Assembly: GCA_001305055.1 (NCBI GenBank)
Contig: BBZX01000006.1
Span: 124,001-188,000 of the forward strand
DNA: 64,000 nt
Direction of reading: 5' to 3'
Source of the DNA: Clostridia bacterium UC5.1-1C12
GTDB taxonomy: Bacteria; Bacillota_I; Bacilli_A; Erysipelotrichales; Erysipelotrichaceae
The notes below the pieces were generated by a model, which made no database searches, was not told the DNA's origin, and saw only the letters and a program-made list of their open reading frames with translations. This document shows, piece by piece, positions 1 to 64,000 of this stretch (position 1 is its first letter; every line of letters starts with the position of its first letter). The position numbers and the translations under genes were made by a program.

Positions 1-372
1 ATCCTGCATCTCAACGATGATGAAGCTCTTGCCTATACCAAATCAGAAACAGTAAATGAAGCTGCGGATAGGCTATATCAGCTTACGCATAATACGGTTA
101 TTGTTACTTGCGGAAGTGATGGCGCCTATTTAAAAAATAATGAAGAAGCAGCACTGATCCCGGGATTCAAAGCTGACGTCATCGATACGATCGGTGCCGG
201 TGATTCACATATCGGGGCGTGGATCTGTGCTAAAAAGTTAGGAATGAATGATTCAGAAGCCATTTGTTTTGCTAATTATGCAGCGGCTGAAACAGTCAGC
301 ACAAAAGGCCCTGCCCTTTCTGAGCAGAGCTATGTTAAAATTAAAGCCTATTTACATAATTTAGAAATGTAA
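1..372 (+). CDS. PfkB-family carbohydrate kinase, C-terminal part
   Basis: The reading frame enters from the left edge and stops with TAA at 370-372, leaving 123 residues. The PfkB signature DTIGAGDSH lies near residues 62-70; its Asp is the catalytic base and GAGD forms the anion hole in ribokinase/fructokinase-type enzymes. The downstream helix and AANYAAA-like stretch also fit the family. These cytoplasmic enzymes phosphorylate sugars or nucleosides with ATP. The substrate-binding N-terminal half is outside the window, so the substrate cannot be named. Confidence 0.85.
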   Translation: MLHLNDDEALAYTKSETVNEAADRLYQLTHNTVIVTCGSDGAYLKNNEEAALIPGFKADVIDTIGAGDSHIGAWICAKKLGMNDSEAICFANYAAAETVSTKGPALSEQSYVKIKAYLHNLEM

Positions 373-448
373 TTTATATTAAATGAATTTGTCATAAATT
401 TTTCAGAATTATAGTGTACACTTACAGGCATAACAGGCAGGTGACACT

Positions 449-1050
449 ATGAATAATTTATTAATCGACCTATATGAATCAGCAGCCACGATGCTTCCCT
501 TTTTCATCGTCTATGCATTCCTCAGCAAAAAGCCTAGAAAGCTTCCACATTTTATCATTGCTTTCATTTTCGCATGCTATATTTTTGCCGTATATCACTT
601 TACAAATACCGGCACGCTTTATGATTTGTTATTTTATAAACTGTCCCATACCGCTGATATTATTAATCTTAAACCCTTCTCTATGACCATAGATTGGGTA
701 GGTTATCTGCAGAATATACTCCTTTTATCCCCTTGGGCATGCTGCTTCCGCTTTTCTTTAAGCGCCCTAATTTCTTGCTTTGTACCCTATACGGTACTTT
801 GTTTTCATTGATGCTTGAATGCAGTCAGCTGTTAAATAAACGCAGCAGTGATGTAGATGATCTGATTATGAACACATTAGGCGCAATAATCGGTTATCTG
901 CTTTACAAGCTTATTCTTGAAAGATTGCTTAAGAGCAAGCTGCAAGGTCTTTTGGGACTGGAACCTTTATTCTACATACTGGCAATGTTTGCCGGCAGAT
1001 TCTTTTTCTATAATGAATTAGGTTTAGCAAAAATGCTTTACGGTTTTTAA
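449..1050 (+). CDS. VanZ-like membrane protein (one frame break)
   Basis: Two overlapping frames together give one VanZ-family integral membrane protein of about 200 residues. The first frame supplies N-terminal membrane segments and the WVGYLQNILL stretch. The second continues as FIPLGMLLPLFF and the family-typical block with LECSQLL, DVDDLIMNTLGAIIGY. The frames join if one T is restored in the TTTT run at 723-726. VanZ homologues are linked to lipoglycopeptide (teicoplanin) resistance in some bacteria, but most, including this one, have no defined role. A final hydrophobic helix precedes the stop. Start ATG 449 follows a CAGGCAGGTG ribosome binding site. The break is more likely a sequencing deletion than true decay. 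Confidence 0.8.
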
Positions 1051-1069
1051 CTGGCAAAAAGGATAAAAT

Positions 1070-1657
1070 ATGAAAAAGCTAATAATTATTATATGCTGCA
1101 TTACTGCTTTATGCGGCTGTAGAAAATCAAAAACCGTAGTATCTCAAATTAAAAGCAATCAGGATCCTTTTATCGAGACTTATTATTCAGCCCAAAATGA
1201 TTCAGCATTCAAAATGTTTAAGAAATCAATCTTTAAAGAGCTGCTAGACGGCTGGACAGCAGACACGGTTAAAAACCCCGTTTGGATTTATGGAGACTTC
1301 ACAAAATATACGATATTAAATAGTGATTTAAGCGTTAATGAAGAGTTTGATAATTACTATATGTGTACCTATATTGCTGATGATAACCAATTCGGTTATG
1401 TCATCCTATCCAAAGAAGCGGACAGTCTTGCCAAGATTAAAGTGGTACAAACGGCTTACCGTTATGATTATCAAGCTAACATTGAGTTCATTAATGAAGC
1501 GCTGACCGCCACCGAAATCGATTCGGCAAGTGCTGAGGCAGAAAGGGTAAGCATTATTAATGATAATGAAGCTAAGGAAGCTTTGAAAATTATCGATCAA
1601 TATGGGCATTGCCTGCTTATCTATTTTGATGCAGAAGGTCCAAGAATCTCTGTATAA
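1070..1657 (+). CDS. Small lipoprotein of unknown function
   Basis: This 195-residue protein starts with MKK, a hydrophobic stretch and the lipobox LCGC, so it is predicted to be lipid-anchored through Cys17 on the outer face of the membrane. The rest is acidic, contains many Asn, Asp and Tyr residues, and I recognise no domain. It follows the VanZ-like gene by 19 bases on the same strand and probably shares its transcript, which ends at the hairpin at 1663-1690. No function is assigned. Confidence 0.75.
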   Translation: MKKLIIIICCITALCGCRKSKTVVSQIKSNQDPFIETYYSAQNDSAFKMFKKSIFKELLDGWTADTVKNPVWIYGDFTKYTILNSDLSVNEEFDNYYMCTYIADDNQFGYVILSKEADSLAKIKVVQTAYRYDYQANIEFINEALTATEIDSASAEAERVSIINDNEAKEALKIIDQYGHCLLIYFDAEGPRISV

Positions 1658-1662
1658 AAGCA

Positions 1663-1690
1663 GCAAGCCCCTCTAAGGCTTGCCGTTTTT
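1663..1690. terminator. Bidirectional rho-independent terminator
   Basis: The stem GCAAGCC (1663-1669) pairs with GGCTTGC (1677-1683) around a 7-base loop. A T tract follows at 1686-1690 on the plus strand, and an A-rich flank at 1656-1659 serves the minus strand. It lies between the convergent lipoprotein and HAD genes. Confidence 0.85.
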
Positions 1691-2444
1691 ATTTTAATAG
1701 ATCTTCAATACAGTCAGCTAGCCCATGATAACAATGAACGGCCTTACGCTTAACCTCATCCGGTGCCCCTTCAACTGTAAAGCCTTGGAATGCTTCGATC
1801 ATTTCAATATCATTATGGCCGTCACCGATAACATAAACTTCATGGCTGCCAAACAGCTTCATCAGCTCAGTGATACCTGTACGCTTGCTGACACCGGCTG
1901 CCGAAACATCAATCGTTCCGGCATTGTAATGAAAAGCCATCCGCCCTTTAAAACGTTCAATCAGCTCTTTATACAATAAGCCGGTTTTTGATTTCGTTTC
2001 ATCACGCAGATAGAAGGAATTAATCTGACGCCTGATAATGATTTGCTGCGGATCAATTGGTTTAGCATCAATCAGCGTCGATTCACCTTCTTCTTCCGGT
2101 GACTGAAGATTGCCGAAATCGTCACCGTCACTAATGCCAAACATGACCGTTGGTTTGCTTTTCAACAGTTCAATCAGCTCCATTGCAGCATCAAAATCTA
2201 TATCATGGCGCCAGATAATTGAAAAATCAGCGTCAGTAATTATTGCACCATTAGTACCGATCATAAAATCACATGGTACCTGATAATGAGCCAGTTCATT
2301 CTTAAGCATACCAACGCTGCGGCCAGTCACTATTCCAAAACGATGCTGCTGTTCACGAAATAATTTAATCGCTTCTAAATCGCAAACATCAACCTTTAGA
2401 TTACGCCGCAGCGTGCCATCCCAATCAGAAGCTAACAGTTTCAT
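1689..2444 (-). CDS. HAD-superfamily Cof-type sugar-phosphate phosphatase
   Basis: A 251-residue cytoplasmic HAD hydrolase. Motif I is DWDGT at residues 7-11 (nucleophile Asp7), and motif IV is GDGHNDIEM near residue 207, followed by the EGAPDEVK stretch common in Cof/YbiV-type phosphatases. Its start overlaps the nagA stop by 4 bases (ATGA), so the two are translationally coupled. It is the last gene of the amino-sugar PTS operon. It probably removes phosphate from a sugar phosphate, either to relieve sugar-phosphate stress or to supply free sugar; the exact substrate is inferred only from context. Confidence 0.88.
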   Translation of the reverse strand: MKLLASDWDGTLRRNLKVDVCDLEAIKLFREQQHRFGIVTGRSVGMLKNELAHYQVPCDFMIGTNGAIITDADFSIIWRHDIDFDAAMELIELLKSKPTVMFGISDGDDFGNLQSPEEEGESTLIDAKPIDPQQIIIRRQINSFYLRDETKSKTGLLYKELIERFKGRMAFHYNAGTIDVSAAGVSKRTGITELMKLFGSHEVYVIGDGHNDIEMIEAFQGFTVEGAPDEVKRKAVHCYHGLADCIEDLLK

Positions 2445-3622
2445 TTTGCGCTCATGACATCAAGAAATGCCTGATTAAAGATATGGGTATCAATTTCATG
2501 ATCATAGACCTTGCGTCCTTCACTGTATGTTTGCAATGCCTGATAATCATCACTGATAATTACAAAATCAGCATCCTTGCCTGCACGCAGTGAGCCTTTT
2601 GTATCACCGACACCATATACCCGGCATGGATTCAATGATGCCATTTTGCTGACAGTTTCCAGCGGCAGCTCTAATTCCTCTACAAGATTGCGGATACCGA
2701 ATAATACCGGTTTAGTTGAACCGCATAATCGCCCCGTATCCGTCAGGCAATAGCCCTTTTCATCAATATTGACTGCCAGATCTTTATCGATCATATATCT
2801 GCCAATCGGCGCGCCTGCCATCGGCACATTATCAGAAATCATCATAAATTTATCATACGGCTTGCATTTAAACATAATCTGCAGCATTTCCTTAGATACA
2901 TGCAGTAAATCACAGATAATCTCATTATTTACATAAGGATCAAGCAGACAAGCGCCCAGACCACCCATCCGGCGGTGATGAATACCGCTCATTACATTTG
3001 CGGTATGTGTGGTCACGGTAATTCCCTTGCGGAATGCGGCAATTGCTTCATCATAGTTGCAGTTGCTGTGGGTAAAAGCCACCCGGATACCACGTTCAGT
3101 CAAAAATTCAATTGCTTTATCTGCATTTTCAAGTTCAGGTGCCAAACCTACCAGCTTCAATGTTCCGTCAGCCGCATCAATCATTGCCTGAAGATGGTCT
3201 AAGCGGATGTCCGGATGACCAGTATCAATCGCCTTTTCACCGACACGGTTCAGATAAGGTCCTTCTGAATGTATGCCGATGATCTTCGCACCGTCATTAT
3301 CTTCTTTTGAAACCTTCGCGATAACAGGGAATAACTCAAATTCAGCCGTCGGCAGAATCGAAGTAACCCCCTGTGACGCTAAGCCTTTTAAATAGCCGCG
3401 CACATTAGCCTCATCATCACTGACCGCACTCATCATCGCGTAACCCATCGTGCCATGATTATGCGTATCGAAAATACCCGGAATAATCCGATATTGTGAA
3501 GCATCTACATCCACCGAACCTATCTCACGTTTGGTAATCCGCTTTATTTTCTTACCTTCAATTTCAAGATAACCGTCAATAATTCCATCTTCAGTCACAA
3601 TTCTTTTACATTTGATAATCAT
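2441..3622 (-). CDS. nagA: N-acetylglucosamine-6-phosphate deacetylase
   Basis: The 393-residue protein belongs to the amidohydrolase superfamily and has the usual NagA length. Key motifs are HNHG at residues 54-57 (first metal site), EGPYLN near residue 121, HTANVMSGIHHRRMGG near residue 205 and DNVPMAG near residue 263. It removes the acetyl group from GlcNAc-6-phosphate, giving glucosamine-6-phosphate for glycolysis; some relatives act on GalNAc-6-phosphate. It is one base from the ChbG-like gene and overlaps the HAD gene. The context, downstream of a mannose-family PTS, says the imported sugar is an N-acetylated amino sugar. No nagB appears in the window. Confidence 0.93.
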   Translation of the reverse strand: MIIKCKRIVTEDGIIDGYLEIEGKKIKRITKREIGSVDVDASQYRIIPGIFDTHNHGTMGYAMMSAVSDDEANVRGYLKGLASQGVTSILPTAEFELFPVIAKVSKEDNDGAKIIGIHSEGPYLNRVGEKAIDTGHPDIRLDHLQAMIDAADGTLKLVGLAPELENADKAIEFLTERGIRVAFTHSNCNYDEAIAAFRKGITVTTHTANVMSGIHHRRMGGLGACLLDPYVNNEIICDLLHVSKEMLQIMFKCKPYDKFMMISDNVPMAGAPIGRYMIDKDLAVNIDEKGYCLTDTGRLCGSTKPVLFGIRNLVEELELPLETVSKMASLNPCRVYGVGDTKGSLRAGKDADFVIISDDYQALQTYSEGRKVYDHEIDTHIFNQAFLDVMSAK

Positions 3623-3623
3623 T

Positions 3624-4424
3624 TTAGTTCTCCTTTAAATCATCATAAGTAATTAATTCAATATGATTCATTTCAATAAACTTCTTCACATCCGGCGAGG
3701 TCGCAGCTGCCAGATCCTTCAATCGTATAATCGTATAGGAAGAATACTTAAACAGTTCTTCTTCCACAAAACCAGCATGACAGACAAACACATTCAGCTC
3801 ATGATTTAAAACCTGCGGGAGTACAGACATCAGATTTGCTTCTACATTTGTTGCCAGCTGCTGTTCAATCGGAAAGGGTTTAGGTGTCCACTCACAAGGC
3901 AGCATATAAAGCTCCTTCTCCTTCCAGACGTTAAAGGATACTGGAATCTCATACTTTTCACTCATTGCTTGAATCGCCTTGACAATATTATTTGTAATCA
4001 AAGAATGCCCATGGAGATAGCCCGGCTTGCGGCCAACCAATTCAATAAAACGCTTCAGCTGATTCTCAATCTCCAGCACCGTTTCATCATACGGATAGGG
4101 ATCAGTCTCAAAATCAGCTCGTATCATACCGCTTAATGATTTCATCTTCTTCATTCGTTCAACGGATGGTATAAAATCACCCTTCGCGTCAACTAAGGAA
4201 GGAACCGAATCTGGATTGCTGACCGGCCTGCCAGCTACAAGATTGAAATCGATGCCAAGACAGACACCCTTTACATCCTTAATCAGCTTTGCCGAATATT
4301 CACTGGCCGGCATGTTCACAAACAATCCAGTATTTCGGATCACCCCTTCACGAATACCCTTGAGGATACCGCAGGCCGTTGATTCACATAGGCCGAAATC
4401 ATCAGCCTGAAATAATAATTTCAT
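3624..4424 (-). CDS. ChbG/YdjC-family carbohydrate deacetylase
   Basis: A cytoplasmic YdjC-fold protein of about 266 residues. The N-terminal LLFQADDFGLCESTACGI carries the metal-binding Asp pair, GYLHGHSLITNN supplies the middle His, and VCHAGFVEEEL lies near the C-terminus. Enzymes of this family remove one acetyl group from chitobiose-type oligosaccharides or their phosphates. ATG 4424 is preferred over the upstream in-frame ATG because GAGGTGAGG lies at the right distance before it. Together with NagA it suggests that the PTS imports an N-acetylated disaccharide or amino sugar. Substrate is inferred. Confidence 0.85.
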   Translation of the reverse strand: MKLLFQADDFGLCESTACGILKGIREGVIRNTGLFVNMPASEYSAKLIKDVKGVCLGIDFNLVAGRPVSNPDSVPSLVDAKGDFIPSVERMKKMKSLSGMIRADFETDPYPYDETVLEIENQLKRFIELVGRKPGYLHGHSLITNNIVKAIQAMSEKYEIPVSFNVWKEKELYMLPCEWTPKPFPIEQQLATNVEANLMSVLPQVLNHELNVFVCHAGFVEEELFKYSSYTIIRLKDLAAATSPDVKKFIEMNHIELITYDDLKEN

Positions 4425-4448
4425 TTTCCTCACCTCACTTTAAATAGC

Positions 4449-4480
4449 AAAGAGCTGGGAATTTTTATCCACAGCTCAAT
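4449..4480 (-). terminator. Intra-operon hairpin between EIID and ChbG-like genes
   Basis: GAGCTG (4452-4457) can pair with CAGCTC (4472-4477), extended inward by GG/CC pairs. The T-run after the stem on the minus strand is short. It may be a weak terminator or an mRNA end-stabilising hairpin that keeps PTS expression above the enzyme genes. Confidence 0.45.
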
Positions 4481-4489
4481 TTTTATATC

Positions 4490-5307
4490 CTAGAAAATAC
4501 CGATGAAGGCACCGATCATACCAAATGCAAGAATGCCCAGAATCAGCTGTGTAGGACGCGCACCCTTTTTGATTAATGTAACTAAGCCAAACAATAAGAT
4601 TACACCTAATAAACCAGGGAAGATTGATTGGAATACATCATTGACAACCAGTGAAGTTTCACCGATATTCAGTGTCAGATTCAGCGGTACATTCACCATT
4701 GAAGCTGTCATTGCGCCAACCATTGTAAGACCTAATACAGAAGCTGATTTAGATAAAGCACCCATCAAACCAGAAGAGAAAACCATATCGATAAAGGATG
4801 TACCAAATACATAACCCCAGTTAACAAAGAAATATTTAACGACTGATTGTGAAACACCATAAATCAGAATGAAAATCAAAGTACCGAGGATACTTCCCTC
4901 TGAACAAAGACCGATAGCGATACCAGCTGCAATAATACGCAGACAGTTAAAGAATAAACTGTCAAACATACCTGCTGTTGGCCCCATTAAAGCTGCTTTA
5001 ATGCTTTCGATTGTCTGACCGTCAATTGAATTCTTTTCTTTATGCTCCTTTTCCATCGCATAGCTTAACCCGGCGATAAATGAGAAAGGAACCGCATGCG
5101 TATTAAAGAAGTTCTGATGACGGATGTAAGCTTCTTTTTTACCTTCAGGATCATCTTTATAGATTGATTCAATTGCCGGTGCCATGGTACATGTGAAACC
5201 ATTAGCCTCCATCTTAGCCATATTAAAGGTTGAGAATACAAGATGAGAACGGAAGAACATCGATTTTAATACTTCTTTTCATCTTGAGATAATTGTTTCT
5301 TTTCCAT
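4490..5307 (-). CDS. PTS mannose-family EIID component (one frame break)
   Basis: The membrane EIID subunit of a mannose-class PTS permease, about 272 residues after joining. The body begins KEVLKSMFFRSHLVFSTFNM and runs through NGFTCTMAPAIESIY, which matches the EIID N-terminal region, and ends in hydrophobic helices. The true start is ATG 5307, which overlaps the EIIC stop as TAATG. That leader joins the body if one base is restored in the TTTT run at 5276-5279. It works with EIIC to move the sugar across the membrane while EIIA and EIIB phosphorylate it. Confidence 0.88.
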
Positions 5308-6104
5308 TAGAAGAAGTCCTCCTCATCATTACTTACAGTATTTGGATTTGCTGCCAAACTGTTTTTCAAATCAATAACTCGTTTTTCACTGAAGAACATC
5401 GTAATAGCAATAACACCGCCGATAATAGCGATTGGCAATGTTCCCATACCAAGATAAGCAACTAATACATAACCAAAGAAGAAGAAACAGCCAACCTCTT
5501 TGTTCCAGATCATTGATGTTAAGATAGCAAATCCAACCGCCAGCATCATACTTGTAGAAGCACTTAAACCAGTCATAACCCATGCCGGAAGTGATACAAG
5601 GAATGTTTGAAGACCTTCAACACCATATGCTACCGCAAAGAATAAGATAACTGTATTGATTAATGGTGTAATCATATTCACAGCCATTGTCTGTATCATA
5701 AATTTCTTAGGATTACATTCTGCGGCAAGCTTTTCCCAATAAGCGGCTAATGAAGCCCATAACGGTGTAAACATATTCGCAATTGAAGCCATAACCGTAC
5801 CGATCGGCAATGCGATGGCAAGACCGGCTTCTGCCGTAGAACCAGTTAAAATAGTATAAGCAACCGCAATGATACTTGCCGTTGTAGCATCGGCAGGAAT
5901 TGAACCGCCGATTGCGGAAATACCCATGAAGATTGATTCAAGAGCGGCGCCCATAACAATACCGGTATGGAAATCACCTAAGACAAGGCCGGCAAGCGGG
6001 GCAACAACGATTGGACGGTTAATACATTGCCATGAGAGAATGTATGGGTCCAAGAGTGAGACAATATAATAGACTAGGCATATTTGCAATGCTGATGAGA
6101 CCAT
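5307..6104 (-). CDS. PTS mannose/sorbose-family EIIC component
   Basis: A 265-residue polytopic membrane protein with the EIIC signature region LVLGDFHTGIVMGAALESIFMGISAIGGSIPAD, split here only for reading. Length and hydropathy fit the EIIC subunit of the mannose/N-acetylgalactosamine class. An AAGGAGGAACTATC ribosome binding site precedes ATG 6104. It lies between EIIB and EIID and overlaps the EIID start. The AgaC/AgaW-like sequence and the NagA and ChbG neighbours favour an amino-sugar substrate. Confidence 0.9.
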   Translation of the reverse strand: MVSSALQICLVYYIVSLLDPYILSWQCINRPIVVAPLAGLVLGDFHTGIVMGAALESIFMGISAIGGSIPADATTASIIAVAYTILTGSTAEAGLAIALPIGTVMASIANMFTPLWASLAAYWEKLAAECNPKKFMIQTMAVNMITPLINTVILFFAVAYGVEGLQTFLVSLPAWVMTGLSASTSMMLAVGFAILTSMIWNKEVGCFFFFGYVLVAYLGMGTLPIAIIGGVIAITMFFSEKRVIDLKNSLAANPNTVSNDEEDFF

Positions 6105-6126
6105 GATAGTTCCTCCTTATAGTTCA

Positions 6127-6621
6127 TTAAATCCCTAAAACTTTATTCAGCTTTTCAGGAATATCTTCTGGTGTTGTCTGATAAACAGTTTCAATTCCCA
6201 TATCCAGAATCTGTTTGAAAAGCTCAACCTCTGATGGATACGCATATAAATTACTTCCGTAAGTCTTGCGCTGTTCATCACCCTGCTTTGGCGCGATTCT
6301 TCCGTAATTGCCGACGTTGATCAATGGAATATCTTTCACATTCTTAACCATTGCCAGCAGATCCTCCGGTGAAGCCACAATCAACAAAATTGAGTGATTG
6401 GCTGCTTTGGGATCAGAAAGTAATTTTATAGCATCAGCAACCGACTTTATCGCAACCTTAGCGGTAGGCGGCGCTGCCATCATTAATGACTTTTGTACGA
6501 TAGGATTTGATGCGGCAGCATCATTAGCGACAATAATACGATCCACACCGGTATGTCTTGACCATTTAATAGCTACCTGACCATGAATCATACGTTCATC
6601 TAAACGAATTAATTTAATCAT
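6127..6621 (-). CDS. PTS mannose-family EIIB component
   Basis: A 164-residue soluble protein whose first residues, MIKLIRLDERMIHGQ, contain the phosphorylated His13 in the conserved DERxIHGQ motif of mannose-family EIIB. It accepts phosphate from EIIA and passes it to the incoming sugar. An AAGGAGGAA ribosome binding site precedes the start. It lies 14 bases after the EIIA stop and 22 bases before EIIC in one operon. Confidence 0.93.
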   Translation of the reverse strand: MIKLIRLDERMIHGQVAIKWSRHTGVDRIIVANDAAASNPIVQKSLMMAAPPTAKVAIKSVADAIKLLSDPKAANHSILLIVASPEDLLAMVKNVKDIPLINVGNYGRIAPKQGDEQRKTYGSNLYAYPSEVELFKQILDMGIETVYQTTPEDIPEKLNKVLGI

Positions 6622-6635
6622 TTCATTTCCTCCTT

Positions 6636-7043
6636 TTAAAAGAAATCTTCTTCTGTAGTCTCTGCACTGTCATCCTTAACAACCCGAAGCATTTCCCGTG
6701 ATCTTTCCACAATTTCTTCAAGCTGTTCATCGCTGACACTTTCCTGAATAGAAAGCTCAAGGACACAAGCCAAATTTACACCCGCCACTAAACGGGTATT
6801 GGGTTTATGCAGATAAGTAAACATTACTTGATTAACACTGCCCCCATACATATCCGATAATAAAATAACTTCATCATTCTCACTCACTGTCGCATAGAAC
6901 GCGTCCAGTTTTTCCTGAACCGAACATTCATCAACATAAGCATCAAACACACTCACCTGATCACTGTTTCCTAATAGGATATCCAATGAGGTTTTCATAC
7001 CGCTGGCCAGATGACCATGCGATGATAAGAATAGCTTCAGCAC
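6636..7043 (-). CDS. PTS mannose-family EIIA component
   Basis: I place the start at GTG 7043, preceded by AAAGGAG at an 8-base spacing, rather than at the far-upstream ATG of the open frame. This gives 135 residues, the usual size of a stand-alone EIIA-Man domain, and avoids coding through the promoter. LSSHGHLASG places the phosphorylated His at residue 9, and the LLSDMYGGS stretch is also typical. The protein takes phosphate from HPr and passes it to EIIB. It is the first gene of the seven-gene amino-sugar operon. Confidence 0.9.
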   Translation of the reverse strand: MLKLFLSSHGHLASGMKTSLDILLGNSDQVSVFDAYVDECSVQEKLDAFYATVSENDEVILLSDMYGGSVNQVMFTYLHKPNTRLVAGVNLACVLELSIQESVSDEQLEEIVERSREMLRVVKDDSAETTEEDFF

Positions 7044-7079
7044 AGCGCCCGCTCCTTTCGTTTTCCATTTGCTGAGTAA

Positions 7080-7116
7080 AGAATACCATTGACTTGCAAA
7101 AATGTTAACGTTTACA
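7080..7116 (-). promoter_or_regulatory. Sigma-A-type promoter overlapped by a cre (CcpA) site
   Basis: On the minus strand TGTAAACGTTAACA (7116-7103) matches the cre consensus TGWAANCGNTNWCA at all positions. Its last six bases, TTAACA, form a -35 box (5 of 6), followed 17 bases later by TATTCT at 7085-7080 as the -10 box (4 of 6). The geometry predicts CcpA repression of the mannose-family PTS operon by blocking RNA polymerase. Confidence 0.75.
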
Positions 7117-7164
7117 TTTTGCTGAACATTAGTGAAACAACCTCCCTTTTCACTCTCATTAGTG

Positions 7165-7194
7165 CAAAAGAAAAGCCTCATAGTACAATGAGGC
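7165..7194 (-). terminator. Rho-independent terminator of the PRD regulator gene
   Basis: On the minus strand GCCTCAT (7194-7188) pairs with ATGAGGC (7181-7175), followed by TTTTCTTTT. It lies downstream of the regulator stop at 7261 and upstream of the PTS promoter, so the two are separate transcription units. Confidence 0.85.
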
Positions 7195-7260
7195 ACAGTT
7201 TATAGATCGATTTTATTCAAATAATTATCATTTATAATATTCAAGCCTTGTTACAATGCA

Positions 7261-9266
7261 TTAATTAGATAAGAATTTATTTGTAACAGCTTCAATGAAA
7301 CAGCTGCGGTAAGCATCATTCACACTTTCAAAAGCCATCTGAATGTATTTAACACGATAATATAAGTAGAAAAGAATTTTATTTATCAGCTTTAAATCAG
7401 TAACTTTAATATCATGCTTAAGACTTACTACAATGATATATTTAACTTCGTACGGTTTATCCCAAATCATTTTAGTAGCTGGCTGATAAATTTCAATAAA
7501 TTCCTTTTGGGTATGCTTATATTGACAGAAAATCATCGCTACCTGTGAAGACTTATTATAATAGCTGAGATTTTGACCGCAGCTGAATAAGGACTCAAAC
7601 ATTTCCTCTGCCTTGCCATTTACCGCATGCTTATAGCACATCAGCTTCATGAAAGTTACATAAACATCGCAGTCAAATTTAGGATAAGTGGAGGTAATAT
7701 GTATCATATGCTTAACTACATCCGTAGAATATCCCTTAATAAATACCTCATTAAATAAATTCATTGTTTCATCCTCAATCCCCAGACCGGTAAAAGTGAC
7801 AAAAGGAATCGGATAATAATTATAGGTTGAAGGTGTTTCAATCAAAGCACAGTCATAATCGCTGAAATTGACACGCCGCATTTCATATTGATTGTAGATG
7901 TGCAAGGTATCGATCATATTGCCGCAGGATTTGCGCAGCATATCGGCACGGGCATGTGCGACAGCCCGGCCCGCCTGTGAGATCACCGCAAGACGGCGTT
8001 TTGTATACTGATAATTAATCCGTTTCAGCATATAATCAATTAATAACGATATGGGTGTGAACACACTGGCATCCATTTCATCATTCAGTATTTCCTGGGA
8101 AATAGTAAGCATGACACGTGCCATCTGCATTGCCAGCGGCGATTTATCCGTCTCGGCTAACTCATCACAATATGTAACCAAACGCATTTTCTTATTTGAA
8201 TCATAATACGAGCGCAGATAAATCGGCATCAGCAGTGATTCAAAGCTCGTGCGGAACACATCGAATAATTCTAATTCAAATAAATTGCCGCCCAATTCAT
8301 TTTTCATACATGCTATCAATTTATCTAGATAATCACTTGTCTGTGATATATGATCAACAGGAATAGTCGCAAGATCATCTTTATTGGACAAATCGATATC
8401 CCGATAACACATCAGCATCTTCGCAAATTGTAATTTTTCGTTCTCATTATAGTTGACGATATATTCAGTATTAAACACTTGTTCCGCAATCTTATATTCA
8501 TATAAAGTTTTAATATGCGCGGCTGTCTTAAGATCAATTTCCACACCATGCCCGCTTATCAGCCGATTCTGCATCAGGCAAAGATATGTAGCCATTTTCT
8601 TAGTATTGACATCAAGCACAGACATACGGCTCTCTCTGAGTATTTTCAATAAAGCATGACGAAGATCAGCATAATACTGATGGTCATCATAGAACATGTG
8701 TTCAAATTCCTTCACATCATACTGTAGCGAAATATCATGATACTGACTGCAGAATACCTCAACCATCAAATAACGGATATTTTCTTCACTGCCCTTAGGA
8801 CTCAGTCCCTTCCCCGGGGTTGAAACTAACTCAACATCATAACTGGCAAAAAAAGACGTGACCCATGCAAGATCATTTTTAATCGCGGATTTTGTTAGGA
8901 ACAGCTGATCCGCTAAATCATCGACCAGCGTATATTCATGATAAAGCAGATTCTGCGCCATCATGATTCTTCTGGCTATTTTTCCATATCCTCGTTTCGG
9001 AAAAAACCATATTCCTTTAACACCATTTCTTTAAACGATAAATATTTAGCTGTATCAATGGGTTCAAGATAGTAACCTTTGGAACGTGTAGATATGATAT
9101 GGGCGATTTCTTCTTTCGATAATTCATCATTTAATTCCGCAATATCTGATTTAACCGTTCTTGCTGATGACAGGGAAAAATCTGCCAGATCATCAGAAGT
9201 CACTACACCATCATGATTCATGATTGCAAATAATATGGATAAATGGCGGCCTTTTGTGATTTTCAT
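7261..9266 (-). CDS. BglG/MtlR-type PRD transcriptional regulator (one frame break)
   Basis: About 668 residues after joining two frames at the TTTTT run 8979-8983. ATG 9266 follows AGAGGG and opens a winged-helix HTH (MKITKGRHLSILFAIMN); a second HTH lies in LVDDLADQLFLTKSAIKNDL. The long middle is helical and PRD-like, and the C-terminal third looks like degenerate EIIB and EIIA domains: AVISQAGRAVAHARADML lacks the EIIB cysteine, while QYKHT may keep the EIIA histidine. Regulators of this kind are phosphorylated by PTS proteins and control the neighbouring sugar operon. The position directly upstream of the mannose-family PTS on the same strand makes that operon the likely target. The PRD boundaries are by inference. 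Confidence 0.75.
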
Positions 9267-9357
9267 ACTTAACCCTCTTTCACCCTTTATCTTATCATAG
9301 ATTAACGTAAAAAGCTGATTATAAATTTTTACCAATTAAAAATCACTGCGAACCTGT

Positions 9358-10698
9358 TTATGCGTATTTCTTCATCCAGCCGCTCTTGAAGTAATGCACG
9401 GTACATAATACCATCGCTAAGATCCAAGTTAATGTATAGCCCCAGAATACTATCGATATATTTTGGAAATGCGGCATCGCAAAAAAGATCCAGATTTGAC
9501 GGGCTACACAATAGCTGAAGGTAAGAATCAGCATCGGTGTAATCGCATCGCCGGCACCGCGCAGGGCTCCGCATAAAATATTAGAAACCGCGAGAAAGAT
9601 ATAACCGGGCACTAAGATGCTCATCATATAATGTCCGTAATACAAAACCTGTGATTCACTTGAAAAGATTGAAAGCAGACGATCGGCCTGTGTAAAAATA
9701 CCTAGGGAAAGAAGAATCGTGACACATAGCGTCATGCTCATACAAATACGAATGCCCTTTTTAACCCGCTCATATTCCTTGGCGCCCATGTTTTGACCGA
9801 CAAAGGTCGTAATTGCCAAGTTGAAGCTTTGTATTGGCAGATTAGCAAAAGCATCGATCTTGTTATAGCTGGAACAGCCAGCCATCGCAAATGAACCAAA
9901 TGAATTGATCTGCGACTGCACAAGCAGATTAGAAAAGGAAATGATTGATTGCTGAAGACCAGAAGGCAGTCCAATTTTCACTACTCTCAGCAAGACATGT
10001 TTTTCAAAACGAATTTCTTTCAGTTTAATTCGATAATCATCTTTTACGGTGATTAAATGAAACAAACCAAGCAGGCAGGAAGCGCTCTGAGCAATTAAGG
10101 TTGCCCATGCGACACCGCTACGCCCATTTTAAAATAAATAACGAAGACTAAATCAAGCACAATATTGATGCCGCAGCTGACAAATAAATAAATCAGCGGC
10201 CGCCGTGAGTCACCGATTGCCCGCTGTATACCGGCGCACATATTGTAAAGCATCACCGGTACAATCCCTAAAAGTATATCCGCAGATAAATAATTGAACT
10301 GTCCAGCACATCAGCCGGCGTGCCGGTCGCAGACAGCATCCACGGTGACAGCAAATAACCGATTGCCATTAAGATCAAGCCGCTGCAGAAAGCCAGCGCA
10401 ATTGACGTATGCACTGAATCATGCAATCCTTCTTTATTCTTAGCACCGTAATATTGAGATACAATAACACCGGCCCCCGTTGACAGTCCCATAAAAAACC
10501 AACCAGTAAATTTATGATTGGATTGCTTGCGCCAACGGCAGCCAAAGCCTGCGGTCCCACATAGTTACCGACCACTATTGAATCTACCGTATTATAAAGC
10601 TGCTGAAAAAGATTCCCAATCAACAGCGGGATTGTAAATATCAAAAGCTGTTTCCATATGACACCCTCTGTCATCATTCCGCTATTTTTTCGTTCCAT
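9358..10698 (-). CDS. MATE-family efflux transporter (three frame breaks)
   Basis: Three frames combine into a MATE multidrug/cation antiporter of about 447 residues. The N-terminal part has IPLLIGNLFQQLYNTVDSIVVG and ALAAVGASNPI, typical of the NorM/DinF-like branch; later segments contain STGAGVIVSQYYGAK and the GVAGVAWATL block. The frames join by restoring one base each at 10493-10498, 10270-10273 and 10115-10116. ATG 10698 has AGGGG upstream. It would use an ion gradient to export toxic organic compounds. The breaks lie in short homopolymers and do not suggest a dead gene. A second MATE gene lies at 21243-22596. Confidence 0.85.
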
Positions 10699-10782
10699 GC
10701 TGCACATCACCCCTGAATAATTTATTAGTATACTCTTATCATCGGAATTTTTAAAGTCTTATTTTACACTATTGCACCAAGC

Positions 10783-10811
10783 AAAAGAAAAGCCATATCT
10801 ATCGATATGAC
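10783..10811 (-). terminator. Rho-independent terminator of gpmI
   Basis: On the minus strand GTCATATC (10811-10804) pairs with GATATGGC (10799-10792) through one G-T pair, followed by TTTTCTTTT. It lies 9 bases after the gpmI stop. Confidence 0.85.
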
Positions 10812-10819
10812 TCATTCGT

Positions 10820-12391
10820 TTATTTAATGATAGCAGGCAGCCAGTGAGAATCCGGTTCAAGCTCAAGCAGCTTCGCAACAGTTGAAGCTACATTAGCAAG
10901 ACCAAAGTCACCCTCAGCAATTTCAACATCCTTATTATAAATAATAAACGGAACTTTATTTAAAGTATGAGAAGTCTTAGCCTTTGGCTTGTCGCCTTCC
11001 TTCTTAGGTTTTTCATACATTTCATCAGCATTGCCATGGTCGGCCGTTACAATCAGAATACCGTTAACCTTCTTAACAGCCTTCATGATTCTTTCAAGAC
11101 ATAAATCAACTGCTTCAACACCGATAATTGTTGCTTCATAGTTACCCGTATGACCAACCATGTCGCCGTTAGGGAAGTTTGTTCTCAGGAAATCGTATTT
11201 GCCTGATTCAATAGCTTCAACTAAAGTATCCGTGATTTCCGCAGACTTCATCCAAGGACGCTGTTCAAATGGTACTACATCAGATTTGATTTCAACCCAG
11301 TCTTCAAGTTCTTCTGAGAATTTCTGAGAGTTGTTGCCGTTCCAGAAATACGTTACATGGCCATATTTCTGTGTTTCTGAAATTGCATAAGAACGAATGT
11401 TGTTCTTAACAAGATATTCAGATAATGTATGTTTGATTTTCGGCGGATAAACTAAGAAATTATTAGGAATCTTTAAATCTCCGTCATATTGCAGCATTCC
11501 GGCATACATTACATCCGGCTTGCGGACACGGTCAAATTCTGTGAATACTTCATTGTCAAAGGCCAGTGAGATTTCCTGAGCGCGATCGCCTCGGAAATTA
11601 AATAATACAACGCTGTCACCATCTTCAATAGTGCCGACTGGTTTGCCGTCCTTCGCAATAACGAAAGCAGGCAGATCCTGATCGATAACACCGGTTTCAC
11701 TGCGATAAGTTTCTACGGCTTCTTTAGCACTGGCAAATTGTCTGCCTTCGCCTAATACATGCGTATGCCAGCCAGCTTCAACCATTGGCCAGTTTGCTTG
11801 ATAACGATCCATCGTAATCTTCATACGGCCGCCGCCTGATGCAATGCAGGCATGGAAATGATCATCATTTACAGAATTAAAGAATGCTTCAATCTGATCC
11901 AAATAAATCAGTGCGCTGGTTTCCGGTACATCACGTCCGTCTAATAACGCGTGAACTCGAACTTCTTTGATACCATCCGCCTTTGCCTGTTCGATCAATG
12001 CCATTAAATGATTAATATGTGAATGAACATTACCATCAGATAATAAACCGATGAAATGCATCTTGCCATGATCTTTACATTTATCAACCAATGCCTTCCA
12101 TGTATCTGTTTTAAAGATATCCTTGGATTCAATAGATTCATTTACTAATTTTGCGCCCTGGCTGTAAATTTGTCCGCAGCCTAATGCGTTATGACCAACC
12201 TCTGAATTTCCCATATCGCCGTCGCTTGGCAAGCCAACTGCTAAGCCATGGGCTTTGATTGCTGTATTTGGAGATGTTGCCTTTAATTCATGAAGTGTAG
12301 GCGTATATGCGTTATTAACCGCATTGCCATAATCTTTATCGCTGATACCGACACCATCCATTACTACTAATACTACCGGTCTTTTACTCAT
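10820..12391 (-). CDS. gpmI: 2,3-bisphosphoglycerate-independent phosphoglycerate mutase
   Basis: A full-length 523-residue glycolytic enzyme that interconverts 3- and 2-phosphoglycerate in the cytoplasm. It has the alkaline-phosphatase-like metal motif MDGVG near residue 12, the phosphoserine motif GNSEVGHNALG (Ser63), the DGRDVPETSA loop and the late metal motif TADHGNADEM. An AAGGAGG ribosome binding site precedes the ATG. It is a monocistronic unit with its own terminator, divergent from asnB. The unbroken frame shows that the assembly is correct in this stretch. Confidence 0.96.
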   Translation of the reverse strand: MSKRPVVLVVMDGVGISDKDYGNAVNNAYTPTLHELKATSPNTAIKAHGLAVGLPSDGDMGNSEVGHNALGCGQIYSQGAKLVNESIESKDIFKTDTWKALVDKCKDHGKMHFIGLLSDGNVHSHINHLMALIEQAKADGIKEVRVHALLDGRDVPETSALIYLDQIEAFFNSVNDDHFHACIASGGGRMKITMDRYQANWPMVEAGWHTHVLGEGRQFASAKEAVETYRSETGVIDQDLPAFVIAKDGKPVGTIEDGDSVVLFNFRGDRAQEISLAFDNEVFTEFDRVRKPDVMYAGMLQYDGDLKIPNNFLVYPPKIKHTLSEYLVKNNIRSYAISETQKYGHVTYFWNGNNSQKFSEELEDWVEIKSDVVPFEQRPWMKSAEITDTLVEAIESGKYDFLRTNFPNGDMVGHTGNYEATIIGVEAVDLCLERIMKAVKKVNGILIVTADHGNADEMYEKPKKEGDKPKAKTSHTLNKVPFIIYNKDVEIAEGDFGLANVASTVAKLLELEPDSHWLPAIIK

Positions 12392-12559
12392 TTGAGTTTC
12401 CTCCTTCTTTACCTAATAAATATACCATTTTTTCAGATAAATGGCATTATAAACTATCTAAATTCGTGAATTAATTTGCATAATCGGCACTCAGTAAGCT
12501 GATTCGCGCATATACTGCAATAGCGGCGAATATAATATCGTCAGAAGGAGTGTGAATTT

Positions 12560-14395
12560 ATGTGTGGTATTGCAGGTGTCTTGGACAGCCGGCATGATAT
12601 TACAAATCAAAAGCCGATTTTCCGTGAAATGATGAATACATTAAAGAACCGTGGACCTAATGATGAAGGTGTATATACAAATCGGCATGTGGCGCTGATT
12701 CATACACGGCTGGCTGTTGTCGATCCGGAAAACGGCCAGCAGCCAATGTTTTTTACGGAAGATAAAAAGCGTTACGTCATCGTTTATAACGGAGAATTAT
12801 ACAATACAAATCAGGTACGCAAGGAATTGATTGAGCTTGGTTATGAATTTAAGTCACACAGTGATACAGAGGTCGTACTAAGAGCCTATGTCGCATGGAA
12901 AGAGAAATGTGTCGACCATTTTAACGGTATCTTTGCTTTTGCGGTATGGGACGACGCGCAGGAGCGTTTATTCTTAGCCCGTGATCGAGTAGGTGTTAAA
13001 CCGCTGTTTTATGCTGTTGTACAAGATACTTTCCTATTTGGCTCAGAAATCAAGGCATTGCTGGCTCATCCGCTGCTTGATGCTGAAATCGACGCGCACA
13101 GTATTGCGGAAATTATGCTGATTGGGCCGGGAAGAACACCGGGTTATGGTGTATTTAAGCATGTAGAAGAGCTAAAACCCGGTGAGTATGCTTATGTAAA
13201 GGGCTGTGAGATTGATAAGCATCGTTATTTTACCTTAAAAGATAAACCGCATACTGACAATGAAGCGCAGACGATCAGAAAAGTCCGTGAGCTGGTGGTA
13301 GATGCCATCCAGCGTCAGCTAGTGTCTGATGTGCCAATCGGTACCTTCCTATCAGGTGGTCTTGATTCAAGCCTGATTTCTTCAGTCGCATCCCGTTATA
13401 TGAAAGAGCGCGGCAAACAGTTAAAGACTTTCTCAGTTGATTATGTGGATAATGCTAAATATTTTAAAGCCAGTCATTTTCAGCCAAACAGTGATGCTGA
13501 TTTCATTGGCAAGATGGTTAAATATCTGGACAGCGACCACACGACGATCACCCTTGGCACGGATGATTTGATTGAGAGCCTGTTCTTAGCTGTTGATGCC
13601 AGAGATCTGCCGGGCATGGCTGATGTTGATGGTTCGCTGCTGCTTTTTGCGAAAGAAATCAAAAAGAAAGTAACGGTAGCCTTGTCTGGTGAATGTGCGG
13701 ATGAAATCTTCGGTGGTTATCCTTGGTATCGAGACAAGGATATCCGAGAAGCTGACGGCTTCCCATGGTCACAGAGTACCTTATACCGTGCTTCCTTTAT
13801 GCAGGATAAATGGCTGAAAGATTTAACTGCCAATGATTATGTGCATTCTCGCTATCAGCAGACCTGTGATGAGACGGATAAATTGCCTGATACTACTCCT
13901 TTAGAAGCCCGCATGAAGGAGATGATGAATCTGAATGTTAATTGGTTCATGCAGACACTGCTTGACCGCAAAGACCGCATGAGCATGGCTAACGGCCTGG
14001 AAGTCAGGGTCCCGTTCTGTGATACGCGTATTCTTGAATATCTCTACACAGTGCCATGGTCATTAAAAGATTATGAAGGACGGGAAAAGGGCTTGCTGAG
14101 GGTTGCGATGAAGGAATATCTGCCTGATGAAATCCTATGGCGCAAAAAGAGTCCTTATCCTAAAACTCATCACCCCGCCTATTTACAGAAACTGCGTGAA
14201 ATGCTTGATGACTTATTAAAAGATAACGATGCCCCACTGTGGCAGATTGTTAAACCGGAAGCGGCAAGAAAGCTGTTAACCGACGAAACTGCTCAGCCAT
14301 GGTATGGTCAGCTGATGACTACACCGCAGACAATTGCTTATTTCCTCCAAATCAATTACTGGCTTAAAAAGTATCATATTAAAATCAGTGAGTGA
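12560..14395 (+). CDS. asnB: Asparagine synthetase, glutamine-hydrolysing
   Basis: A 611-residue two-domain enzyme. MCGIAGVLDS exposes the catalytic Cys2 of the class II glutaminase domain, and the synthetase domain has the ATP pyrophosphatase loop SGGLDSSLIS near residue 266. It makes asparagine from aspartate with ammonia channelled from glutamine. AGAAGGAGTG precedes the ATG. Divergent from gpmI, with the upstream 168 bases holding the likely promoters. No terminator was seen between it and the next gene, which may be co-transcribed. Confidence 0.95.
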   Translation: MCGIAGVLDSRHDITNQKPIFREMMNTLKNRGPNDEGVYTNRHVALIHTRLAVVDPENGQQPMFFTEDKKRYVIVYNGELYNTNQVRKELIELGYEFKSHSDTEVVLRAYVAWKEKCVDHFNGIFAFAVWDDAQERLFLARDRVGVKPLFYAVVQDTFLFGSEIKALLAHPLLDAEIDAHSIAEIMLIGPGRTPGYGVFKHVEELKPGEYAYVKGCEIDKHRYFTLKDKPHTDNEAQTIRKVRELVVDAIQRQLVSDVPIGTFLSGGLDSSLISSVASRYMKERGKQLKTFSVDYVDNAKYFKASHFQPNSDADFIGKMVKYLDSDHTTITLGTDDLIESLFLAVDARDLPGMADVDGSLLLFAKEIKKKVTVALSGECADEIFGGYPWYRDKDIREADGFPWSQSTLYRASFMQDKWLKDLTANDYVHSRYQQTCDETDKLPDTTPLEARMKEMMNLNVNWFMQTLLDRKDRMSMANGLEVRVPFCDTRILEYLYTVPWSLKDYEGREKGLLRVAMKEYLPDEILWRKKSPYPKTHHPAYLQKLREMLDDLLKDNDAPLWQIVKPEAARKLLTDETAQPWYGQLMTTPQTIAYFLQINYWLKKYHIKISE

Positions 14396-14447
14396 TTTCA
14401 CTTGCGCTCGCTATCACCTTTAAGTAAACTTAAGGTGAGGTGATTTC

Positions 14448-15082
14448 ATGTTTAGAAAAATACTGTTGAGCCTGTCCCTGTTTAGTTGTTTTATGCTTCC
14501 AGTGCGTGCCGAAGAAACCTTGAGAGAGGATGAAGCGGCATTGATTGAACGCTACGAAACTTCTGTCTTTAAGCTAGGCAGCTGTGATGCCGCGGAATAT
14601 CCGAAAATGCCGAAGAGCTTCATTGAAGCAGCCCGGCAGGTTATTATTGAAAATGATTTTTCTGAAGAAGAAATCCAGATACTGAATCAGGGTTTTGATC
14701 AGATACTAGAGATATTGGATACTTTTGTGAAAGCAAATGTTGTCATTACAGCGGAAGAATTCAACACTGGACTTCGCGGTGAAGCCGATGACCGCTTTTA
14801 TGACTTACAGCCCTGCGAGCTGATTTGCAGAAAGCCGCTTATCAGGCATATAATGATGCCGGTTATAAGGTACTTGGCCTAGATGGCATCAAACCGCTGT
14901 TAGAAAAAGATGCGTCGCTGAAAAAGCCGATTGAAAACGATCCGCTTGAACTAGATGTCAATGCTCCGTCAGCGAATCAGGGCATGAGTCATTATGATAA
15001 GATCAAACTCATTATTGAAGCGGCTTCGGCAGTGATTCTGCTGCTTGGAATTTACGGCTTTATCAAAAGTAAGCGTAAATAA
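14448..15082 (+). CDS. Exported membrane-anchored protein, unknown (one frame break)
   Basis: About 211 residues after joining two frames by adding one base near 14819-14822. The N-terminus is a signal peptide ending around PVRAEE, the middle is acidic and helical, and the C-terminus is one transmembrane helix followed by KSKRK. This order, signal peptide, extracellular body, membrane anchor and basic tail, suggests a surface-anchored protein facing outward. I recognise no domain. It follows asnB by 52 bases; a GGTGAGGTG ribosome binding site precedes the ATG and lies in a small inverted repeat (TCACCTT / AAGGTGA) at about 14416-14439. Confidence 0.65.
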
Positions 15083-15141
15083 AAAAGAAAGGGTTCAATC
15101 ATTATGCAATGTGCAAAATGATAAATCCTTCCTTTTTATTA

Positions 15142-16262
15142 TTACAACTGATTTGCAAAACGGGTGATGGCTGCCAAACCATCCTTTAATACTTGTTCTT
15201 CACAGGCATAACCGATACGGAAACTATGCGGCTGTTCAAAGCAGTCACCCGGTGTCACAAAGGCGCCGGTCTTGGCATACATCTGTTTACAGAAAGTATA
15301 CGAATCAAGATCAAAATCATAATAAATCAACGATGTTGTGCCAGCCTTTGGCTTAACATAAGAAAAATGTGGATTTTCAGCAATCCATTGATCAAGAATT
15401 GCCAAATTGTTTTGAATCAGATGAATATTGCGTTCTAACAGCTTATCGGCATGCTTTAATGCTGCTGCCGCTATCATTTCATCCAACAGCCCACAGCTGA
15501 TCATATTATAATCACGATGTGATAAACATGCCTCAATTACCGTCTTATCCTTTGAAGCAACCCAGCCCAGACGGACACCGGCCAATGAGAAAATTTTCGA
15601 CATACTGCTTACACTAATGCCCTTTTCATATAAATCTACAATACTTTCAGTATAACTGCCATCCTGATTCAGACCGCGGTACACCTCATCACAGAGAATA
15701 TAGGCGCCGACTGAACGGGCAATTGTCACAATTTCTTTTAAAATATCTAAAGGAATCAGCGCACCAGTCGGATTGTTTGGATTATTCAAACAAATCATTT
15801 TAGTTTTTCATTCACCAATTGACGCAGTTCTTCCGCGTCTGGCAGATAATTATTTTCTTTCTTTAAATGCAATAGCTGCACATCCGCATGAAAAGCCTCT
15901 GGGATTGAATAGAGTTGCTGATACGTCGGCAGTACAGAAATAACCCGGTCCCCAGGTTCAATCAGCGAATAAAAGACTAAATGATTTGCCCCTGCCGCAC
16001 CATGCGTTGACAGTACATTTTCAGGCTGGATATCACGATATCTGCCGCAGATTCCCGCTTTAAAAGGCGCAGCGCCTTGAATCGCGCCATAAGTAAGCCG
16101 CTGTGAAGCCAGATCATCTAAAAAAGCATTTCGGCCGATACCGGTCAATGCTAATAATTCATCAAGAGAAATTGAATCAACACACGTTTCCGCAATATTA
16201 TAAACTGCGTCATCCTCATATTCATTCATCCATTCTTCTACTTTAAATGGTTTAATTTTCAT
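15142..16262 (-). CDS. PLP-dependent aminotransferase, class I/II (one frame break)
   Basis: About 373 residues after restoring one base in the TTTTT run at 15804-15808. The C-terminal half has NNPNNPTGA, the CDEVYRGL stretch that contacts PLP, and SMSKIFSLAGVRLGW with the Schiff-base lysine. ATG 16262 follows GAGGTGG. These enzymes move amino groups between amino acids and keto acids in the cytoplasm. The branch resembles aspartate-aminotransferase-like proteins of unknown specificity. It is the last gene after the PucR and HD genes on the same strand, though a gap of about 100 bases separates it. Confidence 0.85.
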
Positions 16263-16360
16263 ATATTTCCACCTCGCAACATTATCATAACCAATTGAAA
16301 GAAATTCCTCAATGTGCAAAATAAAAACTTAATCAATAAATTTTGGTTAAAATACAAAAA

Positions 16361-17437
16361 CTAATCCTTAATATTTTCATTCATTAACACAAACCACATC
16401 AGCTGGGATTCAAAATAATCAGGTTCATGATCTGCTGTAAGTGCTTCTTTAATACGGCCCAGACGATAACGCACTGTATTCTTATGCACATGAAGCAGCC
16501 CAGCTGCCTTTACAACATCTCCCTGAGCCATTACATATGCCTGTGCGGTCTGCATCAGATCCTCATGACTGCATGCTTTTTCAATCATTGATTTCATATC
16601 AGCACAATAATTGCGCACCCATAAATTATCTCTTAATGGATAAATTAACTGAAAGATGCCGATATCCGTAAAGAATGCATAGGGCAACTTACACTTGTCT
16701 GCATATTCATAGGCAAACAGACTCTCTTTGAGAGCCAGATATATTTCATCTAAATTGTCATGGAGCTTGCTGAATCCGGTCGGGTGCGTTTTTTCTTTGA
16801 TGCTCTCCGAATGCAAATTGCCCACTAAAAAGCTGCCTTCTTCATATGAATAACAGAAACGTTTACCTTCTCTGAGATAGGCCGGCGGCATCTTGTTTTT
16901 CATATAAGCGGCACTAAAGGGAACAGACAGATTAGGGAATAATTCCTCCGCCAATACTCGATGACTGCCGGCAGATAATTTTTCATTCATCAGCAGCTTT
17001 AATTTTTGTTTCGTTTAATTCTTCATTTCCCCGTGCTTCAATCAATGCGCTCAGCTCAGTGATCAAAGTCTCGAAGTAACCGCCTTCACGTTTAAACATC
17101 AAAATTGGAAATGCCTGCTGATTCGCATACTCAATAACCTCATTAGGCAGCTCATGATAATAAATCTCCTTAATTGCCAAGCAGACGCGCCATCTTGAAT
17201 CAAAAGCTTAATGGATTTTAAAATCATATCCGGATGATGCTTCGCAAACAGCAGACTCGTTAATACAAAGGCTTCCTTCTCAAAAAGACCAAATGGTTCT
17301 GAATCACTGAGTGCGTCATATTCAAAATCAAGAATGTTTACCTTGCTGACAGAACGATTGAGACCATTGATACCGGCTGCGATGCGAAAGGCGGAAAACG
17401 CAGGCTGCTGCAGCAATTCTGAAATCTTGATACTCAT
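16361..17437 (-). CDS. PucR/CdaR-family transcriptional regulator (two frame breaks)
   Basis: Three frames form one protein of about 359 residues. The first part, MSIKISELLQQPAFSAFRIAAG, starts a PucR-type N-terminal sensor domain. The last part ends with a PucR-type HTH: GDVVKAAGLLHVHKNTVRYRLGRI. The first break is in the AA at 17179-17180, and the second, near 16983-16990, needs two bases added or one removed. The gene starts at an ATGA overlap with the HD hydrolase gene. Homologues sense purines or small metabolites; the inducer here is unknown. The second break could instead be a real boundary between two cistrons. Confidence 0.75.
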
Positions 17438-18003
17438 TGTGCCGACAGTTCATTCAGCTTGGCTAAAGTATCCAGCTTCAGCTTTTCACGCAGCCGCTTC
17501 ATATAGGAGAACTCTTCGCATTCCTTTTGACCGTGTGTTTGATTCAATTCATATTCCAGTTCAATCCATGTATCCAGCGCCGCCTCATTATGCTGGAGCA
17601 CCACCTCACACTTATCAATACATTTATATAATCTCGCTTCCGGTGTTTTCAGTTCATCCATCTCCTCAAACAAGGTCTTTAAAGTATGCTTAAAAGAACC
17701 GCTGACTGTGCTTAGCAGCTGATCGATCGCATTCAGTTCAATCACTTCATCGGATGCGGTTTTATAGAAGGTCGGTATATCTCCGGTAATTGCCTCGCCA
17801 AGATCGTGAATCAGACACATCTTGATAACCTTATTCATATCCAGCTCGCTGAATTCATCAGCAACCGCCATTGCCAATAAGCCCATCCGCCAGCTATGCT
17901 CTGCCACACTTTCATGACGGCCGCTGCTTGTCCAGCTATGCCGGGTGTTGCACTTTAGCTTTTCCGCAATATTCATAAAGACGATTAATTCATTGATATC
18001 CAT
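17434..18003 (-). CDS. HD-domain phosphohydrolase, YfbR/HDDC2-like
   Basis: A 189-residue cytoplasmic HD-fold protein. RHESVAEHSWRMGLLA carries the first His residues, CLIHDLGEAITGDIP carries the HD dyad, and the following helices end in CEVVLQHNEAA. This pattern matches the YfbR/HDDC2 type of 5'-deoxynucleotidases that remove phosphate from dNMPs. ATG 18003 is chosen over ATG 18015 because GAGG lies just before it. It overlaps the PucR regulator by 4 bases. Confidence 0.8.
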   Translation of the reverse strand: MDINELIVFMNIAEKLKCNTRHSWTSSGRHESVAEHSWRMGLLAMAVADEFSELDMNKVIKMCLIHDLGEAITGDIPTFYKTASDEVIELNAIDQLLSTVSGSFKHTLKTLFEEMDELKTPEARLYKCIDKCEVVLQHNEAALDTWIELEYELNQTHGQKECEEFSYMKRLREKLKLDTLAKLNELSAQ

Positions 18004-18132
18004 TTTCTGCCTCACTTTCTATCATTTTTACTTTAAGTGTATTATAGCATTTAAGCCTCTAAAATTCGATTGCTGATCCTGCTTTTTACTTATAAAAGCA
18101 TTAGCTGAATGCGTTTGTGCATCTTAAAATCA

Positions 18133-18161
18133 TTCACTTTCAACATGAATTGATGTAAAAT
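18133..18161 (+). promoter_or_regulatory. Probable promoter of the S9 peptidase gene
   Basis: TTCACT (18133-18138) and TAAAAT (18156-18161) are 17 bases apart and lie 21 bases upstream of the start codon. They match the sigma-A boxes at 4 of 6 and 5 of 6 positions. Confidence 0.5.
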
Positions 18162-18181
18162 GAAAAACAAATGGAGGCTTT

Positions 18182-20176
18182 ATGAAAAAAATAGAACTTG
18201 AAGATTTTTCTAAATATCAGTATTTATCAGAAATTAAACTTACTGAAGACGGCAAGCGCTGTCTGTTTGTTGTCAGTCAGGCTGATTTGGATCACAATCA
18301 TTATCAGCACCATATCTGGATGGCTGATTTAACCAGCAATACGGTCACGCAATGCAGCGGCGGCGGCAAAGAACGCGGTATAATCCTAGAATCAGCGGAC
18401 ACTATTTTATTTCCTGCTGACCGTGACGGGCTTGTTAAGAAAGCAAATGAGGAGCATCAGGAATGCAGCGCCTATTACCGTTTAAATTTAAACGGCGGCG
18501 AAGCGGTTTTAGCCTTTACCTTACCGCTTGCCGTTGCCTCACTGACACTCATTGATGAACAACATGCGATTGCGATCGCTGATGTTGATTTAAATAAACC
18601 TGATCTTTCTGCTTTAAGCGGTGATGAATTAAAACAGGCTGTACAGGCACTGAATGAAGAAAAGGACTATGAGGTGCTTGATGAACTGCCTTACTGGTTC
18701 AATAATCAGGGCTTTATCAACAAGCATCGCAAACAGGCTTTTCTGATCAATCTGCATACGGGTGAACACAGCCTGCTCTCCCCGGCTTTGATGAATGTTT
18801 CTGAAATAGCGCTCAGCGAGGATAAGAAGACATTGATCTTATGCGGCAGTGAATATCAGGATATCCGTCAGCCTTATTCAGTCATTTTAAAAGTTGATCT
18901 TGATACTCAGGAAACAGAAACATTATTGGCAGATAATCAATACAATGTCAGTCATATCGCATTAAGTAAAGATTGTTTGATCTTTACCGGCTCGGATTTA
19001 AAAACATGGGGTACAAATGAAAATGATAAATTCTTCTTCTGTGATTTACACACCAAAGAGCTGACATGTTTCTTTGATCCTGACTGGGGAATCGGTTCAA
19101 GCGTTGGTTCTGACGCGAAGCTCTACGGCGGCACCAATTTTAAATATGTCAACAATAAGCTTTACTTTATCGCTACGGTGGATAATGCGTCTAATCTGTA
19201 TGAATTGACATTCGATGGTGAATGCAAGGCGCTGACTCAGCAGGAAGGCAGTGTTGACTGCTTTGATATAGTTGATCAAACATTGGTATTTATCGGTATG
19301 CGTGATATGCTGCTTCAGGAAGTCTACCAGCTCAAGCAGAATCAAGAAATAAGACTGACCGATATCAATACTGCTGCCTTAACGGATACCTATGTTGCCA
19401 AGCCTGAGAAGCTTTCCTTTATCAATGAGGATCAGGAACGCATAGACGGCTGGGTGCTGAAGCCTTATAATTATGATCCCAATAAGAAATATCCGGCAAT
19501 TCTGGATATTCATGGCGGGCCTAAGGTAGTCTATGGTGAAACCTTCTTTCATGAGATGCAGGCATGGGCATCACAGGGTTATTTTGTATTCTTTGCCAAT
19601 CCGCATGGCAGTGACGGCCGCGGGAATCGCTTCATGCATATGGTAAATCGTTATGGCACCATTGATTATAATGATTTGATGACATTTACTGATGAGGTAT
19701 TAAAGCAATATCCGGCGATTGATCATCAGCATATCGCGGTGACCGGCGGCAGCTACGGCGGTTTCATGACCAACTGGATCATCGGCCATACAAATCGTTT
19801 CTGCTGCGCGGGCAGTCAGCGCTCAATAGCTAACTGGATCAGTAAATCATTAACTACTGATATTGGTTATTATCATAACATGACTCAAATGGCTGCGACA
19901 CCTTGGCAGAACGTTTCAAAGATGTGGGACTTTTCACCTTTAAAATATGCGGATCGATGTATCACACCTACCTTGTTCATTCAATCCGATGAGGATTACC
20001 GATGCTGGATGTGCGATGCCATGCAGATGTTTCATGCTTTAAAGCTACATCACGTAGAAACGAGAATGTGCTTATTTAAGGGTGAAAATCATGAGCTATC
20101 GAGAAGCGGAAAACCAAAGCATCGGCTTAGACGATTAAATGAGCTGACGCATTGGTTTGACCGATATTGCAAATAG
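18182..20176 (+). CDS. S9-family prolyl oligopeptidase-like serine peptidase
   Basis: A 664-residue protein with no signal peptide. The N-terminal two thirds looks like a beta-propeller with repeated strands, and the C-terminal alpha/beta-hydrolase domain begins near KPYNYDPNKKYPAILDIHGG, with the nucleophile Ser in TGGSYGGFMTNW near residue 525, Asp in QSDEDYRCW and His in KGENHELSRSG. Such enzymes cleave short peptides in the cytoplasm (acylaminoacyl-peptidase or DPP type). An ATGGAGGC ribosome binding site precedes the ATG. It is monocistronic, with a hairpin terminator directly after the stop. Confidence 0.9.
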   Translation: MKKIELEDFSKYQYLSEIKLTEDGKRCLFVVSQADLDHNHYQHHIWMADLTSNTVTQCSGGGKERGIILESADTILFPADRDGLVKKANEEHQECSAYYRLNLNGGEAVLAFTLPLAVASLTLIDEQHAIAIADVDLNKPDLSALSGDELKQAVQALNEEKDYEVLDELPYWFNNQGFINKHRKQAFLINLHTGEHSLLSPALMNVSEIALSEDKKTLILCGSEYQDIRQPYSVILKVDLDTQETETLLADNQYNVSHIALSKDCLIFTGSDLKTWGTNENDKFFFCDLHTKELTCFFDPDWGIGSSVGSDAKLYGGTNFKYVNNKLYFIATVDNASNLYELTFDGECKALTQQEGSVDCFDIVDQTLVFIGMRDMLLQEVYQLKQNQEIRLTDINTAALTDTYVAKPEKLSFINEDQERIDGWVLKPYNYDPNKKYPAILDIHGGPKVVYGETFFHEMQAWASQGYFVFFANPHGSDGRGNRFMHMVNRYGTIDYNDLMTFTDEVLKQYPAIDHQHIAVTGGSYGGFMTNWIIGHTNRFCCAGSQRSIANWISKSLTTDIGYYHNMTQMAATPWQNVSKMWDFSPLKYADRCITPTLFIQSDEDYRCWMCDAMQMFHALKLHHVETRMCLFKGENHELSRSGKPKHRLRRLNELTHWFDRYCK

Positions 20177-20181
20177 AAAGC

Positions 20182-20220
20182 AAGCTGTGTTCCAAAATTC
20201 TGAAACACAGCTTTTATTTT
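20182..20220. terminator. Terminator after the S9 peptidase gene
   Basis: AAGCTGTGTT (20182-20191) pairs with AACACAGCTT (20204-20213), followed by a T-rich run to 20220. The restored LysR gene ends inside this hairpin from the other strand, so it may serve both genes. Confidence 0.85.
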
Positions 20221-21106
20221 GCCTGTTCGACAAGCAGATCACGCATGGCTCTGGCTGCGATGCTTAAACCATGATGATTATCCTGGATCAGACAAATCGT
20301 GCGGTCTAATGTTTTTCAACTAATTGTATTTCAATGATTTCACCTTTACTTAACGCTTCCTGAGCAAACTCAGCCGGAATAAAACCTAAACCCAGACTGT
20401 TTTTAACCATCGGCAGAATTAAATCAGAGGTCGCAATTTCAATATCAGGTTCCCATTCCAAACCATGATCCAGATAGAATTTATTATAAAGCTCATAGGT
20501 ACGGGTATTCTGCGCCAAGCTGATCAGCGGATATTGCGTCAGTTCTTTTAAATGCAGCTTTTTATTAGCTAATGATGAGAATGACGATGAGGCAATCAAT
20601 ATTTCATGAATTGTTTTAAGTTTAATCTCTTGAAGTGAACCGCTGACTTTAGCAGGTGATGTCACTACCGCAAAATCAATTTGACCGCTTTTTAACGCAC
20701 TGATGGCCTGCGGGGTGGTATAATTAAAAATTTTCAAACGCACAGCCGGATAAGTCTCATGAAATTGACGCAGGATCGGCAGCAATAAGCCATGCAGCGC
20801 TGTTTCACTGGCACCAATATAGAGAATGCCGCTTTGCAGACCAGCGTTTTGTGACAGCTCTGCCTCTCCTCTCTGCAACTGTTCAAAGGCGATGGCAGCA
20901 TGTTTATAAAGCTGCTCCCCTTCAGCGGTTAACGTGATGCCGCGGTTATTTCTAATAATCAGCCGGCAGCCTAATTCATTTTCAAGATTATTGATGACCC
21001 GTGTTACATTGGGCTGACTGCTCATTAATGCAGCCGCTGCCTGTGTCATACTGCGGTATTTTGCGACATAGTAAAAGATACGGTAATATTCAAAATTAAC
21101 TGCCAT
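20214..21106 (-). CDS. LysR-family transcriptional regulator (one frame break)
   Basis: As written the frame stops early, but adding one base in the TTTTT run at 20312-20316 extends it through DRTICLIQDNHHGLSIAARAMRD to a TAA at 20214-20216. This gives 297 residues, the normal LysR length. The N-terminal HTH is MAVNFEYYRIFYYVAKYRSMTQAAAALMSSQPNVTRVINNLE, read in pieces as a winged helix, and the rest is the two-lobed effector domain. It is divergent from a MATE exporter gene, which is its most likely target. The effector is unknown. Confidence 0.9.
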
Positions 21107-21124
21107 CAGCGACCTCCCGGATAT

Positions 21125-21190
21125 AACTATTTATTATATCAGCTATATCAACTATATATTATTCATCTGATACTATATAGAGTATAATAC
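21125..21190. promoter_or_regulatory. AT-rich LysR/MATE divergent control region
   Basis: The spacer between the divergent LysR and MATE genes contains repeated TATATC/GATATA-like elements and an inverted repeat ATACT...AGTAT at about 21171-21187, ending in a TATAAT box. LysR regulators usually bind T-N11-A dyads in such spacers. Assignment is by position and symmetry only. Confidence 0.4.
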
Positions 21191-21242
21191 GAAGCTGGTT
21201 AGGGTTCAATCTTTTATACAAAACAGTAAAGGGATGATGTGT

Positions 21243-22596
21243 ATGAATAACGATTTAACCGTAGGAAAGCCGTCAAGCGTCTTGTGGAAATTCTGCTTGC
21301 CGCTGTTTGGCAGTATCCTCTTTCAGCAGCTATATAATATCGCTGACAGTTTTGTGGCAGGTAAATTCATCGGTGAACAGGCATTAGCTGCCGTTGGGAA
21401 CAGCTATGAAGTAACCTTGATCTTCATTGCCTTCGCATTTGGCTGCAACATTGGCTGTTCAGTTGTTGTATCACAACTATTCGGTGCTAAAAATTATCAT
21501 GATATGAAAACCGCAGTCACTACAACATTAATTGCCAGTGCTGTTTTATGCGGCTTATTAATGCTGGGCGGTCTGACACTTTGCACCTTGCTGTTAGAGC
21601 TGATTCATACGCCCTCAGAAATTATTGCAGCCTCAAAACTATATCTCGATATCTATATCTTAGGGCTTCCTTTTATGTTTTTCTATAATGTTTCAACCGG
21701 CATCTTTTCGGCATTGGGTGATTCACGGACACCCTTTATTTTTCTGGCGATTTCCTCATTATCCAACATTGGCGTCGATATCCTTTTCGTCAAAGCATTC
21801 CGGATGGGTGTGGCCGGTGTCGCATGGGCAACCTTTCTCTGTCAGGGAATCAGCTGTATCCTCGCACTTACCGTCGTATTGAAACGGTTAGCTGCAATTA
21901 AAACAGAAGGCCGGGTTCAGCTTTATTCCTGGGTGATGTTTGGCAGAATCGCGCGGATTGCCATCCCAAGCATTCTCCAACAAAGCTTTATCTCCGTAGG
22001 CAACATACTCATTCAAAGTGTCATCAACAGCTTTGGCGCCAGTGTGATCGCCGGGTATTCAGCCGCGGTTAAACTGAACAACATGGTCATTACCTCGTTT
22101 ACTACCTTGGGCAATGGAATCTCTAATTACACAGCGCAAAACCTCGGCGCTGATAAGCCGCAGCGAATCAAAGAAGGCTTTCATGCAGGCATCAAAATGG
22201 TCTGGCTGATTTGTGTGCCGCTCGTGCTGCTGTATCTGTTTGCCGGCCGCTGGCTGATCTATATCTTTATGGATCATTCGACAGGGCTGGCGATAGATAC
22301 CGGTGTTCAGTTTCTAAGTATCCTGTCTCCCTTCTACTTTATCGTTTCCGCTAAACTGGTTGCCGACGGCATTCTGCGCGGCGCCGGTATGATGTCACAA
22401 TTCATGGCAGCCACATTTACCGATTTACTGCTGCGTGTAATTTAGCCGCTGTGCTCTCACGCTTCTTTGCGGCAGCCGGCATCTGGTGTGCATGGCCGAT
22501 TGGCTGGACGATCGCCACAGCCTTATCACTTTCTTCTATCGCAAAGGCACTTGGATCATTATCGATCAAAAAACTCAGCTTGCCGCCGCAAATTAA
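21243..22596 (+). CDS. MATE-family efflux transporter (two frame breaks)
   Basis: About 451 residues after restoring one T at 22441-22443 and one at 22530-22532; the corrected frame then ends with TAA at 22594-22596. The N-terminal region has LFGSILFQQLYNIADSFVAGKFIGEQALAAVG, read in pieces, and later RTPFIFLAISSLSNIGVDILF, all typical of MATE proteins. ATG 21243 is preferred because AAAGGG lies 9 bases upstream. It likely exports organic cations or drugs with Na+ or H+ exchange, under control of the divergent LysR protein. Confidence 0.88.
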
Positions 22597-22625
22597 AACA
22601 AGAAAGCATATGCTCTCTTGCTTGA

Positions 22626-23243
22626 TTATAACAGTCTGGAAAATGCCAGCAGAATCAAAAAGGCTCCGCTCAGCCATGACAGATCCCAACGGAGACGTCC
22701 CTTCATCACCTTGCCAATCAACAATCCCAGCTGTACAAATAATACACAGACAATAAAATTAACTAAATACAGGCTGATCGAGGGTGTGATCGATAAACCA
22801 TAGGCAAAACCGCTGGCTAAGGAATCCATAGATAATGCCGTTGCAAGCATGACCGCCTCTTTTACTGAAAGCGTATTGGAATTATCCACATCCGCTTTCT
22901 TTTCATCTTCGGCAATCTCAAGCAGCAATACAATATTCTTGAATTTCACACACAACGGCTGTCGCTTTAATCTTCCCAGCCAGCTTTTCCAAAGACTCTT
23001 AAATAAGGAACAGCATCCCAAAAGCATCAGCAGACACGCGCTTAATGCCAAAGCCAGCTGTTCATTTAATAAGCTTTGAATTAAAGCCGCGAAGCTTAAA
23101 GACAAGAATAAAAAAAGCGTACCAATAAAAGCGATAATCACTGAGGCAGAACGGTTCACCTTAATGTTATCCAGCCCATAGGTGATACTTACCAGAAACG
23201 CATCAAAGCTCAAGGCCATGATGAGAAATAACCATTCAATCAT
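22626..23243 (-). CDS. ytaF: YtaF-like sporulation/manganese-efflux-family membrane protein
   Basis: A 205-residue polytopic membrane protein made of two related halves: LIMALSFDAFLVSITYGLDNIKVN near the N-terminus and TALSMDSLASGFAYGLSI in the second half, each with the intramembrane Asp typical of the MntP/YtaF family. The YGLDNIKVN stretch is closer to sporulation protein YtaF than to MntP. Its exact transport role is unknown. It converges on the MATE gene with 29 bases between the stops. Confidence 0.75.
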   Translation of the reverse strand: MIEWLFLIMALSFDAFLVSITYGLDNIKVNRSASVIIAFIGTLFLFLSLSFAALIQSLLNEQLALALSACLLMLLGCCSLFKSLWKSWLGRLKRQPLCVKFKNIVLLLEIAEDEKKADVDNSNTLSVKEAVMLATALSMDSLASGFAYGLSITPSISLYLVNFIVCVLFVQLGLLIGKVMKGRLRWDLSWLSGAFLILLAFSRLL

Positions 23244-23289
23244 AATTCACCTCAACCTAGTTTATAAATAAGACAGCGTTGTGTGAATA

Positions 23290-23325
23290 TAAAAGCCAGA
23301 CCGAAGTCTGACTTGCTTTTTATAA
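23290..23325. terminator. Probable bidirectional terminator
   Basis: CAGAC (23297-23301) pairs with GTCTG (23306-23310) around CGAA, extended by AG/CT pairs with one mismatch, with A-rich and T-rich flanks. It lies at the 3' end of the AT-hook gene. Confidence 0.6.
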
Positions 23326-24005
23326 TTCCTGTATATTTCCTTGTTTATCAGCTAATAATACACTGAGCTTCAGCTGTTTTTTCACCACTGGAGAGATCTC
23401 GTTCCACTGTCTGCGGGTCATTGGTGAATCATTAAATGCCAGACTATAATGAATTGAAGGGTCCTGAATCTTTGTTATTAATTCGGTAACTTTACTAGGC
23501 AGTGTCTGCTTTCTTCCCCTTTTAATTCCCTGAACATTGATCACCCAGCGTTCATTCTCATGCTGAGCTAATATTTCATTTTTAATTTCTGTATAATCCC
23601 AACCATGCTCATCCAGCCATGAACGGATCAATTTACTCAAATCCTCCGTACTGCGTTTCATTTTCTGCTTTTTAGCCAATGCCTTTTCTTCCGGTGATTT
23701 GCTTGGCCGTCCGCGCTTCTTGCTTGGGAATAAACGTTCCCGGCTATCTAATTCATCTGTACGATATAGAATCACCAAATGTGAACCGAATCCTGTCTGC
23801 CCTTTTGGTCTTCTCAGAATTTCATCCCCCGTCAATGCCAGCTTATACATCGCCTGACAGCATGTCGCATCGTCGCGTGATTCGGTGATACCTCCGCATG
23901 CAGCCCTTTGGAAGAAATTTCGATCGTTTTTAACCCCGCCTTGGCTGCATCTTGTTTTTTCTTTTCTAAAATTTCTAAGTAATCTTTAATACCTGGACCT
24001 TTCAT
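23320..24005 (-). CDS. Uncharacterised AT-hook-containing protein (one frame break)
   Basis: About 228 residues after restoring one base in the CC at 23891-23892, which joins SKGLHAE to GITESRDDATCCQAMYKLAL. ATG 24005 follows a perfect AAGGAGG. A basic KKRGRPSKSP segment in the middle resembles an AT-hook (the RGRP core that binds the minor groove), and a second KRGRKQ stretch lies further on. The remaining sequence is helical and I recognise no family. A DNA-associated role is inferred only from the AT-hook-like motif. It is divergent from the HNH nuclease gene. Confidence 0.6.
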
Positions 24006-24131
24006 TTCGAAATCCTCCTTCAATTGCTACTATTGTAGCGCTTTGGTTTTGTCGAAATCACGCACATAGTGTCACTGATATGAAAAAGAATATCAAAATT
24101 TGATGTATAATAGGTAAAAGAGGTGATTTTC

Positions 24132-25167
24132 ATGAACAAGAATATCATAAAGCGTATTTTAAATCTGATTGATACGCTGGAAATTAATAAAACTTCAATT
24201 CGTTCCCTGATCACACAACTGGAAAAAGAGTTAAAATTACAGTTTTGTGAAACCAGCCGCGATAGTATTGAAGAAGTAATCAGAATTCTTCAGGCAACCG
24301 GCAACCTTAAAACTCTGGAGGACGGCATCGATCTGTCACAGCCGGCAACTGTCTATGCGAAAAGCTATGAGAAATCTGAATGTGAAGCCGTTGCCCTGTT
24401 TGAATGCTGCATTCGTGAAATGAAATACCGTCAAGTCCTTTTTTCCTATCTGGAACTTACTTTTCATCCGATTGATCTGATGGCTGATCTTGGCTGTGAG
24501 GATCTTGTCTATTTGATGCAGAACAGTCTCTTATTTATTGAAGTGGACGAAGCCCTGTGCCGTTTTAATCCTAACCTGAAACAATATATTAAATGGGTGC
24601 TGGAAGATTATGAAAATAAACGGCCGATTATTTCAAGCTGTGTCCGTGCTTTATACACACGCGACATTTACCGTGCTAAGAAAAAGCTTGAAATGCGTAA
24701 CACTGATTATAAAATGATTGCTTATGACAGCTGTGATGTGATTTTAGATATCCTGCCTGCGATGGAATTCCGTTGATCGTGATGAATCAAAAGAACTGCA
24801 GACTTTTTTCAAGGACTGCCTGTTTAATGAGTTTAACCATTGCTGCGCTATCTGTGGCATCCATCTGCCGCAGATGCTGATTGCCAGTCATATTAAGCCA
24901 TTCCGTGACTGTGCCCATGTTTATGAAGCGATGGATAATAACAACGGACTGCTGCTGTGCCGCAATCATGATTACTTATTTGATCAGGGATATATCAGTT
25001 TTGAAGAAAACGGTCAGCTGATCATCTGTTCAGAATTATTAAATGATCCGCATTTTAAAGCGTATGGCATTAACAAGGCCATTCGGTTAAAGGAACGCTA
25101 CTGCACTCAGAGCCGAGTTGAATTTTTTAAATATCACAAGAAAAACTACTTTAAAAAGCAAAAATAA
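24132..25167 (+). CDS. HNH endonuclease with unknown N-terminal region (one frame break)
   Basis: Two frames form a protein of about 345 residues. The first 215 residues are helical, with no recognised domain. The last 110 contain an HNH_2-type nuclease: CAICG, LIASHIKPFRDC, NGLLLCRNHDYLFDQGYISF. The frame changes near 24774-24778 (CGTTGATCG) and needs one base removed or two added. This HNH type is common in restriction-like and defence-related nucleases, usually with a separate recognition region, which the N-terminal part could be. ATG 24132 has GAGGTG upstream. Neighbours give no methylase. Confidence 0.7.
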
Positions 25168-25191
25168 AAAGACCTCACAGGGTCTTTCTTT
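25168..25191. terminator. Terminator between HNH and divIC genes
   Basis: AAAGACC (25168-25174) pairs with GGTCTTT (25181-25187) around TCACAG, with A-rich and T-rich flanks. It separates the convergent HNH and divIC transcription units. Confidence 0.85.
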
Positions 25192-25194
25192 GAT

Positions 25195-25512
25195 TTACTT
25201 TCCGTCTGATGGTTCAAGTGAAAATACCTGTTCACCATCTTGTGAAACCAGCAGTTTTCCGCGCGCATAACGCTTCACATAGTCAGGATTCTGCAGCTTC
25301 TCTTTTTCTTCTTCAAGATCAGCACGCTCAGCCTCTATTTCACTCGCCACAACCTGTGCTTCCGCAAGGTTCTGCTGTAACTCTCTAGTTGTCATGACTT
25401 CATTGAAGACATTATAAATAAAGATACATGAAAAGGCAATAAGAACAACGTTCTTTGCGTGAGACAGTAATTTGCTACGCTTCTTGTTGCCGGATGCTTT
25501 CGCATTATCCAT
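25195..25512 (-). CDS. divIC: Septum formation initiator, FtsB/DivIC family
   Basis: A 105-residue bitopic membrane protein: a basic cytoplasmic N-terminus, one transmembrane helix (VVLIAFSCIFIYNVF), a coiled coil rich in Glu and Gln, and the conserved NPDYVKRYARGKL segment. DivIC works with FtsL and DivIB at the division septum, including the spore septum. It is the last gene after yabP and yabQ, the same order as in Bacillus, which supports the name. Confidence 0.88.
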   Translation of the reverse strand: MDNAKASGNKKRSKLLSHAKNVVLIAFSCIFIYNVFNEVMTTRELQQNLAEAQVVASEIEAERADLEEEKEKLQNPDYVKRYARGKLLVSQDGEQVFSLEPSDGK

Positions 25513-25549
25513 TTCTTGTCCTCCCTTTTTAAGCCTACCCTACTTGTTA

Positions 25550-25899
25550 TTATAGCATACATTTTCTTTTTGACAAGCCTGACAGAGTGAACAATTGGTT
25601 TAAAAGTGATATAAATCTAATATAAAAGGGCAAAAAGAGTAAATAAATCCATTTATAGAAGCAGTAGAAGCCTATCGCAAAGAGTGCTATACAGTAAATT
25701 TGGGTTTCGCCGCCATTAATTTGATAAAGGCAATAATAAAAAATACACGTTGCAGACAAGGTTAACAGTGTTGTCCAAAAGCAGCGGGCAAGCCTTGAAA
25801 ATGAGCGCTGATCAATGAGTAAAGGCTGAAAATCATGGCAAACATAACACCGCCGAGAAAATGCGCAATCAATGACTGCAGCTGCTGCGGCAAAAGCAT
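25550..25899 (-). CDS. yabQ: Spore cortex biosynthesis protein YabQ (one frame break)
   Basis: A small membrane protein of about 116 residues made of several hydrophobic helices. The first frame, MLLPQQLQSLIAHFLGG, joins the second (SRLARCFWTTLLTLSATCIF) if one base is restored in the AAAA at 25798-25801. ATG 25899 overlaps the yabP stop as TAATG. The name rests on the hydrophobic profile and on its place between yabP and divIC; sequence identity to YabQ is weak by eye. YabQ is needed for spore cortex formation in Bacillus. Confidence 0.75.
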
Positions 25900-26198
25900 T
25901 ATTTAAAGAGCCTGCTGATCAGTGATTCCTTGCCGTTTCCTTTCTTATTGGTGATGTATTCAATTGAATCAATAACACCCTTTATGATTACATCGCCATG
26001 ATCAGTATCCATCTTGGCAAGGGTCAAATCTTTACCATGCACAACCATCCAGCCTTGCGATGTATCCATCAGAAATTCATTCGCGTCAAAGCTGTCAATT
26101 AATTTTACACCCGATAGTTCTAATACTTTTCTGTCTTTAAGCGACAGGTTATGGTAAGGATTGGTTTCAAAGTGGAAGCCATTTGCTGTATCATTCAT
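25899..26198 (-). CDS. yabP: Sporulation protein YabP
   Basis: A 99-residue protein matching the YabP/YqfC family: HNLSLKDRKVLELSGVKLIDSFDANEFLMDT, read in pieces, then GWMVVHGKDLTLAKMDTDHGDVIIKGVIDSIEY. The pattern of a short GVK..DSFD core followed by beta strands is characteristic. YabP is made in the mother cell during sporulation in Bacillus. GGAGGG precedes ATG 26198. It is the first gene of the yabP-yabQ-divIC unit. Confidence 0.9.
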   Translation of the reverse strand: MNDTANGFHFETNPYHNLSLKDRKVLELSGVKLIDSFDANEFLMDTSQGWMVVHGKDLTLAKMDTDHGDVIIKGVIDSIEYITNKKGNGKESLISRLFK

Positions 26199-26268
26199 AG
26201 ATATCCCTCCTGCTATATTCTATGAACAGCTTTTAGAAATTATGAATATGCTGGCAAACTGTTATAAT

Positions 26269-26303
26269 AAAAAAGATACTCAATGCTATTGACATTGAAT
26301 ATC
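26269..26303 (-). terminator. Terminator of the bacteriocin-type ABC locus
   Basis: On the minus strand an 11-base stem (26303-26293 with 26285-26275, one mismatch) is followed by TTTTTT at 26274-26269. It lies just downstream of the small secreted protein gene and upstream of yabP, so the two units are separate. Confidence 0.8.
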
Positions 26304-26332
26304 TGATTCTCATCAGTGAGGGATTTGAATTT

Positions 26333-26646
26333 TTACTTAATGTAGCTTAAATTATAATTAGAATCTGCAATCGCGTGTTGATGATTATTATAAGCAGAAG
26401 CATCAAAAATCAATTTCTGATAAGATGTTTTGCTATTGGTTACAAATGGTCCACATTCTAGACCAGCATCTGTAACCCCCACACAAGCAGCTAATTCTGG
26501 CCCGCTTTTCACTGCCGCACTGGACTCTACCTTTCTGGTACTTGGGGTGTCCGTATATTTAATATTTAAGAACGAACCTGTAAAAGACCAATTTGACGCA
26601 CTCACACGCACAACAGAAGCTGATTACAACAATGCCATGAATACAT
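26333..26646 (-). CDS. Small secreted protein of a lactococcin-972-type export locus (start unresolved)
   Basis: The clear frame runs from GTG 26611 to the stop at 26333 and encodes a probable mature region of about 86 residues starting SNWSFTGSFLN, with a TRKVESSAAV segment, two cysteines (AACVGV, ECGPFV) and an Asn/His/Tyr-rich end. Upstream, the same frame reads VFMALL, a TAA stop, then SASVVRVSA, which together look like a signal peptide with a VSA cleavage site. A strong AAGGAGG with ATG 26646 belongs to another frame. So there is a break or base error near 26622-26630. The gene directly follows the ABC ATPase, the place of a bacteriocin cargo or accessory gene. I see no clear match to lactococcin 972 itself. 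Confidence 0.5.
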
Positions 26647-26659
26647 TTGACCTCCTTTT

Positions 26660-27282
26660 TTATAGCATAAATATATGATCACAAATGGATAGTACCTCAT
26701 CATCATGACTGACAAGGATTACAGTGCTTCCCTCACTTCTGAATTGCTTTAAAATGTTCAGAACCTTCCACTTGTTTTCATTATCTAAAGATGCCGTAGG
26801 TTCATCAGCAAAGATATATTTTGATTTTTTTAGCATGGCCTTAGCCAAGGCTACTCGCTGCTGTTCACCTCCGGATAATTCATAAACTTTCTTATCTATA
26901 CATTCTTTGATCCCTAGTTTTTCAAGCACAGTTTCCACTTGTTCTCGCTGCTGCTTTTTTGAAATTTTCTAAATGGATAAATTACCGAGCAATTATCAAA
27001 CGCCGTTTCATCATCAATTAAACCAAAATTTTGAAAAATAAATGAATTTTCGTATTTCAGTTTATTCATTATTTGCTTATTAGTTTTAATAATTTCACCC
27101 TCATAGTTCACAAAACCCTCATCAGCTTTTTCAATCAAGCCCATAATATTCAAAATGGTGGTTTTACCGCTGCCTGAACGACCTTTTATTCCATAAATAC
27201 TGTTTGTTGGTATGGTTAGTGAGACATGCTTCAAAACTTCTTTTGTACCAAAACGTTTACTTACATTGTTCAGCTCTATCAT
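26660..27282 (-). CDS. ABC transporter ATPase, lactococcin-972 export group (one frame break)
   Basis: About 207 residues after restoring one base in the TTTTTT run at 26955-26960. It has a Walker A loop GRSGSGKTT, the Q-loop region FIFQNFGLIDDETAFDNCSV typical of this exporter group, signature LSGGEQQRVALAKAML, Walker B YIFADEPTASLD and the H-loop VILVSHDD. ATG 27282 has AGGAGG upstream and overlaps the preceding membrane protein gene as ATGA. It powers export or self-protection together with that membrane protein. Confidence 0.88.
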
Positions 27283-29192
27283 TTGAATCGCCTCCTCACG
27301 TTTATTACTGCAATTAAACCCAAAAGGATAAACAGACACATATAGATCATGATTGTGTATAAGACATCTGCCGGCTTAGCTATGATGTTCAATAGACATG
27401 CCATGAACATATACAGAATGATTTCTTGCATACAATTCTTTATTGGCAGATAGGAATGTCCTTCATAAGCCAATATCTTATAGCGTTTCCTGTTTTTATA
27501 ATAATCCGCTTCAAATATCTGAACAATCAATAAACAATAAATACCTAAAAGAATGCACATAAGAATCACATCATTTTTATATCCTTGGACAAGATAACGT
27601 GTATTATTGATATAAACATCCTCTAAACTCTTCACCTTTAAAAAGTGTTCTAGATTATGTTTATCAAATAGACTGTCAAGATATACCTGCGCTTCTTTTA
27701 AATTGCCCTCATAATAGAAATTCATCATATTTATTTGGTAATTATCTTTCCCAACCTGTGTTACAAATAATGGTTTTTCGTTATTATAACGATCACTCAA
27801 AAAATAATTACTGCTGTAATTTATTAAGTTTTCATTATCAATATACACTACCTCAATATCTATATCTGAAAAAAACATGCTGCTCATAATTTTCACCAAA
27901 GAAGCTTCTGATTGAGTACAATTTGGCGGAATGATAATATATTTCTTATTAAAATCCATATCTATCAATACATTATTGTGCTTTAAATAATTATGATCAA
28001 CGATATAATAATCATCTTCCCCTAAGTCATTATCTGATGTGGTATATTCAAAAAGTCCGTTTTGGGTTTCTAATTCATGTTTTAATGAAGCTAATTCTTC
28101 ACTTCCAAAAGGATATTTATGTCCGGCTACCCACAATGACGGTGTATATAAATAACGATATAAATCTTGATAATAGGCATCATTCATAATATATTGAGTC
28201 AGACTCACAGTACTTTTCATCCCTTGGATTAAAGAACTATTGCCAATAAAGCATGTTGTTAAGAGGACTAAGAGTAAAGTTCTTAAACTCAAACTGATTT
28301 TATTAGACCCTTTTAACGAACTATTGATTGGTACTTCATAAATAAACAACACTGTCAGCAGTGAACAGAGTGCATATAATATAGAGATACCAATCACTAA
28401 TTGAACAAATTTCAAATCGAAAACACTCCATAAGCTCATAGGCAAGCGAATGAGAATTTTCGCAAGCAGATTCCCTAAGATAAACATATAAAGCTTTGAA
28501 AAATAAGGTTTGATTGATAAGATATAAGCTAAATCAAAATTATTATAGCCTTCTAATTTCAATACAGATAATTTTTTATATTTTGAGAGAATGTCTAAAT
28601 TAAAGATAAAAACAATTAATATTCCGAATGCCACTCGATATAAGAGCTTGTGAAGTTCATTGTAGGAAACTGTGTTTTCATCGCTTGTATGAAACGATCA
28701 ATATCTTTACTGCTATTTTCATTTACAAGACTAAAGCTGTAATTGACTTGTAATTGGATCACCGGCATCTATTTTCTTTATCGCAAAACGTGAATCATCC
28801 AGTATCGTATATATTTTTCTGCTATCATCTGCCGCATCCGTAGCATATGGATCAAAATCAATTAAATTATCAATTTCTGATTGATTCAAAATAATCTTGG
28901 AATAATAATCTGAATCATACGAATGCGCATAAACGATCGATTCATAATCATTATCACTAAGAAGTGTATAATAATCTAAGTTATATTGTTTTAATTTATT
29001 AGCTAATACCTCGAAGTATTCATTGCGATCCACATTTTTAAAATCACCGTTTACATTTACAGTATAATAATGATCTTTATTATAATTAAATAGATTGGAT
29101 ATTTGTTCTGTATCTACTTTTTTCGCAGACAGGTAAAAAATCATAAAGAACAAAATAATAAACATGAGTGTATACTTTTTACTTTGTTTCAT
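27279..29192 (-). CDS. Bacteriocin-associated integral membrane protein, DUF1430-like (two frame breaks)
   Basis: About 638 residues from ATG 29192. It has an N-terminal membrane helix (MFIILFFMIFYLSAKK), a large extracellular region, a membrane block with SVLKLEGYNNFDLAYIL, a second extracellular region and a C-terminal pair of helices. This layout and the KLxGxxN segment match the family found next to lactococcin-972-type bacteriocins. Breaks lie near 28756-28757 (one base too many or two missing) and at 28692-28694 (one missing). It is coupled to the ATPase gene by an ATGA overlap and likely forms its membrane partner. Confidence 0.75.
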
Positions 29193-29582
29193 TAGAAATT
29201 CCTCCCTTATCGCTGGTAGAAGATTTCAATTATTATAATATTGTAAGGCATTCATTTATTTTTAAATTCTACCTTTTTATTTTTTTGATAATCAACGCAA
29301 ATGTTTCGACAATTTTACCTTATTTTTTTAAAAGAAATGCACTTTTTATAATCATTTTCTTTAATATATAAATCAATAAGGATTTCATGGTAGAATTTAT
29401 GAGCACATCCAAACAGACAAATTATCGATGATAGTATATCAATCAATAAATATGATTGCAGTTTTTCCATTCTCTTCCCCCTTTTATAAATCTAAACACA
29501 ATTTTTACCTCGTGTCTATCATGAAATATCGAAACATTTCCACAACTTATAGTTTTAGGTATACATATTCTCCGAATAACTG
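29193..29582. other. AT-rich intergenic region with no gene seen
   Basis: This 390-base stretch holds the promoter region of the bacteriocin-type operon: GGGAGGAATTTC before ATG 29192 and a TATAAT-like -10 near 29235-29240 on the minus strand. I find no convincing frame, tRNA or structured RNA. It contains several T-rich runs but no complete terminator. Confidence 0.5.
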
Positions 29583-29666
29583 CTAAATGTCATTAATTTC
29601 CCGTCCATTTACCTTCACCCAATCTCTGAATTGCTGGCGATCATTAAATGTTAATATTTCACTCAC
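29583..29666 (-). pseudogene. N-terminal remnant of a YdeI-type gene
   Basis: A good ribosome binding site (GGAGG at 29681-29677) and GTG 29666 start a 27-residue frame, MSEILTFNDRQQFRDWVKVN, that resembles the start of YdeI/OmpD-associated-type proteins, but it stops at TAG 29583-29585 and nothing recognisable follows. It is best read as a leftover gene start. The family match is from a short stretch and is tentative. Confidence 0.4.
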
Positions 29667-29744
29667 GAACAGCTATCCTCCGTATTATAATTATGAATTT
29701 ATATTCTGAATGATTTATTGCCTTTAAAAATACTATTACCGCAT

Positions 29745-30620
29745 CTAATACAAAAGCTGTTTTTGTCTGAATTCAGAAGGACTTTGCTGGTAAAATTTAC
29801 GAAATGTCTCCGCATAATAACTGGCACTGCCAAAGCCTACGATCAAAGCGATTTCACTCACGGTAAGATCACTCTTTCGCAGATAGGTAAGACTCTTATT
29901 CAATCGATATTGGTTTAGGTACGTTATTGGTGTCTGTGATAAAAACTTTTTAAATAACTGACAGCATTTACTCTCCCCGACCGAACCTGCTGCCGCTATT
30001 TCTTTTAAAGTTATTGTTTCCGCATAATTTTTCTGAATATAACCAATCATGTTGCGGATTATTGTCAGATTGCCTGACTGTTTCTTCGGTACTGTTTCAA
30101 CCGGCAGATTATCGCAAAGATAAAACCAAATAGCAGAAAAAGCAGCTTGGCAAGCCAAGGGTGCTGCGTTTTTATGTCTATTTTCATAGATGGCATAAAT
30201 CTGTTTGAGAATTTCAGACTGCCAGTTATTATTCTTATTCAATTTGACATAAGGCAGCGCGTCATTATTGATTATGGGTGAAACAAATTCCTGTTCATAT
30301 GCCGGTGTTGTACATAGCAGCAGCGGATGAAACAATATACAGATATAGTCACAATCCTCTCGTTCATTTGAAAAGCCATAATGTACCTGTCTTGAATTAA
30401 TGAAGATTCCCTCATCCTCATGCAGACGGATAATATTGCCATTCACATTGTAATCCATGAACCCGTTAATTATATAGATGAGTTCAATATCATCATGCCA
30501 GTGGCTCGGCGCTCTAAAGTTCAGACACTGGGAAAGCATCGCCCTGCGGATATAGATTGGATAATTCAGTGAATCATAGTGTACCTTTTCTGATCGGTCA
30601 TCCTTCAGTTCAATTGTCAT
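29745..30620 (-). CDS. AraC-family transcriptional regulator with cupin domain
   Basis: About 291 residues. The N-terminal half is a cupin-like sensor: HWHDDIELIYIINGFMDYNVNG and SRQVHYGFSN. The C-terminal half is the double HTH: TLKEIAAAGSVGESKCCQLFKKF and LTVSEIALIVGFGSASYYAETFRKF, each read as a helix-turn-helix. ATG 30620 has GAGGTG upstream. It is divergent from the PHP phosphatase gene, with a direct repeat between them that is a likely binding site. The ligand is probably a sugar or metabolite, unknown here. Confidence 0.9.
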   Translation of the reverse strand: MTIELKDDRSEKVHYDSLNYPIYIRRAMLSQCLNFRAPSHWHDDIELIYIINGFMDYNVNGNIIRLHEDEGIFINSRQVHYGFSNEREDCDYICILFHPLLLCTTPAYEQEFVSPIINNDALPYVKLNKNNNWQSEILKQIYAIYENRHKNAAPLACQAAFSAIWFYLCDNLPVETVPKKQSGNLTIIRNMIGYIQKNYAETITLKEIAAAGSVGESKCCQLFKKFLSQTPITYLNQYRLNKSLTYLRKSDLTVSEIALIVGFGSASYYAETFRKFYQQSPSEFRQKQLLY

Positions 30621-30651
30621 ATACTTCACCTCACAGGATTGTTATTGAATT

Positions 30652-30670
30652 TGATATGAAAATGATATGA
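30652..30670. promoter_or_regulatory. Direct repeat in the AraC/PHP divergent spacer
   Basis: TGATATGA occurs at 30652-30659 and again at 30663-30670, 11 bases apart, about one helical turn. AraC regulators commonly bind direct repeats. Assignment rests on position and spacing. Confidence 0.45.
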
Positions 30671-30731
30671 TACTATTAGATAGCACAGTATAATTATAAC
30701 AATAAAGGTAAACATTACAAGGAGGCAGGCT

Positions 30732-31563
30732 ATGTTTGCAGATTATCATGTACATACGGATTTCAGTGATGATTCCCGTTATCCATTAGAGGATGTAATT
30801 AAAGACGCCATTGCGATGAAAATGGATGAGATTTGTATCACCGATCATGTTGATTATGGTATTAAGGTTGACTGGGACAGCGGTAAAGAAATCGTCTGCC
30901 GGCACGGCGATCCGCTGGCAAATGTTGATTATCCTAAATATATGCGTGCAATTAAAGATATGCAGTCAAAATATGGGGATAAAATAACGATTAAAACCGG
31001 TCTTGAGTTTGGTATCCAAATGCACACGATCGATCAATTTGAACAGCTTTTTCATCGCTATCCATTTGATTTTATTCTTATTATCAGTTCATCAGGTAGA
31101 GGATAAAGAATTTTGGACACAGGATTTTCAGCGTGGCAGAAGTCAGCAGCAATATAATGAACGTTATTATGAGGAAATGCTTAATCTTGTGGAAAACTAT
31201 CAAAACTATAGTGTACTCGCTCATATAGACCTGATTACCAGATATGATGAGGCCGGTATTTATCCCTTTGAGAAAATTAAGCCATTGATTAAGAATATTC
31301 TTAGTATTGTTATCCAGAATGGCAAAGGCATTGAATTTAATACCTCTTATGGCCGTTATGGTTTAAATGATACAACGCCTTCTATTGATATTTTAAAGCT
31401 GTATCATGAGATGGGCGGTAAGCTTATTACCATCGGCAGTGACAGTCATAAGCCTGAGCATCTTGGCGTCGGCTTTGATGAAGCAAAACGGATACTAAAG
31501 AAACTTGGTTTTGAAGCCTTCTGCACTTATCAAAATATGCAGCCTATTTTTCATCAATTATAA
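30732..31563 (+). CDS. PHP-domain phosphatase, HisJ-like (one frame break)
   Basis: About 277 residues across two frames. MFADYHVHTDFSDDS supplies the first metal-binding His residues, CITDHVDYG the next, KTGLEFG a Glu ligand, LSVHQVED and VLAHIDLI further ligands, and TIGSDSHKPEHLG the last Asp-x-His. This is the polymerase-and-histidinol-phosphatase fold as in HisJ-type histidinol-phosphatases. The frame changes near 31076-31086, where one base is too many or two are missing. No other histidine genes are nearby, so another phosphoester substrate is possible. An AAGGAGGCAGG ribosome binding site precedes the ATG. Confidence 0.82.
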
Positions 31564-31565
31564 CT

Positions 31566-31601
31566 AAAAAGCAATCAGAAATGAACCACTGATTGCTTTT
31601 T
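31566..31601. terminator. Bidirectional terminator between PHP and GNAT genes
   Basis: AAAAAGCAATCAG (31566-31578) pairs with CTGATTGCTTTTT (31589-31601). The perfect 13-base stem with A and T ends serves both convergent genes. Confidence 0.9.
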
Positions 31602-31635
31602 ATAATTATTAGATTTTTTTGGTTACCAAGCTGAT

Positions 31636-32165
31636 TTATTCAAATTTCAGCCGGCATTCGACACCTTCATAGGATACGCATCCTTCATTTGCTTTAAAAA
31701 CAATCTCTTTGAAAAGCTGAAACCCAATTTTGTCAGGACACCCTTTGAAGCCTTGTTTGCCTTTGCAACTCTTGCGGCAATTACCTTTAATTCAAGAGTA
31801 TTTTTCGCAAAGTCTAGAATCGCCTTCATCGTTTCTGTGGCATATCCATGACCCCAATACTGGCGGTTAAAGTTATAACTGACCTCAAACAAATTATATT
31901 CCTCTTCATAATAAATAAGTCCGGTTCCAATCAATTCACCGCTTTCCGCTAAGACCACGGCCCAGCGATACCAATGATCAGAGGGTATCTGATTCATTTC
32001 AAAAGTAATCCATTTCTTAGTTTTCTCAAGATCGTTATGACTGCACCAAAACATATATTTGGCAACCTCAGGATCATTCTCCCAGCCATTAAATACATTC
32101 ACTGTATCCCCTTCACAAAAAGGCCTCAACAAAAGTCTCTTTGTTTTTAGAATCGGTGTTTCCAT
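31636..32165 (-). CDS. GNAT acetyltransferase, RimJ/RimL type (one frame break)
   Basis: About 176 residues. The N-terminal METPILKTKRLLLRPF and the acetyl-CoA region NRQYWGHGYATETMKAIL, followed by VAKANKASKGVLTKLGF, are typical of RimJ-like N-acetyltransferases. As written the protein ends early; restoring one base in the AAAAA at 31696-31700 extends it through FKANEGCVSYEGVE to TAA at 31636-31638. The substrate (protein N-terminus or small amine) is unknown. It lies 26 bases upstream of the fucosidase stop but ends the long operon only by position. Confidence 0.82.
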
Positions 32166-32191
32166 AGTTACCTCGTTTTCTGAACAGTTCC

Positions 32192-33512
32192 TTACCTTTT
32201 AAACTTAATCACCAACGCTGGCAGATTTTCAATTGCATCCTCGATGTCAATCACCAGTTTGTCATTCATTTGCAGACTCGCATGAAGCGGTGTGATCAGT
32301 TCAGCCTGACTGCCCTGCGGCAGTAATTCCAAATGTCTGCTTGTCAGCTTGGTACATAATGCATAGACAGCTTCATCAGTACATGTATAATAAATCTCAC
32401 CGCCGTCAATTTGTTCATGCTGGAGCTTGTAAGGCCGTGTTTTATAGATAGCTTCCCCGTGTATTTTAAGCCAAGCGCCTAATTCTTTTAAACGCTGTGC
32501 CTGCAGCGGGCAGATGCTGCCATCTTTTTTAGGCCCAATATTGATCAGCAAATTACCGTTATAAGCAACAGTATCAATCAAAAGCTCAATCAGTTCTCCT
32601 GAGGAAATCAATTCATCCTCGCCTTCAAGCTCATTGTAGCCAAAGGAATGACCGATACCGCGTGTCATTTCCCATTTTTCACTCAGTGAACGTTTCACCC
32701 ATCTTATATTCCTTTGTCGTATAATCGTGATAGCCCTCACCCCAGCGATCATCAATGACACCTTCAGTGACCGTGTTATAGTAATGGGCCAGCAGTTCAG
32801 GAAGCCGCTGCAGTCCGGCATAAGGCCATAAGATATCATTCCAGATCAGGCTTGGTTTATATTCATCAATCAATTCCTTTACCTGATTAAAGGCGTAATC
32901 AGCATATTCCTGAGTATCATTATCCGGATGATCTACCTGATACTGACTCATCATTGGCTGCTTTGAATACTGCCAGTCAATGATTCCTGAATAATAAACA
33001 CCTAAACGTAAATCATTGGCCTTCAGTTCTTGATTCAGTTCCTTAAGAATATCTCGTTTAGGGCCTGTCTTCACTGAATTAAAATCCGTATACTGACTGT
33101 CCCACAGACAATATCCCTCATGATGCTTCGTTGTCAGTACCACATAACCGGCACCTGCTTCTTTAAATAAATCAGCCCATGCCTTAGGATCAAAATGCTC
33201 GCAGGTCAAGCCTTCCGTAAACTGGTTGTAATCAAAATCCTTGCCATAGGTCTTTACATGATGCTCATAGGTAGGGCCATAACCGATTCTCAATGAATTG
33301 AGATACCATTCCGCATAGGGATTATAAGCATACCAGCGCTCATCAAGCTCAACCTCGCCCAACTGCTTGCCAAGCGGCGCATAGGCCGGCACTGAATAGA
33401 GTCCGAAATGGATAAAAATTCCCAGCTTGCAGTCATTGTACCATTCAGTCACCTGATGGCTCATCACCGATTCCTTTGTGGGCTTAAATTTTTCAGTCTG
33501 TAATACCGACAT
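32192..33512 (-). CDS. GH29 alpha-L-fucosidase (one frame break)
   Basis: About 440 residues with no signal peptide, so probably cytoplasmic. KLGIFIHFGLYSVPAYAP, GAGYVVLTTKHHEGYCLW, DLRLGVYYS and KPSLIWNDILWP (with the expected nucleophile Asp) match GH29, and GIGHSFGYN with LLINIGPKKDG matches the later half. The frame changes at TTT 32693-32695. ATG 33512 overlaps the end of the upstream M20 gene by 20 bases, so translation is coupled. It would remove alpha-linked fucose from imported small glycans; a cytoplasmic fucosidase in a nucleoside-type operon is unusual. Confidence 0.88.
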
Positions 33513-34769
33513 ATTGTTTATATTCCTCCATCGTCATTTCCGGTTTGAAATTCTTCTTGATATTATCAGCCAAAGATGGCTCTTCAAGCAGATCAAGCAC
33601 ACTCATTGCCACAATCTTCGCAGGCTCAATGTAAACTTCCTGTTCACTGATTACTTCTAAATCCTTACCATGCATCGTTCCCTTAAAGCCGGTGTAGCCG
33701 AATTGAATGGTTGGAATGAAACAGCCAAGGTCACCGATATCACCTGCCGCGACACTCTTCTCGTCAGTTAAAATCTGATCCGCAGTAGTGAATTCAAGCA
33801 TATTTTTATAAATAATCATGCTTAAATCATGATTCTGATGGAATGGCAGATAGCCCGGCATATCATGTACTTCACATTCACCATTTAAAGCCTGCGCGCA
33901 GTGTTTGGCGGTATGCGTCAGCTGATCGCTGATCGATTGCAGTTTCTGAGTATTGAAAGAGCGCACATATCCCTCATAAACAACATGCGACGGAATTGAA
34001 TTAACCGTATCCCCGCCCTTAGTAATCATGCCGTGAACGCGGTTTTTGTCTTCATCAACAAAGGTTTCACGAAGCATCCCGACAGCACTTTGAAATAATG
34101 CGAAAGCATTTAATGCATTCACACCCTGATCCGGACAGACAGCAGCATGTGAAGCCTTGCCGATGAAATTATATTCTTTATACAGAAAACCAGCCAATGT
34201 GGAATCGACGGAAAATTTATAACCGCGATACTCACCCATGCCATGCATATGAATACATAAATCGATATCATCAAACAGCCGGCAAGCAGCATGTTGGTCT
34301 TTCCTGATAAGGTTTTAATCTTACCGGCTTTCTGCAGTTGTTTACGGTAAGCCAAATCACAGAATTCTTCTGCCGGTGTAAAAAACAGCGTAATCGTGCC
34401 GCCATTCTTTACCGCATCCAATTTCTTCAGGGCGGTAATCGCGCTCAGCATGATGCCTACCTGTGTTGAATGACCACAGCTGTGGGCCGCATGATCAACA
34501 GGATCTGCACAGCGGTGCCCCTGAGTAGGTATCGCATCTAATTCACATATCAGACCGATATGCGGTTTGCCGGAACCGATGGTAATTTCAAACCCTGTCT
34601 CAAAATATTCTTTGCTGACGGTGAAGCCTTCTTTTTTCAAAAAGTCTTGAATCAATGCTTTAGTCTTATGCTCCTTAAAACCTAATTCCGGTGTTTCAAA
34701 CAATCTTTTGCTTAATTCAAGGATTTCATTTGACTGACTGTCAATCAACTCGATACATTGTTTTTTCAT
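33493..34769 (-). CDS. M20-family amidohydrolase, AbgB-like (one frame break)
   Basis: About 425 residues after restoring one base near 34278. LFETPELGFKEHKTK, ICELDAIPTQGHRCADP, AAHSCGHSTQVG and FFTPAEEF are the M20D motifs with metal-binding Asp, His and Glu; KASHAAVCPDQGVNALNA is the dimerisation lid, and the overall order matches p-aminobenzoyl-glutamate or indole-3-acetyl-amino-acid hydrolases. These cytoplasmic enzymes release an amino acid from an acyl amide. AAAGGAGC precedes the ATG. It lies between nucleoside hydrolase and fucosidase. The substrate is unknown. Confidence 0.85.
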
Positions 34770-34790
34770 AAAGCTCCTTTCAAAATAAGT

Positions 34791-34812
34791 AAACCCGGAA
34801 TGATCCGGGTTT
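34791..34812 (-). terminator. Hairpin after the nucleoside hydrolase gene
   Basis: AAACCCGG (34791-34798) pairs with CCGGGTTT (34805-34812). On the minus strand the T-run after the stem is short, so it may only partly stop transcription before the M20 and fucosidase genes. Confidence 0.6.
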
Positions 34813-34814
34813 GT

Positions 34815-35747
34815 TTAATAATTGTTATCTAAGTATTTAATATCTTCTAAAAAATACTCAATGAACTTATCCCGATTACCATGCATTAATACTAAAGTAT
34901 TGCATTTATTCGGATCATTTTCTTGTTCATTTACGACACTCATACCGCGTGTATAGCTGCCATGCGTCACGATATGCACAGGACACATCTTGGTCTCGAA
35001 CAGTTCAGGATGCAGCAGGTGCATTACCGGTACTAAATCGAAAATCGGTGATGTCGTATAACTTCTTTTACGGCCCCATTCAGAGAAGAACTGAAGCAGG
35101 TCATGAACCAGATCGCTGACATAGCCCTGACCCTTTAAAGCATCGATCTCACTGTGCTTAATCGCTACCTCATTACAGATTTCAATAGCGCTTAGCACCA
35201 GCGGTACACCCGCTTCAAATACGATTTTCGCTGCATGCGGATCGGCATACAGATTAAACTCAGCTCGTTCAATAATATTCCCTGAATACAGGCTGCCGCC
35301 CATAATCGTAATGCATTCAATTTTTTCTTTCAGATGCGGATAAGTCTTAAGCAGCATCGCTACATTTGTCAGCGGCGCTAAAGCGATAATCGTAACCTGA
35401 TCCTCACATTCCTCAAGACATTGGCGCATGAATTCAAGCGCGTGCGCCTGAATCGGCATAATCTTTGGCTCAGGCAATACAGGACCGTCCAACCCGCTTT
35501 GACCATGAGCACTTTGCGGCTCCGGCTTCAGCAGGATCGGCTCTTGATAACCCCTTGCCACTTTACCGTCAATACCCAGATAAGTAAGTACGGAACAGAG
35601 ATTTTTAGTAACCTGATCCGTTAAGTTATTGCCGCATACCGTCGTATAACCGAGAATTTCAATTGCTTCCGGATGTGCGAGACATGACAGAATAGCCATG
35701 ATATCATCGTGTCCCGGATCACAGTCAATAATTACTTTACGTGACAT
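34815..35747 (-). CDS. Inosine/uridine-preferring nucleoside hydrolase
   Basis: A 310-residue cytoplasmic enzyme. The calcium site motif IIDCDPGHDDIMAIL lies at the N-terminus, with the GYTTVCGNN region, ITIMGGSLYSGNI, EFNLYADPHAA and the later SPIFDLVPV containing the metal-binding Asp. It splits ribonucleosides into base and ribose. It follows the two permease genes by 7 bases, so nucleosides are the most likely cargo of the transporter. Confidence 0.92.
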   Translation of the reverse strand: MSRKVIIDCDPGHDDIMAILSCLAHPEAIEILGYTTVCGNNLTDQVTKNLCSVLTYLGIDGKVARGYQEPILLKPEPQSAHGQSGLDGPVLPEPKIMPIQAHALEFMRQCLEECEDQVTIIALAPLTNVAMLLKTYPHLKEKIECITIMGGSLYSGNIIERAEFNLYADPHAAKIVFEAGVPLVLSAIEICNEVAIKHSEIDALKGQGYVSDLVHDLLQFFSEWGRKRSYTTSPIFDLVPVMHLLHPELFETKMCPVHIVTHGSYTRGMSVVNEQENDPNKCNTLVLMHGNRDKFIEYFLEDIKYLDNNY

Positions 35748-35754
35748 GAATTAC

Positions 35755-36675
35755 CTACTTTTTAGCTTTCTGATATTCACGCACTGACAGCATAACCAGA
35801 CCAATCAATACGCAGACATAAGGAATGATATTTACCAGCTCGGCCGGCAGATTTGTCAGAATCAGCTGGTTTACTACACCCTGAGCAATCGCAAAGACAA
35901 TGGTTGTAAGCACAACAATCAGGAAGTTGCCTTGACCAACCGCCTCAGCAGCGATACCGATCCAGCCTCTGGATGCCGTCATGTTGCTTGAGAACATGGA
36001 CAGATAACCCATAGACAGATAAGCACCTGCCATAGCTGCCAGAATACCTGAAAGGATAATAGCGATTAAACGCACTTTCTGAACCTTAACACCTACTGAT
36101 TCAGCTGTATGCTCATCAAGACCGCAAGCCTTCATACGCAGACCGAATGGTGTCTTATAAACAAGAATCCAAATCAAAATCGCAAGTACGATGCAGACAT
36201 AGGTTAAGAAATAATGTCCCGATATAATCTCTCCGAGGATGGGTATGTCCTTAATCACCGGTATGTCAATCGTTGGCAGTACCTTTGAAGGCAATGCAGC
36301 CGTTGTGCCCTTGGAACCCGTCCATACTAACAGCAGCCATACGCTGAAGTCAGCCGCAAACAGGTTCAGGGCAATACCGATCATGATTGGATTCGCCTTC
36401 ATCTTCATCGTAAAGAAGGCCATGACCAAAGCCATAATAATACCGATACCAATAGCGCCTAATAAACCAAGCCATGCACTCGCTGTCATTGCACTGAAAT
36501 ACACGCCGAACAAGGCAGCCATGATCATGATACCTTCAACCGCGATATTTGGAATACCGGAAATCGAAGCAACATAGGCACTCATTGACGCAAACATCAA
36601 AGGCACACCTACACGGATAACAACGAAAATAAATGCCGGAGTAAAGAAGGTTGAAACAATATCAATATTATTCAT
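35755..36675 (-). CDS. BMP-type ABC transporter permease (second)
   Basis: A 306-residue polytopic membrane protein of the BMP/NupQ-type permease family: VPLMFASMSAYVASISGIPNIAVEGIMIM, read in pieces, GLDEHTAESVGVKVQKVR and AMAGAYLSMGYLSMFSSNMTASRGWIGIAA. It pairs with the larger permease, whose gene it overlaps by 8 bases, to form the membrane channel of a nucleoside importer. Family assignment is firm and the nucleoside specificity is inferred from the neighbouring hydrolase. Confidence 0.9.
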   Translation of the reverse strand: MNNIDIVSTFFTPAFIFVVIRVGVPLMFASMSAYVASISGIPNIAVEGIMIMAALFGVYFSAMTASAWLGLLGAIGIGIIMALVMAFFTMKMKANPIMIGIALNLFAADFSVWLLLVWTGSKGTTAALPSKVLPTIDIPVIKDIPILGEIISGHYFLTYVCIVLAILIWILVYKTPFGLRMKACGLDEHTAESVGVKVQKVRLIAIILSGILAAMAGAYLSMGYLSMFSSNMTASRGWIGIAAEAVGQGNFLIVVLTTIVFAIAQGVVNQLILTNLPAELVNIIPYVCVLIGLVMLSVREYQKAKK

Positions 36676-37783
36676 CTTTCATTTCCTCCTTTTCATTTTT
36701 AAGCAGCTGTTTTTCACGCCACTTCTTCAAGAAGTACTGTGAAGAAATCAGCAGACATAGAATAACCTCAACAATTGATACTAACTTAACATCGATAACC
36801 GGGCTTGAGTTAGCTAATAATTGCGCACTGGCACGCAGATAACTGATACCGAAAGCCGCAATCAATACACCGATCGGATGGTTTTTTCCAAGCATTGCCA
36901 TCAATGCACCGGTAAAGCCTAAGCCTGGCAATTGTGTCCAGCTGAAACGTTTATAAGTACCCAGTAATTCAATGGCTGAACCGGCACCGCCTAAGAAACC
37001 GGCGATTAAATGCACAGCCATGAATAACGCGAATGAACTCATTCCTGAATACTTCGCAAAACGATCATTTAAACCAGTCATACGAATCGTATAGCCCAGT
37101 TTTGTCTTAAATAACAGAATATAAATTGCTGCCACAGCAATCAGCATTAAAATCAAACCGCTGTGCACCTGCGTTCCATCCATGATAATCGCTAATTTGG
37201 CAGAACTTGTAAATGGTGCTGATGCATTGCCTGAAACACCTTCAACAGCCAGATAAGTTTTAATCAGATAGAAGCCGATACCAAACAGAATACTGTTCAT
37301 CATCAAAGAAATAACCATTTCATTCGCATTATATTTAGCTTTCAGATAACCTGGCAGCAAGGCAATAATCGCTCCCACGATACCAGAGGCAAGAATACAG
37401 ATCCCTGAATCAATGAAACCATTTCCTGTCAAAGGAATCGAACCAACCGCAAAATAGGTACATACAACACCGCAGATATAGAAGATACCTTCTGTACTCA
37501 GGTTAAACAAGCCAGTTCTGAAATACAGCAAGGTAGCTAAACCGGCAAACGTCAGCGGCACCATCTTAATCAATACATAACCGAAATAGAATTTACCCTG
37601 CAGCGGATAAGTAAGCAGCTGAATAAAATCATCAACCGGTGTCTTTGATACAAAACACAAAACAATAAAAGTTACAAATAAAGCGATAACAATAGAAAGC
37701 AGCATACGGATAATTTCAAAAGGCAGATCATCCGTCCACTTGATTTTCTTTTTTGCTACACCATTCTTCAGTGGATTACTCAT
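36668..37783 (-). CDS. BMP-type ABC transporter permease (first)
   Basis: About 371 residues from ATG 37783, which overlaps the ATPase stop and is preceded by AGGGGGG. Features include RTGLFNLSTEGIFYICGV, NANEMVISLMMNSILF, GLNDRFAKYSGMS and GLGFTGALMAMLGKNHP, all typical of NupP/YufP-like permeases with about nine helices. It forms a heterodimer with the following permease. Confidence 0.9.
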   Translation of the reverse strand: MSNPLKNGVAKKKIKWTDDLPFEIIRMLLSIVIALFVTFIVLCFVSKTPVDDFIQLLTYPLQGKFYFGYVLIKMVPLTFAGLATLLYFRTGLFNLSTEGIFYICGVVCTYFAVGSIPLTGNGFIDSGICILASGIVGAIIALLPGYLKAKYNANEMVISLMMNSILFGIGFYLIKTYLAVEGVSGNASAPFTSSAKLAIIMDGTQVHSGLILMLIAVAAIYILLFKTKLGYTIRMTGLNDRFAKYSGMSSFALFMAVHLIAGFLGGAGSAIELLGTYKRFSWTQLPGLGFTGALMAMLGKNHPIGVLIAAFGISYLRASAQLLANSSPVIDVKLVSIVEVILCLLISSQYFLKKWREKQLLKNEKEEMKDE

Positions 37784-39332
37784 AGACAGCCCCCCTGATC
37801 TCTTCTTCACTCTGGTGCTCAACACCAAGCATATAAAGACCTAGCTGACTTTCCGTAATGCCTTTCAGACTCTCAAAGTAAGCTACGATCTCACCTTCAT
37901 ACATGACCAGCAAGCGGTCACTCAGCGCCATAACTTCATTTAAGTCAGCACTGACTAACAGCAATGCAGAGCCATTGTTACGCATATCAATCAGCTGATG
38001 ATGAATATAGTTGGCACTGCCGATATCAATACCGCGTGTCGGCTGTTCAGCTACCATCAAATGCGGATTAGTATTCCACTCACGGGCTACTACAACTTTC
38101 TGAATATTACCACCGGATAATGAATCGATTTTATCATTCTCAGACTTCGTTTTAACGGAGAACTTCTCAATCAGGCGCTTGGCCTCATTATGGATATTCT
38201 TGGTTTTTAAAAAGACTTTACCACTTAAATCACTACGTTCGTAATATGTAGAAATCATATTATCAGCAATACTAGCTTCAGCTGCGATACCATCACGCAT
38301 ACGATCCTCAGGAATATATGAAAGACCGCTTTCACGTTTTTGATAAATACTCATGCCGCCGACATCAACACCGTCAATCTTAATCACACCCTCCTGCTTA
38401 TTGCGCAGACCGGTGATAATTTGAATCAGTTCCTCTTGTCCATTGCCCTGAACACCGGCAATACCGAGGATTTCTCCCTGCTTGATCGAGAAATTAATAT
38501 CATGCAGCTTCTTAACACCTTTTTCAGCAAAGCTCAGACCGGCAACATCAAGAATCACCTTAGCGTCCTCAACCGGCTTTTTAAACTCATCATATGAATT
38601 TTCAAGCTTTCTGCCGATAATCAGCTCTGTCAGCTGATCAATCGTAACATCCTTCGCGTCATGCGTTCCTTTAGTTTCACCGTTACGGATAACTGTAATA
38701 CGGTCTGAAATCTGTTTAACTTCATTCAGCTTATGGGAAATAAAGACGATCGTATGACCTGTTTCTTTAAAGTATTTCAGCTGTTCAAACAATGCCTCAG
38801 TCTCCTGCGGTGTTAATACAGCTGTCGGTTCATCAAGAATAATTAACTCCGCATTGCGGTACAGTGTTTTCAAAATTTCAACCTTCTGTTTAGCGCTAAC
38901 CGTCAGCGCGCTGACCTTCTGTGTAACATCGACATCAAAATTATATTTCTTAGCCAGTTCCTGCGTCTGTGCAATTGCTGACTTCATGTCAATAAACACA
39001 CCTTTTTTAGGTTCACTGCCCAATACGATATTCTGCGCAACTGTGAAGGAAGGAATCAGCATAAAATGCTGATGAACCATACCGATACCATTCTTGATCG
39101 CTTCCATTGAATCGTTAAAATGCACTTCATTCCCTTTATAGTAAATTTTACCGTTCGTCTGCTTTTCAATGGCAAATATAATCTTCATCAATGTTGATTT
39201 ACCGGCGCCATTCTCACCAACAATGGAATGAATTTCGCCTTTTCTGAATTCAATATTGATATCCCTATTCGCAACAACACCATTCGAATAGATCTTCGTA
39301 ATATTCTCTAATTTTAAGATTGTCTCATTCAT
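37776..39332 (-). CDS. BMP-type ABC transporter ATPase with two nucleotide-binding domains
   Basis: A 518-residue protein with tandem ABC domains, as in NupO and sugar-type ATPases. The first has Walker A GENGAGKSTLM, a short LTVSAKQKVEILKTL signature region and ELIILDEPTAVLTPQE. The second has GVQGNGQEELIQ (a degenerate Walker A) and LSGGNIQKVVVAREW with VAEQPTRGID. Only the first site keeps the full Walker A, which is normal for this family. It energises uptake through the two permeases. Confidence 0.93.
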   Translation of the reverse strand: MNETILKLENITKIYSNGVVANRDINIEFRKGEIHSIVGENGAGKSTLMKIIFAIEKQTNGKIYYKGNEVHFNDSMEAIKNGIGMVHQHFMLIPSFTVAQNIVLGSEPKKGVFIDMKSAIAQTQELAKKYNFDVDVTQKVSALTVSAKQKVEILKTLYRNAELIILDEPTAVLTPQETEALFEQLKYFKETGHTIVFISHKLNEVKQISDRITVIRNGETKGTHDAKDVTIDQLTELIIGRKLENSYDEFKKPVEDAKVILDVAGLSFAEKGVKKLHDINFSIKQGEILGIAGVQGNGQEELIQIITGLRNKQEGVIKIDGVDVGGMSIYQKRESGLSYIPEDRMRDGIAAEASIADNMISTYYERSDLSGKVFLKTKNIHNEAKRLIEKFSVKTKSENDKIDSLSGGNIQKVVVAREWNTNPHLMVAEQPTRGIDIGSANYIHHQLIDMRNNGSALLLVSADLNEVMALSDRLLVMYEGEIVAYFESLKGITESQLGLYMLGVEHQSEEEIRGAVYE

Positions 39333-39354
39333 CTGTTCACCTTCTTTTTATACA

Positions 39355-39388
39355 AAGAATGCTCTAACTTCATTATTAGAGCATTCTT
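39355..39388 (-). terminator. Hairpin between the binding protein and ATPase genes
   Basis: AAGAATGCTCTAA (39355-39367) pairs with TTAGAGCATTCTT (39376-39388), a perfect 13-base stem. It has little T-run on the minus strand, so it more likely stabilises the 3' end of the binding-protein message or partly terminates it, giving more binding protein than transporter. Confidence 0.65.
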
Positions 39389-39409
39389 GCATTCAGTTTG
39401 AATAATTAA

Positions 39410-40503
39410 TTATTTAGAAGTTAATTCAGCCCATGCAGCTTCATCAGCCTGACAGTCAACAACATCAACTTCGCCAGCTTTTAATTTGTCAGCATATTCT
39501 TTGAATTTAGCCATTTCTTCATCAGTCATATTAGCTTTGAAGAAATCATTCTCAGCAACACCAACACCGTCTTCAGCATAACCTAATACTTCAAGTGTAC
39601 CAAATGGAGCTGTTCCGTCAAGGATTTGTCCAACTGCTCTAAGGATAGCCTGGTCACAGTTCTTCAGACCTGAAGTTAATACGTGGTCAGCAAGATCCGG
39701 CTGATTAGCTAATGTAACATGCTGGTCAGCATCAACACCGATTGCCCAGAAGTCAGCTTGTGCAGCAGCTTCGATCATACCGTTACCAGCACCGCCGGCA
39801 GCATGGAAGATTACGTCTGCGCCTTGTGAATTCATATTTAATGCAATTTCTTTAGCCTTTGCAGTATCCTGGAAATCACCTACGAAACCGCTTAATACTT
39901 TAATATCTGGATTAACATCTCTGGCACCCTGATAGAAGCCGCCTAAGAATTGTTTGATACCGCCGATTTCCATACCGCCGACACAGCCTACAACACCGCT
40001 CTGTGATTTAACAGCAGCAACTACGCCAGCCAGATAACCGATATCCTGTGAAGCATAAGCAACACCGTAAACGTTAGGCAGATTGTTTAATTCTGGATCA
40101 GAATAGTCAAAGTTGAAGAATTTGATGTCAGGGAATTGTTCCGCAACTTCTAGCATATATGATTCATACTGGAAGTTACCTGAAATGATAACATCATAGC
40201 CATCCTGTGCTGTCTGCAGATAAGCAGAAGCCCAGCCAGCTTCATCAGTACCCATTTCTACCAGTTTTGTTTCAACCTTATCGCCGTATTGTTCCGCAAC
40301 AAGTTTCAAACCATTGTTCGTGATGTCGAAATATGACTGGTCACCGATATAAGGCAATACTAATGCAACTTTCAGCTTTTCATCACCAGATGGCGTATCA
40401 CCGTTATCTTTTGGTGTGTCAGCTTCACCGCCATTACCTGATGAGCATGCTGCCAGGCCTAGCGTCATAACAGCAACTAAGCAATACTTCAAAAATTTTT
40501 CAT
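39410..40503 (-). CDS. BMP-family nucleoside-binding lipoprotein (one frame break)
   Basis: About 364 residues. The lipobox LAACSSG anchors it outside the membrane, and ALVLPYIGDQSYFDITNNGL, GAGNGMIEAAAQ and AIGVDADQHVTL fit the BMP/PnrA-type solute-binding fold. The start is ATG 40503, after AGGAGGACAAAAGG; the leader MK(K/N)FLKYCL joins the body if one base is restored in the AAAAATTTTT at 40491-40500. It captures nucleosides for the downstream ABC importer. Confidence 0.92.
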
Positions 40504-40528
40504 TCCTTTTGTCCTCCTAAATGAAAAT

Positions 40529-42594
40529 TTATTGAGAATTAGTAGATACTAATTGACAACTATGTATAATGCAGCGGGAACCGGCCGGTACATATATTCC
40601 TGCACAGCCTGATCCTGTAACTGCTTTCATTGCCACCCTATAAGACTCCCCGTCTACTATAATTAAACCATTATTTCTATCGAGCTTCAATAAAAATTTG
40701 CAATCATTTGTATCTTTTTTTAGTTTTTTTGCGCTGACTGCCTTTTCTACATTATCCTTTTCAATCAAATTCATTGTATCCGCTTTCAGTTCGATTGCCT
40801 GATAATGCATCCAGCCCTGTACATCATAACAGATTTGAACACTTCCGTGTAGTTCTAATTCTAATTCCATTTTGCCAATTGATCCCAGAGCATCGCCAAA
40901 GAGTACAAAATCATCGGCGACAACAAGGCTTCCATTGTCGATTTCAGCCCTATTTCTCAGCGTTGTGCACTGACTTACCTCAATAAAACGCAGTTCGCCA
41001 TAGTCCAAGCCGTAGTCTTCATTGACCTCATTTTTAAAATCAATAAGCACATCAAAATTGCGGTCCACCGCTGCTTCATGGATTAAAAAACTGCTGTGAA
41101 GGATGCGTTCAGCTACCCTCAGCTCCAAACCATATTCTAAAATCAGGTCATCAGAAGGTTCAATCCTGAATGTGTAATCTTTGCGTTCTTTCACAAGAGG
41201 AACGAACGCTGACTGAGTTTTTTGCTTTCTGCCCAGCGCATAAACGGAAACTGACAAAGGTAAATCCTGTGGATTGGACAGCGTGAAGCGGATCGTTTCA
41301 CCCGGATAAACCTTAGGTGAAAAGCTTGGCTGATACCTCGCGTCATAAATATCACAGCTGCGGTAATAGCTTTTCTGTAAGACTTTGCCAACTGTATCAG
41401 GAAAGGCATTATTCAGCACACACTTTAAAGCTGAGCCGTCGACGATGCATTGACTTTCAAAGTATCGAGTGCTTTCACTCTTAAAGGCATGGGTGCCATA
41501 AGGCAGATAAAATCTAAACAGCTGGGTGGAAGGATCCAGCTCGGCCTGATATTTATCCGGTATTTCTATTTGATGAAGCTTTGCCCCGTAAGCGGCAAAC
41601 GCAAAGCGGTATGTGAAATGGTGTCGATATTTTCAGAACCAAGCAAGCTGCTTGATAGGATCAAATCATTAATCGGAGTGATCCATTTGGCATCAATTCC
41701 TTCAATGCCCGTCAGCGCTCCCATAATCGAACCGACATTGCCGCATGTGCAGTCGGTATCCCAGCCTGCAGCACATAGCATGGTCATTGTTTTAGAGAAA
41801 TCATTACCGCCGTATAACATCGCCATAATCATAATTGCCGTATTAGGCAGAATATGACAGACACCTTCATATTTATCATAGCCATGTATTTCCTGAATAT
41901 ATTTCAGACATTCTTCAGCCGTTTTGCCAGCTTTATAGATTGCCATGATTTCACGCACCAGCTTAGCATAATGACTGTCCGGTTTAATGAAATGCAGGGC
42001 TTCTTCAATGATCTGTTCACAGGTATCATGCGTATAAGCCAGCGCGATGCATGCCGCAACAAAACGACCGCCCTCAATACCGTCTAAATCATGAGTTACA
42101 CTTGCCATTTTCCCGGCAAGGTCAGCTGCCAGCTGCGGGTCTCCCATGCTGACATAACCCCAGCAGTCACTGAAAATCTGACCGCCGATCTGTTCAGCCA
42201 TAACTTGGCCGTTCGTCTGCCAAGCGCCGCTCAAAGGAGCCTTCATGCCTTCTTTTAACCGCAGATAAGCCGTATGCTCTGTCGCAATACCATCGCCGCC
42301 CCACCAAAAGAAGCCATGACCTTCACTGAGAATATTTAATACGTAATTTCCCATTTCTTCACTAGAAATTGATTTGTTTGGATTATAATCCAAAGACCTG
42401 ACGAAAAACAAAGGGCCGTTGGAATCATCATCAGCGGCAAAAATGCCATAATCGACTGGGTAATGATCCAGCTTTCCATACGTTTCCAGTATCTGCCTAT
42501 GCGTCCAGTTTTCCACCGGCGCTCCTAAACGGATACCGATAATCTTTCCGAGCCAAGCGGCATATGTTTTTCGATAATATGCTTCAAAATCCAT
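40529..42594 (-). CDS. ADP-ribosylglycohydrolase fused to a C-terminal beta-rich domain (one frame break)
   Basis: About 688 residues from ATG 42594 (AGGAGATC upstream). The first 330 are an ADP-ribosylglycohydrolase fold: AAWLGKIIGIRLGAPVE, ADDDSNGPLFF (metal-binding Asp cluster) and AAGWDTDCTCGNVGSIMGAL. After a single-base break near 41611 the frame continues YRFAFAAYGAKLH into a 350-residue region rich in beta strands, with no family I recognise. Such enzymes cleave ADP-ribose or ribosyl bonds. The first gene of the nucleoside importer operon, it may feed ribosyl compounds to it. No signal peptide is present. Confidence 0.82.
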
Positions 42595-42649
42595 AAGATC
42601 TCCTATCTTCAATATGTAAGTATATTTTAACTCATTTTTGATTCGTTTT

Positions 42650-42666
42650 TAACTATCAATTAGTTA
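42650..42666. promoter_or_regulatory. Inverted repeat upstream of the nucleoside operon
   Basis: TAACTA-TCAAT-TAGTTA forms a perfect 6-base inverted repeat about 56 bases upstream of the first gene of the operon, in an AT-rich spacer. It could be a repressor operator. No regulator gene lies next to it. Confidence 0.35.
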
Positions 42667-42688
42667 GATTATTAACAAGTTCTATTGA

Positions 42689-43876
42689 TTATGTATTACA
42701 TGATATATGATCCCAGTCGCGGGTGTGATTTGCATTACACAGCCAGTTCAAAGCATAATGATGCTCCTGCACAACACCTGATTCAAGATTTTCTAATTCA
42801 ATATGTTTTAAGCGGGCTTCCACACATGTCCAATCATAATATAAAGCCCGGGTATGCATAGCTAAGATTTCACGCTTACTTCTAAGCTTTGCCGCCGTGC
42901 ATAATTCATCCAGGGTTGAATAAGAGCGGATTATCTTTGACATTTCACTGACATTGCACACACTCTCATAAGTGGCATCCAAGCCATTCAGGCCCAGTGC
43001 CCAAAGCAGTACCGCCGTGCATTCATAGCGCCATGAAAACTGAATTGCCGTCTGTTCATCAGCCGCCTCCATCACAAATGCCTTTTCCCGCTCACTTAAA
43101 GCATCAACAAATGCAAACTGATCTTTAAGTCTTGAAAATTCCTGTACTCCAAACGCATAACTGCCATCTTCCATTAATTCACACTCTGCCATTACGGATG
43201 TCGCGAAGATACAAAGCAGCCGTTTCGCAATGGTTTCAACACTTGGCAATTCAACCGTATCTAATGAAAGCTGAATCGGCAGCATCGAAGCAGCCGCCGG
43301 GTAACCGCGTTTTTTATTTCATCTGTCACATCAATAAATTCTGTTTATCTTCAGCATCATAAGCTCTTTCTTCATCTATAATACTTTGATGAGCAATCGG
43401 ACGCCATGTTTCTAAATCACTGGCACCCTCAATTGACAGTAAGAGCTTCGCATCAGGGGTGAACAAGGACATTGACGGATATAAAACGATCGAAGAAGTG
43501 CTGCGAGCTGCCGCAAATAAACATTCCATGATCGCATTCGTTCGTGCTTCCTGGGCATCAAGCTGAAAATTCACGCCGGTAATATGATTAAATAATTGAA
43601 TTTGCTGCATGACACTTGCCATTAGTTCATCATTATTTAAAGGTGCCTGCGCAAAAAATTCATCATGCCGTCTGTCTGCCCGCGCATTTCCTTCTCATCA
43701 TCAACTATATGCAGCTCAATTTCACTGTTATCCTGAAGAATCAGCTTCATGGCATGATCTGCAACGAGCACATCAATCGTAAAATCCGCAAATGCTTTTT
43801 TAAATGCTTCAAGGATCAAATCATCATTTTTAATCACACTGTATAAAGTTATAACCGCATCTTGCCGCTCACTCAT
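42689..43876 (-). CDS. DUF4272-family protein (three frame breaks)
   Basis: About 396 residues from ATG 43876. The C-terminal 200 residues match DUF4272: FSWRYECTAVLLWALGLNGL, EILAMHTRALYYDWTCVEARL, VVQEHHYALNWLCN and DWDHISCNT. Frames join by adding a base at 43653-43658 (AAAAAA), near 43329-43331, and at 43310-43315 (TTTTTT). Fused N-terminal regions like this occur in the family, so a single gene is preferred; two cistrons with a GTGA overlap (GTG 43329) remain possible. No enzyme motif is seen. It starts in an ATGA overlap with the SUFU gene. Confidence 0.7.
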
Positions 43877-44533
43877 ACATTGACCTCACTTTCCGCTGAC
43901 AGTTTATCAGCCAGACTCTCTCTTGTATAATCACACATTAAATTGGGGCCTGACGCAAAATATCTTCGACCTGAATTTTTTATCAACAAGCAGTTTCAGC
44001 TCATCATCCTGCATGCCTATCAATTCCACAAACACCACCTCGCCATTGGGTGTCTGTATTTCACCGGCTTCATCAAGCTTGGTGATAAACCCGGTAATCT
44101 TTGATGTTCCGGCCGCGTCCATCCCCGTTGTCTGTCCGGTATATAGATACTCAAACGGCTGAAAAATCTCATTATTTTGAAAGGTAATACGGGCAATTGA
44201 CTGCAGGATGCCTGCCATGCAGCGAATCTCAGCCTCCGGATCACGCAAGCCATCTTTTTTTAGCTTTACCGTCAGTTCAAAACCATAGCCGCTGTATTCC
44301 TGGTTTTCACTTTCCTTCTCATAAAGCTCAGAAAGCCCATAAGTAACAAAATGATAAAAATCACCGCCGTCATAAACACTGATGCCATCCAGAGGATCGT
44401 TGCCGCCCAGCTGCCATGAAATCAAAGTCCCAAAATGGCAAGGCTCCTTCTGATCAGGATACATGTTATCAAATGCCTTACTGATTGCATCCCAGCCGGA
44501 TGAACAAAATGCCGGATCATTATTTTCGCTCAT
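43873..44533 (-). CDS. Suppressor-of-fused (SUFU) domain protein (two frame breaks)
   Basis: About 220 residues. GWDAISKAFDNMYPDQKEPCHFGT, LGGNDPLDGISVYDGGDFYHFVTYGLSELYEKE and SGYGFELTVKL are the hallmark of bacterial SUFU domains, followed by TPNGEVVFVELIGM. Frames join by adding one base in the T run 43976-43981 and one in the GGGG at 43945-43948, which extends the end to EVNV and a TGA overlapping the next ATG. Bacterial SUFU proteins are often immunity proteins against secreted toxins. No toxin gene is adjacent. Confidence 0.82.
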
Positions 44534-44662
44534 ACATTTCTTCCTTTCCTCATGTCAGCAGCTTTTTAGGTTTAATCATTATAACATATAAATCATATAG
44601 TTGTAACCGCTTTTAATGATCAGTAATGCCATTTCATCGCCTTTTTATATTCATCAGGTCAG

Positions 44663-44693
44663 AAAAAAACTCCTTATCTAAATCATAAGGAGT
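44663..44693 (-). terminator. Terminator of the EIIA-MupG-CutC-glycosylasparaginase operon
   Basis: On the minus strand ACTCCTTAT (44693-44685) pairs with ATAAGGAGT (44677-44669), followed by a T run at 44668-44663. It lies 8 bases past the EIIA stop. Confidence 0.9.
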
Positions 44694-44701
44694 CTTAAGC
44701 T

Positions 44702-45013
44702 TTATTTACTAAACTGACGGCACATTTCAATCATTTCAAGCGCCATGATTTTAATCGTTTCAGCACTCATGATCTGATCCTCAGCATGCAGCAGAAGTAA
44801 GGTTACATCTGTCTTATTGCCATTTGCTTCATTCGTAATCAGTTCAGCATGCGCCTGATGTGCATTCACAAATTCCTTTTCACCATCTTGAATCAACTGT
44901 TCAGCCTTTTCAAAATCACCTTTGCGGGCAATCTGCATCGCCTCGATAAAACAGCTTCTTGCGGCGCCAACACCGGCAATTATTTTAAAACAAATCATTT
45001 CTAAACCTTCCAT
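44702..45013 (-). CDS. PTS lactose/cellobiose-family EIIA component
   Basis: A 103-residue helical protein of the EIIA-Lac class. LLLLHAEDQIMSAETIK places the phosphorylated His at residue 76, and GAARSCFIEAMQIARKGDFEKAEQLI and HQAHAELI match the trimer helices. It takes phosphate from HPr and passes it to EIIB. The only EIIB and EIIC of this class in the window lie 10 kb away at 54944-56610, in another operon with the same operator. GGAGGC precedes the ATG. Confidence 0.93.
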   Translation of the reverse strand: MEGLEMICFKIIAGVGAARSCFIEAMQIARKGDFEKAEQLIQDGEKEFVNAHQAHAELITNEANGNKTDVTLLLLHAEDQIMSAETIKIMALEMIEMCRQFSK

Positions 45014-45027
45014 GGTTCTTGCCTCCT

Positions 45028-46114
45028 TTATTGAATAAACCCAAAGATATTTTCATAAGCAATCATGCTTACTAATTTCATTTCTTCCTCATTTAAATGT
45101 CCCGCCAGATTCCGATCGCCAGTATTAGGTATCGGTTTCAATATGATCTGCAATTCAGCGCGGTAATGACTCAGTGCATCATTCACAATGACCACATCAC
45201 CCACCTCAAACATTGCTTTATCGCAGACTCTTCGCGGTATCGAAGCATGATGATATTTCATTCGCGAATCAACAGTGCGGATCAATATATCACTGCTGTC
45301 TGTCCGGCGGTTATGCAGACAGTCAAACACGATTCTTTTTTCCGTTTCAGTAATTGTGTCATCTAAATCAATTTTAACTGTCACTTTATTCGGATCAGCA
45401 GCCGCCATCGCTTTTAGTTCTGCCTCACTTGCATAAGCATTGCCGATCAATACATCGTCGATTTCACGGGTTGCGTATAAATACCGAGTCTGCCAGCTTA
45501 TTGCTTTATCCCGGCACAGCTCAAGTCGGCAAGCCTTCATAAACCGGCCAAGGCCCGAATGTGTTTTCTTCATTTGAACTGACAAAGGCAGCATTCGTTA
45601 AGTTTAATGTTTTTGTTTTACTATTGAAAAAATGAAATCTTTCTTCACTTAGACCGCTGTAACGCATCGGATAGAAATTATGACAGATCGTCATATTATG
45701 CGGATTCGCGCCTTTTTCAATCATGCGGTCAAGATTCAGATACTGTGAACCGTTAAATTCAATCTGTATGCCATAGGGATTCAATGTTAACGCGATATCC
45801 TCTAAATCACTGAAATGACCATCCATTCGGATAATGTCTACACCCATAGCTTTGAAGACCTTTAAGTTAGTCGGATCAGCACCCAGCTTTTTAAATATCT
45901 GCGGATTCGTGTCTGCAGAAACTATCATGCCCAACCGATGAGCCCGTGTACAAAGATCGCTGAACCCCTGAATAATCGTTTCAGCTTCACCCGCTGATGA
46001 AAGCAGACAGGTAAACAGACGTGTAAAGCCATAGCTGGCCGCCAGACGCATATAAGCGTCATCTTTTTCCTTAGTGGAATGCTGAGGATAAATGGATATA
46101 CCTAATCGATGCAT
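45028..46114 (-). CDS. mupG: 6-phospho-N-acetylmuramidase-like protein, MupG/DUF871 family (frame break)
   Basis: About 363 residues. MHRLGISIYPQHSTKEKDDAY, GFTRLFTCLLS, VDIIRMDGHFSDLEDIALTL, ICHNFYPMRYSGLSEERF, GPWPVYEGLPT and REIDDVLIGNAY follow the DUF871 (GH170) order. Near 45530 two bases appear to be missing, restoring EGLPT-LELCRD, the usual GLPTLE motif. The founding member cleaves MurNAc-6-phosphate-GlcNAc, taken up by a PTS, inside the cell. Other members may use other phospho-disaccharides. ATG 46114 overlaps cutC by 13 bases. Confidence 0.85.
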
Positions 46115-46869
46115 TCTTGATCCTCCGCTTCTCTGATAATATTCACTAATTCCTTAACTGCCGTTTCAGCAACCACATCATAATCTAACTCGTGATGATA
46201 AGCATAGCTGACCATGCCGTTATCAGTTGTCGGATCATTGACCCACGCTTTAGCACTTGAATGCACTTGGCTGACACCGCTTGTTTTAATAAATTCCACA
46301 GCGTTATGCGCCTTAATGCCGCTGCCAGCGAGAATCTCAATTTGATCACCATAGACACTCTGCAGCTCATGAATCAATTCCTTACCCGCTATGGCTGTGG
46401 GGGCTAAACCGCTCGTTAATACACGATCAATTCCGCATTCAATCAATTGATTGATCGCTTGTTTCGCATCCTTACCACAATCAAAGGCACGATGGAATAC
46501 CGCTTCACGCTCTGTACCATATGATTTAATCAGTTCAACCATCCGTTTTGTCAGATTTAGATCAATAGCGGCATCTGCCTTTAAAAAGCCAAACGCCAAG
46601 CCATCACTGCCTGCCTCTAACAGCGCCTTGGCATCTTCAAAAATACATTCGATTTCATCATCGTTATAACAAAAGCCAGCCCCTCTTGGCCTTACCATGC
46701 AGATTACCGGCAGGCTCACATCACGTTTAACCAGCTTCAAAGTTCCGATGCTGGGTGTCAAACCACCCATAAACAAAGCAGAATTAAGTTCAATCCGATC
46801 CGCCTTGCCGTTTTGCGCCATCAGTGCATCATGATAGCTTCCGCAGCAAATTTCAACTAATGTTTTCAT
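46102..46869 (-). CDS. cutC: CutC-family protein
   Basis: About 255 residues forming a TIM-barrel of the CutC family: LVEICCGSYHDALMAQNGKADRIELNSAL, GGLTPSIGTLKLV, VMVRP-type RPRGAGFCY and AVFHRAFD, with VLTSGLA and EILAGSGI later. CutC was named for copper homeostasis, but its presence in sugar and peptidoglycan-salvage operons suggests a metabolic role. ATG 46869 is chosen; GTG 46878 is possible. It overlaps the asparaginase stop region and the MupG start, so the operon is tightly coupled. Confidence 0.88.
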   Translation of the reverse strand: MKTLVEICCGSYHDALMAQNGKADRIELNSALFMGGLTPSIGTLKLVKRDVSLPVICMVRPRGAGFCYNDDEIECIFEDAKALLEAGSDGLAFGFLKADAAIDLNLTKRMVELIKSYGTEREAVFHRAFDCGKDAKQAINQLIECGIDRVLTSGLAPTAIAGKELIHELQSVYGDQIEILAGSGIKAHNAVEFIKTSGVSQVHSSAKAWVNDPTTDNGMVSYAYHHELDYDVVAETAVKELVNIIREAEDQECID

Positions 46870-46870
46870 C

Positions 46871-47821
46871 CTATTCACTCAGCGGCGCCATGCGTGTCTG
46901 CATATAATTATTCAGCCATTCCTCACTCGCTAATTCATGAATACATTTGCCGTCAACATTTTTTACTAAATATACCGCCGGTGTTTCTCCCTCTCTGCAT
47001 ACCGCAAAGGAGAAGCCTTCAATATTCGTTGCCACACCGTATTCACCTTTATTATTCATTGCCACAACACTCAGATCACCAGCCTTGCCGCGGCGCTTTT
47101 TCAATTCAGCATCTAAATTGTTGACCGCAATTTCACAGGCCGCCTGCGGATGATGACCTTCCTTCATCAAGCGAACGATTTCATAAGAAATACAGCCCTT
47201 CATCAAATCCTCGCCAAGTCCGGTCGCACTTGCGCCGCCGACTGTAGAATCAGCGTAAAAACCGCTGCCGCTGATCGGTGAATCACCGACTCTGCCTTTT
47301 TTCTTCATGAATAAGCCTGAGGTGGAAGTACCAACCACCATCTTACCGTGCTGATCCAAGGCTACGACACCTACTGTATCATGACCGATATAAGGGCGCA
47401 GCTCCTGAGCTGTTTCCTTTACCCGCTTGCGATAATGAATCTTAGCCCGATCCGATAACATATTCTTACGTTCAAAGCCTTCCTTATGCGCAAACTTTTC
47501 TGCGCCTTCACTTACCAGCATGCAGTTAACTGATTCAGCGGATAAGCGCTTTGCCACTTTGATCGGATTTGCGAAATCCTTAATTGCCGCAACCGCACCG
47601 ATATCAAATGTATTGCCGTCCATATAAGCCGCGTCAAGCTCAACTTCCATTTCTTCATTCGGCAGACCGCCATAACCTACTGATTTATAATATGGAAAAT
47701 CTTCAATATCACATATTGCCTTTTCCAGTGCCTCTCCGGCAGCCGCTCCATGCTCAAGCATTTCACCGCCGGCTGTAATACCCTCAAGCGCCATACGCCA
47801 CGTCGCAATCATCGCCCACAT
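46871..47821 (-). CDS. N4-(beta-N-acetylglucosaminyl)-L-asparaginase-type Ntn hydrolase
   Basis: A 316-residue Ntn-hydrolase precursor with no signal peptide. It should cut itself between Asp148 and Thr149 (GHDTVGVVALD), making Thr149 the nucleophile; GTSTSGLFMKKKGRVGDSPISG and FYADSTVGGASATGLGED match glycosylasparaginases. These split GlcNAc-asparagine into aspartate and 1-amino-GlcNAc. Isoaspartyl-peptidase activity is an alternative. It is the first gene of the EIIA operon, behind operator, weak -35 and perfect -10, with AAGGAGG before the ATG. A cytoplasmic form implies uptake of a glycosylated amino acid or peptide. Confidence 0.87.
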   Translation of the reverse strand: MWAMIATWRMALEGITAGGEMLEHGAAAGEALEKAICDIEDFPYYKSVGYGGLPNEEMEVELDAAYMDGNTFDIGAVAAIKDFANPIKVAKRLSAESVNCMLVSEGAEKFAHKEGFERKNMLSDRAKIHYRKRVKETAQELRPYIGHDTVGVVALDQHGKMVVGTSTSGLFMKKKGRVGDSPISGSGFYADSTVGGASATGLGEDLMKGCISYEIVRLMKEGHHPQAACEIAVNNLDAELKKRRGKAGDLSVVAMNNKGEYGVATNIEGFSFAVCREGETPAVYLVKNVDGKCIHELASEEWLNNYMQTRMAPLSE

Positions 47822-47854
47822 AACAAATCCTCCTTTATGTTTTCTTTTGATTTT

Positions 47855-47909
47855 ATTATAGGCTGATCAAGCCTTACAAACCGTTTTTCTCTTTCCTAAG
47901 ATTAGGAAA
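47855..47909 (-). promoter_or_regulatory. Operator and promoter of the glycosylasparaginase operon
   Basis: TTTCCT-AAGATT-AGGAAA lies at 47892-47909. Exactly 31 bases further, on the minus strand, is TATAAT (47860-47855). No good -35 box is seen at the right place (CGGTTT), as expected for a promoter that needs an activator. The operator matches four others in the window. Confidence 0.8.
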
Positions 47910-47915
47910 CCCTCA

Positions 47916-48797
47916 TTAATCCAAGGGCTGCTGATAGAAACCGCCAAAGAAATTCTCTGATTTATACACATTCACTAACAGCTGCGGATCAGCCTGTTTC
48001 ATCAAATAAACAATATCCTTAACCTCATAAGCTGATACAACGGTATGCAGCAGATAGTAACGCTTCTTAGAGAAACCGCCATAGCTTGGTGTAACCGTGA
48101 TACCATGCCGGTAATGATCGACATACACATCGACCACCGCTTCGGCATTTGATGTCGTAATCTGCATCGTAACCCGTTCATAGCGATGATAGAAGGCATT
48201 GACTGTCTGTGTAGAAATATATTGAAATAAAATAGAATAACCAGCATTCTGCCAACCAAACAAAACGCCAAAAATACACAGCATGATGCAATTAAATATA
48301 AACACCTGTGTCCAAATTGACTTGCCGATCTTATTGGATACATATAAAGCGATAAAATCCGTACCGCCGGTACTTGCATTTCCCTTTAGCGAAAGCAGGA
48401 TTGCAAAACCATACAGCACACCGCCCAGCATGCAGTTCAGCATGACATCATCAATCAGCGGTGTAAAATGGAACAGCTTTAAAAAGATGGATACACAAAA
48501 AAATTGAATACTTGAAAAAATCGTAAACTTTGTAGAAATACTTTTCAGACATAAGAGCGCTACCGGCACATTTAATAATATAATCATTAATGACACATCA
48601 AACTCCAGTCCGAATAAACCGCTGATACGGTTAATCAAAATAGCCAGACCGGTAAAGCCGCTTGACAGCAGATTACTGGCATTAATGAAAACCTGAATGA
48701 CATAGGTCTGCAGAAGCGCACTGGCAAGCACCATGATTAATGTATAGATACAGCGTGCCACAAAATTTTTTTTCAGAACCTTAATTTTCTCTGACAT
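47916..48797 (-). CDS. YitT-family membrane protein
   Basis: About 293 residues. The N-terminal two thirds contains five hydrophobic helices, with INRISGLFGLEFDVSLMIILLNVP and GNASTGGTDFIALYVS, matching the YitT (DUF161) family; the C-terminal part, RYERVTMQITTSNAEAVVDVYVDHYRHGITVTPSYGGF, read in pieces, is the soluble DUF2179-type domain. Function is unknown; homologues may sense or transport small molecules. ATG 48797 has AGGGGG upstream. It shares a divergent control region with the LicR-type regulator and carries the shared operator exactly 31 bases before its -10. Confidence 0.85.
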   Translation of the reverse strand: MSEKIKVLKKNFVARCIYTLIMVLASALLQTYVIQVFINASNLLSSGFTGLAILINRISGLFGLEFDVSLMIILLNVPVALLCLKSISTKFTIFSSIQFFCVSIFLKLFHFTPLIDDVMLNCMLGGVLYGFAILLSLKGNASTGGTDFIALYVSNKIGKSIWTQVFIFNCIMLCIFGVLFGWQNAGYSILFQYISTQTVNAFYHRYERVTMQITTSNAEAVVDVYVDHYRHGITVTPSYGGFSKKRYYLLHTVVSAYEVKDIVYLMKQADPQLLVNVYKSENFFGGFYQQPLD

Positions 48798-48822
48798 GAG
48801 CATAACCCCCTGATTCACCTGT

Positions 48823-48949
48823 ATTATAATCTCATTTAAGAATCACATGGAGAAATCCATTTCCTCTTGTTAGGAAATTCAAGAAACATCACCGCTTTTC
48901 CTAATAATAGGAAAAGACATTATAAAAATGGTTTTAATTATTATATAAT
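48823..48949. promoter_or_regulatory. Divergent promoters with two tandem operators
   Basis: TTTCCT-CTTGTT-AGGAAA core lies at 48860-48877 and TTTCCT-AATAAT-AGGAAA at 48897-48914, extended to a 9-base arm palindrome. The first is 31 bases from TATAAT on the minus strand (48828-48823, YitT gene). The second is 29 bases from TATAAT at 48944-48949 on the plus strand (regulator gene). This predicts autoregulation and control of the YitT gene. Confidence 0.8.
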
Positions 48950-48987
48950 AATGATAATGTAAGATTTTCATTAAAGGGGAAGATAGA

Positions 48988-50896
48988 ATGACAGATAGAC
49001 AAGAAAAACTGCTCCGTTTGCTTGAATCACAAAATACATGGATCACCGGCAAAGAACTCTCCCAGATACTTAAAGTATCTGATCGTACAATACGCAGCGA
49101 TATTGACGCTATGAATCATGAATATGATTTACCGCTGATTGAATCAAATATCCGCAAAGGCTATCGGCTGATCGTAGAAAATTATCATCAGAATCAGAAG
49201 CCTGTCGATACCTTGATTCCGCAGACACCTAAGGAGCGTTCTTCATTCATCTTAAAAAAATTACTCCTGACGAATCAAAAGCTGTCAATCATTGATTTAC
49301 TTGATGAAATCTTTATTTCTGAATATGCTTTAGATAATGATTTGAAAAATATCAAGGAATTTATTGATACCTTTGAGGGATTAAAGATTACCAAAAGCCG
49401 CAACCACCTTTATCTGGAAGGACCTGAACATTCCATCCGTGAATTATATAAACAGATGCTGCTTGAAGAGACGCAGAAGAACTTCTTAAATATTGATGAA
49501 ATAGCTTCAATTTATAAAAATTTTGATTTATTAAAATGCAAACAGGAGTTAGAGAAGATTCTTAAAAAGTACAGTTATGAAGTTCATGATGTCTCATTTC
49601 CCAGTCTGATTGTACATGTGGGAATATCTATTGACCGTATTTTCAATTTCCGTTATGTGGAATCAATGCGCAATACGGATGAAATTATGACTTCTATTGA
49701 ATATCGGATTGCCAAAGAATTCTATGAACGGATTTCTGCGCTGTATCAGACAGAGATCGTCGAAAGTGAAATTGTCATGCTGGCATTTTTGCTGATGGGT
49801 AAAAAAGGCACGAATTTCTCTTCAGAATCCTTAAAGGAATTTTTACCGGAAAATGTCACATGCAACATGCTGGCTCAAGAGATGCTTGAAACATCCTTAC
49901 AAACTTCGGCATCAATTTTACTGATGATGAGGGTCTGATTGTCGGTTTAACACTTCACCTGCAGTCTTTAATTGAAAGAGCCGCCAAGAATCTGGTAGCG
50001 AATAATCTTTATTTACAGGAGATTAAACGTAAATATCCTTTTGATTTTTGAATTAGGCGTATCTTGTGCCAATTATTTATCCAGACGGCTTGATCTGGAA
50101 GTATCTGAAGAAGAAATCGGCTTTATAGCCCTGCATTTAGGTATGGCTTATGAACGGCAGAATGCAAAGCGCAAATATAAAGCAATTGTGATCTTCCCAA
50201 CCACACAGGCAATTTCAAATGCGCCGATTCTGCGCATGCAGCGAATTTTTTCTGAATACATGGATATTATCGGTATTTTCAACTATTTTGAAGAAACGAA
50301 GATTCTCGAATTAAAACCTGATTTAATTATTTGTTCAGTACCGCTGAAGCATTCATTGGAGATTCCTACGGTTCAGATTTCAATTTTCTTTTCCAGAGAA
50401 GATGAGGCTTATATCTTGTCGGCATTAAATGCATTGGAACAAAAAGCATTTAAAGGAAGCTTATGCTGATTGTCTAAATCAGATGTTCAGACCGGAGCAT
50501 TTCTTTACCGACATGGAATTTAAAACCTCAGAAGAAGCAATTCGTTTCATGTGTGATGATTTAGTTCGTTCAAATGCTGTATCTGAACAATTCTTTGATT
50601 CAGTTATGGCCAGAGAAAGTATGTCCTCAACCTCATTTATACATCAGTTTGCGATACCGCATGCCCTTGATTCAACGGTTTATCAGGCTAACATCTCGGT
50701 TGTTATTTTACGCAAGCCAATTCGCTGGGGACCTTATGATGTGAAAATTGTATTCCTGCTGGCAGCAGGCAATACAGAAAGTGTAGCTATGAAGCTGTTC
50801 TTTGAGTGGATGATTAACCTTTCTAATGATGTATATAAAATGACCAGCTTGATGGAATGCAGCAATTATAATGAATTTATTAAATATTTCGATTAG
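48988..50896 (+). CDS. LicR/BglG-type PTS-responsive transcription activator (three frame breaks)
   Basis: About 636 residues. The start MTDRQEKLLRLLESQNTWITGKELSQILKVSDRTIRSDI, read as an HTH, is followed by a second HTH region, two PRD domains (the second around YPLIFELGVSCANYLS and EEIGFIALHLGMAYER), an EIIB-like domain (KAIVIFPTTQAISNAPIL, without the usual Cys) and a C-terminal EIIA domain with FAIPHALDSTV, where the His is phosphorylated. Breaks lie near 49895-49896, 50038-50043 and 50454-50456. This architecture is that of activators that read PTS phosphorylation. GGGGAAG precedes the ATG. It is the likely binder of the TTTCCT-N6-AGGAAA sites. Confidence 0.87.
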
Positions 50897-50897
50897 T

Positions 50898-50921
50898 CAG
50901 TGCCTAGGCGCTGGCTTTTAT
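50898..50921 (+). terminator. Terminator of the LicR-type regulator gene
   Basis: CAGTGC (50898-50903) pairs with GCGCTG (50908-50913) around CTAG, followed by GCTTTTATT. It starts directly after the stop codon. Confidence 0.75.
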
Positions 50922-51106
50922 TATAAATAAGCACATGCGCTTATGCCTATTTTCTGATTTCATTAATAAGGGAAGAATATCTAAAGGATCATCGGTATCA
51001 ACAGCATACTGAGCCCTTCCCTTTACGTTGTTTAACAATGTCAGTGTATCACGATTCCGTTAAGCTGCCGATGCTTATACTAAAGACTTGCTTATATCTA
51101 AGCATT

Positions 51107-51133
51107 AAAAAACTGAATCTGAAGATTCAGTTT
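51107..51133 (-). terminator. Terminator of the EIIB-EIIC-peptidase operon
   Basis: AAACTGAATC (51110-51119) pairs with GATTCAGTTT (51124-51133); on the minus strand a T run follows (51112-51107). It lies 9 bases after the M20 dipeptidase stop. The 185 bases between this and the regulator terminator hold no gene that I can see. Confidence 0.88.
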
Positions 51134-51141
51134 GTTCATGA

Positions 51142-52260
51142 TTACCAAGGTTTAATATTTTTATCCATCTGTGACAGTTTATACAATGACCAAGCATATA
51201 CTTTGGCGCATGTTACCAAATCATCGATATCAATCCATTCATTCGGCTGGTGAGCGATCCCCACTTGTCCCGGGAAGCTAGGTCCATAAGGAATGATGGT
51301 CTGACAAACATGTGCATAAGTGCCGCCGGTCGTTGTCGTTGGCTTCACAGTGCTGCCCATAACTTGCGCATAAGCCTCACTCATGGTCTGAACCAGCCAG
51401 CAGTTTGGATCATGGAGGACAACACCGCTGTCGCTGATTAGTTCAACTTTCATACCAGCCGCTTTGCTGCGGATCTGATTAATAATGGCAGTCATATCGC
51501 ACGTTGGATAACTGAGCGCAAATTGAATACCGAGCTGATCATCGTCAAGAATCAAATTCTTGCCGCGGAGTATCATTTCCCCAAAATGCTGATCACTGAC
51601 ATTGATGCCAAGGCGATCACCGTTTGCTTTGGCATTCATGAAATATTCATTGATAAAGGGAACCGCTGACTCTTTACTGCCAATAACCCGCACGACTGCG
51701 CGGCCACGTTCACCATAGATTGCCGGAAATTTATTATCCGGAGTAAACCCCATTAGTGGTGCTTTTTCATGTTCCAGATAATAACGGCAGTCAGCCATGC
51801 CGGTTTCTTCATTTGTACCAAAAATCACACGAATCGGTATGTTTGGTTTAATGCCTAACTTCTTTAATGCCAGCATGCCATAGAAAGCCGCAAATAAAGG
51901 GCCTTTATTATCCAATGCACCGCGTCCCCAGATACGATTCTCAGCGACTGTCGCAGAAAAAGCCGGATAGCGCCAGCCATCGCCAATCTCCACGACATCA
52001 AGATGTCCCATGACGCCGATATAGCTTTCACCTTCACCATACTGTCCGTAGCCCATATAGCCATCGACATTTTTAGTAATCAGCCCTTCCCGCTCGGCAA
52101 TTGATAACGCTTTTAAAAGCGCTTCATTGACACCCGCACCAAACGGCATGCCAGGCTTTGCCTCACTTCGCTGTGAATCAATCTGTACCACTGTACAGAT
52201 ATCCTCAATCATCTGATTCTTTAATTCATCAATCATCGCAAACAATTGTTCTTTTTCCAT
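51142..52260 (-). CDS. M20-family dipeptidase, PepV-like
   Basis: About 372 residues, shorter than typical PepV (about 470). IGVMGHLDVVEIGDGW gives the first His and Asp metal ligands, WGRGALDNKGPLFAAFYGML the bridging Asp, and IFGTNEETGMADCRYYL the catalytic Glu pair; GTYAHVCQTIIPYGPSFPG is near the C-terminus with the last His after it. It hydrolyses short peptides in the cytoplasm. ATG 52260 follows GAGGAACCT. It is the last gene of the PTS-peptidase operon, 10 bases after the M42 stop. Confidence 0.9.
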   Translation of the reverse strand: MEKEQLFAMIDELKNQMIEDICTVVQIDSQRSEAKPGMPFGAGVNEALLKALSIAEREGLITKNVDGYMGYGQYGEGESYIGVMGHLDVVEIGDGWRYPAFSATVAENRIWGRGALDNKGPLFAAFYGMLALKKLGIKPNIPIRVIFGTNEETGMADCRYYLEHEKAPLMGFTPDNKFPAIYGERGRAVVRVIGSKESAVPFINEYFMNAKANGDRLGINVSDQHFGEMILRGKNLILDDDQLGIQFALSYPTCDMTAIINQIRSKAAGMKVELISDSGVVLHDPNCWLVQTMSEAYAQVMGSTVKPTTTTGGTYAHVCQTIIPYGPSFPGQVGIAHQPNEWIDIDDLVTCAKVYAWSLYKLSQMDKNIKPW

Positions 52261-52270
52261 AGGTTCCTCA

Positions 52271-53332
52271 CTAAGCGCAGATCGATTCAAAGGTCTGCTG
52301 ATCCATCGCACATAAGATATAAGTCAATAAATCTACACAAGCCTCAAGATCCTGCTTATGAATGATCGACTGATTCGTATGCATATAACGAATCGGAATT
52401 GATAATGTCATATTAACGATGCCTTCAAAACTTTTATGAATATTGCCTGAATCCGTACCACCGCCGTTAAATACCGCATATTGATAAGGAATCCCCTGTT
52501 CCTTACATACCTTTTCTACATAGCGGATTAAGCCGCGATGATAAACGGTATTGGAATCCAGCATCGAGATAACGACACCGCCGCCCAGCTTGCAGCTGTT
52601 TGTATTGGCAGGTGTATCGCCTGCCAGTGTTGTATCAATCGCAAAGGCAAGATCCGGATGCATCAGATCGGTACTTGTACGGGCACCGCGCAGTCCCGGT
52701 TCTTCCTGTACTGTACAGGCGAAACTCAGCGGTACATGTTTCTTCCCCCTTAATCTTTCCAACACATAAAGGCCCACCGCGCAGCTTGCGCGATTATCAA
52801 AAGCCTTGCCGGCCAGATAATTGGGATTATTCATCACTCTGAAATTCATATCAGGTACCACCATATCGCCGATTCTGATTCCCAGCGCTTCAGCTTCTTT
52901 CTTGTCAGCAACCCCTAAATCAAGATAGATTGCTTCCATCGCCAAGGTCTTAGCCCGCTGCTCAGAAGGCATGCCATGGGTTGCCGGGCTGCCGATAAAA
53001 CCTTTAATCTTTTGACCATCTTGAGTGATTACATTAAAATCATGCCCCGGCAGCATATGCGTCCACCAGCTCCCCACCGGCATCAATCGAAGAGTTCCGC
53101 TTTCCTCTATATCCTTCACAAAAAAGCCAACCTCATCTGCATGCGTCGCCAGCATGGTTTTAGGACCTGTTTCATCATCCCCCTTACTCCCAATCACTGA
53201 CCCAAGACCATCATGGAGCACACGATCCACATACGGCTGCATATATGCTTCAAGCTGTGAACATACCGCTTCCTCACAAGAGGAAATACCGGCTGCCTCA
53301 CTTAATGTTTTTAATATTTCCAGATCAATCAT
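52271..53332 (-). CDS. M42-family metallo-aminopeptidase (intact active site)
   Basis: About 353 residues. All five metal ligands expected for M42 enzymes are visible: His64 in LATHADEVGF, Asp in GKAFDNRASC, the Glu pair in VQEEPGLRGA (catalytic Glu and metal Glu), Asp in FAIDTTLAGD, and His in IRYMHTNQS. The enzyme forms large oligomeric shells that trim peptides in the cytoplasm; FrvX-type members sit in PTS operons. ATG 53332 overlaps the stop of the M42-like gene before it. Confidence 0.93.
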   Translation of the reverse strand: MIDLEILKTLSEAAGISSCEEAVCSQLEAYMQPYVDRVLHDGLGSVIGSKGDDETGPKTMLATHADEVGFFVKDIEESGTLRLMPVGSWWTHMLPGHDFNVITQDGQKIKGFIGSPATHGMPSEQRAKTLAMEAIYLDLGVADKKEAEALGIRIGDMVVPDMNFRVMNNPNYLAGKAFDNRASCAVGLYVLERLRGKKHVPLSFACTVQEEPGLRGARTSTDLMHPDLAFAIDTTLAGDTPANTNSCKLGGGVVISMLDSNTVYHRGLIRYVEKVCKEQGIPYQYAVFNGGGTDSGNIHKSFEGIVNMTLSIPIRYMHTNQSIIHKQDLEACVDLLTYILCAMDQQTFESICA

Positions 53333-54368
53333 AGCATACCCCATAGCCGAAGCTTTCGATGTCCTCACTGCTTAAGCCTGATAAATATTTTACTAATTCA
53401 TTTTTTAAACATTCCGCATCATTTAGATCGGCCAAGATATGATTGCTGCCAAGATGACTCATGGCAATACCGAGTGACAGCGTTGGCGTTCCCTTTAATG
53501 TCTTATGAATAAATGAACCATCATTGCCATAGATGCCAAGATATTCCTGACAAGGCTTTACCTTATCCATAAAATCATGAAGCAGGCGTTTGCCAGGCAG
53601 CATCTGCTTATCATAAACTCCCACCGTAACACCTTTACCGCGTTGGGCAGCCGGCTGTGAGTTGGCGGTATCAAAACCAGTCAATACCAAAGCCGCATCT
53701 GGCTGTATCACATAGGTTGCGGTCTTACTGCCACGCCAGCCGATTACCGACTGTGCAATACCGCCCATCGCTAAATGATAATCAAGCTCACTCTCCTGCA
53801 GCGCTTGCGATAATTCAATCATCACCTCAAGCATTAAACGGTTATTTAATGCCTTCCCCATTGCACAATGTTCATTCAGCATTGTGAAATCACCTTTGAT
53901 TAATGCTAAATCACCAATTGTAAATGTATTGCATGCTTCTTCATAACCCGTTCCCATATCCAAGATCAAGTCTTCCATCTTTATCTGATTCGCTGCTGAT
54001 TCCATGAATTTGATTTTATCGCAGCCAATGATACCGGTGAAGCATTGATGCTCTCTTGTATATACGCAAACCTGCTGATGTAAAAGACTAGCCGGTGACA
54101 ATGCTTCAAGCGGCACAAATTTTAATTTTCCGTCAGGCAGAATCTCACTGACCATTAAACCTTCTTCATCAAGACTTGCCGCCAGCATCAGTGTTTTTGC
54201 CTTTGGATTCCGGCTGAGTTTTAGTGCAAACAGAGAACCCAGACGATCGCTCACCCATTCATCTGCAATCAAATTCTTTTTTAATAAAGCTCTGACATCC
54301 TGTTCCTCACCGCTCACACCCATCGCATTGACTAAAGCCTCAAGCCGTTCAATATACTGTTTTTTCAT
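53325..54368 (-). CDS. M42-like paralogue without metal ligands (probable pseudoenzyme)
   Basis: About 347 residues, clearly related to its downstream neighbour and similar in length, but the active-site positions differ: the metal His becomes Ser65 (LAASLDEEG), GKAFDNR becomes GKALNNR, the Glu pair VQEEPGLRG becomes AQSVIGWRG, the next metal Asp becomes Thr, and the final metal His becomes Gly (MSHLGSN). The frame is unbroken, so it is kept as a protein. A role as a partner or regulatory subunit of the active M42 peptidase, or a peptide-binding protein, is inferred. ATG 54368 has AAAGGAC upstream. Confidence 0.85.
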   Translation of the reverse strand: MKKQYIERLEALVNAMGVSGEEQDVRALLKKNLIADEWVSDRLGSLFALKLSRNPKAKTLMLAASLDEEGLMVSEILPDGKLKFVPLEALSPASLLHQQVCVYTREHQCFTGIIGCDKIKFMESAANQIKMEDLILDMGTGYEEACNTFTIGDLALIKGDFTMLNEHCAMGKALNNRLMLEVMIELSQALQESELDYHLAMGGIAQSVIGWRGSKTATYVIQPDAALVLTGFDTANSQPAAQRGKGVTVGVYDKQMLPGKRLLHDFMDKVKPCQEYLGIYGNDGSFIHKTLKGTPTLSLGIAMSHLGSNHILADLNDAECLKNELVKYLSGLSSEDIESFGYGVCYD

Positions 54369-54386
54369 TAGTGTCCTTTCTTTACA

Positions 54387-54413
54387 AAAACCAGCCGTTG
54401 CTCGACTGGTTTT
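54387..54413 (-). terminator. Intra-operon hairpin before the M42-like gene
   Basis: AAAACCAG (54387-54394) pairs with CTGGTTTT (54406-54413). On the minus strand TTTTTG follows. It may reduce transcription from the PTS and GrdB-like genes into the three peptidase genes. Confidence 0.6.
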
Positions 54414-54417
54414 CATT

Positions 54418-54942
54418 TTAGTAACAATTTCTAGTTTTTATTCCTTCTACGTGTTCCGGATGATTCACTTCTGCATCGATTAATTCACATAAATTCTCAA
54501 GTGAATCCTTTAAACCGATACCACCCTTTTTAGGCATTTTCACAATTGGAATCAATGACGCGTACTGATCAATGGTTGTCGAGTTTTCCGCTGACATCAT
54601 CGCGCATGATCTGATTGTGGTATTTTCCAGTATGGATTTAGCACACAACGCACACATAAGTGAATACTCTTCGAAATTAAAGCCAGGTCCGCATACAACA
54701 TAATCAGGGTTTAGCTTCTTAGCCATTGCGGTCATTTTTTTCACTACTTCTTCCTGATGATCTTTGAAATAGCCAACTCCGCAATATAGAGTTGCGATAA
54801 CCTCAGCCCCGATCTTTTTGAAATATGGCTCCATCATCTCACCGGTACCGATGATACCCTTTTTAGCTGTAAGCTCAACATTCGGATTACTCTTACCGCC
54901 GGCACCTGCAAGACCTGAGTCAAATATCAATAGGACTTTCAT
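54418..54942 (-). CDS. Stand-alone GrdB-like N-terminal domain protein
   Basis: A 174-residue cytoplasmic protein resembling the N-terminal region of glycine/betaine/D-proline reductase B subunits: TLYCGVGYFKDH (compare CGDNYF), DYVVCGPGFNFEEYSLMCALCAKSI (compare GPAFNAGRYG) and SCAMMSAENSTTID (compare TAMxxENPG). The selenocysteine-containing C-terminal part of GrdB is absent and no in-frame TGA is present. It is one base from the EIIC stop, within a PTS operon. The function is unknown; it could bind an amino-acid-like carbonyl substrate. Confidence 0.7.
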   Translation of the reverse strand: MKVLLIFDSGLAGAGGKSNPNVELTAKKGIIGTGEMMEPYFKKIGAEVIATLYCGVGYFKDHQEEVVKKMTAMAKKLNPDYVVCGPGFNFEEYSLMCALCAKSILENTTIRSCAMMSAENSTTIDQYASLIPIVKMPKKGGIGLKDSLENLCELIDAEVNHPEHVEGIKTRNCY

Positions 54943-54943
54943 A

Positions 54944-56285
54944 TTACTCTAAAACGAGATCATCAAATGAAAGATCATCAAGTTCATCTGATTCATTCGC
55001 TGTAATTGCTTCTTCTTCCAAATATTTGCGGTCAAGCATTTTCAGGAATGGGAAGTAGATTGCCATATCCATCGCTAATTGTGCAAGCTGGAACAGTGAA
55101 GCTACAAAGCTTCCGGTAACCAGCCAGCCTGAGAATAAGATGGGTGTTGTCCATGGCAGCTGCACACCGGCAGTAATCGGCAGGATACCAATCGATGTCG
55201 CAATCGTAGCCGTGATTGTATTTAATACTGGTACGAAGATAAACGGCACCGCCATCAATGGATTTAATACGATAGGCAGACCGAAGATGATCGGTTCATT
55301 GATACCGAAAATCGCTGCCGGCAGAGAAAGTCTTCCTAATGTTTTAATGCGGTTTGATTTACCAGTAAAGGCCATCAGAATAACTAAACCTAAGGTAGAA
55401 CCGCCGCCGCCATAGTTACAGAAGAAATCAGAGAAAGCAGAAGTGAAGACATTGGTCATTGCGATACCGGCCTTAGCTGCTTCATAGTTTTCTTGAGTCA
55501 GTACCTTATGAATCGGCGCAAAATGGTATTTGTAACCGCTGGTCCATTAATACCAAAGAACCAGAATAAAGTTGATAAGAACTGATAAATGACTTCAAAT
55601 AGATTGGAACGTCCAAGACCTACTAACGGTGCCTGCAAGACTTCATAGATGAACGCATGAGCACTGCCGTAAGCCGTATTCGTGAAAATAATATTTACAA
55701 GAAAGAAGTAACCATTGCGAAAGCAGCTGGAATCAATGCCGCAAAGGAATCCATAACCGCCGGCGGAACACCGTCAGGCAGCTTGATAACCAGTTTCTTG
55801 CGCATTGCCCAAGCAAAGATTGACACCGAAAGAATTGCTGTAATCATAGATAAGAACATACCTGATGTACCAAGATTACCGAAAGAGAAACCGCTGAATG
55901 CCTTACCGGCTTCATTTACATAAGCAATATGTGTCTTTGGTGTGATAATCAGGAAGCAAGTCAGTGCAACTACACCGCCGGCAATCTTATCGACGCCTTT
56001 TTCACGGGCATAACAATAACCGATTGATAAGACACCTGTCAGCGCTACAACATCAAAGGTAGATGAAGTAACTGCGTCAAGATAAGTTTCCCAGCCTTCA
56101 CCAAATACACTGGCAACCATTTCTGACCAGCCAGTGATCGGGAAATTGGATATTAATAAGAATATTGAACCTACGATTACAATTGGTACTGTAATCAGGA
56201 AACCATCACGAATCGCACTTAATATTTTGTTTTTAGATAAAGCATCAGCAACCGGTGATAAGTATTTTTCTAATTTATCAAACAT
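54944..56285 (-). CDS. PTS lactose/cellobiose-family EIIC component (two frame breaks)
   Basis: About 447 residues, the normal length for this class. MFDKLEKYLSPVADALSKNKILSAIRDGFLITVPI, read in pieces, begins the typical EIIC N-terminus; FGINGPAVTNTIFAPIH and SLPAAIFGINEPIIFGLPIVLNP are the substrate-channel motifs. Frames join by adding one base at 55702-55704 and one at 55520-55523. It moves a disaccharide-like substrate across the membrane and works with EIIB just upstream and EIIA at 44702-45013. Confidence 0.9.
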
Positions 56286-56305
56286 TTATTTCGCCTCGCT
56301 CTCTT

Positions 56306-56610
56306 TCATTTTTTGATAGCGGCTTTCAATACCCGTTCCCCATTCATTGAACCATAGTCTGTACTGTCAATGACAAAAATTGGGTGCCCCAAATGCCCAT
56401 ATCTTTCGACAACCTTTTCATACAGATATTTAACCTGCGGACCTAACAGAATGCAGTCCGGATTAAATTCTGCGATAATGTTGTCCATTTTAGAGTCAGG
56501 AAATGCTTTTACTTCAATTGGTAAATTGTGTTCTTCAGCTACTTTTGCATCTTGCTAGCTAACAATGAAGTAGACATCCCTGCATTACAAAATAAATAAA
56601 CTCTACGCAT
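56306..56610 (-). CDS. PTS lactose/cellobiose-family EIIB component (one frame break)
   Basis: About 101 residues. MRRVYLFCNAGMSTSLLASKM places the phosphorylated Cys at residue 8 in the P-loop-like CNAGMSTS motif of cellobiose-type EIIB. Adding one base in the TTTT at 56543-56546 joins it to VAEEHNLPIEVKAFP and the rest. AAGGAGGATATG precedes ATG 56610. It is the first gene of the operon, 20 bases before EIIC. Confidence 0.9.
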
Positions 56611-56637
56611 AATTCATATCCTCCTTTGGCTGATTCA

Positions 56638-56693
56638 AGTATATCTCAGCAAAGGAAGCGTTATCATCAATTCTGTTTCCGTGCATTAGGAAA
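56638..56693 (-). promoter_or_regulatory. Operator, promoter and cre-like site of the EIIB operon
   Basis: TTTCCG-TGCATT-AGGAAA (one mismatch to the shared operator) lies at 56676-56693, 32 bases from TATACT (56643-56638) on the minus strand. Between them, AGGAAGCGTTATCA at 56653-56666 matches 12 of 14 cre positions and would cover the -35 area. This suggests activation by the LicR-type protein and repression by CcpA. Confidence 0.7.
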
Positions 56694-56743
56694 TGGTAAA
56701 CCTGATTGCGGAAATCGGTTTCCTTACTTTTTTCCTTATATAA

Positions 56744-56776
56744 TAAAAAAGCTGACTTGATCGATTTGTCAGCTTT
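56744..56776 (-). terminator. Terminator of the RDD gene
   Basis: On the minus strand AAAGCTGAC (56776-56768 side reads GTCAGCTTT on plus) pairs with GTCAGCTTT, 9 base pairs around an 11-base loop, followed by a T run at 56750-56745. It lies 9 bases beyond the stop. Confidence 0.88.
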
Positions 56777-56785
56777 GATAATTAC

Positions 56786-57402
56786 TTATAATGCTTTCTG
56801 AACTTTGCCGGGAACATAAATATCTTCCACATGCGTGTGTGAAATCCTGTCATGAATCATTCGGCTTTGATCCTTATCTCTTAACGCGAGCAATAAGGAT
56901 AATACACAGATGACTGCTACCGGACCGCTCAGCAGCATGTCCATCATGCCTGTATCAAATGGCAGATATTTTGTAATCAGCAATGTTTTGAATGTTGATG
57001 TGAAGAAATAGAAGGTTCCTTCTAAAACGAGACAGCCAAGCACAAAACGTACCAGCATTGTTTTAAATGTGACCTCACTATGATCATCATGGAATACTTT
57101 GATCTGAAGCATTCGCTGGGCAGGTGTCTGACCGATCCAGATACGGCATGGCACCCAGACATAATAGAATAAGAAAATAAGAAACAGAACAGCCATCAGT
57201 ATCCATGCTTGAGCGCTTGTCATTCCGTTAAGATTATACTGTACCTCAATCTGTCCTTGATTGAAAAACCATAGCACAGTGAGATTGCGATATTAGCCAG
57301 TACACCGGATAAATACCAATCAATACCAAATGCCAATACTCTTCTTATAAAATAGCCGCCCCGGCTTGAATTATTCTTTACAACCATTTTTTTCTTTGCC
57401 AT
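56786..57402 (-). CDS. RDD-family membrane protein (one frame break)
   Basis: About 205 residues. GGYFIRRVLAFGIDWYLSGVLA carries the R..D motif of the first RDD helix, and WIGQTPAQRMLQIKV matches the GxTxGKxxxxIxV loop of the family, with more helices following. Adding one base near 57280-57285 joins the two frames. The function is not known; some RDD proteins act in ion exchange. GGAGG precedes ATG 57402. It has its own promoter with the shared operator and its own terminator. Confidence 0.82.
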
Positions 57403-57427
57403 AGTACATCCTCCAGCTTATGCTTCT

Positions 57428-57485
57428 ATTATAAACGAAACAAGCTGAAAACGCTTAACTGCAATTTCCTAGCATTAGGAAATTG
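57428..57485 (-). promoter_or_regulatory. Operator and promoter of the RDD gene
   Basis: TTTCCT-AGCATT-AGGAAA at 57465-57482, with arms extended to 10 bases each (57462-57485), is the best palindrome of the set. TATAAT lies exactly 31 bases away at 57433-57428 on the minus strand, with no good -35 box. Confidence 0.8.
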
Positions 57486-57815
57486 TATCTATTTTAATTA
57501 AATATTATTGATCTGACAGGGTATCGCTGAAAGAAATTATTTGCATCCGCGCTGCCAGTAATACTCAGTTTTTGCATGCTGATTCACATGTCCTGTCCCA
57601 GAGCCAGAACAACCGACAAAAAAATCAATCTTTCGATTGATTCTTTAGTTAATAATATAACGCTAGATGTTTATAATTAAGGGGAAGAGAAAAATGGTTT
57701 TTCTGTGAATCTATTGTTATATCTAACAAATTAATAATCAGCTATTAACTTTGTCAACATCATTATACAACATAATTTCATAAATGTAACCATGAAAATC
57801 AAAAATTTATAAGAT
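57486..57815. other. Intergenic region with a terminator and an odd short frame
   Basis: A hairpin AATCAATC (57642-57635 on the minus strand) with GATTGATT followed by TTTTTT at about 57622-57617 is a good minus-strand terminator for the rqcP end of the pth-mfd-spoVT-rqcP unit, 174 bases beyond its stop. Just past it, a start-less frame at 57537-57644 reads VGCSGSGTGHVNQ and ends YYWQRGCK; it may be a gene remnant or chance. TTGACA near 57743-57738 could be a -35 box. I see no tRNA or known RNA. Confidence 0.45.
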
Positions 57816-58097
57816 TTATTCATTTTGCGTCGAAAAATCAAGATTTTCTGTTTTTTCTTCAATAATTTCAAACATTAAAGCCGCATCAGACTTAGAAACT
57901 TGCTTAGAAAGCATCAAAACTCTGACTGTCAGTTCACGATATCCGAAGACAATCGTTATGATATCCCCGACCTTGACCTCACTGCTCGGTTTCGCTATCT
58001 TACCATTGATCAGTACACGTTCATTATCAGCCAGTTCTTTTGAAACGGTTCGCCGCTTCAGAATTCTGGCAACTTTTAGGTACTTATCTAAACGCAT
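57816..58097 (-). CDS. rqcP: S4-domain ribosome-associated protein RqcP (YabO)
   Basis: About 93 residues. MRLDKYLKVARILKRRTVSKELADNERVLINGKIAKPSSEVKVGD, read in pieces, is the S4 RNA-binding domain of the YabO/RqcP family, which helps poly-alanine tailing in ribosome quality control. ATG 58097 is chosen because GAGGTG lies before it. It lies downstream of spoVT, as in the Bacillus cluster, but is followed by accessory genes rather than yabP. Confidence 0.9.
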   Translation of the reverse strand: MRLDKYLKVARILKRRTVSKELADNERVLINGKIAKPSSEVKVGDIITIVFGYRELTVRVLMLSKQVSKSDAALMFEIIEEKTENLDFSTQNE

Positions 58098-58124
58098 GCC
58101 ATCACCTCGCAACTATTTTAACAT

Positions 58125-58613
58125 TTAAACTTCATATTTGCGAGATAAAAGTTGCGCAAACGCCGCAACACAGCGATTCTCCTTCACATCCACAGGCTCA
58201 TTACTCAATAAAACAAAGCTGCCCTGCCAGTAGCTTTCAACCACAACAGGAAAGAAACAGCCATCATAAAGTGTCGCGTCATTCTCAAAAATCTTTTCCT
58301 TAGTAAAGGGAGTATCCCGATAAACGACCGCATGTGAGAACAATGATTTCACACAGGGCTGCTGGACTCCCGTTACCTCATCTTTAATAAACAGCACTTT
58401 CTTGTTTAATACACTCTGCAATGTTTCACACATATCCTGAATTTCTCGCATATGTTTATCAAGCAGTTCATATTTCTGCAGAATAATTTTATCATTTTCA
58501 ATATAAAACTCGATGGAATCGCCTTCTTTTAATCGATATTGTTTTCTGATCTCCTTGGGTATAACTAAACGTCCAAGATCATCTAAACGGCGAATGATAC
58601 CTGTTGCCTTCAT
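58125..58613 (-). CDS. spoVT: Stage V sporulation transcription factor SpoVT
   Basis: A 162-residue protein. MKATGIIRRLDDLGRLVIPKEIRKQYRLKEGDSIEFYIE, read in pieces, is the AbrB-type DNA-binding swapped-hairpin domain, and the remaining 110 residues fit the GAF-like C-terminal domain of SpoVT. It controls late forespore genes in spore-formers. GTTGC-CTTCAT spacing and the mfd and rqcP neighbours support the assignment. It is strong evidence that the organism forms spores. Confidence 0.93.
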   Translation of the reverse strand: MKATGIIRRLDDLGRLVIPKEIRKQYRLKEGDSIEFYIENDKIILQKYELLDKHMREIQDMCETLQSVLNKKVLFIKDEVTGVQQPCVKSLFSHAVVYRDTPFTKEKIFENDATLYDGCFFPVVVESYWQGSFVLLSNEPVDVKENRCVAAFAQLLSRKYEV

Positions 58614-58681
58614 TCATTCACACTCCTTGCACGTTTAGTATTGGCAAAGAATGAGCTTTTATAACCGATTAATGCAAAATT

Positions 58682-61600
58682 TTACTCTCTGGCAACAGTT
58701 CCGCTCATTTCCAGAACCTCAATGACCTGTTTCAGCCAGTTCTTGTTTTTAGGAAAGCGGATTTTAATCTTATTTTGTGTATAACGCAAAACGATATCCC
58801 GGGATAAAGCTGTAATTTGTTCAAATAGCTTCACACCGTCAGCACGCTTCGACCATTGCTCCGTAAAAGTAAGCTCGGCATCCTTGGCATTTTCTTTAAA
58901 ATTTTCTACATTTGCCTCATTAATCAGTATATCAAGACGTTTCTTTTCAAACAGCAGCTGCACAGATTTAGGCAGTGAACCATAGTTATCCTCAATCATA
59001 TCCATCATTGCCAGCAGTTCTTCCTTAGTCTCAACTTTATCGATCTGCTGATAAAGCGTGATCTTTTCATAATCCTGATCAGTAAAGGTACTTGGGATAT
59101 AGGCATCTACATTGACATTAGCACGTTTGATTTCCTTTGGCACAGCTTTTTTAATTCCCTTTTGTTCATTAATCGCATCATGCAGCATTTCAATATACAT
59201 ATCAATGCCGATCGTATCTATAAAGCCAGCCTGCTGCGGGCCAAGCATATCTCCGGCGCCGCGGATCGTTAAGTCTCGCATGGCAATCTTATAACCGGAG
59301 CCAAGCTGCGTAAATTCTTTAATTGATTTTAAACGCTTCGTCGCTATTTCCGAGAGCTGCTTCTGCGGTGAATAAAGCAGATAGGCGTATGCCAATCGGT
59401 CAGAACGGCCAACTCTGCCCTTAATCTGATAGAGCTGACTTAACCCAAACTTATCCGCATCCTCGATGATAATGGTATTGGCATTAGGGATATCAATACC
59501 GGTTTCGATGATTGTTGTACAGACCAATACCTGATATTCATTATCAGTGAAGCGCATCATGACATCTTCGATTTCTTCTCTGTCCATCTGACCATGTGCG
59601 ATACCGATTTCCATATCCAATTCATTGCGCAGCTTCGTAGCCGTCGCGTAAATATTCTTAACATTGTTATACAAATAGAATACCTGTCCGTCACGGGCAA
59701 CCTCACGCTGAATGATCTCTTTAATTAAATTAAGTTCTTCTCGACAACATAAGTCTGCACCGGCATACGGTTCATCGGCGGCGTATCAAGCTGAGAGAGT
59801 GAACGCACACCGATCAATGACATCTGCAAAGTGCGCGGGATGGGTGTCGCACTAAGTGACAAGACATCGATACCGGTTCTTAATTCTTTGATTTTCTCTT
59901 TGTGCTGAACACCAAAACGCTGCTCCTCATCGATAATCAAAAAGCCAAGATCCTTAAAAACGACATCCTTAGACAATAAGCGATGAGTACCAATCAATAT
60001 ATCAACATTGCCGTCCTTCAGATCCTGAAGGATTTTTTTCTGCTCCTGCGGCGGTACAAAACGATTTAATACTTCGATGCGCACTGGATAATTCCGAAAA
60101 CGTTTCTTGAAGGTTTTAAAATGCTGCTGAGAAAGAATCGTGGTCGGACACAGATAAGCTACCTGCTTATTGTCAACCACTGCCTTGAAAGCGGCACGGA
60201 TTGCTACCTCTGTCTTGCCAAAGCCAACATCACCGCAAAGCAGTCTGTCCATTGGTTTCGCTGATTCCATATCCCGTTTAATTTCATCCACCGCTTTTTT
60301 CTGATCCGGTGTTAAATCATAATCAAAATCATCCTCAAACTGAAGCTGATAAGGTGTATCCTTAGAAAAAGCATAACCGATATCTTCACTTCGCAATGAA
60401 TAAAGAGCGACCAGCCGCTGCGCAAGCTCGGCGACATTTTGACTGATGCGCTTCTTGGTCTTTTCCCATTCACTTGAACCTAATTTATTCAGTTTCGGTG
60501 ATGCACCCTCCTTGGAGACGAATTTTCGAATCAGACGGAATTGTTCCAAAGGAATGAATAAAACATCATTATCTTTATAAATCACCTGCAGGAAGTCTTT
60601 ATGATGCCCCTCGATCTCTTTGGTGACAATGCCGTTATACATGCCCACACCATGTTGGTTATGCACGACATAATCACCTTTTTCAAGCTGAAGATAATCA
60701 TCAAGAACTTCACCTTGTTTAAATTTATTCGTATAACGTCCAAGCTTTTTCTGTTCATGAAAGATTTCTTTAGATGAGTAAACAACTATCTTTTCTTCGG
60801 TTAGTTCAAACCCTTCCGCAAGCTTTTTGACGCAGAGTGAAATGCCCTCCGGAATTTTATCATTTTCTTCAATCATGTGATATCGTATCTCATGATCATT
60901 GAAATACTTTTTCACAATGCCGATTTCTGAATGATCCAGACAGAACAGCACGCTTTTTTTCTTACTTTCCTTTACGGCCATGTCCAAGCATTTATCTAAA
61001 GAAAGCTCCGGGCGCGGCAGCTGCAGAAAACCACTGACGATCGGCTGTTCCATGTTTACAAACAAATTAACATGGATACAGTCTCTGCCGGCTGTCAGCT
61101 TATCAATTGAATTAAACTGTGTGTATACTGGCAGCCCCTGACCTGTGGCATTCAGCTCCTGGATGTAATCAATAGTTTCTTCATTGACTTTCTTTTCAAC
61201 TTCATGAATTTCCTCATCAGCAGAAAGAATGATACATGCGTCTTTGGCATAATCCAGCAATGAACTATGCTGATCCAGCAAGGCAAAGTAACGGTATAGG
61301 TGATTTTCTCTTTGATGGTTGCTTAAGGCATCAAAATCATTTTCAATAAAGATATCAAACTGACGCTGGATGGCCGCTTCTGCCTGACGCTGTGCTTTCT
61401 CCTTCAGCACATTTCCCTTTTCAATGATCGTGCTGATTTCTTCATCGGTAAACAGCAAATCTGTAGCCGGTATGATTTTCACATGATCACGTTTTTCAAT
61501 CGTTCGCTGAGTAGCCGGATCAAAGCAGCGGATACTCTCAATTACAGTATCAAAAAATTCAATACGGATCGGATAATCTTCATTCATTGAATAAACATCG

Positions 61601-62121
61601 ATGATACCGCCTCTTGATGCAAAGCATAACGGCTGATCGACTCTTGAGACATGTTCATAGCCTGCCATAAACAGCTTCATTTTTAATGTATCCATGCTGA
61701 TTTCTTCATCAACCTTCAGCTCCATGCTGACTGCCTTGAATAATTCAGGTGAGGGCATAAAACGCATCAGCGCGCCGGTATGAGCCACAACAATTTTAGC
61801 CTTGCCTTCAAGCATGGCGTTCATGGTTTCCAGCTGTACCGCTTTACTCTCCGGGGAGGCAGCGATGGCCTCAACCCTCAGTGATTCCTCCACGACAAAA
61901 GGCAGCACCTCAACATCAACGAGGGGGGTCAGCCGCTCGATCAGCTTCTGTGCTGTATAAACATTATTCTTCACGATAAGTAATGACTGCCGGCTTTGTC
62001 TGTATAATGCCGCATAAAGCAGTGCTTCTTCAGTTAAAGATAAATTCCCTAATGAGCTTTCTTTGCGCAGCAGACTCTCGACCGCCGGATTCTTCACCAG
62101 TTCATTTAATAAACAATTCAT
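58682..62121 (-). CDS. mfd: Transcription-repair coupling factor Mfd (one frame break)
   Basis: About 1146 residues, the full family length. In order: UvrB-like N-terminal region, RNA-polymerase-interacting domain (KGDYVVHNQHGVGMYNGIV), helicase with Walker A LLCGDVGFGKTEVAIRAAF and box DEEQRFG, then TTIIETGIDIPNANTIIIED and QIKGRVGRS, and the C-terminal TRCF domain. It removes stalled RNA polymerase at DNA damage and recruits UvrA. Adding one base near 59740-59743 restores VVEEELNLIKEII. A broken mfd in such a conserved cluster is a strong hint of sequencing error. Confidence 0.95.
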
Positions 62122-62123
62122 AA

Positions 62124-62690
62124 TTAAGCGTCCTTCTGATTATATTTATTCATCACATCCGCAAAAGGACGGTCAATGAATTCAATAGCCGCACTGGCCG
62201 CTTTATCTCTGGCCGCTTCAAACAGCGCCCGGTCTGCCTTCGGGAACTTACCGAGTACATAATCAGCCGTCAGCATCAGCGGATCTTTGCCGATGCCGAT
62301 TCGTATCCGTTTAAAATCCTGAGTACCTAAATGAGCGATGATATTCTTCAAGCCATTCTGGCCGCCGCTTGAGCCTTTTTCTCTTAAACGAATCTTACCC
62401 ACCGGCAGATCTAAATCATCGACAAGCACCAAAATATCACTTACCGGTATATTATAAAAACGCGCGCATTCACCTACCGCTTCTCCGGAAAGGTTCATAT
62501 AAGTCTGCGGCTTCATCAGAATCACTGTTTCACCCTTAACCTTGACATTACCGATCAGCGCTTTAAATTTTTTTGTATTCACATCTGTGTTTAACCTTGA
62601 AGCAACCTCATCAAGTGTCATGAAACCCGTGTTATGACGCGTTTTTTCATAATCTCTTCCCGGATTGCCAAGTCCTACGATCAATTTCAT
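62124..62690 (-). CDS. pth: Peptidyl-tRNA hydrolase
   Basis: A 188-residue cytoplasmic enzyme. MKLIVGLGNPGRDYEKTRHN contains the catalytic His19 and Asn9, and KPQTYMNLSGEAVG and VLVDDLDLPVGKIRLREKGSSGGQNGLKNI follow the Pth pattern, with KRIRIGIGKDP later. It frees tRNA from stalled peptidyl-tRNA. It precedes mfd by 2 bases, as in Bacillus (pth is also called spoVC there). Confidence 0.96.
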   Translation of the reverse strand: MKLIVGLGNPGRDYEKTRHNTGFMTLDEVASRLNTDVNTKKFKALIGNVKVKGETVILMKPQTYMNLSGEAVGECARFYNIPVSDILVLVDDLDLPVGKIRLREKGSSGGQNGLKNIIAHLGTQDFKRIRIGIGKDPLMLTADYVLGKFPKADRALFEAARDKAASAAIEFIDRPFADVMNKYNQKDA

Positions 62691-62737
62691 CTAATCACCT
62701 CGCGTATCAATCATTATAGCGTACTAAAATTTAAAAA

Positions 62738-63573
62738 TTAAAGCATTATTTGCAGAAGCAGACCCGCTGCTGACGAGAATAAAAACATATAGATCAAAAG
62801 CAGACTATTCTCGCGTTTATTCTTGTTTTGCTTCCATAAACGGCCATACCTATGCCCGCTCCCGTACACAAGCCAGCCACCATTGAACCAAAAGACAAGC
62901 CGCCCAGCACATAAAGCTGTACCAGCAGTATGGAAGCCGCACAATTAGGAATGAAGCCAAGCAGCGCTGCCGCAAACGGCTGAAGCATCGGATGTACATT
63001 CAACAGTGAGGATAGGGCATCTTCACCGATACCAAACAGAACAAATCCGATCACTAGATTAATACCCAAAATAAACAGCGCAGTTTTTAAAGTACGGTTC
63101 AGCGCATTCATAAAACTATTTGAACCGCAGCTGCAGCCCGGATCAGATAGTTCGATTTCAAAATCATCCTCTTCATTCAGTGTTTTTTTATAAAGTACAA
63201 AATCAAGCAGATAGCCTGACAGGACAGCAAGTATCAGCTTTAATATCAACAGCAATCCCAGACTTTTATATTCCGAAGGATAAGCCAGCAGCATCGGCAG
63301 CGCTTCGTCACTAGTAGCCATAAAGCAGGCAACCAAGGTACCGGCACTGATTCCCTGCTGCGCAAAAAGTGAGGCGGCAATAACCGAAAAACCACACTGC
63401 GGCACTAAACCAAGCAAGGCTCCAAATAAGGGACCCAAATTTTTAATAAACAAATAATTTAAACGGTAAGCTGAACTGCGCTTATCGATAAAATCAATCA
63501 GCAAATAAGATAAGTATAAGAGCGGAAGCAGTTTAATTGTATCCGCTAATGCGTCAATTAGTACATCAATCAT
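62738..63573 (-). CDS. Putative heavy-metal/arsenic exporter membrane protein (one frame break)
   Basis: About 278 residues with around nine helices in two related halves: LGLVPQCGFSVIAASLFAQQGISAGTLVACF and LGFIPNCAASILLVQLYVLGGLSFGSMVAGL, each with a Pro-x-Cys motif typical of the ArsP_2-type exporter family. A loop with GCSCGS between the halves may bind metal. Adding one base in the AAA at 62838-62840 joins the C-terminus. The metal (arsenic, manganese or other) is not known. Confidence 0.75.
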
Positions 63574-63601
63574 GCAATCCCTCCTTTAAAGGCACGTTAG
63601 A

Positions 63602-64000
63602 TTATAGCACAGATTGGATGGTAAAGAACACTGAAACGAACAGAACAAATAAGATAATATAGAGATTTACAGCTTTATTCATATTCAGATAGGCGATGAA
63701 TTCACGCAGAAAAGCCATCGGCAAATAATAAGAAACCGTTGCGCGCCAATTCCTTCAGCCTTTTTAAGCCGGCTTTACGAGCATAGATGCCTGCACGAAA
63801 CAGATGATAATTATGCGTCGCTATCACACAGCGATATTTCGGCTTAATCGCATCCATCATTTCTTTAGAGTAAACAAGATTCTCATAAGTTGTCCGTGAA
63901 TGATCTTCCACCAAAATTTTCTCATCCGGTATCCCTCTTGCCAGCAGCTCCATTTTCATTACCACCGCTTCCGCAAGCTTTTCATCAGCACCCTGTCCCC
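63602..64000 (-). CDS. YdcF/SanA-type DUF218 protein, C-terminal part (two frame breaks)
   Basis: The gene enters from the right edge. GQGADEKLAEAVVMKMELLARGIPDEKILVEDHSRTTYENL, read in pieces, and VIATHNYHLFRAGIYARKAGL match DUF218, a Rossmann-like domain linked to cell-envelope functions. Restoring one base at 63761-63765 and one at 63739-63740 extends the frame to TVSYYLPMAFLREFIAYL and a last membrane helix, ending with TAA at 63602-63604. The N-terminus is outside the window. Confidence 0.8.

Follow-up and report, generated by a model that had tools for sequence, protein, structure and literature searches.

The DNA analysed here, a stretch of 64,000 nucleotides (the window), carries a gene for a PRD-type regulator together with PTS, peptidase and membrane-protein genes, and the palindrome TTTCCT-N6-AGGAAA recurs upstream of several of them. 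What these palindromes are for, and which protein would act on them, is the question raised by this locus.

Palindromes and -10 boxes in the window

Scanning the whole window for the pattern recovered the palindrome exactly at four of the operator positions of Table 1 and with one mismatch at the fifth, 56676-56693; all five had been pointed out in an earlier note on this DNA. That note also described the regulator gene as flanked by two copies; those at 48860 and 48897 are in fact both upstream of it, in the gap to the divergent YitT gene. With up to one mismatch allowed, the window holds six matches, compared with a mean of 0.20 after shuffling (maximum of 3, and none of 100 shuffles reaching six). 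The sixth match, at 53269-53286, has one mismatch and lies within the open reading frame 52271-53368.

Re-measured distances between operator and -10 box were 31, 31, 31, 32 and 29 bp, as claimed before, the 29 bp being that of the regulator's own promoter. Read toward the promoter, the distal half of the site contains TTTCCTAA in five out of five cases; despite this constancy in the window, the asymmetry was weak or absent in relatives and was rejected as a general rule.

Table 1. Positions of operators, -10 boxes and genes in the window
Feature	Position	Strand	Remarks
Operator TTTCCTAATCTTAGGAAA	47892..47909	-	upstream of glycosylasparaginase-CutC-MupG-EIIA genes; JC13 copy identical
Operator TTTCCTAACAAGAGGAAA	48860..48877	-	upstream of YitT gene; JC13 copy identical
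Operator TTTCCTAATAATAGGAAA	48897..48914	+	upstream of regulator gene; JC13 copy identical
Operator TTTCCTAATGCACGGAAA, one mismatch	56676..56693	-	upstream of EIIB-EIIC-GrdB-peptidase genes; JC13 copy identical
Operator TTTCCTAATGCTAGGAAA	57465..57482	-	upstream of RDD gene; JC13 copy identical
-10 box TATAAT	47855..47860	-	31 bp from operator 47892..47909
-10 box TATAAT	48823..48828	-	31 bp from operator 48860..48877
-10 box TATAAT	48944..48949	+	29 bp from operator 48897..48914 (regulator gene)
-10 box TATACT	56638..56643	-	32 bp from operator 56676..56693 (EIIB operon)
-10 box TATAAT	57428..57433	-	31 bp from operator 57465..57482
PRD-type regulator, putative activator	48988..50896	+	HTH_11, Mga HTH, PRD, PTS_EIIA_2; Pfam matches on window pieces
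EIIA, lactose/cellobiose PTS	44702..45013	-	named on JC13 copy
MupG (6-phospho-N-acetylmuramidase) family	45028..46114	-	frame broken in window; N-terminal piece alone scanned
CutC family protein	46102..46878	-	domain match
Asparaginase_2 family	46871..47821	-	nearest solved structures of JC13 copy are glycosylasparaginases
YitT/DUF2179 membrane protein	47916..48818	-	domain match
M20 dipeptidase, PepV/Sapep type	51142..52311	-	named on JC13 copy
Second aminopeptidase	52271..53368	-	ORF list; presumably also M42 type
Aminopeptidase	53325..54416	-	aminopeptidase models match JC13 copy; we take it to be M42 type
GrdB-related protein without selenocysteine (NF041545)	54418..54942	-	named on JC13 copy
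EIIC, lactose/cellobiose PTS	54944..56285	-	frame broken in window; scores as lactose/cellobiose family
EIIB, lactose/cellobiose PTS	56289..56610	-	ends approximate, by eye; frame broken in window; named on JC13 copy
RDD family membrane protein	56786..57402	-	frame broken in window; upper end by eye

Site, spacing and regulator in related bacteria

The window shares about 93% DNA identity with Dielma fastidiosa JC13 and thus comes from a Dielma relative. Looking at the loci of related regulators (38-100% identity), we found TTTCCT-N6/7-AGGAAA with at most one mismatch at 27 of 30; among 20 loci belonging to other PRD regulators (26-32% identity) there was 1. Two of the three missing loci have a site with two mismatches and TATACT at 32 bp; the third, L037, lacks a box-associated site even when two mismatches are allowed. 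When the inner TA/TA was required exactly (strict site), 37 places were counted in 18 of 20 regulator-bearing genomes, the other two having none, against 4 for the reversed control; 20 genomes without a match to the regulator gave 1 place (reversed control, 4).

The geometry is conserved as well. In 19 loci we counted 28 exact TATAAT boxes at a distance of 31/32 bp from the site, where 0.16 would be expected, and the mean at any other position is 0.12; measured from the proximal half-site, this spacing stays constant for inner gaps of both 6 and 7. Nearly half of the sites (24/49) have an exact TATAAT at this distance on neither side; some of these have one-mismatch boxes, and some may be chance matches. 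Poor -35 boxes had been remarked on earlier; the -35 region of 64 promoters matched no better than shuffled sequence (2.48 of 6 versus 2.61). Independently of these spacing counts, extra or scattered gene copies in two genomes provided eight further sites, all eight with an exact TATAAT at 31/32, and in G141 and G208 the operator precedes the glycosylasparaginase-like and M20 genes at separate places. A batch of 13 sites that included extra gene places and a second PTS operon had an exact TATAAT at 31/32 in 9 cases and TATACT at 31 in one, the remaining three having neither (L118, L122 and L121:10201). Chance as the origin of the palindromes was rejected on the basis of the shuffles, the enrichment of the strict site and the excess of TATAAT at this spacing.

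A full-genome scan, suggested by the earlier note, had a divided outcome: the strict pattern is enriched in regulator-bearing genomes, as described above, whereas the loose one is nonspecific in JC13 (27 places with at most one mismatch versus 23 for the reversed pattern). Four of the seven exact loose-pattern places in JC13 nevertheless fall at this locus, as do all three exact strict places with a gap of 6. Allowing the strict pattern up to two mismatches in JC13 brought its counts below those of the reversed control (19 versus 54 and 28 versus 56). Across 295 genomes of the phylum the strict pattern was found at 14 places in 11 genomes and the reversed control at 31, meaning that the pattern is informative in context only. 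The regulator is present in five of these 11 genomes; in G002, the only one of the other six inspected, the site precedes a carbamoyltransferase gene, with TATAAT at 27 bp.

Pfam matches on the window pieces of the regulator place HTH_11 and Mga HTH domains at its N-terminus, followed by PRD and a C-terminal PTS_EIIA_2 domain, the composition of the LicR/CelR type. Its reading frame is broken in the window and intact in JC13 (635 aa), and histidines 210, 324, 383, 455 and 558 are invariant in 21 of 21 regulators. The linked PTS has the conserved operator sequence and spacing, which would place it under putative control of this protein. We propose that the five palindromes are operators of this activator, a dimer of which would bind TTTCCTA-N4/5-TAGGAAA. 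The centre of the site would lie about 52 bp upstream of the transcription start, leaving 31/32 bp between the proximal half-site and the -10 box, and the bound protein would bring in RNA polymerase at promoters with a good -10 box and no -35 box. As in its family, the cognate PTS would set its activity by phosphorylation through the PRD and EIIA-like domains.

Taken together, the pairing of regulator and site (27/30 versus 1/20), the 31/32 spacing, the lack of a -35 signal and the sites at extra places support the earlier proposal of an activator bound next to RNA polymerase, with the adjacent LicR-type protein as the candidate. At the level of sequence, comparison establishes the site, its spacing, its co-occurrence with the regulator and the gene set; the assignment of the LicR-type protein to the five sites appears well supported, and the whole scheme of regulator, operator and activation is very probably correct.

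Gene set and possible substrate

The predicted targets are the regulator's own gene, YitT, RDD, the PTS, intracellular peptidases and the glycosylasparaginase-like enzyme. The JC13 copy of the latter aligned better with glycosylasparaginase (E 6e-56) than with isoaspartyl peptidase (1e-35). HDT, GRVGD and an N-terminal Trp are key glycosylasparaginase residues; all three are aligned in this copy, and Thr follows the cleavage site. Its gene is found in 17 of 20 relative loci and has the highest mean identity of the gene set (68%); the M20 gene is found in 14 of 20. The likeliest task of the regulon would be to take up and degrade GlcNAc-Asn or short glycopeptides derived from N-glycoproteins, a substrate that the gene content makes plausible, if far from certain.

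An ordinary beta-glucoside or chitobiose regulon, in which the peptidases and the glycosylasparaginase-like enzyme would be passengers or otherwise used, for example in peptidoglycan recycling with MupG, is a possible alternative for the substrate part only. EIIA, EIIB and EIIC match lactose/cellobiose models, MupG occurs in 8 of 20 relative loci and an LD-carboxypeptidase family gene in one relative; the frequency of the glycosylasparaginase-like and M20 genes speaks against such a regulon, as does their separate placement behind the operator in G141 and G208. No glycosidase other than MupG was named in the relative loci, naming being limited to the JC13 set, so that others could be missed.

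Returning to the glycoasparagine substrate, we tentatively suggest a fuller picture for part of the Erysipelotrichales: an activator with a rigid operator-to-(-10) geometry on -35-less promoters, a PTS importing N-glycan-derived GlcNAc-Asn or glycopeptides in phosphorylated form, a glycosylasparaginase acting on phosphorylated glycoasparagine, and CutC and the GrdB-like protein as pathway enzymes. The operator would link proteins of uncertain role (CutC, GrdB-like NF041545, RDD and YitT) to one pathway.

Other readings of the operators and known systems

The palindromes could be real operators that serve a different PRD regulator, either in addition to the adjacent one or largely in its place; the protein encoded next to a GH4-PTS operon elsewhere in the genome would be an example. 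In D. fastidiosa this operon has its own HTH/PRD/EIIA regulator (21% identity) and three sites of related sequence, of which two have a -10 box at 31 bp (TATAAT and TATACT), and the site may therefore be shared between regulators; we nevertheless consider binding by another regulator unlikely as the main explanation, since the sites track the adjacent regulator and are nearly absent from other PRD loci. Palindromes near promoters are commonly repressor sites, and the regulator's own promoter bears one too. Repression is, however, very improbable: about 31 bp separate the site from the -10 box, so that the core promoter is left free, and a -35 signal is missing, an arrangement that suggests assistance rather than obstruction. 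Least credible is the view that the protein acts on RNA as a BglG/SacY-type antiterminator and that the palindromes have nothing to do with it. Its homologues do carry the name 'BglG family transcription antiterminator', but HTH_11 and Mga domains were found in the N-terminal window piece, whose 316 residues gave no Pfam match to the CAT RNA-binding domain at E up to 0.001, and the sites, being upstream of the -10 box, would not be part of any leader RNA.

The favoured reading, a DNA-binding PTS activator, would supply a precise operator and promoter rule for a regulator common to many Erysipelotrichales. No description of the motif or regulon was found in the literature searched. A possible counterpart is the pneumococcal CelR operator, YTTTCCWTAWCAWTWAGGAAA, about 20 bp long and of the form TTTCC-N10-GGAAA, before the cellobiose operon. 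Its TTTCC/GGAAA ends are like those found here, where 8 or 9 bases lie between them (18-19 bp in total). Because of this similarity the operator is probably of a type already known, and the earlier statement that the site is not known from any described PTS regulator was probably too strong.

LicR, the activator of the Bacillus subtilis lichenan operon, has the same domain order as the regulator here, and LicR-like regulators adjoin lactose/cellobiose-type PTS genes in Peribacillus, Enterococcus gilvus and Listeria innocua. At seven named plasmid loci (24-28% identity) no site was found beside the LicR-like regulator or its PTS; elsewhere within 12 kb two of the seven have a one-mismatch site, in Niallia about 4.8 kb from the regulator with TGTAAT at 32 bp and in E. 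gilvus about 3.6 kb away and boxless. With 1/20 other PRD loci in addition, a universal LicR operator is unsupported.

CelR of Streptococcus pneumoniae is a PRD activator with an HTH, two PRDs and EIIA and EIIB domains (PMC4324149), and other streptococci are reported to have kept its site (PMC3585215). CelR controls a cellobiose locus, whereas the regulator here would control a glycosylasparaginase/peptidase set. MtlR, the Bacillus mannitol activator, is a PTS-controlled DNA-binding PRD activator that has an EIIA-like end in addition to HTH_11 and Mga-like HTH domains (PMC8560693); the likeness is one of domains, and the sugar differs. A precedent for the gene content is alf-2 of Lactobacillus casei (AlfR2; use of fucosyl-GlcNAc-Asn), in which the intracellular glycosylasparaginase AsnA2 is linked to the M20 peptidase PepV (PMC6960285). 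Uptake in alf-2 is by an MFS permease, and the cluster has a fucosidase and a regulator of the GntR type, in contrast to the PTS and PRD activator here. If our guess at the substrate is right, the locus would represent PTS-based feeding on the remains of glycoproteins, a counterpart to the alf-2 route.

Origin of the DNA and probable pairing of regulator and site

The organism behind the window is closely related to Dielma fastidiosa (Erysipelotrichales). For the first 316 residues of the regulator one relative on a genome contig was found, in D. fastidiosa JC13 (98% identity), and the DNA identity with JC13 was about 93% over the 17 kb aligned around the operators. Genome-wide questions were put to the JC13 genome (G001) and to those of its relatives. 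Several genes whose reading frames are broken in the window are intact in JC13 (see the table), which suggests that the breaks are sequencing errors in the window's record and not real gene loss.

An earlier note had described five palindromes, TTTCCT-N6-AGGAAA, with their distances to the −10 boxes, and all of these were exact on recheck; it had also placed the regulator between two copies, and here it needs correction, as both neighbouring sites are upstream of the gene. With at most one mismatch the pattern had six matches in the window, the sixth inside an ORF (shuffled mean 0.20; fewer than six in each of 100 shuffles). JC13 has the five operators letter for letter, although the aligned parts of the four intergenic gaps differ by 1 to 8 mismatches.

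The intact JC13 regulator was then searched against 294 genomes of the order and gave matches with E up to 1e-60 in 71. One locus per genome (3.5–4.9 kb, regulators of 38–100% identity) was taken from the best 30 of these 71, and TTTCCT-N6/7-AGGAAA with at most one mismatch was present in 27 of the 30, compared with 1 of 20 loci, each 5 kb long and chosen from the same list, in which the weaker match is another PRD regulator (26–32% identity). In two of the three misses (L041 and L044) a site with two mismatches was present, TATACT being 32 bp away, and in the mapped case it lies before EIIB; the third, L037, had no such site even at two mismatches. Some loci are close kin (L020/L021 and L043/L045 among the 30; two regulator pairs more than 98% identical among 20 larger loci). 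On these comparisons of sequence, the case for a regulator–site pairing is strong.

Genome scans gave a signal with the strict form, TTTCCTA-N4/5-TAGGAAA, in regulator-bearing genomes; with looser patterns signal was not separable from background. In 20 of the 71 genomes the strict form occurred at 37 places, in 18 genomes (reversed pattern, 4), and in 20 genomes without a regulator match (the first 20 listed of 223) at one place (reversed pattern, 4). According to the locus maps, 35 of the 37 places adjoin regulon genes, the remaining two being an isolated site in one relative (G208) and a site in a second PTS operon of JC13. Across 295 genomes of the phylum the strict form was rarer (14 places in 11 genomes) than its reversed control (31 places), so that a match is evidence of nothing unless its context is considered too.

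Coordinates of features in the window and in extracted loci
Feature	Position	Remark
Split gene	window 42689-43622	intact in JC13 locus (L001)
Split gene	window 45028-46114	intact in L001
Split gene (regulator)	window 48988-50896	intact in L001
Split genes	window 54944-57402	intact in L001
About 600 bp absent	window, between 50896 and 51142	
JC13 ORF at this place	L001:11965-12609	between regulator and M20 gene; resembles HAD family by eye
M3 oligopeptidase	L116:4060-5829	behind operator
M3 oligopeptidase	L072:4786-6546	behind operator
M3 oligopeptidase	L084:663-2384	behind operator
Second D. fastidiosa PTS operon (L121)	G001:C8:35500-47500	
Perfect site	L122:6054	before carbamoyltransferase gene; TATAAT at 27 bp; genome (G002) without match for regulator

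Promoter geometry and regulator class

In 19 loci with 49 sites (two near-identical loci dropped), 28 exact TATAAT boxes lay at 31 or 32 bp against 0.16 expected, and 25 of the 49 sites had such a box on at least one side. In a count of site sides that allowed one mismatch, 69 of 164 had a box at this distance. Exact TATAAT boxes within 60 bp were also counted at 61 distinct sites with inner A or T: 25 of 31 at sites with a 6-bp gap, and 12 of 18 at sites with a 7-bp gap, lay 31 or 32 bp away, so that the distance is set from the proximal half-site. Eight sites at further places of regulon genes (two in L116, one in L117, four in L119, one in L120), outside both sets, all had an exact TATAAT at 31/32 bp on the gene side.

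The −35 boxes are indeed poor, as first noted: over 64 promoters, collapsed from site sides, the best match averaged 2.48 of 6 (2.61 in shuffled spacers), and an extended −10 was present in 7 of them. If the −10 box is taken to start near −12, the site would be centred near −52, roughly one turn of the helix further upstream than the usual −41. With its spacing conserved in relatives, the proposed activator-type geometry is supported, and the layout is that of a predicted activator site, not of a blocking repressor. The regulator pieces in the window matched HTH_11, Mga HTH, PRD and EIIA domains, with no RNA-binding domain among the matches, and all 21 regulators compared share five invariant histidines. 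Databases call such homologues antiterminators; from its domains, the protein looks like a DNA-binding PRD activator.

Regulon content and candidate substrate

In 20 loci of relatives, none longer than 20 kb, genes related to the JC13 set were counted as follows: regulator 20, EIIC and RDD 19 each, EIIB and GrdB-like 18 each, YitT and glycosylasparaginase-like 17 each, CutC 16, EIIA 15, M20 14, MupG 8 and M42 6. Separate regulon units have sites before them. Two genomes, G141 and G208, carry regulon genes at further places, again with the site: in G141 it precedes EIIA-EIIB-glycosylasparaginase-M20-CutC and an M42 pair, and in G208 sites precede glycosylasparaginase-M20-CutC, MupG and a second regulator/PTS copy. 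M3 oligopeptidase, which the 21 kb of the JC13 locus did not show, is behind an operator in three relatives, in one of them behind one of the eight further sites named above (L116). M42, M20 and M3 genes behind sites make this a peptidase-rich regulon.

The JC13 Asparaginase_2 protein matches glycosylasparaginase better (E 6e-56) than isoaspartyl peptidase (1e-35), and its alignment keeps HDT, GRVGD and the N-terminal Trp, which we take to be key residues of glycosylasparaginase. The M20 protein is PepV-like. In Lactobacillus casei a cluster for use of fucosyl-GlcNAc-Asn links a glycosylasparaginase to PepV, although PepV is dispensable for growth on this compound (PMC6960285). From these two enzymes and the L. 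casei precedent we infer that the substrate may be GlcNAc-Asn or a short glycopeptide: the PTS would import it, peptidases would trim an imported glycopeptide and the glycosylasparaginase-like enzyme would then cleave. Two observations speak against this reading: the PTS components score with lactose/cellobiose models, and MupG points to amino-sugar disaccharides.

Shared operators and known systems

The second D. fastidiosa PTS operon encodes GH4, EIIC and its own HTH/PRD/EIIA regulator, and its three related palindromes include two that have a −10 box 31 bp away. The operator type therefore reaches beyond the present regulator, possibly through cross-talk or as a shared type. Binding of the window's operators by another PRD regulator, mainly or as well, is an unlikely alternative. 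None of seven distant loci on named plasmids had a site adjoining the regulator, and two had a one-mismatch site at a distance of 3.6–4.8 kb, in one case with a TGTAAT box 32 bp from it. The pneumococcal CelR operator is of the TTTCC...GGAAA type, and its printed letters were not found in the literature searched. The present operators have similar ends, so the operator type is probably not new.
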